A stretch of 31,864 nt of DNA from a virus. The position numbers and the translations under genes are program-made. The notes beneath the pieces were generated by a model that worked only from the letters and a program-made list of their open reading frames with translations, did not search any database and was not told where the DNA came from. Location: positions 1-31,864 of IMG/VR virus record IMGVR_UViG_3300002514_003933; one strand, given 5' to 3'. Shown here piece after piece: positions 1 to 31,864 of this stretch; the first letter of the stretch is position 1, and each line of letters opens with the position of its first letter.

Positions 1-212
1 CCATCGGCAAGCCACACGGTGCGACCCTTCAGGCCCATCTGATCCTTTGGACCCAAGCCCGTATGCAAACGTAACTGTATGGCGAGTTCCTTCTCAAAGG
101 ACTCCACGGAACCCTGCTTGTCCAGTCCAGCGAGGATGGTCCGACGTTCGTCTGATCCCACAGGAAGGGTGGACGCAAATCGGATCAGCATCCGGCGAGT
201 AGGTTCAGTCAT
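1..212 (-). CDS. Partial protein with N-terminal LIRxASTLPxGS motif
   Basis: The first 70 residues are visible; the gene runs off the left edge. Residues 9-30 carry the motif LIRFASTLPVGSDERRTIL, which recurs in three other proteins of this window, both at N-termini and internally. The ATG at 212 follows a CGGAGG-like stretch, and a CGGTAG-N5-CTAT element lies at 252-268, 42 bases upstream of the start, so this is a late-type gene. The rest of the visible part has no family I recognise. By analogy with the other carriers it is probably a virion-associated or internal protein (inference). Confidence 0.75.
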   Translation of the reverse strand, partial: MTEPTRRMLIRFASTLPVGSDERRTILAGLDKQGSVESFEKELAIQLRLHTGLGPKDQMGLKGRTVWLAD

Positions 213-251
213 GGTCTTTGCCTCCGAAAAGGGTTTCTCCCCGTAACCTCC

Positions 252-268
252 CGATAGGAGACTTACCG
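252..268 (-). promoter_or_regulatory. Late-promoter-like element, copy 1
   Basis: Minus-strand reading is CGGTAA-GTCTC-CTATCG. It matches the CGGTAG-N5-CTAT pattern seen before other late-type genes. The last T of CTAT is 42 bases from the ATG at 212. It lies just after the stop codon of the preceding zinc-ribbon gene. Confidence 0.6.
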
Positions 269-272
269 GCCC

Positions 273-731
273 TCACTCATCAGACTTCTTCTTGGTCGCG
301 TTGGCTATGTCGAATGCCGCCTGCCGGTGTTGGTTGATGGCCTTGCGCTCACCTTCCTCGACCACGCGGTATCCCCCATCTCGCTCTTTCACGAGATGGT
401 CCATGGTGATCCCACGACCTTTCTTGGCCTCATTGCGGACGATCTCGGCTTTCTTGGCTCGGTTCTCGTGGATCTTCCCCCAACGGGCTTCTGCATCCCG
501 CCCGATTGCTTTGTCGTAGTTCCAGTCATCGGAGGTGCCCGTGTTGGGGGGAGCAGCCCCTCTCAACTGGCTTTGAGGATGGGCGAAGGCAAAGTTGGTG
601 GCCGACACCCGCTTCTTTCCCTCCCCTCCGCACTCGGGGCACGGGTGCGTGTCGGAGTCTTCCACCATGCGCCGAAACAAATGCTCAAAGCGGTCCCCAC
701 AGGACAGGCAGGTGTACTCATAGATCGGCAT
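273..731 (-). CDS. FmdB-family zinc-ribbon protein
   Basis: A 152-aa protein beginning MPIYEYTC, the usual opening of the FmdB/CxxC_CxxC regulatory-type zinc ribbon. CLSC near residues 8-11 and CPEC near residues 31-34 give the four metal ligands. The remainder is charged, Lys/Glu-rich and probably helical. An in-frame ATG lies 6 bases upstream (737) and a TTG at 758; I chose 731 because the family starts with MPxYEY. A second copy of the family lies at 29454-29834. Phage members of this family are often encoded among structural genes, but their role is not established. The exact start is the weak point. Confidence 0.85.
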   Translation of the reverse strand: MPIYEYTCLSCGDRFEHLFRRMVEDSDTHPCPECGGEGKKRVSATNFAFAHPQSQLRGAAPPNTGTSDDWNYDKAIGRDAEARWGKIHENRAKKAEIVRNEAKKGRGITMDHLVKERDGGYRVVEEGERKAINQHRQAAFDIANATKKKSDE

Positions 732-805
732 AGACATCCCAAGGGGGTACGATTTCAAGACCTTCCGGTAATAGATACCCCGAACACCCCCTCACGGAGC
801 ATCCT

Positions 806-1051
806 ATGTCCGCTCTCCTCAATACCGTCCTCATCTGCGAGGGCGAGCAAGTACCCCCTGGCGACACCGACGAAGAAAAGGAAGCCGCCTACTTCGCTGC
901 ATGGCAGACCTTGATCGACAATGGCATGGCCTGGAGCCTACAAGGCTGGTTCGGAAGAACCGCGATGCACTTCATCGAGTGCGGGCACTGCACCCTCCCT
1001 AAAGACAAGGGTGAGGAAGCCGAGGTCACCGAATCGGTGGACCAGTCGTAA
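806..1051 (+). CDS. Small conserved phage-type protein, plus strand
   Basis: An 81-aa protein on the opposite strand to nearly everything else. The core, with AWQTLIDNGMAWSLQGWFGR followed by a Thr-Ala and a short Cys-containing tail (CGHC), resembles a small protein of unknown function found in many tailed phages. I recognise the pattern but no activity. The ATG is preceded by ACGGAGC seven bases upstream. Its last 26 bases overlap the end of the convergent minus-strand gene 1026-1346. The upstream gap (759-805) has a CGGTAA half-element on the plus strand but not the CTAT half. Confidence 0.8.
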   Translation: MSALLNTVLICEGEQVPPGDTDEEKEAAYFAAWQTLIDNGMAWSLQGWFGRTAMHFIECGHCTLPKDKGEEAEVTESVDQS

Positions 1052-1346
1052 TGAGCACCCCCTTCACGAAGGGTAGCTTCTGGATCGCATCAACCACTCC
1101 ACGTCGTTCCTCCAACGCGATGGGGAGGTCCAGAGTGACCGTGACGGGAGAAACCCGCTTGATGATGGGGATGGTGCTCGTCTGGCGAGCAGCGAGTCCC
1201 TGAATCTTCTGCAAGTAAGGATCTCTGCCAGGGAGGTCTATGTTGACGTTCAACCTCACATAATGAGGCTTCTTCCCCTTACTCACGGGGAGATCGCGAA
1301 CGACCTGATGCCGCAACGCGACCCTCGTGGTGAGGGGAAGGTCCAT
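1026..1346 (-). CDS. Hypothetical protein downstream of lysin
   Basis: A 106-aa protein with no family I recognise. It is rich in hydrophobic beta-type stretches (VRLNVNIDLPG, VTVTLDLPIAL) and has no membrane helix or Cys. The ATG at 1346 lies two bases after the TAG of the lysin gene, so it is the next gene of the same operon and probably translated by coupling. Its 3' end overlaps the convergent plus-strand gene by 26 bases. Position next to the lysin could suggest a lysis accessory or virion role, but nothing in the sequence confirms this. A longer reading up to 1466 would lie inside the lysin gene and is unlikely. Confidence 0.65.
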   Translation of the reverse strand: MDLPLTTRVALRHQVVRDLPVSKGKKPHYVRLNVNIDLPGRDPYLQKIQGLAARQTSTIPIIKRVSPVTVTLDLPIALEERRGVVDAIQKLPFVKGVLITTGPPIR

Positions 1347-1348
1347 CT

Positions 1349-2173
1349 CTACCACCACTGATCGAGGAGGGTGTAACTGAAGGTGTCGCGGCCCGTCTTG
1401 TCCTTTTGGGCGTTTGCCAACTCCATCATCTTGGCGAATCCATCCGCCGAAGCATGGACTTGGCATCCGGCGCTGTATTTGTTGACGTACTTGGAAACCC
1501 CGTCAGGGGTGCGGGTGCTGGCATGGAGGTTGATCCCAAAGTAGCCCGTCGCGATAGTGCTGGGGTCAAGGTCCAACTTGTCGTCGCCCGAATCATCCCG
1601 ATAGACAGACACCTCGCCTGCCCTTTGGCACAAAGCCAAGTATTTGCCCCCGTGCATATCGATCTTCCAAGTGTCGAGGTACTGCCCCGCCACGAGCACG
1701 GCGCAGCCAGCCGAGTTCATCGGGTTGACCAAGTAGTAGGTGCCTGGGTCCGTCGTTCCGGGCCAATAATGGGCCTCCCACAGCCCATCGTCATTGACGT
1801 AGGCGCAACCCAACATGTCGTCGTAGGTATTGGCACTTCGGTTCGGGGCACGAACCCCAAAGAGAAAGAGCCGCCAGGGATCACCCCACGTCTTGTAGCC
1901 CAACTCTTGGGCTTGCCGAATCACAGGAGGTACTGGGCTCGGAGCCGCCACTCCTGCGTTCGCGGGGTCATCGGAGAGCAACTTGCCCCAGGTGGCTTGC
2001 CCCACAATCCCATCTGAAACCAACCCGTTGGCTGACTGGAACGCCTTGACCTTGGCTTCCGTCCCTGACCCGAAGATTCCGTCGGCGGCACAGTCAAAGC
2101 CGTGCTTCGTCAGGCTCTCTTGGCAAGTCGTTACGTCGGCCCCTCTGGACCCTTTTCGGATAGTAGATGGCAT
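1349..2173 (-). CDS. Endolysin-like protein: peptidoglycan-binding plus SxGCQ domain
   Basis: A 274-aa protein. Residues about 5-68 form a PG_binding_1 type domain (RKGSRGADVTTCQESL, then DGIFGSGTEAKVKAFQ and DGIVGQATWGKL). A Pro-rich linker follows, then a C-terminal domain of about 180 residues ending in GINLHAST...YSAGCQVHAS. The His and the SxGC arrangement recall the L,D-transpeptidase (YkuD) active site H...SxGC and related phage peptidoglycan hydrolases. The likely role is cell-wall cleavage at lysis or from the virion (inference). No signal peptide or membrane segment is visible, so it would need a holin. A late-type element lies 33 bases upstream of the ATG. The catalytic class is uncertain: muramidase or amidase signatures are not seen. 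Confidence 0.8.
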   Translation of the reverse strand: MPSTIRKGSRGADVTTCQESLTKHGFDCAADGIFGSGTEAKVKAFQSANGLVSDGIVGQATWGKLLSDDPANAGVAAPSPVPPVIRQAQELGYKTWGDPWRLFLFGVRAPNRSANTYDDMLGCAYVNDDGLWEAHYWPGTTDPGTYYLVNPMNSAGCAVLVAGQYLDTWKIDMHGGKYLALCQRAGEVSVYRDDSGDDKLDLDPSTIATGYFGINLHASTRTPDGVSKYVNKYSAGCQVHASADGFAKMMELANAQKDKTGRDTFSYTLLDQWW

Positions 2174-2203
2174 CTGGTTCTCTCTTCTTTTATCGAGGCT
2201 TCC

Positions 2204-2220
2204 GCATAGGATTGCTACCG
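2204..2220 (-). promoter_or_regulatory. Late-promoter-like element, copy 2
   Basis: Minus-strand reading is CGGTAG-CAATC-CTATGC. The TAG of the first half is the stop codon of the gene at 2215-3444. The last T of CTAT is 33 bases from the lysin ATG. Confidence 0.65.
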
Positions 2221-3444
2221 AATGACCTCGTAGTTGCGGGTGCGATCACGGAACCACGGGTCCGAGATCGACACGAGGCCCAAGTTGTCTGTGGCGATGA
2301 GGCGCGTAGGTGACCCCATCTCGATCAGTTGTGCGTCGTCCAAGCCTGCCGCCATCTTCTCCTGTCCGACAGTGGCGGGGATCACGCGCATCACGGTCCT
2401 CCCGAGCGGAACGTGGATGGCCCAGTCAGTCATAACGCTCAACGATAGGGAAGCCGTGTAGAAGTAATCGTCGCCATTCTCGTCGTAGATTTCTTCGGCC
2501 TCACCACCCATGCTGACGGACGTGATCTCGATTCCCTCGGTGGAAAGCCTCTCCCGTGCCTCCGTGTGGAGGTACATGAGGGTGCGGTCAGTGATCTCCC
2601 CTTGGGCGTACACGTCACGGGCCATAATGTCCATGTCCATGCTCATCTCCCACCTGCCGCCGAACTCCTTGGCCACATCTTCCCGTCGTTCCGTGACAAC
2701 CACCGCCATAATGTCCCCGTCATAGGCCCTGCGCCCAAAGGCGAGAACCACTCCGGGGATAGCATCCACATCAGCGCCGTTCTCGGGGAGGGGGAACGGG
2801 CCAGTGCTGGTCCCGGCGTAGCGGTAATCCACCGACATTGACGTGTTGGAAGGGAGGGGGGCCGCCAAAGTGATTTGCCCTGTGGTGGCATCCGCCGTGT
2901 AGTTGACCCCCTCATACAAGAGAATGTTTCCCGGCATCTCGTAGACTTGAAGGCTTCCGGGGTGGAAAGCCCCTGCGCCGACCTCATATAGACGAGGGCC
3001 AAGCATCGTCGCCGTCTCGTCAATCACATCCAGCAACGGGTCCACATAGAAGACAAGCCTTTCCGTCTGCTCGCCCCGATAGGTGATGACCTCTTCGCGG
3101 ACCTCGATGTAGTAGACCCCAGGGGGAGACGGGAAGACCCCGTTATTGGCACGGATCGCAGCACCGTTCTCACGCACCCACTCGATGCTCGTTCCATTCT
3201 GCCCATACACTTTGGTCAGGAAGCAGTACGCGATGATGGTGCCCTGAAAGTGATCTGCCGCCAGTTGAAAGGGGCTCGCACTCTGGCTTTTCAGGATGAT
3301 GGCTTCCTGGGGGCGCTCCCGAAATGAGAACCGCCCCTGGATGTTAGGCACCAAGGAGTCCCGGTACTTCGGGTCTTTCGACCACAAGTACCTGATCTCT
3401 TGGATCATACGGCGTTTCAAAGCCTCGGTAAGATTTGCGTACAA
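2215..3444 (-). CDS. Putative virion structural protein
   Basis: A 409-aa acidic protein with no transmembrane segment. It begins with a helical region (residues 1-30), followed by long beta-rich stretches such as LLYEGVNYTADATTGQITL and SMSVDYRYAG. The C-terminal part (about residues 330-409) is also beta-rich. This composition and its place between the lysin and other late genes fit a neck, tail or baseplate structural protein. I do not recognise a named family. An element of the late type lies 47 bases upstream of the ATG and directly follows the TGA of the Dps-like gene. The gene ends in TAG, which also forms part of the next late element. Confidence 0.7.
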   Translation of the reverse strand: MYANLTEALKRRMIQEIRYLWSKDPKYRDSLVPNIQGRFSFRERPQEAIILKSQSASPFQLAADHFQGTIIAYCFLTKVYGQNGTSIEWVRENGAAIRANNGVFPSPPGVYYIEVREEVITYRGEQTERLVFYVDPLLDVIDETATMLGPRLYEVGAGAFHPGSLQVYEMPGNILLYEGVNYTADATTGQITLAAPLPSNTSMSVDYRYAGTSTGPFPLPENGADVDAIPGVVLAFGRRAYDGDIMAVVVTERREDVAKEFGGRWEMSMDMDIMARDVYAQGEITDRTLMYLHTEARERLSTEGIEITSVSMGGEAEEIYDENGDDYFYTASLSLSVMTDWAIHVPLGRTVMRVIPATVGQEKMAAGLDDAQLIEMGSPTRLIATDNLGLVSISDPWFRDRTRNYEVIR

Positions 3445-3488
3445 GCGTCCTCCGACGGGAGGGGTCAGGATACCCTACCGGGGTTGGC

Positions 3489-3505
3489 TCATAGGCGGCC
3501 TACCG
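3489..3505 (-). promoter_or_regulatory. Late-promoter-like element, copy 3
   Basis: Minus-strand reading is CGGTAG-GCCGC-CTATGA, starting right after the TGA of the Dps-like gene. The last T of CTAT is 47 bases from the ATG at 3444. Confidence 0.6.
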
Positions 3506-4651
3506 TCAGAGCAACTCCTCGGACCACCGTGCCATGCGGTCCTTGTTCATCTGGACCACTTTCTTTTCCCCCGGCACTTCGGTCTGAATGACGTACCGGT
3601 TGAGGGTGGAGAACGCTGCCCCACCGGGCTCATCCTTGATCTCGTCAGGGGTAGGGGGTGCCTCGTCGGCTTCCGCTACGGCCTTGGCTTCCGACACGTC
3701 CATGTTGTCTTGTTCCGACGCTTTCTCGGCAATCTCGGGATTGTTGCTGATGGCGTTCGACTGCGAGAACTCCAGCACTTCCTTCTTTTCGGGGTCATCG
3801 TAGAAGGCATCCTCGGCGGTCGGTGCGCCCGACCCCCGCTTCCGCTTCTTGCGAGCCGCGCCTTCCGCCACACGCAACACCCGCTGATAATCTTGCAGTT
3901 CGTCCTGGGCGATCCAGTGGAGTGGTTCGGCAGCCGACTCAACCCCAAAAGGAAGGGTGCCCTTCGCGTGAAACTTTAGGGTCTTCATCGCGCTCCGATG
4001 ATCCCCGAACTCAAACCCTCCCACTCGCATCTTCTTCGCAGCGATGGAGGCTTCCAAGTACCCCACGGCCTCGATACGAGACAGTAGGTCTTTGGCGATC
4101 TTCTGGGCCTCTTTATGGGACACCATCGGGTGATCCCCTGCCTGCTTTTGGGTGAGGGGTTCCGTGAGGGTCTGTTGAAGCAGGTAGGTGTTCTCCTCGT
4201 GGGAGTTCGCAGTCGCCATGAGCCAGTCATCGAGGCCCAAGGTCATAGCCCTGGCACCCTTGATCCCCTCGTAGGCGACCCTGATTGCTTCTTGAAGATC
4301 CTCCTCCGAACGAATCCCGCGCTTGTGGTGGCAAGAGATCCGACCCCAATCCAGGGTAAAGTTGTAGATGGCCTCCACTTGACGGTTGAGGTCAAGGGCA
4401 TCCCCGCCGAGGTATCCGGCGATCTTCTCGGCCAACTGATCTACCTGCTCCTGCACCGACTGATACAGCCGATCAAAGAGCAGATGGTTTCCGTAGAACG
4501 ATCCCCCCACGACCTGCCAATGACTCGTCTGGTAGGAGAGGTATTGGGCACGGAGACAGGCAAGCACGTCGGTCAAGAGCCGCCGCACAACGTCCCGCTG
4601 CATCGGGGTCGCGGTGAGGTACGCTTTCTTGTCTCGTTCGTGCTGGTTCAT
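3506..4651 (-). CDS. Dps/ferritin-like domain protein with long C-terminal extension
   Basis: A 381-aa protein. Residues about 15-165 match the four-helix Dps fold. H44, H56, D60, D71 and E75 have exactly the spacing (12, 4, 11, 4) of the E. coli Dps ferroxidase ligands H51, H63, D67, D78 and E82, in the context SHWQVVGG, NHLLFD and DQLAEKI. A later segment, ANSHEENTYLLQQTL, fits the last helix. The remaining 215 residues are an extension of unknown function: a Lys/Arg patch (ARKKRKRG) near residue 270, then an acidic, probably disordered region, then a short C-terminal beta-like segment. Dps proteins oxidise Fe(II) with peroxide and coat DNA. The start at 4651 overlaps the upstream stop (ATGA), indicating coupling with the 4648-4983 gene. 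It lies in a late operon, so a virion location is plausible but unproven. Confidence 0.82.
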   Translation of the reverse strand: MNQHERDKKAYLTATPMQRDVVRRLLTDVLACLRAQYLSYQTSHWQVVGGSFYGNHLLFDRLYQSVQEQVDQLAEKIAGYLGGDALDLNRQVEAIYNFTLDWGRISCHHKRGIRSEEDLQEAIRVAYEGIKGARAMTLGLDDWLMATANSHEENTYLLQQTLTEPLTQKQAGDHPMVSHKEAQKIAKDLLSRIEAVGYLEASIAAKKMRVGGFEFGDHRSAMKTLKFHAKGTLPFGVESAAEPLHWIAQDELQDYQRVLRVAEGAARKKRKRGSGAPTAEDAFYDDPEKKEVLEFSQSNAISNNPEIAEKASEQDNMDVSEAKAVAEADEAPPTPDEIKDEPGGAAFSTLNRYVIQTEVPGEKKVVQMNKDRMARWSEELL

Positions 4652-4983
4652 TCCTCCATCTCCAAGACCTGTGCGAGCGTTTCGGTCCAAGCGTCATATT
4701 GACCGCTGGACCCATCGGACGGGAGACTGGGCTTATGCTTCTTTCGCGCCTTGCGGAGATCATCTGGGCTCCTGACATTGAGCCGCTTCATCTCGGCCTT
4801 GGCTATCCCAAGCATCTCCTTTTGCGTCTTCCCCCAGTGCTTCCAAGGTTCCTTGGCGGCTCTCCGTCGGAGCCCAGCCAGGATGGCTCGGCGCATCCCA
4901 TCTCCCGCAGGGAGAGTGGAGGCGAGACGGATGAGGATCCGGCGATCTTGGGAGGCTTCCTTTTTCAGTTCTTCGTCAACCAC
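4648..4983 (-). CDS. Small basic protein with LIRxASTLPxG motif
   Basis: A 111-aa, Lys/Arg-rich protein. Residues 17-38 carry LIRLASTLPAGDGMRRAIL, one of six copies of this motif in the window. The rest is helical and basic (AKAEMKRLNVRSPDDLRKAR) with a Ser/Gly linker and an acidic tail. The start is a GTG at 4983 with GAGGA about nine bases upstream; the frame is open for a further 23 codons upstream but has no ATG or GTG there. The stop overlaps the start of the Dps-like gene. It belongs to the same operon as the 570-aa repeat-bearing protein. Function unknown; a DNA-binding or capsid-internal role is a guess from charge and motif. Confidence 0.75.
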   Translation of the reverse strand: MVDEELKKEASQDRRILIRLASTLPAGDGMRRAILAGLRRRAAKEPWKHWGKTQKEMLGIAKAEMKRLNVRSPDDLRKARKKHKPSLPSDGSSGQYDAWTETLAQVLEMEE

Positions 4984-5072
4984 AATGTCTTCCTCGTCAA
5001 AGCCCGGAGGATGGGGATGTTCATGGGGGAGCGACCGCTCCTCTCCCTCGCTTCACGAATAACGGTAGGTCA

Positions 5073-6785
5073 TCAGAGCATCCGCTTCAGTTCGGCCTTG
5101 ATCGCCTTGGCAACCGGCCCCCGCCAGGAACGGGCGTTGGTGAGGAAGTACCGCACGATCATGTCGGCGCTGTCGTGCCCGTACATATCGCTCATGCGGT
5201 TCAGGGAGAGCATCGCATCGAGGTAAGGCTTGGCCGCGTAGTTGACCTTGGAACCCCAGTCCGATTTGATCTCACGGGCAATCAGATGCAGCGGGCGGCC
5301 CGCCTGCTTGGCCCGAGGCTGCTCCCACTCCAACACGCCATCCGGGGTGTCGGGAACGAAAGCCATCTTCACGAGCGTATCGTTGAACTCATCGAGGGAG
5401 CCCGCAACTGACCAGGGCCACTTGCGCTGGAGAGCCAGCCGACCAGAGGACTTCTTCTTGGATTCCTCCCCAAAGGGCTTCTTCTCGTTAGTCTCGCCGT
5501 CGCCGTCCTTATCGTTGCCCTTGGGGTTCGGGTTGTCTTCCTCGGTGAACTGGTGCTTCTTCAACTCCTCGGGGAGTTTCTGCTTCCCGGTCAGTCGAGT
5601 CCGACCTTCCCTCATCTGGGCTGCCTGTGCCTTGGCTCGATCAGCCTCGGCTTGCTGTTCGTTGGCTTCGGCCTCGGCCTGCAACTTTTCGGCTTCCTGC
5701 TCGGAAGCGAACCGGAGAGCACCGCTGTACTGCTCGGCCAGCCCCTTCGCCAGATGGGCGAGGTAATGGTTCACGTCCCCGTTCTTGAAGTCGATCATGC
5801 GGAGGGTTTCTTCGATCTTCGCCTTCTCGCTGCCACGGGTCTGTTTGATGGCTTCGATCACCACCTCGTTGGGGATACTGTGTGTGACCCCCTGCCGGTC
5901 GGTGACCTCAAACACCTTCGACGGGATGTTCTTCTCCTTGAAGAACATGTCGAACCAAGAGGCCGCCGCCTTTTCAACCGGGGGAGATCCGACAGTCTGA
6001 CACCGCCCTTCACAGTTGCCCCCACAGGAGCAGTTGCCCCCACAGGCGTACCGCTCGATGGGCAGAAGATCATCTTGGGAAGCGGCCTTCGCCATCCCCA
6101 TCACGTCTGCGAGATCCCCGCGTGAGTAGCCTCCGACAGCCTTGGCAGCGTCGTCGTCCGACACCCCCAACGACTCAAAGTAAGCCTGGAGTGCCGCAGC
6201 CATCTCTTTCGGGGAGGTGGCCTTCATGCGCTCTTTCTTGATGAAGGACTTGAATCCATCAAGTGCCTTCGACTTGGACAGCATCTCCAACTTCTTGGGG
6301 GCCGAGGCGCTTCCTGCTGATCTCATCCCGCAGGGCGAGCCCGGTGTGGATGCCCGCTCGACCGGAAGGAGGTCAGCCTCCATGGCTTCCTCCATCTCCT
6401 TCCGCATCTTCTTGACGGAATCGGGAGGATTGTCGTGCATTTCCTTGAACTCGGGTCCAACGACAGCCGCTACTTCCTCGACGGTCATCTTCTTCCCCTC
6501 GGGGAACTTGGCCCGTCGGGCCATCGACCCACCCGGCAAGTATTCGGGGTTGACCATGTAGAGTTCCTGGCTGACCTTGCCCCTCGTATAGAGGATGGTC
6601 TTCTTGGCTACGAGAGTACCCCTGTCCTTCCACTCCACATCCATCGTGCGCGGACCCCCCTCGATGTGTTCCTTACGAGCACGAGGGGCATTACCGAGGG
6701 CGGCGTTGTACTCACGCTCCGTAGCCGACTGCATCTTCTCACCAAAGGCGGTGCGGGAAGCAAGTTCAATAGGTAGTAGAGCCAT
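5073..6785 (-). CDS. 570-aa repeat-bearing late protein, possibly internal virion protein
   Basis: The ATG at 6785 has AGGAG eight bases upstream; a longer reading from 6818 is less likely. The protein is modular. A short motif LLP(I/V)E occurs at residues 3-7, 139-143 and 240-244, each followed by a basic or hydrophobic turn (LAS, RAS, RYAC). After the third copy comes a Cys cluster, CGGNCSCGGNCEGRC (residues 248-262), that could bind metal or form disulfides. Residues 360-395 are an Ala/Glu/Gln coiled coil. Residues 405-445 are low-complexity and acidic. The C-terminal 100 residues form a compact domain with VRYFLTNARSWRGPVAKAIK. The repeated boundary motif suggests a polyprotein or a protein with several targeting segments (inference). 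No enzyme signature is visible. It heads the operon 6785-3506, with a late-type element 32 bases upstream. Confidence 0.75.
   Translation of the reverse strand: MALLPIELASRTAFGEKMQSATEREYNAALGNAPRARKEHIEGGPRTMDVEWKDRGTLVAKKTILYTRGKVSQELYMVNPEYLPGGSMARRAKFPEGKKMTVEEVAAVVGPEFKEMHDNPPDSVKKMRKEMEEAMEADLLPVERASTPGSPCGMRSAGSASAPKKLEMLSKSKALDGFKSFIKKERMKATSPKEMAAALQAYFESLGVSDDDAAKAVGGYSRGDLADVMGMAKAASQDDLLPIERYACGGNCSCGGNCEGRCQTVGSPPVEKAAASWFDMFFKEKNIPSKVFEVTDRQGVTHSIPNEVVIEAIKQTRGSEKAKIEETLRMIDFKNGDVNHYLAHLAKGLAEQYSGALRFASEQEAEKLQAEAEANEQQAEADRAKAQAAQMREGRTRLTGKQKLPEELKKHQFTEEDNPNPKGNDKDGDGETNEKKPFGEESKKKSSGRLALQRKWPWSVAGSLDEFNDTLVKMAFVPDTPDGVLEWEQPRAKQAGRPLHLIAREIKSDWGSKVNYAAKPYLDAMLSLNRMSDMYGHDSADMIVRYFLTNARSWRGPVAKAIKAELKRML
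6013..6046. repeat. Two tandem 16-base copies inside the Cys-rich segment
   Basis: CAGTTGCCCCCACAGG occurs at 6013-6028 and 6031-6046, period 18 bases. On the coding (minus) strand it encodes two successive Cys-Gly-Gly-Asn-Cys units, so the cysteine cluster appears to have grown by tandem duplication of six codons. Confidence 0.85.
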
Positions 6786-6814
6786 GGTGAAATCTCCTGT
6801 CGCCCAGTCCCCCT

Positions 6815-6831
6815 CCATAGAGGAGCTACCG
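6815..6831 (-). promoter_or_regulatory. Late-promoter-like element, copy 4
   Basis: Minus-strand reading is CGGTAG-CTCCT-CTATGG, in the gap after the stop at 6834-6836. The last T of CTAT is 32 bases from the ATG at 6785. It would drive the three-gene operon 6785-3506. Confidence 0.65.
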
Positions 6832-6833
6832 GG

Positions 6834-7262
6834 CTACGCGAATACGTCGTACCCGACCGAGCCGGTGACGGTAGCCCCCGCTTGGACGGTGAATCCCAGC
6901 GTGGTCTTGTTGGTGATACGGAAGGGGGCAAAAATGTCGCCAGTGATCTGGACACGGTAGTTGGTGTCGGAGAACGCTTCTGCGAAGGTCACATCCTCGT
7001 GAGTGGATGCGGTGAATGTAAGGGTGCCGTTGACGGCGGATGTGAGTGCCAAGATTGTCTCCACGGTTGTCATCGCAGAAGAAATGTCGGTCGTCACGCT
7101 CTGCGGGATCTGGGTGTAAGGGGACAGGACGAATCCGTAGGGGTCTTGAATGTCCTGCACACTGATGATGCCCTGGGAGTTCACGGCAATCGTAAACGTG
7201 TAGATGTCCGGCGAGGTGCCAGACCGGTAAATGAACTCCGATTGGGCGAGGGAGGCGGCCAT
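6834..7262 (-). CDS. Small beta-rich virion-like protein
   Basis: A 142-aa protein, almost entirely beta-strand in character. The C-terminal half (TLTFTASTHEDVTFAEAF, then YRVQITG and GFTVQAGATVTGSVGYDV) resembles beta-sandwich domains of tail, fibre or lectin-like virion proteins. The ATG at 7262 forms a TGATG overlap with the stop of the preceding gene, so it is co-translated with it. A GTG six bases upstream (7268) is possible but less likely. There is no Cys, no signal peptide and no catalytic motif. A structural role is inferred from fold character and neighbours only. Confidence 0.7.
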   Translation of the reverse strand: MAASLAQSEFIYRSGTSPDIYTFTIAVNSQGIISVQDIQDPYGFVLSPYTQIPQSVTTDISSAMTTVETILALTSAVNGTLTFTASTHEDVTFAEAFSDTNYRVQITGDIFAPFRITNKTTLGFTVQAGATVTGSVGYDVFA

Positions 7263-7582
7263 CACCACACCCCTGTTGTTTCGCAGCCCAGCTTTTGCAA
7301 GGCTACATCAAGGTCTTGGAGGGCTACGCGATCCTTGGACCATACGTCGATATGATCGAACCCCGGCTTGATTCCAAGGTCAGGGATGCTTGTGGCGGTC
7401 ACAATCTTCACCTTTCCGTCGCGGAAAGAGCGGAGCAACCCTGGAAGGTTGCGGGACTCACGCCCGAAGCCATGGTAGACGCGCAGGCGATACTCGGGCA
7501 CAGCACGTTCCGCGAGCCACTTTGTCGCAACTCGCTTTGCCATGACAACCCGACGGACGGATAGTTGCTTATGGTCTTTCAT
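7262..7582 (-). CDS. Hypothetical protein, first gene of a two-gene late operon
   Basis: A 106-aa protein with no family I can name. It opens with a basic helical region, LSVRRVVMAKRVATKWLAER, then PEYRLRVYHGFGRESRNLP, and closes with a short alpha/beta part ending CETTGVW. The ATG at 7582 has GGAGG nine bases upstream; a TTG at 7597 is less likely. Its stop overlaps the next start (TGATG). A late-type element lies 36 bases upstream, just after the sigma-like gene. The conserved-looking RVAxxxL...PEYRL pattern suggests a real phage family of unknown role. Confidence 0.7.
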   Translation of the reverse strand: MKDHKQLSVRRVVMAKRVATKWLAERAVPEYRLRVYHGFGRESRNLPGLLRSFRDGKVKIVTATSIPDLGIKPGFDHIDVWSKDRVALQDLDVALQKLGCETTGVW

Positions 7583-7615
7583 GGGGAGCGCCTCCAAGAC
7601 TCAACCAAAGTCTCG

Positions 7616-7632
7616 CGATAGACGCACTACCG
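7616..7632 (-). promoter_or_regulatory. Late-promoter-like element, copy 5
   Basis: Minus-strand reading is CGGTAG-TGCGT-CTATCG, between the stop of the sigma-like gene and the next ATG at 7582. The last T of CTAT is 36 bases from that ATG. Confidence 0.65.
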
Positions 7633-7638
7633 ACCCTA

Positions 7639-8247
7639 TCAGTTCACGACGTAGATCACCGGCTCGGACCATTGAGATCGCTGTGTCTCTTTGAGGATGT
7701 TGAGGTTCCCGGCCACATGTTCGTACACCTGCACATAGGTATCCATGCCGCTCATCTTCTTCAGGCGGTCGATAGTGCGGAAGAAGCGGTGCCGCACAAA
7801 ACCCTGTGTCACCCCCATCCGCTTCGCCACTTCCGACTGACAGGTTGTCTCAACCATCCCCAACATGATCTCAATGTCTCGGGGATCAGTGAGCACCCCT
7901 CGGAGATCCTGCTCCATCAGCCAGACGTTGTAAGTCGGCATGTCGATGAGATAGCGGATCCTGGCTGCGGCTCGTTGAAGTCGGTAGCACACCGTCGGCT
8001 GGCTGATGTTGAACATCTCCGCAATGGTGGTCTGCCGGAGTTTCTGAAAGAAGTACAACTCCACGAAGTCAGCCTCACGCGGGGGGATCTGCTCCAGAAC
8101 CCCCTTCACTTGGTCTAACTCCTCCTTGCTTTCATCCGACATCTCCTCGGAGATGCTGGGGTAGTTGGAGAGGGTGTCCTCGGTTGAAAAAATCCTCTCC
8201 ATGTCGGAGGGATCCAGAACGATATGACTGCACCAATAGTTACTCAT
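7639..8247 (-). CDS. Sigma-70 region 4-like HTH protein, probable transcription factor
   Basis: A 202-aa protein. Residues about 45-100 look like sigma region 4: LEQIPPREADFVELYFF, then the helix-turn-helix TIAEMFNISQPTVCYRLQRA. A second HTH-like segment follows at about 135-165 (CQSEVAKRMGVTQGFVRHRF). Region 2 is not evident, so it may be a divergent sigma factor or an HTH activator. Its ATG lies eight bases inside the end of the NusG-like gene, so the two are translated together. It is the last gene of the replication/transcription block and is directly followed by a late-type element. A role as the phage late transcription factor is inferred from this position, not shown. Confidence 0.8.
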   Translation of the reverse strand: MSNYWCSHIVLDPSDMERIFSTEDTLSNYPSISEEMSDESKEELDQVKGVLEQIPPREADFVELYFFQKLRQTTIAEMFNISQPTVCYRLQRAAARIRYLIDMPTYNVWLMEQDLRGVLTDPRDIEIMLGMVETTCQSEVAKRMGVTQGFVRHRFFRTIDRLKKMSGMDTYVQVYEHVAGNLNILKETQRSQWSEPVIYVVN

Positions 8248-8782
8248 TAGGTTCTTCCCAGGGGCGAAGGATGAAGCGCGGCATCTTTTTCAGCGCCCGT
8301 AGGGAGCGAAGCTCGACCAAAACCATCGCATGTTTTGGCCCAACGCTGACTACCTTACCCTCCAGGCCCGAGTAAGAGCCCTCAATGACCGTAACTTTCA
8401 TATCCACTTGTATCTCAACGGCTACGAGTTCATTCAACCGTTGGCGCAGTTCGCGCACAGATGCGTCCGGCACCGTGTCCAAAACCCACGACTGCCCATT
8501 CCCTCCCCTCGATAGGAGTCCCCGCACATAAGGGGTGTTGAGTAAACCTCGGTAGGAGTGATCTGGAAGCCCAGAACCCACGAAGGCGTACCCCTCCATT
8601 ACCGAGAAGAGTGACTGCGTTCCACTGTAAGTGAGGGTGAGATAAGGGACGAAAACCGGATGCCCCTCCGGCATGTCGGAGTAGTCACGAAGGATCTCCT
8701 CCAACAGACCCGCCTCGGCTACTCGCTCTCCGTGTGGAGAGAGTTCCAAAACTGCCCATGTGATTTCATCCCGAACGTCCAT
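8240..8782 (-). CDS. NusG/RfaH-like transcription elongation protein (NGN plus KOW)
   Basis: A 180-aa protein of about the length of bacterial NusG. Residues 8-105 fit an NGN domain: WAVLELSPHGERVAEAG, a VFVPYLTLTY strand, and MEGYAFVGSG corresponding to the NusG LPGYVLV-type strand. Residues about 125-160 fit a KOW motif: MKVTVIEGSYSGLEGKVVSV. NusG proteins bind RNA polymerase and modulate pausing and termination. ATG at 8782 is chosen over GTG 8788; it lies inside the 3' end of the clamp-loader gene, and the stop overlaps the sigma-like gene. It is presumably used to redirect host RNA polymerase on phage genes (inference). Confidence 0.85.
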   Translation of the reverse strand: MDVRDEITWAVLELSPHGERVAEAGLLEEILRDYSDMPEGHPVFVPYLTLTYSGTQSLFSVMEGYAFVGSGLPDHSYRGLLNTPYVRGLLSRGGNGQSWVLDTVPDASVRELRQRLNELVAVEIQVDMKVTVIEGSYSGLEGKVVSVGPKHAMVLVELRSLRALKKMPRFILRPWEEPNE

Positions 8783-10178
8783 GGTCACCCATCATCCTTC
8801 GGAGATGGTGACGTACCAGTTCACGAAAAACAGGTGACGAGAGAGATTCTTTATCGGATGTGGGTTGGGACTTGTCAGTCCGCGAAACAGGGCCATGACC
8901 CACCGCTCGGGAGTCCACCCATATCCCGTTGGCGGTTGTTGATGCTGTTGGCGTGTCTGATCCATGACCGACATTACCCACAGGATCAAGGTCAGGAGAC
9001 GAGCCTTCCGAAAGTGCCGAGCAAGCCCCCGAAACAAGTGGGGGGGTGGGGGGAGCAGCAACGGGGGGCGCGGGGGCAGATACAACGATCTGGGCTCCGA
9101 CAGAAACCCCCACATCGGACCCGTAGAGGTGATGGGAGGCAACCGAGTCAAGGATCAAGGTCTGCCGCGTAGGACGGTGGGGTGGGGCAGCAAAACGGGA
9201 AGCGACGGTGAGAAGAGACGGCCCCGACTCTGCCAGGGCCTTCACCCGACCACCATCCCACTTGGTAGGGATTGAGGCAACCCCCAAGTAAACCCGGTAG
9301 ACAAGCATCGCTGCTTCCGCTACTCGCTCATAGGCCCCCGACGGGCTCATCCTCTCGGAGAGTGAGGTGGCAACGCTCACCACACGGTTGAGGTCCGACC
9401 CAAGGGCCTCCAGAAGCCCCAGAACCTCCTCGTTCGCCTCCAGATGCAAGTAAGCTGCTGCATTAGTCCGGGTGATGCCCCCGAGCATCGAAACCCCCTC
9501 GACCATCTTCAAGGCATCTCGGATATGGCTCTCACTCTGCTCCACGAGGAGAGTGAGAGCATCCCCTTCGTACTCAATCCCTTCCTGCCCACAAACATGG
9601 GTCAACCGTTCCACAATCTCGGGGAGAGGTGCGGGGCGGATCACGAAGGCCGGGGCACAGCGCGAGAAGATGGTGCTCGCCATCTTGGCTGGCTCGGTGG
9701 TACAGAAGATGCACACGAGCCGCTTTTCCTCTGACCCCAACACGTTGTCCTCCATCGGCTTCAAGAGCACGTCGAGGGCCTGTTTGGACAGGCGATGGGA
9801 CTCATCGAAAAGGTAGATCCTGCGCTTTCCCGAATAGGTGGAGTAGGTCACGTCTTCAACGATTCGGGCGAGGTCTGCCTTCCCCGACTTCGTAGCCGCA
9901 TCCAGTTCCTCAAAACACTCGTGGGTGCCCCCATCGAGAAGCACCCGGCACGACCCACAGGAGTCGCAAGAGGCCCCCTCAACCGGAGCCTCACACAGCA
10001 ACGACCGAGCAAGAAGACGACCGAGGGTTGTCTTCCCCGATCCGTGCTGCCCACAGAAGACGTAGGACTGGTGAAGCCCCCTTCCCTCCTTCACGAACTG
10101 GCGAAGGACAGCCACGGTGGCATCCTGGCCCAGCACATCCCCATAGGTCCGGGGCCGATACTTGGTATCAAGCGCCAT
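8766..10178 (-). CDS. dnaX: DnaX-like clamp-loader ATPase (gamma/tau)
   Basis: A 470-aa AAA+ protein that loads the sliding clamp on DNA. It opens with MALDTKYRPRTYGDVLGQ, typical of gamma/tau. Walker A is GQHGSGKT at 43-50. A zinc module has C62, C71, C74 and C77 with the usual C-x8-C-x2-C-x2-C spacing. Walker B is IYLFDESH at 121-128, sensor 1 is in FCTTEP, and the SRC arginine-finger motif is at 172-174. Residues after about 350 are Pro/Ser-rich and unlike tau domains IV-V. The start at 10178 has GGAAGG upstream and overlaps the previous gene by 11 bases. A DnaN-like clamp at 15650 is the likely partner. No delta or delta-prime is seen here, so host subunits or genes outside the window may be needed. 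Confidence 0.93.
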   Translation of the reverse strand: MALDTKYRPRTYGDVLGQDATVAVLRQFVKEGRGLHQSYVFCGQHGSGKTTLGRLLARSLLCEAPVEGASCDSCGSCRVLLDGGTHECFEELDAATKSGKADLARIVEDVTYSTYSGKRRIYLFDESHRLSKQALDVLLKPMEDNVLGSEEKRLVCIFCTTEPAKMASTIFSRCAPAFVIRPAPLPEIVERLTHVCGQEGIEYEGDALTLLVEQSESHIRDALKMVEGVSMLGGITRTNAAAYLHLEANEEVLGLLEALGSDLNRVVSVATSLSERMSPSGAYERVAEAAMLVYRVYLGVASIPTKWDGGRVKALAESGPSLLTVASRFAAPPHRPTRQTLILDSVASHHLYGSDVGVSVGAQIVVSAPAPPVAAPPTPPLVSGACSALSEGSSPDLDPVGNVGHGSDTPTASTTANGIWVDSRAVGHGPVSRTDKSQPTSDKESLSSPVFRELVRHHLRRMMGDHGRSG

Positions 10179-10524
10179 CAGCCTTCCAGATAGCGACATA
10201 GACTTGGAACTGGCCTACCTCCTCGATGGCGAGGAAGAGGGAACCGTGCTCCCTATGAAGGGCCACCAGTCGAGCCTTGAAAGCACGCAGGGTCAACGCT
10301 GGCTCCTCCTCCCCACCAAAGCCCGATGAGTCCACAAAGAGGGTGTCCAGACGCTCATGCGTCTCATCAACCTCCTCGCAGGCATAGCCGATGTGCGGGA
10401 ACGGGAAGGGAGGCCACTCCCCCAGTTCGTCAGGAGAGTCCATCCGATAAGGGACAGCCCCCTCCCCACGAGCCTTGGTAGCGGCTTCCTCATTGATATG
10501 GCGGATCATATCCAGTCCCCACAT
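10168..10524 (-). CDS. Hypothetical phage protein, MWGLDMI type
   Basis: A 118-aa soluble protein opening MWGLDMIRHINEEAATKA, a start I associate with small phage proteins of unknown function. A Pro/Phe-rich middle (WPPFPFPHIGY) is followed by an acidic stretch and a C-terminal alpha/beta part. The ATG at 10524 is preceded by GGGGGAG immediately after the previous stop, so the G-run there doubles as ribosome binding site. The 3' end overlaps the clamp-loader start, suggesting coupled expression. No catalytic motif seen. Confidence 0.75.
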   Translation of the reverse strand: MWGLDMIRHINEEAATKARGEGAVPYRMDSPDELGEWPPFPFPHIGYACEEVDETHERLDTLFVDSSGFGGEEEPALTLRAFKARLVALHREHGSLFLAIEEVGQFQVYVAIWKADGA

Positions 10525-10533
10525 GACTCCCCC

Positions 10534-11004
10534 CTACTCGTCGGAGCCGAACATTTCCTCGACAGGCGAGGGTGCGCTCGACTCATCAGGATCATCACGG
10601 GGGAACCACATCCCGTACCGCTCGACGTTCTCGCGGAACGCCATAATGTCGGGCTTGGCGACGGTGCATTTCATGTCGCCCGTCTTGGGGTCTTCCTCGC
10701 ACCGGCAGGCGGTGAGCAGGTGGTCAAGCAACGCCTCGCGCTGCTTGGAGCCGAGTTCGTTCTCCCACTGGTCGGCAGCCACCTCCACCACGAACTTGTA
10801 GGTCGTGTTGCCGATGGCGTTGGCGAGGGCTTGGACTTTCTTGCTGGAGCCCAGAATGACCTGACCCCCTGACTTCCCGGCCCTTTCACGGAAGACTACG
10901 ACGATCTCGTCCACGACCAGGGCAAGGTCGGGATGGTTGTTGGCGACGAGGGTACGAACGGTAGTGTGTACGTCGTCACTCGCTTTCCAGATTTCCACAG
11001 GCAT
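10534..11004 (-). CDS. Phage metallopeptidase-like protein with degenerate active site
   Basis: A 156-aa protein. The layout matches the putative phage metallopeptidase family: an N-terminal domain, a central YKFVVEVAADQWENELG, a helix SKQREALLDHLL, and a C-terminal KPDIMAFRENVERYGMW. In relatives the helix carries HExxH (DHELCH-like). Here residues 95-99 read HLLTA, so the catalytic Glu and second His are missing. Three Cys (C100, C102, C113) lie just after. It is therefore probably not a working zinc protease of that type and may be a structural or binding relative. The ATG at 11004 has AGGAGA nine bases upstream. Confidence 0.75.
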   Translation of the reverse strand: MPVEIWKASDDVHTTVRTLVANNHPDLALVVDEIVVVFRERAGKSGGQVILGSSKKVQALANAIGNTTYKFVVEVAADQWENELGSKQREALLDHLLTACRCEEDPKTGDMKCTVAKPDIMAFRENVERYGMWFPRDDPDESSAPSPVEEMFGSDE

Positions 11005-11049
11005 GAGGGTTCTCCTTTTCAGTGTGGTAAACACCTATCCATACCCATC

Positions 11050-11070
11050 GGGGGGTGGGGAGCACCCCCC
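11050..11070. other. G/C hairpin after the primase stop codon
   Basis: GGGGGGTG (11050-11057) pairs with CACCCCCC (11063-11070) around a five-base loop. On the minus strand it follows the primase TGA by one base. No U-tract follows, so it is not a classic intrinsic terminator; it could pause, terminate or protect mRNA ends. Confidence 0.6.
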
Positions 11071-11071
11071 T

Positions 11072-11794
11072 TCACAACCCGAAGACAGAACGAAGGTGTC
11101 GCTCTCCCCCCACTGCCCAAACCGCGCTGGGGTCTTTCCCCCGATACTGGACGGGGCGGCACTGAACGCGAGCCCTCTCCAGACGTTGAAGGACACCCCA
11201 GACCTCCCGGCCTGACTCGGGGTGAGTGTAACCATGGACCATCTTCTGTCCTGTCTCATCCATGTCGAAAACCACATGGACCATAGCGTTTGGAACCATG
11301 AACCGTTGAAGGAAGGCAACCTGCCTGGGCGTGATCTTCGCCCCTCCGGTAGACAGCACCGCATCCCGCTCGGGAGTCACATGAGCCAGGGCAAGGTCAA
11401 AGACCCCTTCAACAAGCCACACATCTCCCCCGGCCCAGATGCGGTCGAGGTGTGATGGGGTCAACCCGACGAACACAGGTGCCCAAGCCGACTCGGGCAG
11501 GTGGTACTTGCTGACGTTCTTCTCCCCCTCCCAGGTGCGGAACTCCACACCGACAACTCGACCCCGAGGGGACCAGAGGGGGATGGCAAGCCAGTGGTCC
11601 ACCCGGTGACCCGATGATCCGTGTCGATCAACGAAGGCCCCATCTGGAGCCCGCGTCGATGGACACCGCCACAGACCGACACGCATCTCCTCCATCAGCC
11701 TGGACGGCAGGCCACGACCGAGGACATAGCCCTCGGCTTCCTGGGGGGTGTCCTCGGCAGAGGACAACAGTGCTTCGGTCAACCACTCTCTCAT
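11072..11794 (-). CDS. DnaG-type primase core / Toprim protein
   Basis: A 240-aa protein. An N-terminal part with EGYVLGRGLPSRLMEEMRVG corresponds to the segment before Toprim in DnaG-like primases. The Toprim domain has VWLVEGVFD (E129, D133), GGAKIT and VVFDMDETG (D177, D179). No CHC2-type zinc-binding domain and no helicase domain are present, so it is shorter than bacterial DnaG. It likely makes primers at the phage fork. The ATG at 11794 has only a weak ribosome site. It lies downstream of a late-type gene and upstream of the metallopeptidase-like and clamp-loader genes. A Toprim protein of another class (topoisomerase or OLD-like) is less likely given the DnaG-like N-terminal part. Confidence 0.85.
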   Translation of the reverse strand: MREWLTEALLSSAEDTPQEAEGYVLGRGLPSRLMEEMRVGLWRCPSTRAPDGAFVDRHGSSGHRVDHWLAIPLWSPRGRVVGVEFRTWEGEKNVSKYHLPESAWAPVFVGLTPSHLDRIWAGGDVWLVEGVFDLALAHVTPERDAVLSTGGAKITPRQVAFLQRFMVPNAMVHVVFDMDETGQKMVHGYTHPESGREVWGVLQRLERARVQCRPVQYRGKDPSAVWAVGGERHLRSVFGL

Positions 11795-11834
11795 GGAGGG
11801 GCCTACCCATTCGGGCTGGGGTCAGACCCCCCTG

Positions 11835-13073
11835 TCAGCGCCAGACGGTGGGGACGTATCGGTGGCTGACCTTGTTCTTGCCGAGCCACAACAGGAAGTC
11901 CCCGTTGTCCATGTTCCGAACCACGTCGGGGTCAGCCTTCAGCAGCTTGAACAGCTTACGGGCGGCACCCTTCGACGTAGACTTGTAGAACGCCCGCATC
12001 CCTTCCATCTGGGCCATGTAGTCGTCCTTGTCTGCCTCGTCGTAGAACGTGAACTCATCCCATCTCGATGTTCCCGCGAAGTCCTTTCCCTTGAAAGAAA
12101 TCGGGGAATAGTCTTGCGGCTCGACCTCCAAGAACGACACAACTTCCTCGTTCCCGAGGAAGTTTTTGGGCCACTTGACCTTATCCAACTGCGCCTGCAT
12201 CTCGGCAGGGGTCATGTAGTTGCCCGGATACTTCTTGGAGAGTTTGGCTGCCTCTTTCAGTGCCTTGGTGCCCACCTCCTCGATAGCCCCTCTCATCGCC
12301 GCCACTGCTCGGTCATAGGTCATGTTCTTGGTGATACCGGCATCATTCCAGATGTTGCTCATCAGGAAAGGGCCGTCGGGGCGGAACCACCCACCACGCA
12401 TCACCCACTCCGTCGAAAATGTGATGCGACGGACCTTGCGCTTGACGGGTTTCCCCGGCATCTCCTCGATCATCACCCTCTGACCACCGAAGCGAGCACG
12501 CATGAGGTCACCGGAAATGACCTCATCCCATCCACCTCGGGCCTCTTTCTGGATCCTTGCGAGGATGACCCTACGCTCATCTGACCCAGCAGGAAGACTG
12601 GAAGCGAGGCGAATCAAAGCTGGTCGGTTGGAAGCCCACATCGAGCGTTGGGCGTTGTCCCCGAGCCAGCGTTCCACGTCACTGTGCAGGGTTTCTTGGT
12701 TCTTGACGCGCCTCAAAGCACTCTGAACCTGCGGGGGTAGGCCGTCGTAGTCCATCGCTGGACTCGATGCGGAGTCGAGGTACTGGCGAAGGATCTTCTC
12801 TTGCCGCTTCATCAGCCGAGCGGTCTTGGCCTTCTTCTTGGCCTTGAACTTCTCCAGCAACTCGGCTGGCATCTTGTCGTCACCCTTCGACTTTGACTTC
12901 GACTTGCCCTTACCGGGTTGAACACCGTCCTCTTTGGACTTCTCGCAGTTCTCGCGCATCGCGGGAACCTTCAGCTTCTCGCACCCAGCCAGGATCACGC
13001 GACGTGCTTCTGACCCCACAGGGAGAGTGGAGGCCACACGGATGAGGAGTTGTCGGTCAGTAGGGGTAGCCAT
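11835..13073 (-). CDS. Late-type protein with two LIRxASTLPxGS motifs
   Basis: A 412-aa basic protein. The motif occurs at residues 10-31 (LIRVASTLPVGSEARRVIL) and again at 153-174 (LIRLASSLPAGSDERRVIL), dividing it into a 130-residue Lys-rich helical segment (KGKSKSKSKGDD, then KFKAKKKAKTARLMKR) and a C-terminal domain of about 240 residues with a mixed alpha/beta look. The recurrence at the start of each section suggests two units joined in one polypeptide. No enzyme signature is visible. The ATG at 13073 has GGAG upstream, and a late-type element lies 38 bases upstream, although the neighbours are replication genes. Its motif is shared with proteins at 1-212, 4648-4983 and 29875-31311. Confidence 0.75.
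   Translation of the reverse strand: MATPTDRQLLIRVASTLPVGSEARRVILAGCEKLKVPAMRENCEKSKEDGVQPGKGKSKSKSKGDDKMPAELLEKFKAKKKAKTARLMKRQEKILRQYLDSASSPAMDYDGLPPQVQSALRRVKNQETLHSDVERWLGDNAQRSMWASNRPALIRLASSLPAGSDERRVILARIQKEARGGWDEVISGDLMRARFGGQRVMIEEMPGKPVKRKVRRITFSTEWVMRGGWFRPDGPFLMSNIWNDAGITKNMTYDRAVAAMRGAIEEVGTKALKEAAKLSKKYPGNYMTPAEMQAQLDKVKWPKNFLGNEEVVSFLEVEPQDYSPISFKGKDFAGTSRWDEFTFYDEADKDDYMAQMEGMRAFYKSTSKGAARKLFKLLKADPDVVRNMDNGDFLLWLGKNKVSHRYVPTVWR
12552..12617 (-). repeat. Internal copy of the LIRxASTLPxGS motif
   Basis: Encodes residues 153-174 of the 412-aa protein. It is closely similar in amino-acid sequence to the N-terminal copy (12981-13046) of the same protein and to copies at about 123-188, 4870-4935, 31225-31290 and 30082-30138. 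DNA in the PxGS codons is also similar between copies. Confidence 0.75.
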
Positions 13074-13108
13074 GCGAAATCTCCACGGGGGTACTTACCC
13101 TCTCTGGT

Positions 13109-13125
13109 GCATAGGGGAACTACCG
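13109..13125 (-). promoter_or_regulatory. Late-promoter-like element, copy 6
   Basis: Minus-strand reading is CGGTAG-TTCCC-CTATGC. Its TAG is the stop codon of the upstream membrane protein gene. The last T of CTAT is 38 bases from the ATG at 13073. Confidence 0.65.
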
Positions 13126-13527
13126 ATCTCTGAAGCAACGCCGCTCCCGCTCGCGCCGAATCTCGTCCAATGCCTCCTCGATCTTTGCGAGGGCCACCTC
13201 TTGCTTGAACATCGAGGCATCCATCTTCTTGGCGACCCCATCAACCTGCTCCCCGAGTTTGGCGATGAGTTCATCTCGCTGGGCCATACAGTGCTGGAGA
13301 GCCGCCGCCCCCTCTGCCCTCACCCGATCCATCACCACATCATATCGACCACGCATGATCTCGATACGACCCTCATGGGCTTTCTCGATCTCTTTCAACT
13401 GGGCCTGGAAACCAGAGGTCAGCCCATCGAGCCGCCTCTGCATCCCGAGATGCTGATAGACAAGGAACGCAGCAAACAGCCCGAGACTGCCAAAGTCGAA
13501 TAGTTGGGAAATCAGGGCATCAGTCAT
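13120..13527 (-). CDS. Single-pass membrane protein with coiled coil
   Basis: A 135-aa protein. Residues about 11-26 (FGSLGLFAAFLVYQH) form one membrane helix near the N-terminus, followed by a long charged coiled coil of about 100 residues. It could be a spanin- or holin-partner-like protein, or a membrane anchor for a phage complex; no lipobox or signal cleavage site is seen. The ATG at 13527 has AGGAAG upstream and a late-type element 45 bases upstream, which fits a lysis- or virion-related role better than replication (inference). Confidence 0.75.
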   Translation of the reverse strand: MTDALISQLFDFGSLGLFAAFLVYQHLGMQRRLDGLTSGFQAQLKEIEKAHEGRIEIMRGRYDVVMDRVRAEGAAALQHCMAQRDELIAKLGEQVDGVAKKMDASMFKQEVALAKIEEALDEIRRERERRCFRDR

Positions 13528-13569
13528 CGTCGCGTCTTCCTATGGGGGCCTCTACACCCATAGGTCATC

Positions 13570-13586
13570 CAATAGACTGATTACCT
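13570..13586 (-). promoter_or_regulatory. Late-promoter-like element, copy 7 (divergent)
   Basis: Minus-strand reading is AGGTAA-TCAGT-CTATTG. The second half and the spacing match the other copies; the first half differs at two positions. The last T of CTAT is 45 bases from the ATG at 13527. Confidence 0.5.
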
Positions 13587-13589
13587 CCC

Positions 13590-13997
13590 TCACGCACAAC
13601 GAAGCCGCTTCCTGTGGCGAGCCCGAGCGTTCTTGTTGGAGCATGAGCGCGAACAATACTTCGATGTGGACCGGGCCTCCTTCTCGCAACCTTCCCATGC
13701 ACATAGAGACTCACAGGATCGCTGCAACTGCTCCAACTGACGCTGCTCCTCCTTGCGCCGTGCCTCCTCCGCAGCCTTACGGCGTTGCCCCAAGCGAAGT
13801 TCCTTTGCAGCCTTCTCCTTCTCTTTCAAAACGCGCTCGGTGTACGCAATCGCTATCGCCCCATGCAACCGGTAGCCGCAACACCGACAGTGAAGTACCG
13901 CATCACGCGGAAAGCCCTGTCCAGAGAAGTCGCGGTCCCGGTACAGGTCCGTAGTGAGGGACGCGCACTTCGCACACGGGATCAACGGTCGAGACAT
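13590..13997 (-). CDS. Two-zinc-finger protein with central coiled coil
   Basis: A 135-aa protein. The N-terminal zinc ribbon has CAKC (8-11) and CRCC near residue 39. A basic helical region rich in Lys, Glu and Arg follows, then a C-terminal Cys cluster CAWEGC...YCSRSCSNKNARARHRK typical of short zinc fingers with a basic tail. It probably binds nucleic acid; no nuclease residues are evident. The ATG at 13997 follows GGGTGGAAA; the longer reading to 14078 would run into the upstream gene. Last gene of the contiguous replication run that begins at 27.7 kb. Confidence 0.75.
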   Translation of the reverse strand: MSRPLIPCAKCASLTTDLYRDRDFSGQGFPRDAVLHCRCCGYRLHGAIAIAYTERVLKEKEKAAKELRLGQRRKAAEEARRKEEQRQLEQLQRSCESLCAWEGCEKEARSTSKYCSRSCSNKNARARHRKRLRCA

Positions 13998-14053
13998 TTT
14001 CCACCCCACATGAGGGAAGGTGACAAGTGAGAACCGCGAAAACCCGAGGTGGT

Positions 14054-14587
14054 TTAGGCCCCACCCCGAATCACGCACAATCCCCGCGAAGAGTTGTGGA
14101 CCACCGCCCCAAGGTGGCCCCCACCAAACACATACGCCGTCCCGACGAACGAACGGTCGTCAGGAATGACCACTCCCCAGGTAGGGGGTAGCCAGTCAGC
14201 AGGAACACGCTGGATAGCCGGGGCCAGCCCAATGTCGAACTCCTCGCCGTACAGAAGCACGGGGTCAGGGAGCCCGTAATACGACAGGTGCGCCATGCAA
14301 GCAAGCACTCCATCCTTGGTCCCCGGATGGACATTTCCCCACTCTCGGGAAACACCCTCTGTGGCGATCTCCTCGACAATGCCTCGGTAGAGTTGGTCAA
14401 GGGTGTCCTTACGAACAGCCACCCGTAGGAACCCTGTTTCAAAGGCTCGCTCCACCCACATCAGACTCTTGCTCGATGTGATCAAGAATGGGCCTGCATC
14501 GGGATCGGTTGATGCGGGCACATTGTCGATCATCAGGGGTCTTTTTTTGACCGGACACTCAACATGCCCCAGCAGGTGGGCGTTCAT
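14054..14587 (-). CDS. Hypothetical protein in the replication operon
   Basis: A 177-aa soluble protein with no family I recognise. It has HVECPVKKRPLMI near the N-terminus, then an alpha/beta middle, and ends in a Gly-rich strand segment (VFGGGHLGAVVHNSSRG). No membrane helix and no clear catalytic motif. The ATG at 14587 overlaps the upstream TGA (ATGA), so it is translationally coupled to the 14584-15024 gene. Confidence 0.7.
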   Translation of the reverse strand: MNAHLLGHVECPVKKRPLMIDNVPASTDPDAGPFLITSSKSLMWVERAFETGFLRVAVRKDTLDQLYRGIVEEIATEGVSREWGNVHPGTKDGVLACMAHLSYYGLPDPVLLYGEEFDIGLAPAIQRVPADWLPPTWGVVIPDDRSFVGTAYVFGGGHLGAVVHNSSRGLCVIRGGA

Positions 14588-15024
14588 CGGAAAATCCTCT
14601 GCCACCACGACTGTCGGGGGGCCGTGGGAACCCCAGCCCCATTGTCGGGGAGCGATGCGTCCTCCTCATCGGAGGACTTGCTCGCATCGGCCAACAGATC
14701 AATCATCTCCCGCGCCCGGTCTGCTCCCTCGGGAGTGTCAGCCCACAGCAAGACCCCTCCCATCTTCCCGACCAAAGTGCCTCCAGGCACCAAGTTCTCT
14801 TGGCGGCTTCCACTCACCCAGAGCAACGCTGCCACGTCAGGGCAATCACGAGCGATCTCATGGAGAGGGGCCTTGCCAAAGAACTCACGAAACTCTGCCT
14901 TGACCTGGGCCACTTCACCCTTGTCCCAATCCTCCCCTTTGGGGAACCGAGCCCGTAGTGCCCGCTTGACATGACGGTACTGCGCCTGTCGGATTTTGTG
15001 GTGAATGGCGCTCGCGGACCTCAC
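14584..15024 (-). CDS. Hypothetical basic protein, HHKIRQAQYRH type
   Basis: A 146-aa protein. The N-terminal SAIHHKIRQAQYRHVKRAL is strongly basic with clustered His and Arg, and could bind nucleic acid. A mid-region GGVLLWADTPEGADRAREM reads as a small alpha/beta unit. The acidic linker before the C-terminal WWQRIFR is probably disordered. The start is GTG at 15024, overlapping the upstream TGA (GTGA). I recognise the pattern only as phage-like, without function. Confidence 0.7.
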   Translation of the reverse strand: MRSASAIHHKIRQAQYRHVKRALRARFPKGEDWDKGEVAQVKAEFREFFGKAPLHEIARDCPDVAALLWVSGSRQENLVPGGTLVGKMGGVLLWADTPEGADRAREMIDLLADASKSSDEEDASLPDNGAGVPTAPRQSWWQRIFR

Positions 15025-15662
15025 TTCACAGCCACCTTACGGAAGGTGGCCTTCCCGTCTTTCTTTTTGAGTCGGTAGACCGTCTGCGCGGCTTCCACCA
15101 CAGCAGGGTTGTGGGTCACAGCCAGCACGTCAAGCCCCATGCGCTTGCAAAGAAGCGAAAGGAACTGCCCCACGCGAGGGACATAGTGTTCCGCAACGGC
15201 TCCCAGGCTCTCGTCCAGCAAGAGCAGGGGCCGCAGCCCGCGTCGATTGAGGACCACAATACGGAGCAGCACTGACTGGACTGTGGACACTGAACCTCCG
15301 TATGCGTCTGTGCTGGACCCTTCAGTCACGGTCCCATCCTCCTGTTTCTGTACTGTGAGCAGGTCCACGGCCACCTTACCCCGCTGCACATCAATCTCGG
15401 TCCTGACAGAGAGGTCCAGATCATCGAAGATGGCCTGGAGCCCTTCCGTGAGCAAGGCTTCAACCGCCTTGGCGTTGTCCACCACCTCACGGTCGATGAG
15501 GGTACGAAAGAGGTCAGCCACCCGGCTCAACACCTCACCCTCAACCTCCAGGGATGACACCTGCCTCTCCACAACGGAGAGGGACCGCACCGCCGCATCC
15601 CGTAGGGCTTCGGTTCGGTCCACGTCCCTGCACAGGGACTCAAAAGCGGTCAAGTTCGCCAC
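15021..15662 (-). CDS. C-terminal half of an SbcC/Rad50-type ATPase (separate gene)
   Basis: A 213-aa protein with only the C-terminal ATPase lobe. Residues 1-60 are coiled coil. The ABC signature is YGGSVSTVQSV (121-131), Walker B is PLLLLDES (145-152) and the H-loop His is H184 in AVTHNP. There is no Walker A. The matching N-terminal lobe with Walker A is a separate gene at 19318-20553, so the SbcC ATPase appears split. Together with the SbcD-like nuclease at 18070-19035 it would process DNA ends or hairpins. The ATG at 15662 overlaps the end of the beta-clamp gene by 13 bases, and its stop overlaps the next start (GTGA). Confidence 0.88.
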   Translation of the reverse strand: MANLTAFESLCRDVDRTEALRDAAVRSLSVVERQVSSLEVEGEVLSRVADLFRTLIDREVVDNAKAVEALLTEGLQAIFDDLDLSVRTEIDVQRGKVAVDLLTVQKQEDGTVTEGSSTDAYGGSVSTVQSVLLRIVVLNRRGLRPLLLLDESLGAVAEHYVPRVGQFLSLLCKRMGLDVLAVTHNPAVVEAAQTVYRLKKKDGKATFRKVAVK

Positions 15663-16804
15663 ACGATCACAGTGTAATACTGGTTCCCGTCATTCTCCTC
15701 TGCGTCCTCATGGGAGAACGAAACGTATCCCCCACGCTTGCGGGGATGGACCCCAAAGGTCACGGAGTCGAGGTCAAACAGGTCCGCAATAGACCGGACG
15801 TACCCGTAGTCAAAGGAAAACGAGGTGTCTCCGAGTTCTGTCTCGGTGGACTGGACCAAGGGGTACATGTCGTCACCCCCCGCTTCCGAGGGCATCGACA
15901 GCACCAAAGCGCCATCCTGCGCCTGGAAGGTCACAGCTTGATGGCCCTTGGGGGCAGAAGCCAGCAACACATCAATCGCCCCGCTGAACTCATCTACGTT
16001 GAGCACGATGTTGCTGGGAGTCTCCTCCGGCTCCACATCGAGTTTGGGCATCGTCGCAGTCGGACGGCTTACCCCAATGTAGGAGCCATCGGGTCGTAGG
16101 AAGATGGAGCAGGAACCTGCCCCCTCCGAACGCGATGCCTCTTGGACGACAACCTCGGAACCCTGGGTGTTCTTGTCCCCGAGGAACCGAAGCACAGCCG
16201 GGAGATCCTTCCCCGAGATGCGGAGGTTGAGTGCGGGCAGCGCACGGACCTTGATGGAGGACACCGCCCGACGGTTGGTAGCCTGAAGCACCCCTTCGGT
16301 AGCCTCCGTCTGACAGATTTCCGGGCGGCTCGTGTCGTCCGTGCTGACGAAATACTGGGAGAGATTGAGGGCACGCGACAACAGGTCCGGGTCTACTGCC
16401 CCCACTTCCTGGGCATTTCCCAGGAGCCCGTCCCAATAGGGGAACTTGGAGGGGTCCAACGAACGCAACTTGATCTTGCTCCGAGGCCCTTTGGCCACCA
16501 CACTTCCGTTGCCGTCACTCGCCAAGGTCAGAACCCCATCGCCCACCGAGGACACCCACTTGTCCAGCCGCCACGCCTCTACGGTAAAGGCATTACGGGA
16601 CTCTGGGAGAACGTCGCCCGAGGCCCCCCCAAGAGGAGCACGAGAGAACACCCGCATGTCGTAGGACAAGACCTCAAATGACGGCCCGTCATCAGGCAGG
16701 GCGCGAAAGAGGTAATGACTCGACAGGTCTGATCCGCTGCCGACGGTGAGGGAGGCTACTTTGAGGGCGGCACAAAGGTCGTCCTTGGCGATTTCGATCT
16801 TCAT
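15650..16804 (-). CDS. dnaN: DnaN-like beta sliding clamp
   Basis: A 384-aa protein, close to the usual three-domain length of bacterial beta clamps (about 366-385). It begins MKIEIAKDDLCAALKVAS, like the first helix of beta domain 1. It has three similar alpha/beta units with no catalytic motif, as expected for a processivity ring. Sequence similarity is distant, so the call rests on length, start and architecture, and on the DnaX-like loader gene at 8766. Its ATG overlaps the upstream stop (TGATG), and its end overlaps the SbcC C-half gene. Confidence 0.8.
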   Translation of the reverse strand: MKIEIAKDDLCAALKVASLTVGSGSDLSSHYLFRALPDDGPSFEVLSYDMRVFSRAPLGGASGDVLPESRNAFTVEAWRLDKWVSSVGDGVLTLASDGNGSVVAKGPRSKIKLRSLDPSKFPYWDGLLGNAQEVGAVDPDLLSRALNLSQYFVSTDDTSRPEICQTEATEGVLQATNRRAVSSIKVRALPALNLRISGKDLPAVLRFLGDKNTQGSEVVVQEASRSEGAGSCSIFLRPDGSYIGVSRPTATMPKLDVEPEETPSNIVLNVDEFSGAIDVLLASAPKGHQAVTFQAQDGALVLSMPSEAGGDDMYPLVQSTETELGDTSFSFDYGYVRSIADLFDLDSVTFGVHPRKRGGYVSFSHEDAEENDGNQYYTVIVWRT

Positions 16805-17076
16805 CAGGGGTTCTCCATGTAGGGGGCGAGGGCTTCACGAGCAGCATCGAGGGCTTGCTCAAACGATTCGACTGCCTGCTCGTATGCAGCGTTGAGCGTA
16901 TCAAGGGTCTGGTCGAGGGTGTCCGGGTCGAGTTTCTTTCCTCGGATCTCCTTTTCCACATCAGCAAGAGCCTTTTCGGCGGCCTCCTTCCGTCCAGCGA
17001 TTCTCTGCGACTCCGCAGACAGACGGTCACGCAAGGCCACGGCAGTCTTCAGCCGGGTATCCAGTCCACTACTCAT
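16804..17076 (-). CDS. Small coiled-coil protein next to the beta clamp
   Basis: A 90-aa, almost wholly helical protein with heptad-like spacing (LRDRLSAESQRIAGRKEAAE, then TLDTLNAAYEQAVESFEQAL). No Cys and no motif. The ATG at 17076 has AGGAGAG six bases upstream, and its stop overlaps the clamp start. Given the split SbcC encoded on both sides, it could be a third piece (part of the coiled-coil arm), but it may equally be an unrelated adaptor. Confidence 0.72.
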   Translation of the reverse strand: MSSGLDTRLKTAVALRDRLSAESQRIAGRKEAAEKALADVEKEIRGKKLDPDTLDQTLDTLNAAYEQAVESFEQALDAAREALAPYMENP

Positions 17077-17110
17077 AGAACTCTCCTGTTGGGGTCTGTA
17101 CCCGACCAGA

Positions 17111-17125
17111 GGGGTCGCTGACCCC
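17111..17125. other. Short G/C hairpin after the nuclease stop codon
   Basis: GGGGTC (17111-17116) pairs with GACCCC (17120-17125) around GCT. On the minus strand it follows TGA and a seven-G run. There is no U-tract. Similar G-run junctions follow other stops in this module. Confidence 0.5.
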
Positions 17126-17128
17126 CCC

Positions 17129-18073
17129 TCAAAGGGTGAAGTCCGCGAAGCCGTTAGCCGCATCGGTGATCTCTTGTACTTTGGTCTTCTTTCCCCGCTT
17201 CGCTGCGTTGGCCTGTCTCTGGACCTTCCGTTCCTCGCACACATCCTCAAAGGCGCAGAACTTACAAACGGGAGGGGTCGGGGTCGGGGCGAACTTTTCT
17301 TTCCACATCGCTTTCTTGGCATCAAGGGCTCGTTGGGCCAGACCCCGTAGGTCTTCCTCATCGAACTCGATCCACTCCACCCCTGTCTCGATGACCTCAC
17401 CCCCACTCTCGTCATGGGTCACCTTCCCTGCGGGGAAGCGATACCAGACGTAGGCCAACCGGGCGGGGAGAACCTTGTAGGCCAGCTTGAACAGGAGCGC
17501 GTACCAGCGCAACTGGTCCGGGTCGGTGAACCTCATCTTGTGCTTGGTGTTCTTGCCATCAATGATGGTGACCCCAGTGTCGTCCCGACGAACGATGGTG
17601 TCAGCCCTGCCGCCGATAGGGTTCCATTTGTCGATCCAGCCCAGGAGGTCAACTTCCGCCTTGGCGTAAGGACCAAGGAGACGGTGCTCCTTCATCGTCT
17701 GGAGGTATCCGGCCACTCCCTCACGGCAGACCTCGATCATGTCGGCTCGGGTCATCCGTGCCTCGGAGTAGTCGATCTTGTTCCGGGGCTTGGATGCCAG
17801 CCGGTCGAACTCCCGCTCCACGAGGTCGAGCAGAACCCGTGAGAGGTTCTTGGGGTCACGGTAGAGTTCATCGTTGTACATCTTCTCGATGGCGAACTGG
17901 ATAGCGATCCCCATCACGGCATGGTGCCGTGATCTCTGGGGAGGGCGCGGCTTGGGATTGCCAGGACCATTCCCACAGTCAACCCCATCCCATCCCTTCA
18001 ACCAAAGAAACTGTTGGGGGCACTCCTCATACGCCTTCAAGTGGCTCCAGTAGAGCGTCGATTGCCGGTTCAT
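17129..18073 (-). CDS. PD-(D/E)XK nuclease, Cas4/AddB/RecB-like with Fe-S cysteines
   Basis: A 314-aa protein. The nuclease core has GGRADTI (D158), VTIIDGKNT (D172, K174) and DPDQLRWYALL (Q187), the motif II-III-QxxxY pattern of RecB-type exonucleases. C18 in ECPQQF and C270, C273 and C279 in VCKFCAFEDVC have the one-plus-three arrangement of the 4Fe-4S staple in Cas4 and AddB. It is probably a ssDNA exonuclease for end resection together with SbcCD and RecD-type genes here. No cas1 or cas2 or CRISPR array is nearby, so a CRISPR role is unlikely. The ATG overlaps the end of the SbcD gene. Confidence 0.9.
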   Translation of the reverse strand: MNRQSTLYWSHLKAYEECPQQFLWLKGWDGVDCGNGPGNPKPRPPQRSRHHAVMGIAIQFAIEKMYNDELYRDPKNLSRVLLDLVEREFDRLASKPRNKIDYSEARMTRADMIEVCREGVAGYLQTMKEHRLLGPYAKAEVDLLGWIDKWNPIGGRADTIVRRDDTGVTIIDGKNTKHKMRFTDPDQLRWYALLFKLAYKVLPARLAYVWYRFPAGKVTHDESGGEVIETGVEWIEFDEEDLRGLAQRALDAKKAMWKEKFAPTPTPPVCKFCAFEDVCEERKVQRQANAAKRGKKTKVQEITDAANGFADFTL

Positions 18074-19035
18074 GCGCCCTCCAAATAGGCGAGGGCTCGT
18101 TCACGGACTTCCGTTGGCACCCCCTCAATCCCCTTCAAGGCATCCTCCAACGTCTCATCATCAGCCTTTGGCTGGAGGGCATCTCGGATGTTGGTAACGA
18201 AGGCATCCATCTCGACCTGTCGCTTGACCTGACGGGCTCGGCCCTCAACGTCGAAGACTTCCTTTGGAGGCTTGACCTTGATGCGATGGACTTCGACCTT
18301 GACCCCTTCCGAGGAACACCGCAGAACAGCCGCAGCGGGTTCTCGCTCCACCTCGTCCTGGGAGAGTGATCCTCGGGTCAAGGATCCGATGTTCACGAAC
18401 TGCTTGCCGCCCATGCTCGCGACCCCCTGGTCCTTGTGCCAGTGCCCGAACAGGAACAGATCGGGAGCCGTATCGAGGAGGTCTTTGTACTTCACAATGT
18501 CCTCCCCCTCAAACATCGTCCCGCCTTTCTTGGAGGCGAGAACGTGGGCTACGCAGATGAGAATGTCCTCGTCGCCTTTCACGATGCTGGTGAACCGATC
18601 CATATCGTAAGTGGTGCCATGGTAAGGAATACCCACCACACGGACGGTGACCCCATCCTGGGTGAACACCACCTCGTGCTCATCGTAGAGCCGGTGGTAG
18701 ACCCCCGTAGAAAACAGGACTCCAAGAGGTTGCTGGGGCAGGAAGGCATAGTCTCCGTACACCGCGTCGTGATTCCCCGGAGTGCAGTAGACCGGACACG
18801 GATAGGTGCTGTGGTGCTCTGCCGTGCGGTTGACCAGAGCATGAGAGTTCCGACCTGGGGACTTCACATGAAAGAAGTCGCCGCCATCGAGGATAGCGGC
18901 AGCGTTGACCTCACGGGCAAGGTCACGGACCTGACCCAGCTTGTCGAACACGGTGTCGGCCCAATCATCGGTACGGGATGCAGGTGCCCTATCGGACAGG
19001 TGAACGTCGGTACGCCAGACAAGATTGATGCTCAC
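18070..19035 (-). CDS. sbcD: SbcD/Mre11-type DNA nuclease
   Basis: A 321-aa calcineurin-like phosphoesterase. Motif I is DVHL (10-13), motif II is DGGDFFH (50-56), motif III is GNHD (87-90), and later His ligands are in CVAHVLA and GHWHKD. The C-terminal 70 residues form a small capping region with an acidic tail. It would act with the split SbcC ATPase to cut hairpins and trim DNA ends. The start is GTG at 19035, overlapping the upstream TGA (GTGA); the stop overlaps the nuclease start (ATGA). Confidence 0.93.
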   Translation of the reverse strand: MSINLVWRTDVHLSDRAPASRTDDWADTVFDKLGQVRDLAREVNAAAILDGGDFFHVKSPGRNSHALVNRTAEHHSTYPCPVYCTPGNHDAVYGDYAFLPQQPLGVLFSTGVYHRLYDEHEVVFTQDGVTVRVVGIPYHGTTYDMDRFTSIVKGDEDILICVAHVLASKKGGTMFEGEDIVKYKDLLDTAPDLFLFGHWHKDQGVASMGGKQFVNIGSLTRGSLSQDEVEREPAAAVLRCSSEGVKVEVHRIKVKPPKEVFDVEGRARQVKRQVEMDAFVTNIRDALQPKADDETLEDALKGIEGVPTEVRERALAYLEGA

Positions 19036-19340
19036 AGTTCCTCCACGATGGGCGCACCCACCTCGTCATCGGGTGGCAGGTCTGCTCCCAGCATCCCCAT
19101 CATCTTTCGGTACATCTGGTGCGTCGTCAGCTTGGGCTGCTTCGCCTTCCACGCTGCGTAAGCACCGGGGGCAACTTCCCACCCGCAGTCGGGGCAAAAC
19201 CCCCTCACGATCCCATCAGACCCAATATGGCAACCTCCAGGGAACCCGCACTTCGGGCACCCGCAGTCGGGGCAATCATCACCGTGTTTGCCGTTAGTCC
19301 TTCCACAGAAGCGGCACTCAATGGTTGATGGCGATGCCAT
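19032..19340 (-). CDS. Multi-Cys zinc-ribbon protein
   Basis: A 102-aa protein with four CxxC pairs or near pairs: CRFC near residue 9, CPDC then CPKC near residues 23-31, and FCPDCG near residue 49. These would hold at least two zinc ions. The tail (LTTHQMYRKMMGML) is helical and the C-terminus is acidic. The ATG at 19340 has AAGGAGA upstream and overlaps the SbcC N-half gene by 23 bases; an alternative ATG lies at 19355. Located between the SbcC N-half and SbcD, it may be an adaptor of that complex (inference). Confidence 0.8.
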   Translation of the reverse strand: MASPSTIECRFCGRTNGKHGDDCPDCGCPKCGFPGGCHIGSDGIVRGFCPDCGWEVAPGAYAAWKAKQPKLTTHQMYRKMMGMLGADLPPDDEVGAPIVEEL

Positions 19341-20553
19341 GTCTCTCTCCTTCATGGACAGTGTTGCAGGTGGGGCAGACCCCACGATCTCCGAGCAGTC
19401 TGGTGACTTCAACTTCGGCCTCAGCCACCTCTCTGTCCAGACGCTCCTGTTCCTCGACCAGCTTATTGACCCCAGCATGTGCTTCGGCGTAGCGGTCTTG
19501 GAGAGCGGTGACTGTTGCAATCGCCTTTTGAGTCCGCTGGGTGCGAGTGGGGTCAGGGAGGTTCAATGATGGGATCTCTGCATACGTCTGGGCGGTGTCC
19601 CGTGCTGTGCGGAGGCGAGAAGCCAGCCCCCCTGCCTCCCGAATCTGCTCTCGGAGTTCCCCCATCGAGGAGGGGTCAGGGAAGGTAGGCTCTTGGAACC
19701 CCCGGAGGGCATCAGATACCCCCTGGGCCTCGACCAACCGATCTCGGTATCCAGAGACACGTTCCACCCCCACCGACAGTTTCTCCACCCTGGTTCCGTC
19801 AGGAACCCCATCAGGGTCGAAACCATCAAGGGCTTCTACGCGACCCCGCACCGTGGAAAGCCGAGCGAGAAAAGACTCCACCACCCTCGCTTCTTCCTGT
19901 GTTTGAGCGAGGGCATCCTGATCCCCTTGAAGTGCGCGGGCTTGGCCCACAACACCGTCGAGGCCGTCGTACTTGGCGACCTCAACCTTGCGGGCATCTA
20001 CGTCTTTACGACGGACCTTCAACTCCGAGGTCACGGTGCGCCGGTCTTTCTCCGAGGCTTTGAGAGCAGAGGTCAGCTTGCCCACTCGTTCCACATCCGA
20101 GAGGGCTTCTGCCACAGCGGACCCTGGACGGTTGACGAGGAACAACGTCCCATCGAACTGTTGGGCAATCTGGGGCCAGAGACGATCCGAAGCCGCGCTG
20201 ATCTCCCGCACCCCCAATGCCTCGACCTCGGGTGGAACCCCTCGTCCGACATTGGAGATCCCCACCCCATTGATGGAGTAGCGATTGACTTTCTTGCCCT
20301 TCCCGTTGGGCTTCTCCGATCCTTTCTGCCAGATGATCTCGGTGCCATCATCGAAAGTCAGTGTGACCGTCAGGTGAGCGGTGCCATGACGCACCAGCGG
20401 ACCACCAGGGGCGTTGGTAAACACGCCTCGGATGGCCCGCATGAAAGCCGTCTTGCCACTGTTGTTAGGACCAGTCACGACGGTCATGCCGTCGATAATG
20501 ACCTCGGCATCTTCAATGGACTGAAAGTTCTGGACTCGGACCCGGACAGCCAT
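19318..20553 (-). CDS. N-terminal half of an SbcC/Rad50-type ATPase ending at the zinc hook
   Basis: A 411-aa protein. The N-terminal lobe has NFQSIEDAEVIIDG and Walker A VTGPNNSGKTAFMRAI (28-35 for GPNNSGKT). About 200 residues of coiled coil follow. The protein ends 15 residues after CPTC (393-396), the zinc-hook CxxC of Rad50/SbcC. It has no signature motif or Walker B; those are in the separate gene 15021-15662. The hook at the very end means the returning coiled-coil arm is missing from this chain. ATG at 20553 is preferred over GTG 20559 because GGAGG lies upstream. A hairpin CTCTCCC/GGGAGAG (20564-20588) lies just before the start. Confidence 0.88.
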   Translation of the reverse strand: MAVRVRVQNFQSIEDAEVIIDGMTVVTGPNNSGKTAFMRAIRGVFTNAPGGPLVRHGTAHLTVTLTFDDGTEIIWQKGSEKPNGKGKKVNRYSINGVGISNVGRGVPPEVEALGVREISAASDRLWPQIAQQFDGTLFLVNRPGSAVAEALSDVERVGKLTSALKASEKDRRTVTSELKVRRKDVDARKVEVAKYDGLDGVVGQARALQGDQDALAQTQEEARVVESFLARLSTVRGRVEALDGFDPDGVPDGTRVEKLSVGVERVSGYRDRLVEAQGVSDALRGFQEPTFPDPSSMGELREQIREAGGLASRLRTARDTAQTYAEIPSLNLPDPTRTQRTQKAIATVTALQDRYAEAHAGVNKLVEEQERLDREVAEAEVEVTRLLGDRGVCPTCNTVHEGERHGIAINH

Positions 20554-20600
20554 CGCCACCTCCCTCTCCCCCTACCGGAAAGGGAGAGAACTCCACCCCC

Positions 20601-21815
20601 CTACACGTCAATGCCTGCGGCTTTCATCGCCACACCCACCTCATCCTCATCTGTTTCATCCACGAAGTTGGAGGCTGCTCCAGATCCAAGGAGAGGGAGC
20701 ACCCGCTCACGAAGGGCTTGGTAGTCAGCATCATTGTCCAAGAGGTGTTTCCGCATCTTCTCCGATCCCTGAAACTTCACGGGACCGCTGGGGGCACCCT
20801 CCCAGGTCAGCCATGACCCCCCTTTCTTGATGATGCCGTGTGCGCTGGCGATCTCCATCATGGTGCGGTGGTTGTCAATACCCTCCCCCCATCGGATGTA
20901 GAAGATTTCCTCACGGCCCTGCGACCGAGACAGCTTGCACTTCACAGCCTTGACCTTGATGATCCCGCCCACGACCCTCTCGTCGGTCTTGTGGGTCAGA
21001 ACATTGTGCTCTCGGGCCTTTTCATTCTGCACCCGCCGAAGTTCCAACCGTGCCGATGCGTAGAACTTCCAGGCGTTGCCTCCCTGCGGCTTGCTCTTGG
21101 CCCCCGGACCAGTGTTCATGTTGGCCCGGACCTGACTGATCCCCACGACAGCAGAGCCGCTTCGGGCGATGGTCTTCTTGATGTTGGGGAGTTCCTGGCT
21201 CCACACAGACTGGAGTTCGGCTACCTTGCCTTGCTCCGCTACATCGAGAGCATCGCGTTCGGCAAGCCGACGGGGAACGCCCGCGCCCACCGAGTCGAAG
21301 ATGATGAGGTCAACCCCAGCGGTGGCGTAAGCCATCGCGTACTTGATGCCATCCTCCAACGTCTCGGGCTGGAGCAGTTCAAACCGGGTGGGGTCAGTGA
21401 CCGGAACGCCAAGAGCAGCGGCGTAGTCGGGAACAATGTCGTTTTCCCAGTCGATGTAAACGCACGACCCTCCTGCTTGGCAGACCTTGGATGCTGCTTC
21501 CAGACACAGGGTCGTCTTGCCCGAACTTTCATGGCCCCAAATCTGGGTGACTCGACCTCGGGGGAACCCAGGACACGGAGCAACCCCAAAGCTGTTCGGC
21601 TCCCCGCCGATGAGGTAGTCCACCACATCAGATCCCGTTGGGATGTGTGGGAGAGAACGCCGGATAGCAGCATCATCGAGAGGTACGCGGATGTTCGTGT
21701 ACTCCTTGCCTTTCTTCCGCACGAGGTAATCCCGTACCTTGGACAAGGGATCACTCCCCAGGCTCGTGAGGTCAACCCCACCTCCACTTGATTTCGGCTT
21801 CTTTGCTCTCGGCAT
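20601..21815 (-). CDS. recA: RecA/UvsX-type recombinase
   Basis: A 404-aa protein. Walker A is GHESSGKTT (94-102), followed by LLQPETLEDGI, Walker B IIFDSVGA (171-178) and ISQVRANMN (226-234, loop 1 region), then QGGNAWKFYASARLELRR, the RecA-type loop 2 and following strand. The first 60 residues are a phage-specific basic N-terminus and the last 40 are acidic. Function: ATP-dependent strand exchange. ATG at 21815 is chosen over GTG 21824; it lies one base after the RuvC stop. Neighbours RuvC, SSB, SbcCD and a RecD-type helicase make a full recombination set. Confidence 0.93.
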   Translation of the reverse strand: MPRAKKPKSSGGGVDLTSLGSDPLSKVRDYLVRKKGKEYTNIRVPLDDAAIRRSLPHIPTGSDVVDYLIGGEPNSFGVAPCPGFPRGRVTQIWGHESSGKTTLCLEAASKVCQAGGSCVYIDWENDIVPDYAAALGVPVTDPTRFELLQPETLEDGIKYAMAYATAGVDLIIFDSVGAGVPRRLAERDALDVAEQGKVAELQSVWSQELPNIKKTIARSGSAVVGISQVRANMNTGPGAKSKPQGGNAWKFYASARLELRRVQNEKAREHNVLTHKTDERVVGGIIKVKAVKCKLSRSQGREEIFYIRWGEGIDNHRTMMEIASAHGIIKKGGSWLTWEGAPSGPVKFQGSEKMRKHLLDNDADYQALRERVLPLLGSGAASNFVDETDEDEVGVAMKAAGIDV

Positions 21816-21816
21816 C

Positions 21817-22479
21817 TTATTCACCCTCCTCCCGTAGTCGGGACCATCTGAAAAATCTGTCTTGTTCCCGGTGGATCACGCCTTTCTTGACCGTCCGACC
21901 AGCCTTCCGCCCACGCTTGAATGTGTGGACCTTGGTGAAGTACCGACTCTCGGTAGGGGTCAGACCCCCCTCCCCCAGCCTCCCATCAAAGAAGTCCCAG
22001 AAGCGACCGGCCAGCACCCCCACAAGGTACGCATCGGCTTCGTTGTGATTCCAGTTGCGTCCCCCACCTACGTCCTGCTTCGCGGCTTCGCACATGTCCA
22101 CTTTGTCCATCTTCCACCCCTTCGGGCGGTCGAGGGTGTCGCGAGCATGTGCTTTCGCTTGGAGGGGCGACCAGAACACCACGTCCATACACTCGGCCCT
22201 CAAAGCCTCGCAAGAATAGAGGAACAGGCCGTACATGCCCTCGGACCACATTTGGTCGAAGATGGGGAACTCAATCCCCACCCTGTCTGGACGGTGCTCG
22301 CGGATCACGGCCCGCAAGGACTCCCGCTGGGCCATGTAGCGGGTGACGAACTCCTCCTTCGCAGATGTACGAAAACGCCCCCGAGCGGGACACCGAGAGG
22401 CATCACCGACGGGGGCGTTTGTATCGTGAAGTGCCCAGCCGTAGTTCGTCAGCGACGGATCAAGGCCAAGCACCAACAC
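21817..22479 (-). CDS. ruvC: RuvC-like Holliday junction resolvase
   Basis: A 220-aa protein. RuvC signatures are LGLDPSL (D7), VGIEFPI (E70), DKVDMCEAAK and NHNEADAY (H145, D149), matching the acidic tetrad of RNase H-fold resolvases. A basic C-terminal extension, KRGRKAGRTVKK, is longer than in bacterial RuvC. It would cleave four-way junctions made by the RecA-type protein or resolve DNA before packaging. The start is GTG at 22479, three bases after the SSB stop. Its stop is one base before the RecA ATG. Confidence 0.9.
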   Translation of the reverse strand: MLVLGLDPSLTNYGWALHDTNAPVGDASRCPARGRFRTSAKEEFVTRYMAQRESLRAVIREHRPDRVGIEFPIFDQMWSEGMYGLFLYSCEALRAECMDVVFWSPLQAKAHARDTLDRPKGWKMDKVDMCEAAKQDVGGGRNWNHNEADAYLVGVLAGRFWDFFDGRLGEGGLTPTESRYFTKVHTFKRGRKAGRTVKKGVIHREQDRFFRWSRLREEGE

Positions 22480-22482
22480 GAG

Positions 22483-23202
22483 TCAAATCACGTCATCGAG
22501 CAGGTCGTCCACGTTCTTCGCGGAGTGGTTACCAGTCGGGCTGGCAACCTCGTCGCCCAGCTTTTCGCGCATCTCATCCAGGGTGAGTTCCCGAGCGAGA
22601 TCACGACGGATGCCCTCGGCCACACGCTCGGCTTTCTGGAGGATCTGTGCCCCCACCTCCCGAAGTGCCTCGGACTTGGCCCCAAGCAGCTTGCGAAGCA
22701 GGTTGTCACCCTCGGGGGTGAAACTCATCTTCTGGAACTGCCCATCAGAGCAAGCCATCGAGAGGTCGTGCTTCCCGAGAGGGAACCGCTTGTGGCTACG
22801 ACCAATCTCGCGGTACTTGCCGGGATCAAAGACCCACGGCTGCACCGACCAGCCCTTGCCAGCCTTGAACGACTCCACGTCGAGTTCGCCGTCCTTGTTG
22901 GTCGGCCAAACGACGACCACCGTGGCAATCGCCTGCTTGGGGGTCGCACCAAGGTAGTTGAGCACCGCACTGCGGTTGCTATCAGTGATCAGGACGTAGC
23001 CCAACCCCTGCTTGTAGATCCGCTCACAGCCAGTGAAGCGAGGGGCGGAATCATCCGTAGGATGCCCGTCGCCATCGAGTCCGGTGAGCCAGGGGAAGGA
23101 AACGCGATAGGTGCGCCCCGTCTCTCCCTTGAATCGCTTGCTGGTCTGGCCGATGTTCTCATCGCCAGACCCAACGGTGAAGTCCATAAATCCGTCTGTC
23201 AT
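22483..23202 (-). CDS. Probable single-stranded DNA-binding protein with acidic tail
   Basis: A 239-aa protein. A beta-rich OB-like core (FKGETGRTYRVSFPWL, then LGYVLITDSNRSAV and ATVVVVWPTNKDGE) is followed by a helical region and an acidic tip, VDDLLDDVI. Tail-tip acidic/hydrophobic sequences are typical of SSB, gp32 and gp2.5 proteins, where they recruit partners. Position between RecA/RuvC and the helicase supports the call. The ATG at 23202 has GGAG seven bases upstream. The call rests on architecture, not on a decisive motif. Confidence 0.75.
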   Translation of the reverse strand: MTDGFMDFTVGSGDENIGQTSKRFKGETGRTYRVSFPWLTGLDGDGHPTDDSAPRFTGCERIYKQGLGYVLITDSNRSAVLNYLGATPKQAIATVVVVWPTNKDGELDVESFKAGKGWSVQPWVFDPGKYREIGRSHKRFPLGKHDLSMACSDGQFQKMSFTPEGDNLLRKLLGAKSEALREVGAQILQKAERVAEGIRRDLARELTLDEMREKLGDEVASPTGNHSAKNVDDLLDDVI

Positions 23203-23314
23203 GTCAGTCTCCAGTGTGTGAAGGCGCGTTCATTTCAATGCCGTTTCGGCGGTGTTTGGTGTTGTGCGCCAAGAGGTCTTACCCGACGGGGATAGGAAAC
23301 ACCCCCCCTCCCCA
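23203..23314 (-). other. 112-base gap before the SSB gene
   Basis: The longest gap inside the replication module. It starts with a G-rich stretch after the upstream stop and contains a small inverted repeat, GCCG-AAA-CGGC. There is no late-type element. A TTGAAA and weak downstream match could be part of a host-type promoter, but this is not convincing. It is the best candidate in the module for a leader or internal promoter. Confidence 0.3.
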
Positions 23315-24199
23315 CTAAATGTCGAGGTCATCGAGCAAAGATTCGATTGAACGGGGCTTCAAGGCCACCTCATCTTCCCCGCCGATGGCCGACAGGAACT
23401 CGTCGGACTCCTCGTCCGAGCCTGTAGGACCAAGGGACTCTACCGTAAAGGGGTCTTCCTCCGTCTCGGGATCAGCAAGGAGATCACCCACGCTCTCGGC
23501 AGGGGTGTCCCCCGTGGAACTCTCCGGCTCGGGCTCGGGCTCGGGCTCGGGGTCAATGAGCGGTGCGACAGCGGCAAGGTCCGGTTCTTCCACCCCTGTC
23601 CCGGTGAACATCTCATGGAGATCACGCAAGGTCTTGCGGTCCACGTCGGGCGAGGCTTCAAGGTCAGGAGCCTGCGACCCAGGGGCAGGCTTGCTCCCCC
23701 AGAATCCTCCGAGGCCGATCTCCTCGTTGCACAGCTTCATCTGGTCCCTGATGCGACCTTGAACGTCTTTGAGATCACTACGCTTGGCCTTGATGACAAT
23801 GAGCATCGCCTCCAAATCCGCTTGGGACTGGGCAACTTTGGCGAGGGCTTGGGCTTTCTCCCGCAACTTCATCGTCGCCAGGGCTTCCCGGTCTGCCACA
23901 TTCCGACCAGCCCTGACCTCGGGATCATTGGCAAAGAGGTCTTTCTTCTCCAAGTCCAGTTCCACGTCCAAGGTGCGGTGTGCAGCCCGGTATTTCTGGA
24001 GCCAATGGCTGACCCGTAGGAACAGACCCTCACACTCGGTGAGCATCCGCCGCGTCTGGGCTACCTTTCCTTGAAGACGCTTGGGTCCAAACTGGAGCGG
24101 GTCGTCGTCCAGTTCGACCTCCATGCGCGTCAACGTAGCGAAAACGGCATCAATGGCTTCGGCATTGACCTGGGGCAACTCGGGTGCAGTCTCCGACAT
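23315..24199 (-). CDS. Helical acidic-tailed protein adjacent to SSB
   Basis: A 294-aa protein. Residues 1-165 are helical, with NDPEVRAGRNVADREALATM near the middle and DLKDVQGRIRDQMKLCNEEIGLG. Then comes a disordered acidic region with a PEPEPEPEPE run, and a C-terminal tip SIESLLDDLDI. That tip resembles the end of the neighbouring SSB candidate (DDLLDDVI). This suggests a partner or competitor for the same docking site, such as an SSB accessory or mediator (inference). No enzymatic motif. The ATG has AGGAG six bases upstream. Confidence 0.75.
   Translation of the reverse strand: MSETAPELPQVNAEAIDAVFATLTRMEVELDDDPLQFGPKRLQGKVAQTRRMLTECEGLFLRVSHWLQKYRAAHRTLDVELDLEKKDLFANDPEVRAGRNVADREALATMKLREKAQALAKVAQSQADLEAMLIVIKAKRSDLKDVQGRIRDQMKLCNEEIGLGGFWGSKPAPGSQAPDLEASPDVDRKTLRDLHEMFTGTGVEEPDLAAVAPLIDPEPEPEPEPESSTGDTPAESVGDLLADPETEEDPFTVESLGPTGSDEESDEFLSAIGGEDEVALKPRSIESLLDDLDI
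23526..23550. repeat. Four tandem GGCTCG hexamers
   Basis: Simple tandem repeat encoding the Pro-Glu run in the acidic linker of the helical protein. Such repeats are prone to length change. Confidence 0.85.
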
Positions 24200-24207
24200 A
24201 CGGGCTC

Positions 24208-24615
24208 CTATTCCTCGGGATCGGTTTCGGGGGGCAAGATGCGCTCCAGATGGGCCACAGTGTTGCGTTTGAGGTCACGCACCCTCGCCTCAAACTGCTC
24301 GGGAGTGATCGCCCCCTCACTCAAAGCGGCCCGCCACGCTCCGATACTGGCTTCCAGTGAAAGGAGGAGGTACGAAACCCGCGCTTCCTCGATGGTCATG
24401 CCCGAGGCTGCCTCCTCGGCGGTCCCCAGGACAAGATCAAGGTCGGTTGCTCCAGCCGCATCGGTCTGAACGGAGTCCCAGGCTGCGGACATGCCACAGA
24501 AGAACTCGCCGCGAGAGGTCTTGACCGCCCGAGTAGCCACGACCTTGGTGACTCGGAGCCGACTCCGTGTCTCCTTGACGGCCACTCGGATTCTGTCGAG
24601 TGTCTTTCGGTCCAT
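24208..24615 (-). CDS. Hypothetical helical protein
   Basis: A 135-aa protein, mainly helical. It opens MDRKTLDRIRVAVKETRSRL and later has ARVSYLLLSLEASIGAWRAA, then a basic helix ending VAHLERILPPE. No Cys pattern or catalytic motif; I do not recognise the family. The ATG at 24615 has GGGGGAGG upstream. It lies between the RecD-type helicase and the SSB-adjacent protein, so a replication accessory role is likely but unshown. Confidence 0.72.
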   Translation of the reverse strand: MDRKTLDRIRVAVKETRSRLRVTKVVATRAVKTSRGEFFCGMSAAWDSVQTDAAGATDLDLVLGTAEEAASGMTIEEARVSYLLLSLEASIGAWRAALSEGAITPEQFEARVRDLKRNTVAHLERILPPETDPEE

Positions 24616-24663
24616 AGGAACCTCCCCCCGCTCATACCCACCCAGGAACAGAGGGAACCCCCC

Positions 24664-26919
24664 TCACTCCTCGGAAGCACCACAGAGAGCCCCGATACGA
24701 TCAGCCAGGAGAGTATTACGCCGGTCAGCCCTATCATTGGCGACTGCCTTACTCACGGCAGCGGCAGACCCAACGATGAACACCCGCTTCTTCGCTCGGG
24801 TGATTGCGGTGTAGAGCAGGTTCCGTTGAAGCTGCCTTCCGAATGACGGGAACATAGGAACGACGATCACGTCGTACTCCTGCCCCTGCGACTTGTGGAT
24901 GGTCTGACAGTATGCCAACCGAATCGGAGGTGTGTGCTTCGCCACGTTGTAGCGCACCATCCTGTCCATCTCCCCACCAAACACCTTGATCTCCAACTCT
25001 TTGGCTCGGTGGTCGATGCGGCTAATCTTCCCTATGTCCCCGTTGAACACCCCATGCTCATAGTCGTTCCTGACGACCATGATGCGGTCCCCTTCCCGAA
25101 TCACATCCCCCATGATCCTGCGCTCGGCAAGTCCAGGGGTAGGGGGGTTGAGCGCCATCCGCAGCAACTCATTCAGAGCCGTGACCCCAGCACCACCCTT
25201 ATGCCTGGGGGAGAGCACTTGGAAGTTTGCCCGCTTGGCGTAGAGGCGTTGGGCGATACCGCGAATGGTGAACGCTGCCTCATCCTCGGTATCAGCGGGG
25301 ATTAGCAAGAAATCTCTGTCTTCCATGTCTGGGGTTTTCCCTGCATGAACAGCGTGGGCTGCGGTGATGATGCTGGAAGTGTCTTCCTGACGGAAAATCT
25401 GGGTGAGGTGGGTGTGGGGGAAGCGTCCCGAAGACACGAGATCACGCAAAACATCTCCGGCTCCCACCGACGGCAACTGGTAGGGGTCACCCACAAAGAC
25501 GAGACGACACGTTTCCAGCGTCCCGCCCAACACCCGGTAGAGCATGTGGAGGTCGAGCATCGAGGACTCATCCACGATCACCACCTGCGCGGGATGGGGG
25601 TTCTCCGGGCCATAGCCCCAATCCTCCCCCTTCGTATTCGTGCTGCCCTTGGCAGCGGTGTCTCCCACCACCCCCACATAGGTAGCTTCACGTTCCCGAG
25701 TCTCAAACCCCTTGGCCGAGAAAGCCCGATGAACCGTCGCAGCCTTGGTTCCGGTGACGGTGGACAAACGCTTGGCAGCGATCCCCGTAGGAGCCACCAA
25801 GAGAAAGGGGACCGCCATCTCCCGCAAGATTGCCACCGCCGCTTGTAGGGTGGTGGTCTTCCCGGTCCCCGGAAGCCCGGTGAGCACCGAGATCGGTTCC
25901 GTCAACACGCGGAGAGCGGCATCCATCTGGGTAGGGGTGAGGGTGACCTTGTGGCCGATGGCCCACTTCTCCAGTTCCGTCTTCGCTTCATCTGGGTCAA
26001 GGCCCATCACCGCTTCGGTCTGTCGAACGTGGAGCAAGTCGGCACACCCCTTTTCCATGGAGGCCGACCAGGGCTCGTAGAGAGCCACCAACCCACCGCG
26101 AAACCCACGCTCCACAACCAACTGCTTGTGGGTGACAAGGGTTCCAATCGCGGAGGCTACCTTTTCAGGGGACACATCAGGGCCAGGGATCAAGCGTGAA
26201 ACCGCTCTCACGACCTGCCCCGTGGAAGCATAGACATGCCCGTCGGAAGCCACCTCTTGAACCGCCGTCAGGACCGCGCCATTGATTCGTCCGGGGTTGT
26301 CGAGGGAAACCCCCAGCTTCATCGCTACCTCATCCGCTTCCTTGAAGGAAATCCCCCCTACACGGACCAGAATCCAGGGGTCTTCGGTGATCTTCTCCTC
26401 CAGTTCATCCCCGAGGGCTCCCCACACCTTGCCGATTACCCGTGCGGGAACCCCAGCCTCCGAGAGAAACTTGGCTGCATCCAACTGTGTACGCAAAGCC
26501 CGCCACCGTTGGATGACGTACAGGCGAGTGATCTCGTCGGACCCCGCAAGGCCATCGAGGGATCCTCCGTCCAACAGGTCTGCGAGTTCCGTTCCTTTTT
26601 CTGCGGCGAGATCAAGCAGGTTGCGCCGGAGACGAGGGCCAACATCGTTAGCCGCAAGCGCCGACAGAACCCGGTCCTCGGTCCAGTTGACGGAGATTGG
26701 GCTCCGCGTCACCTTCAACTGCTTGCCATACTGGGGGTGTCTCACCCACTTCCCTGCGAAGGACACCCATGACCCCACGTCCACAGCCTGGGCGGGGAAG
26801 TGTCCTGCAACCGTTACCGGGAGGGGGTTGTCATCATCGAGGAGGATTTTGGCGATGCGGAAATCTTCACGCTGGAACATGACCGAGGAAACCCGACCAC
26901 TATATGTCTGTTCACTCAT
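24664..26919 (-). CDS. recD2: RecD2-type superfamily 1B helicase
   Basis: A 751-aa protein, about the length of bacterial RecD2. The N-terminal part has the OB-like RecD2 segment VSFAGKWVRHPQYGKQLKV (53-71) and helix-hairpin-helix-like repeats at about 80-205. Helicase motifs: Walker A GLPGTGKTTT (348-357), Walker B IVDESSM (448-454), GDPYQLPSVGAGD (477-489), QIFRQ (507-511), HKSQGQEYDV (675-684), and TAITRAKKRV (704-713). A 5'-3' DNA helicase is expected, for fork repair or recombination. The ATG overlaps the upstream TGA (ATGA). Confidence 0.94.
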   Translation of the reverse strand: MSEQTYSGRVSSVMFQREDFRIAKILLDDDNPLPVTVAGHFPAQAVDVGSWVSFAGKWVRHPQYGKQLKVTRSPISVNWTEDRVLSALAANDVGPRLRRNLLDLAAEKGTELADLLDGGSLDGLAGSDEITRLYVIQRWRALRTQLDAAKFLSEAGVPARVIGKVWGALGDELEEKITEDPWILVRVGGISFKEADEVAMKLGVSLDNPGRINGAVLTAVQEVASDGHVYASTGQVVRAVSRLIPGPDVSPEKVASAIGTLVTHKQLVVERGFRGGLVALYEPWSASMEKGCADLLHVRQTEAVMGLDPDEAKTELEKWAIGHKVTLTPTQMDAALRVLTEPISVLTGLPGTGKTTTLQAAVAILREMAVPFLLVAPTGIAAKRLSTVTGTKAATVHRAFSAKGFETREREATYVGVVGDTAAKGSTNTKGEDWGYGPENPHPAQVVIVDESSMLDLHMLYRVLGGTLETCRLVFVGDPYQLPSVGAGDVLRDLVSSGRFPHTHLTQIFRQEDTSSIITAAHAVHAGKTPDMEDRDFLLIPADTEDEAAFTIRGIAQRLYAKRANFQVLSPRHKGGAGVTALNELLRMALNPPTPGLAERRIMGDVIREGDRIMVVRNDYEHGVFNGDIGKISRIDHRAKELEIKVFGGEMDRMVRYNVAKHTPPIRLAYCQTIHKSQGQEYDVIVVPMFPSFGRQLQRNLLYTAITRAKKRVFIVGSAAAVSKAVANDRADRRNTLLADRIGALCGASEE

Positions 26920-27395
26920 GGTTTCACCACCTTCTGAAGTTCGGTGAGCAGATCCGCAAGGTCGCCTGCCTCACAGATAAGGTCGTCTGGAGAAGCATCG
27001 GGGGCCGGACTCTCAAGGGCTTGCACGTCCATGATGACGAGCCGACCCCGATGCCCCGGCATCTTGGAGAACCCAAGCGCCGTGCCACCCACGGACCACC
27101 CCGAACTCTCCTGGGACAGTTCTCCGGTGAGCCTCTGGTGGAACAACCACCCTGGGTTCTCACGGTGCCCGTGCGGGCAAAAGCCACCCCACAGACACGA
27201 GCCCCCTCCCGGCTGCGTCTTGTCCACAGATTCAGGGTAGTGGTGAAGACTTACCTCCACGGCACTGCCGACGTACTCAGAAAGGATCTCATCGAGATCC
27301 GCATCGGGATCCCCAAGCCGTGACACGACCAGGGAGTCCCCGGAGGACGTTGCCGGGACGAAAATCCCTTCCAAGATCAGGATGGGGGAAGACAT
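26916..27395 (-). CDS. Hypothetical phage protein with CPHGH motif
   Basis: A 159-aa protein. A CLWGGFCPHGHRENPG segment (about 68-83) with Cys and His could bind metal. Later parts include LGFSKMPGHRGRLVIMD, a pattern I associate with small phage proteins. The C-terminal 30 residues are acidic and helical. No known activity. The ATG at 27395 is preceded by a G-run, and the stop overlaps the helicase start, so it is coupled to it. Confidence 0.72.
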   Translation of the reverse strand: MSSPILILEGIFVPATSSGDSLVVSRLGDPDADLDEILSEYVGSAVEVSLHHYPESVDKTQPGGGSCLWGGFCPHGHRENPGWLFHQRLTGELSQESSGWSVGGTALGFSKMPGHRGRLVIMDVQALESPAPDASPDDLICEAGDLADLLTELQKVVKP

Positions 27396-27415
27396 AACCC
27401 CCCTTACCCGCTCGG

Positions 27416-27433
27416 AGGGGGCGCGAACCCCCT
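27416..27433. other. G/C hairpin overlapping a stop codon
   Basis: AGGGGG (27416-27421) pairs with CCCCCT (27428-27433) around CGCGAA. On the minus strand it begins in the TAG of the 27432-27674 gene. No U-tract follows. Confidence 0.5.
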
Positions 27434-27674
27434 ACTCCGTCTTGTGGGTGAGCGTCTTCATCGTGCGAATCATCTGGACAAAGGAGAGGGCGGCCACTTT
27501 CGCCCGATCCGTGAAGTAATCTCGCTTGAGGTCACGCATCACTGCGACCCCACCGGACTCAAAGAGGAAGACAACCCGGCCCCGCTCCCGCTCCGTACCT
27601 ACAAGGGTGACCCCAGCCACCCGGAGATAGCTGGCGAAATACAGGTCGCTGGTCCGATACAGATTGTCTTCCAC
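27432..27674 (-). CDS. DUF5659-like small protein
   Basis: An 80-aa protein. It has the pattern YRTSDLYFASYLRVAG, then RGRVVFLFESGG, then a helix with AKVAALSFVQMIRTMKTL, which I recognise as resembling the DUF5659 family of phage and bacterial small proteins with no known function. GTG at 27674 (MEDNLYRT) fits the usual family start and has GGGGA upstream. A GTG at 27689 would add five residues but lies one base after a strong hairpin. First gene of the replication-side transcript. Confidence 0.72.
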   Translation of the reverse strand: MEDNLYRTSDLYFASYLRVAGVTLVGTERERGRVVFLFESGGVAVMRDLKRDYFTDRAKVAALSFVQMIRTMKTLTHKTE

Positions 27675-27690
27675 TTCATCCCCACGCACA

Positions 27691-27727
27691 ACAGCCTCGG
27701 AGTAGAGGGGACTCTACCCGAGGCTGT
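27691..27727 (-). terminator. Strong hairpin between late and replication genes
   Basis: ACAGCCTCGG (27691-27700) pairs with CCGAGGCTGT (27718-27727), and GTAGAG (27702-27707) pairs with CTCTAC (27712-27717), with one bulged A and a GGGA loop: 16 base pairs in all. It lies 32 bases past the stop of the 27760-28458 gene. No long U-tract follows, so rho-independent action is uncertain, but the position fits a late-operon terminator. Confidence 0.6.
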
Positions 27728-27759
27728 TGAAGGAGGGGTCCACTACCCCACATCACCCA

Positions 27760-28458
27760 TCAACTGACGACGCTTCCGTCCACGTTGTAAGCGGCTACGG
27801 CTGCGCCAGTCACGGCGACGTAGGTGTAGGTGGCAGCGGCGTAGTGAGCGATGTCGCCCACGGTGGCCGAGATGGTGAAGGAACCGCTCTGGTACATCTG
27901 TCGCCAACCGTCATCGTCAAAAGAGCCGTTGTCCGCAGCGATGGGGGCTGCGGTGTTGTAGGTTGAGCCAGCAGGAAGGGTGTAAGAACCACCCGTCGCA
28001 ACCTTCATAAGATTGGCCTGCGTTCCGATGGAAGCCTGACCCGCCACACTTCCCAACACATTCGTCGGGAATGGCATCGTGTTTGCGCCCATGCCGAGCG
28101 TGGTCACGAGGATGTTGTTGAGGGCAGTTTCGGTAACCGCCGCGCCAGCATCCAGCAGAGCGATGATCGCAAGAGCAGCCGCGTCTGCGTTGGCCTCGGA
28201 AATCTGGTTTCCAGAAGCCTCGTCGTTGGTCACGGCACCGATGTAAGGACCGAGGCCCGACAGGGCAGCGGTAGTCACGTTGGCAGCGGTATTGCCCACG
28301 ATGGTGTCGTTCTCCCGGTAAGCCGGGATATACCCGCTCTGGGGGTATGCCTGATAGGAAAAGGCACGACGGGAGGTGTTGGGGAGTAGATCCGTGATCT
28401 GATGGGCACCTGCGCCCAGGTCAGTGCGGATACGGTAGACGTATGCTTCGTTAGCCAT
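27760..28458 (-). CDS. Putative virion protein, Ala-rich
   Basis: A 232-aa protein. It opens MANEAYVYRIRTDLGAGAHQ, and the second half is beta-rich and Ala/Thr-rich (YTLPAGSTYNTAAP, FTISATVGDIAHYAA). No Cys, no membrane segment. It resembles small structural proteins of tailed phages by composition and neighbours, but I cannot say head or tail. The ATG has GGAG nine bases upstream, and a weak late-type element lies 55 bases upstream. Confidence 0.7.
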   Translation of the reverse strand: MANEAYVYRIRTDLGAGAHQITDLLPNTSRRAFSYQAYPQSGYIPAYRENDTIVGNTAANVTTAALSGLGPYIGAVTNDEASGNQISEANADAAALAIIALLDAGAAVTETALNNILVTTLGMGANTMPFPTNVLGSVAGQASIGTQANLMKVATGGSYTLPAGSTYNTAAPIAADNGSFDDDGWRQMYQSGSFTISATVGDIAHYAAATYTYVAVTGAAVAAYNVDGSVVS

Positions 28459-28510
28459 GTTCGTTTCTCCGAGAGTGATGAGCGGGGTGGACCCTGCACA
28501 TAAGATGTGG

Positions 28511-28527
28511 GTATTGAATGATTATCG
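28511..28527 (-). promoter_or_regulatory. Late-promoter-like element, copy 10 (weak)
   Basis: Minus-strand reading is CGATAA-TCATT-CAATAC. The spacing is kept, but both halves deviate. Its TAA is the stop codon of the 28522-29205 gene. The last T of CAAT is 55 bases from the ATG at 28458. Confidence 0.35.
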
Positions 28528-29205
28528 AGGTGGTCCACCCGGCATGAACGCCGTGATGCGGAAAGGGACTGCTCCACCGATCCCATGCAGATAAAGCAGG
28601 GACAGAGAGGTGGGATCGAAAGTCAGAGAAGACTGTCCCGCCACTGACGGCGGGATCAGCATTTCGGGGTCACCTGCCGAGGTGCTGATCCCCATAGGGT
28701 CAGCACCGCTATCGTTGTGGATCGTCAGAGAGGTGACCTCACGGGGAAAAGCAATCGCCACTGCCCCGAGTGGGGGGAGCCCGGTGGCCGTGGCAGCCAC
28801 GGCGGGAGCCGCACCCGACAGAGTAAGGAACCCTTCGGTCTGTGTGGGGGGAACAACCAGCACCGGACCTGCCGGTAAGACTGTCCCTGCCGCGTCTATC
28901 TCTCGGATACGCCAAAAGGACATAGCCGCATCACCAGGGATGGTGGCGTTGGAGTAGTCATTGAGATCAATGGACACTCGGGTCAGCCCACGGAGGGAAG
29001 ACTCATCTCGTCCTCGACCCGTCCGCTGGATAGTCGGAGACTCCAGGGTGCGGCCCCTGCCAACCGTGAACGCGGTGGTCCCTCCAGCGAAGGCTGCCGT
29101 TAGCGTCATGGCAGCACGGAACTGGTATGCCGCGACCAAGGGATCAGACCGAAGGCTGAAATCAATCAGCCCGCGAGATCGTCCAATCAGATTCGGAATG
29201 ACCAT
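28522..29205 (-). CDS. Putative virion structural protein
   Basis: A 227-aa protein. It opens MVIPNLIGRSRGLIDFSLRS and is largely beta-strand and Gly/Ala/Pro-rich (VLVVPPTQTEGFLTLSG, SLTFDPTSLSLLYLHG), ending in FRITAFMPGGPP. This suggests a head-decoration, neck or tail protein. No known family assigned. The ATG has AGGAG eight bases upstream, and a late-type element lies 28 bases upstream. Confidence 0.7.
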   Translation of the reverse strand: MVIPNLIGRSRGLIDFSLRSDPLVAAYQFRAAMTLTAAFAGGTTAFTVGRGRTLESPTIQRTGRGRDESSLRGLTRVSIDLNDYSNATIPGDAAMSFWRIREIDAAGTVLPAGPVLVVPPTQTEGFLTLSGAAPAVAATATGLPPLGAVAIAFPREVTSLTIHNDSGADPMGISTSAGDPEMLIPPSVAGQSSLTFDPTSLSLLYLHGIGGAVPFRITAFMPGGPPR

Positions 29206-29230
29206 GCTTGTTCTCCTACCGGGGCGCTGC

Positions 29231-29247
29231 CGATAGGCGACCTATTG
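29231..29247 (-). promoter_or_regulatory. Late-promoter-like element, copy 8
   Basis: Minus-strand reading is CAATAG-GTCGC-CTATCG. The TAG is the stop codon of the upstream one-helix membrane protein gene. The last T of CTAT is 28 bases from the ATG at 29205. Confidence 0.5.
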
Positions 29248-29457
29248 AGGGTCCACTTCCACTACCTCTACGTCGATGATGTTCTTCCCTCGCTCTTTCT
29301 GGAGACGCAATCGCCGTGCCGCCCGGACGAAAACGACCCCGAGCACAGCGAGCGTCGTAACGGTCAGCACGAAGGTAAACGTGAACGCCCTCTGAAAGTT
29401 GCCTGCGAACTGCGCGGAGAGCGGCTGCTCCTCATCGGGAGGAGGCAGGCGTTTCAC
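29242..29457 (-). CDS. Small single-pass membrane protein
   Basis: A 71-aa protein with one membrane helix at about residues 28-48 (FTFTFVLTVTTLAVLGVVFV), a basic cytoplasmic-type flank (RAARRLRLQKERGK) and an acidic C-terminus. It could be a holin, a holin regulator or another membrane anchor. The start is GTG at 29457, overlapping the TGA of the FmdB-type gene (GTGA). Expressed with it. Confidence 0.7.
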   Translation of the reverse strand: MKRLPPPDEEQPLSAQFAGNFQRAFTFTFVLTVTTLAVLGVVFVRAARRLRLQKERGKNIIDVEVVEVDPQ

Positions 29458-29834
29458 TTCTTTTCCTTCCGCGCCCGCGCCTCGTAGCCAGAGGTGTCCT
29501 TGCCCTTGGACCTCGCCAGTTTGGTTGCCTCGCTCCATGACCCCACCCTCTCGCCCTCAACATTCGGGGCCAGCTTGCCCCCCGCGTCTTGGCCTCGTTC
29601 AGCTTGGGCCGCATCCAGACGACGATTCTTCGCTCTCATCTGACCCCGGACCCGGTTGTTCTTCCCAGCCCATCCATCACCCCGCAGGATAAATCCTGAT
29701 CCTCCCGAAACCAACTTCGTAGCGGGGGTGTGCCCACACGCCGGACAATCTTGGGGTTCTCGGTAGCGTGCTATCGGGAGCAGCTTTTCAAAGTGCTCCT
29801 CACAGGCATCGCAGCGGTATTCGTAGGTGGGCAT
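29454..29834 (-). CDS. FmdB-family zinc-ribbon protein (second copy)
   Basis: A 126-aa protein starting MPTYEYRCDACEEHFEKL. CDAC (8-11) and CPAC (about 30-33) are the zinc ligands. The tail is basic and Gly-rich. It is a paralogue of the protein at 273-731, with the same start and layout but different tails. The ATG has AGGAG about nine bases upstream. It is followed by a one-helix membrane protein whose GTG overlaps its stop, and preceded by the 478-aa motif protein. Confidence 0.87.
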   Translation of the reverse strand: MPTYEYRCDACEEHFEKLLPIARYREPQDCPACGHTPATKLVSGGSGFILRGDGWAGKNNRVRGQMRAKNRRLDAAQAERGQDAGGKLAPNVEGERVGSWSEATKLARSKGKDTSGYEARARKEKK

Positions 29835-29874
29835 ACACAGGGCTCCTGGCTCCCCCACCCTACCCACGGGAAGG

Positions 29875-31311
29875 TCAGAGGGCGAGGCTGTACTCTTTGC
29901 CGTCCTTATCAAGCACACCCTTGGCCACAAGCCGCTGAAGGAACTTCGTGTGTTGCTGGGGGTTGCCCCCAAAGCCGTAGGCCAGCGTTGAAGCCGAGAC
30001 AGTATCCCCCGTCGCCTTCAAATACTTGATGAGCGATTTCTCGGTCAACACGTCCTTCGCCCCCACATCCGATGCCTGCCGGAGCAACACCTTGCGGTGT
30101 TCTGACCCCACGGGGAACGTGGAAGCCATACGAATGAGCAAAGCCCGACGGCGACGATGGACCTCCGACCAGTAGACACTCGCTATGTCACGGTCTTTCA
30201 GGATCTCACGGTCTTGTCTCGGGAGCCCCTTGGCCAACTCTGCGTCGGAAAGACCCGCCAACGCAGCCCTCATCTTCTTCAGGAGTTTCTGGAAGTTTGC
30301 GGCGATCTTCTGGGTGGTGGGGATTCGGATGGGGTTGTCGTCTTCATCCGTCTGCCCCTCAAAATACTTCTCCATGAAGGGACGGAACTTCGTGCCCTCC
30401 AGGGTCACATCACCCTCCCCCTTTCCTCTCGCGGATACCCCAAGAAAGTTCTTGTTGGCCTGGACGGAAGCCAACAGAGCCTCCCAAATCCGAGCCTGTG
30501 CAGGGGCATCAGCCAACACCCGCTTCATCACGGGATCGATGGCTTTCAGATACAACTCCTTGGTGAGCATGTCAGCAGGGTCCGGGGGTGTGTATCCCCT
30601 CGGGACAATCTGCTGGCCTTCCTCGGTTTCGGGGAATGGTCCCTCCCACTTCCCGGCATCCACCGAGCGGACCCAATCCTTCGTCTTGTTGCGGGCAATC
30701 CCCATCAACCTCTTGATAATGAAAGCGAGGTTGAACTTCTTGGACTTCAGTTCCTTCCCGACAGACCGGAAGATGTTGTCTCCAGTCGCGTAGGGCTCCT
30801 CGCCGCTCACGCGCTCGACATAATCACCAAAGCCACCTTTCTCATTCTTCACGCGAGAGTCGAAGCGCATCCCAGGCCAGTGTTGACCCCCGTGTGAGAG
30901 TACCTGGGCAACATCCTCACCAGAGATTCCTGACAGGGCAGGTTGCCACTTGGCCACCTCGTCCACGGCACGGCCCAAGGCCGAGTTTCCGCCCCTCACC
31001 AAAGCCGTCCACAGCCCCATGTTGGCCGTGGGGTCAACGAACGTAAGGGCCTCTCCGGGGCGCTGTGCGGTGCCCTCGTCCCAGCCATTAGCGGCAAGTG
31101 CCTTCACATACGGCTCGTAGTCGCCCTGCTTCAGATCACTCTTGACCCGATCACCCGACTTGCCGGTGAGCCCCCCAAGGAACTCGTAGCGAGCCAGAAA
31201 ATCCTCACGGGCTCCCGCCTCTTTGATCAAAGCAAGGATCACTCGGCGGTCACGGCTCCCTGACGGCAGGGATACCGCCAAACGAACCAAAGCGGCAGCG
31301 TAGCGATTCAT
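29875..31311 (-). CDS. Late-type protein with two LVRLA/LIRMASTxP motifs; internal sigma-like segment possible
   Basis: A 478-aa protein. The motif occurs at residues 8-29 (LVRLAVSLPSGSRDRRVIL) and 392-410 (LIRMASTFPVGSEHRKVLL), so the C-terminal 85 residues form a separate unit. This tail has a winged-helix look (LTEKSLIKYLKATGDTVSAS, then a loop and FLQRLVAKGVLD). Residues about 193-285 contain FIIKRLMGIARNKTKDWVRS and an acidic linker plus a helix that recall region 2 of extracytoplasmic-type sigma factors; this is only a resemblance. The ATG at 31311 has GGAGAG upstream, and a late-type element lies 45 bases upstream. Probably virion-associated (inference). Confidence 0.72.
   Translation of the reverse strand: MNRYAAALVRLAVSLPSGSRDRRVILALIKEAGAREDFLARYEFLGGLTGKSGDRVKSDLKQGDYEPYVKALAANGWDEGTAQRPGEALTFVDPTANMGLWTALVRGGNSALGRAVDEVAKWQPALSGISGEDVAQVLSHGGQHWPGMRFDSRVKNEKGGFGDYVERVSGEEPYATGDNIFRSVGKELKSKKFNLAFIIKRLMGIARNKTKDWVRSVDAGKWEGPFPETEEGQQIVPRGYTPPDPADMLTKELYLKAIDPVMKRVLADAPAQARIWEALLASVQANKNFLGVSARGKGEGDVTLEGTKFRPFMEKYFEGQTDEDDNPIRIPTTQKIAANFQKLLKKMRAALAGLSDAELAKGLPRQDREILKDRDIASVYWSEVHRRRRALLIRMASTFPVGSEHRKVLLRQASDVGAKDVLTEKSLIKYLKATGDTVSASTLAYGFGGNPQQHTKFLQRLVAKGVLDKDGKEYSLAL
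30082..30138 (-). repeat. Internal copy of the LIRxAST motif in the 478-aa protein
   Basis: Encodes residues 392-410. It is the most divergent copy (TFP instead of TLP, RKVLL instead of RRVIL) but keeps the spacing. It marks the start of the winged-helix-like C-terminal unit. Confidence 0.65.
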
Positions 31312-31611
31312 GGGGATCTCTCCAAAGGGACTTCTCTTCTACCCCCACTACCCAGATAGACGACCTACCGACACCACCCTGATCAGGGGTGATCCCCCCG
31401 CCAAAAAATAAGCATGGGGCACGGGGCCGCATCTGGCCCACTTCGATCCACTTGATGGCCAAGGTGGGGTTGACCCATAGGGTCACGGCGGATAGGATGT
31501 TGAGAAGTCGCAGACCTTGACCCGCTCGGTAAGAGCACCGTCCCCGTCCTCGACCAAAAACCACTCACCCATCCTGTCCAGCTTGCTGGCATCGGAACTC
31601 CAAGGAATCCC
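31312..31611. other. 300-base divergent intergenic region
   Basis: Lies between the minus-strand 478-aa gene and the plus-strand gene at 31612. It holds the late-type element at 31354-31370, a perfect 12-base palindrome CCCTGATCAGGG (31377-31388) and a six-A tract (31403-31408). Short open frames on the minus strand lack convincing ribosome sites. It may contain divergent promoters. Confidence 0.45.
31354..31370 (-). promoter_or_regulatory. Late-promoter-like element, copy 9
   Basis: Minus-strand reading is CGGTAG-GTCGT-CTATCT. The last T of CTAT is 45 bases from the ATG at 31311. It is the only copy located in a divergent intergenic region. Confidence 0.65.
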
Positions 31612-31864
31612 ATGACCCGACGACTCTCATACCTGCTCTCCCTGCTCGATCTCATCCACGGTGCTTCCCCCCAGACTCCCAGCGAAGTTGAATCGCTGGT
31701 CGCAGCCGGGATCACCGACCTCGCCAAAGCCACGGCCCGCAAACGGAGTATCGTTCGACGCGACTCCGTGAACCAGAACGGCTACCGGGGCACCGGCTCA
31801 CAAGCCCTCCTCTGCGCTGACCTCTGGTCTGCTCTCCAGGGTGACGCGGCTGGGCTGCTCTCCC
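31612..31864 (+). CDS. Partial plus-strand gene at the right edge
   Basis: 84 codons are open to the window edge. The start MTRRLSYLLSLLDLIHGA is preceded by AAGGAA. The visible part is helical and basic, with LAKATARKRSIVRRDSV, and has no recognised family. It is one of only two genes on the plus strand. The rest lies outside the window. Confidence 0.6.
   Translation, partial: MTRRLSYLLSLLDLIHGASPQTPSEVESLVAAGITDLAKATARKRSIVRRDSVNQNGYRGTGSQALLCADLWSALQGDAAGLLS

Follow-up and report, generated by a model that had tools for sequence, protein, structure and literature searches.

What lies at this locus? The window, i.e., the whole stretch of 31,864 nucleotides analyzed here, is part of a 150-kb virus record and carries on its minus strand, at positions 3506–4651 (stop codon included), a gene for a 381-aa Dps-like fusion protein (P0001), recognized by its ORF, Pfam and PDB searches, and AlphaFold modeling. 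The gene begins with the ATG at 4651—a start supported by relatives that begin MSQHQRDKQAYL...—and within an ATGA it shares bases with the stop codon of the preceding gene. The protein comprises a Dps/ferritin-like domain (residues 16–162, helices A, B, BC, C, and D; 4166–4606), a poorly conserved middle part that includes the basic patch AARKKRKR (residues 163–273; 3833–4165), and a conserved C-terminal module (residues ~274–363; 3563–3832). Its neighbors lie on the same strand: a 111-aa protein with the tag LIRLASTLPxGxxxRRAILAGL (4648–4983) and a 581-aa protein, parts of which are conserved at the same place in other phages (5073–6818), are encoded immediately upstream, and a 409-aa protein (2215–3444) is encoded by the next gene downstream, where it is conserved at 59–79% identity in eight other phages. 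Farther upstream, also on this strand, are sliding-clamp and clamp-loader genes and a gene for a sigma-70 region 4 protein (7639–8247), a candidate phage sigma factor that is syntenic in 19 phages.

The 150-kb record is itself contained in a 297-kb record (IMGVR_UViG_3300025141_000016; hereafter G001), with 99.99% identity over 150,000 bases. Because G001 encodes a terminase large subunit, a portal, a tail sheath, and a major capsid gene (294 aa, at 23342; phrog_2522, 9e-55), it represents a large contractile-tailed phage. A 602-aa gene at 9745 of G001 was our first guess for the capsid gene and was dropped, as it had no capsid match. The tail sheath is 1829 aa long (G001:C1:280221-285710), and its match to the sheath family is limited to the C-terminal ~350 residues, which implies that the remainder is a very large N-terminal region or insertion. 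Two closely similar ~335-aa proteins (G001:C1:131822-132835 and 293972-294976), both starting LGVGLDVGTMNLVSARR, resemble actin/Hsp70-type ATPases. Recurrent peptide tags were also seen. The tag LIRLASxLPxGSxxRRxILAxL occurs 14 times in G001 proteins (shuffled mean 0.06), mostly near the N terminus, with sites in the window at 4648–4983, 11835–13073, and 29875–31311 (all minus strand); an analogous tag, LIRLAHxxPxLRxHLLPLLK, is found in other phages, and tags of this type may be targeting or cleavage signals. A second tag, RVAxRYxxR, occurs 24 times in G001 (shuffled mean 0.83), often near protein ends (e.g., in 190585–196478, 244990–246201, and 291369–292775).

Does the N-terminal part of P0001 represent a true Dps domain, as the initial annotation had proposed from the letters of the sequence? 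The Pfam Ferritin family (PF00210) matched residues 25–151 with 27.9 bits (E = 2.5e-6), above its curated cut-off of 24.5 bits. A phmmer search against the PDB returned Dps proteins (best 2vxx, 1.2e-7), a profile of 15 family sequences matched Dps at 5e-10, and nearly all PDB sequence matches for the protein or the profile were Dps proteins or Dps scaffolds. The AlphaFold model, built with a 37-sequence family alignment, is a four-helix bundle with a BC helix (residues 16–46, 52–81, 88–103, 108–132, and 138–162), and its pLDDT is 95–99 over residues 21–160. Foldseek returned Dps chains as the best solved structures, most with a TM score of 0.7–0.8 on the target; the E-values were modest (best 5.5e-4), in part because the query was the full-length fusion. 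The hallmark of the Dps family—a four-helix, ferritin-like bundle with a short BC helix—is thus recovered by Pfam, AlphaFold, and Foldseek. Judged by sequence and predicted structure, P0001 carries a true Dps/ferritin-like domain, and the annotation was right both in naming it and in holding that the helices around the putative metal site fit.

The metal site itself presents a more nuanced picture. Residues H44 (4520–4522), H56 (4484–4486), D60 (4472–4474), D71 (4439–4441), and E75 (4427–4429; all minus strand) align with H51, H63, D67, D78, and E82, respectively, of E. coli Dps, in which the ligands fall at their published numbers; the exact E. coli spacing claimed for P0001 is therefore confirmed. 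The pattern H-x11-H-x3-D-x10-D-x3-E occurs once in the protein, at residue 44, and arose in 25 of 200,000 shuffles of it, so the spacing alone is fair evidence, and it is the profile and fold evidence that settles the Dps assignment. A two-sequence profile scan of IMG/VR yielded 53 loci, from which 48 nonredundant domains were aligned. Residues H44, W45, H56, Y63, D71, E75, and D141 are invariant across all 48 of these phage relatives, and the four ligands among them, together with W45, remain strictly invariant down to ~35% identity. Position 60, however, is acidic in only 23 of the 48 (18 E and 5 D), with Q in 18 and A, S, N, or G in 7 (A3, S2, N1, and G1). The "intact ferroxidase site" of the initial annotation therefore describes P0001, in which all five ligands are present at Dps spacing, and is not a rule of the family. 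Loss of the acid need not kill the site, since in NpDps4 residue 67 is a noncoordinating Asn, yet the protein binds and oxidizes iron (PMC6675082). The retention of H44, H56, D71, and E75 in every relative suggests that the site is under selection.

How far does this Dps subfamily extend beyond phages? When 84,980 prokaryote genomes were scanned with short patterns, which distant cellular Dps proteins would escape, there were two matches, both on MAG contigs. A contig binned as an Actinomycetota MAG (L100, RFZO01000018.1) encodes a Dps-module fusion and, as read by eye, a terminase-like ORF, and is probably a phage contig, either mis-binned or from a phage of an Actinomycetota host. The terminase-like ORF appears to contain an intein.

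The C-terminal extension of P0001, some 215–220 residues long, had been described as a basic patch followed by a disordered acidic part. The patch exists, but KKRKR is absent at the corresponding place in the relatives, and we rejected it as a conserved DNA-binding tail. The acidic part, in turn, holds the conserved module, the most conserved piece of the extension and itself rich in acidic residues, and residues 301–340 are modeled by AlphaFold as helices (pLDDT 81–93). The module follows the pattern (S/T)AE..F(F/Y)(D/N)(N/D)P-E/K-K/R-x-E-V..EF..S.A.SN ... PPTP.EI...PGG..(F/L)STLNR, with (S/T)AE-x-x-FFDNPEKREVREFA...A.SN and PPTPxEI...PGGxxFSTLNR as hallmarks; the motif can also be written FFDNPEKREVREF...PPTPxEI...PGGxxFSTLNR. 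A profile of the module built across the family yielded no pattern sharp enough for a further scan. The linker that joins it to the Dps domain differs among relatives in length and content.

Is the module a unit in its own right? In the 485-kb phage LR745208, the halves of P0001 are encoded separately, with 93 kb between them. One gene, located next to chaperonin- and RtcB-like genes (as read by eye), specifies a Dps of 161 aa with 44% identity to P0001; the other specifies a protein of 244 aa, in which the C-terminal ~110 residues align with P0001 residues 260–371 at 46% identity. A 90-position profile of the module matched ~25 distinct Dps fusions as well as separate proteins of ~240 aa that carry their own helical N-domain; the AlphaFold model of a separate module protein was poor and unreliable (pLDDT 48). 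The RVAxRYxxR tag also precedes the module in such proteins. The module lies C-terminal to Dps in most relatives and N-terminal to it in one (L063). All seven module-bearing records of at least 94 kb also encode a Dps domain, and Dps and module are separate genes in seven records (G009, G018, G020, G033, G013, G016, and G017). Gene fusion and co-occurrence together indicate a functional link between the two parts. In the records of some phages, such as the 618-kb G003, Dps stands alone and no module was found, so the module is dispensable for Dps function in general. In a few relatives the Dps domain sits inside larger proteins (L051:7950-9644, L057:38-1693, and L064:5331-8444), with a SAM-lyase-like part in L051 and an inorganic pyrophosphatase (InPase) part in L057; metallopeptidase-like (HELVH) and highly basic parts were also recognized by eye among these larger proteins.

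Is the gene expressed late, as the initial annotation supposed from a late-type element ahead of its operon? The T4-type late promoter TATAAATA was rejected for this role: it is essentially absent from the 297-kb G001 (none on the plus strand and one on the minus strand), and a different element, CGGTAG-N5-CTAT, is present instead. It occurs 33 times in G001, and 23 of these copies lie no more than 160 bp upstream of a gene start, whereas base-shuffled sequence contains 2.3 per strand; since a base shuffle is a simple control and the regular expression was picked once the enriched words were known, the exact ratio is optimistic. Around the dps gene, copies on the minus strand lie upstream of the 581-aa, 111-aa, and dps genes (CGGTAGCTCCTCTAT, 6817–6831), after the sigma-like gene (CGGTAGTGCGTCTAT, 7618–7632), and between the dps stop codon and the 409-aa gene (CGGTAGGCCGCCTAT, 3491–3505). 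Copies stand in front of the dps operon, whose first gene is the 581-aa one, and likewise ahead of the sheath gene, the capsid cluster, and genes adjacent to the portal gene. The existence of the element is thus confirmed, while its late timing we infer from its position before structural genes; the phage's own sigma-like protein (7639–8247) presumably recognizes it.

The structural context that had been claimed for the gene is supported by its neighbors. The order in G001 runs from the clamp through the clamp loader, a KOW protein, the sigma-like protein, two small genes, and the 581-aa gene to the Dps fusion, and then through the 409-aa, peptidoglycan-binding, and FmdB-like genes to the tail sheath, which starts ~4 kb downstream of dps behind a CGGTAG-N5-CTAT element. 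This order is partly kept in at least eight other phages, while in others Dps is followed by two genes, terminase, and portal. Within ~8 kb or less of the Dps gene, a terminase large subunit was found at 16 loci, a tail sheath at 9, and a major capsid gene at 1. In that last setting (L074), 3.4 kb separate the Dps gene from a capsid gene that shares 79% identity with that of G001, and a gene for the N-domain of the separate module protein is nearby. The separate module gene, in turn, lies ~2–6 kb from the major capsid gene in five phages (L023–L027), and the capsid gene there is 84–85% identical to that of G001. Two FmdB-like zinc-ribbon proteins, encoded in the window at 273–758 and 29454–29972 (minus strand), are conserved beside Dps and module clusters in other phages.

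What might a putative ferroxidase do in such a setting? The tail of the protein and the repeated siting beside capsid, packaging, and tail genes suggest, from gene sequence and order, attachment to the growing head. The reading that we favor, with a probability of roughly one-half, is that P0001 is a Dps-like ferroxidase made with the structural proteins and tied to the head or the assembly machinery via its C-terminal module. Fe(II) would be bound at a site between two subunits and oxidized by O2 or H2O2, which would remove Fenton reagents near the phage DNA late in infection or during packaging, while the module would bind a head component. The subunits would assemble into a dimer or a 12-mer and keep their extensions on the outer side, as twelve 24-kDa extensions cannot fit the ~5-nm cavity of Dps (PMC11202242). 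A bolder proposal is that the ferroxidase is loaded into or onto the capsid via the module as a targeting device, such that the virion would be an encapsulin-like iron- and peroxide-handling compartment, shielding the genome inside it or delivering iron or ferroxidase to the next host; this we consider rather unlikely.

Phage gene clusters mix virion and nonvirion genes, and the same protein, produced late, could remain soluble inside the infected cell and, as an auxiliary function outside the particle, reduce the levels of free iron and peroxide there, with the module binding something else (e.g., a replication or transcription component). The presence of clamp-loader, clamp, and sigma-like genes in the operon and the existence of stand-alone Dps genes without a module fit this account, which is also how published studies interpret other phage Dps proteins (PMC6669764 and PMC8008677). 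It is possible but not probable, given that the module, where separate, neighbors the major capsid gene and that the neighborhood of Dps repeatedly includes terminase, portal, capsid, and sheath genes. This same gene context would also suit a purely structural use of the Dps fold—as an assembly scaffold, connector, or decoration, with metal secondary or only stabilizing the dimer—as would the nonacidic position 60 in about half of the relatives and, by name only and with little weight, the BFVD "Prohead protease" entries that match the Dps-like part. Such a use would not demand four ligands and W45 that are strictly invariant to ~35% identity, and we regard it as improbable. Least credible, and indeed very improbable, is the view that P0001, like E. 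coli Dps, binds DNA directly and in this way compacts or shields that of the phage or the host: several Dps proteins are known to bind DNA and P0001 has its AARKKRKR patch, but the patch is not shared by the relatives and the conserved module has many acidic residues. Moreover, DNA binding or protection is not universal among Dps proteins, and, going by the structure title of the Agrobacterium protein (1o9r), some protect DNA without binding it.

How does P0001 compare with known systems? With bacterial Dps (E. coli 1dps, Streptomyces DpsC 4cyb, and Nostoc Dps4 5hjh) it shares the four-helix bundle, the BC helix, and equivalents of H51, H63, D67, D78, and E82. It differs in its ~220-residue C-terminal extension with a phage-specific module, in the signature LGLDDWLMATANSHE, which is peculiar to its phage family, and in the variability of the D67 position among its relatives. 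The word "unusual" in the initial annotation holds only in part, since P0001 shares its Dps-like domain with other phage-encoded proteins: PMC6669764 reports such genes in Lactobacillus phages, including Iacchus and Semele, and PMC8008677 does so for gut phages, among them "Gratiaviridae" and "Flandersviridae." Dps-like proteins are also annotated in uncultured Caudovirales phages and form PHROG groups 3636 and 858. The Lactobacillus phage proteins are ~31% identical to one member of the P0001 family, have no fused module described for them, and, unlike that family, are encoded close to DNA-metabolism genes (PMC6669764). Some relatives, with Dps fused to InPase (L057) or a SAM-lyase-like part (L051), recall the polyvalent, multidomain proteins of phages (PMC5512222), whereas P0001 consists of Dps and module only. 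In the open-access literature searched, we found no report of a Dps–capsid-module fusion or of a virion Dps or ferritin. What is new, as far as we found, is therefore the fused architecture and the link to capsid genes. So far, phage Dps genes have been interpreted as aiding the stress tolerance of the host, while a Dps joined to a module with a capsid-adjacent separate homologue, in many large uncultured phages, points to the particle instead.

The closest working analogy, though we claim no membership, is offered by the encapsulins, in which an HK97-fold shell retains a ferritin-like cargo through the cargo's C-terminal peptide and one cargo type, IMEF, resembles Dps (PMC11202242). If our favored reading were true, it would link phage capsids to these compartments, and the long-standing notion of iron being carried or managed by phage particles would become testable. 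Encapsulin cargo (ferritin-like protein [FLP] with a C-terminal targeting peptide, or IMEF) combines a ferroxidase, an HK97-type shell, and a C-terminal appendage, as P0001 would, its conserved module, linked to capsid genes, being a docking candidate. The shell here, however, would be the phage capsid, the module has ~90 residues and is not a short targeting peptide, and where encapsulated FLPs typically have the two-helix EncFtn fold with EXXH, the AlphaFold model of P0001 is a four-helix Dps subunit.
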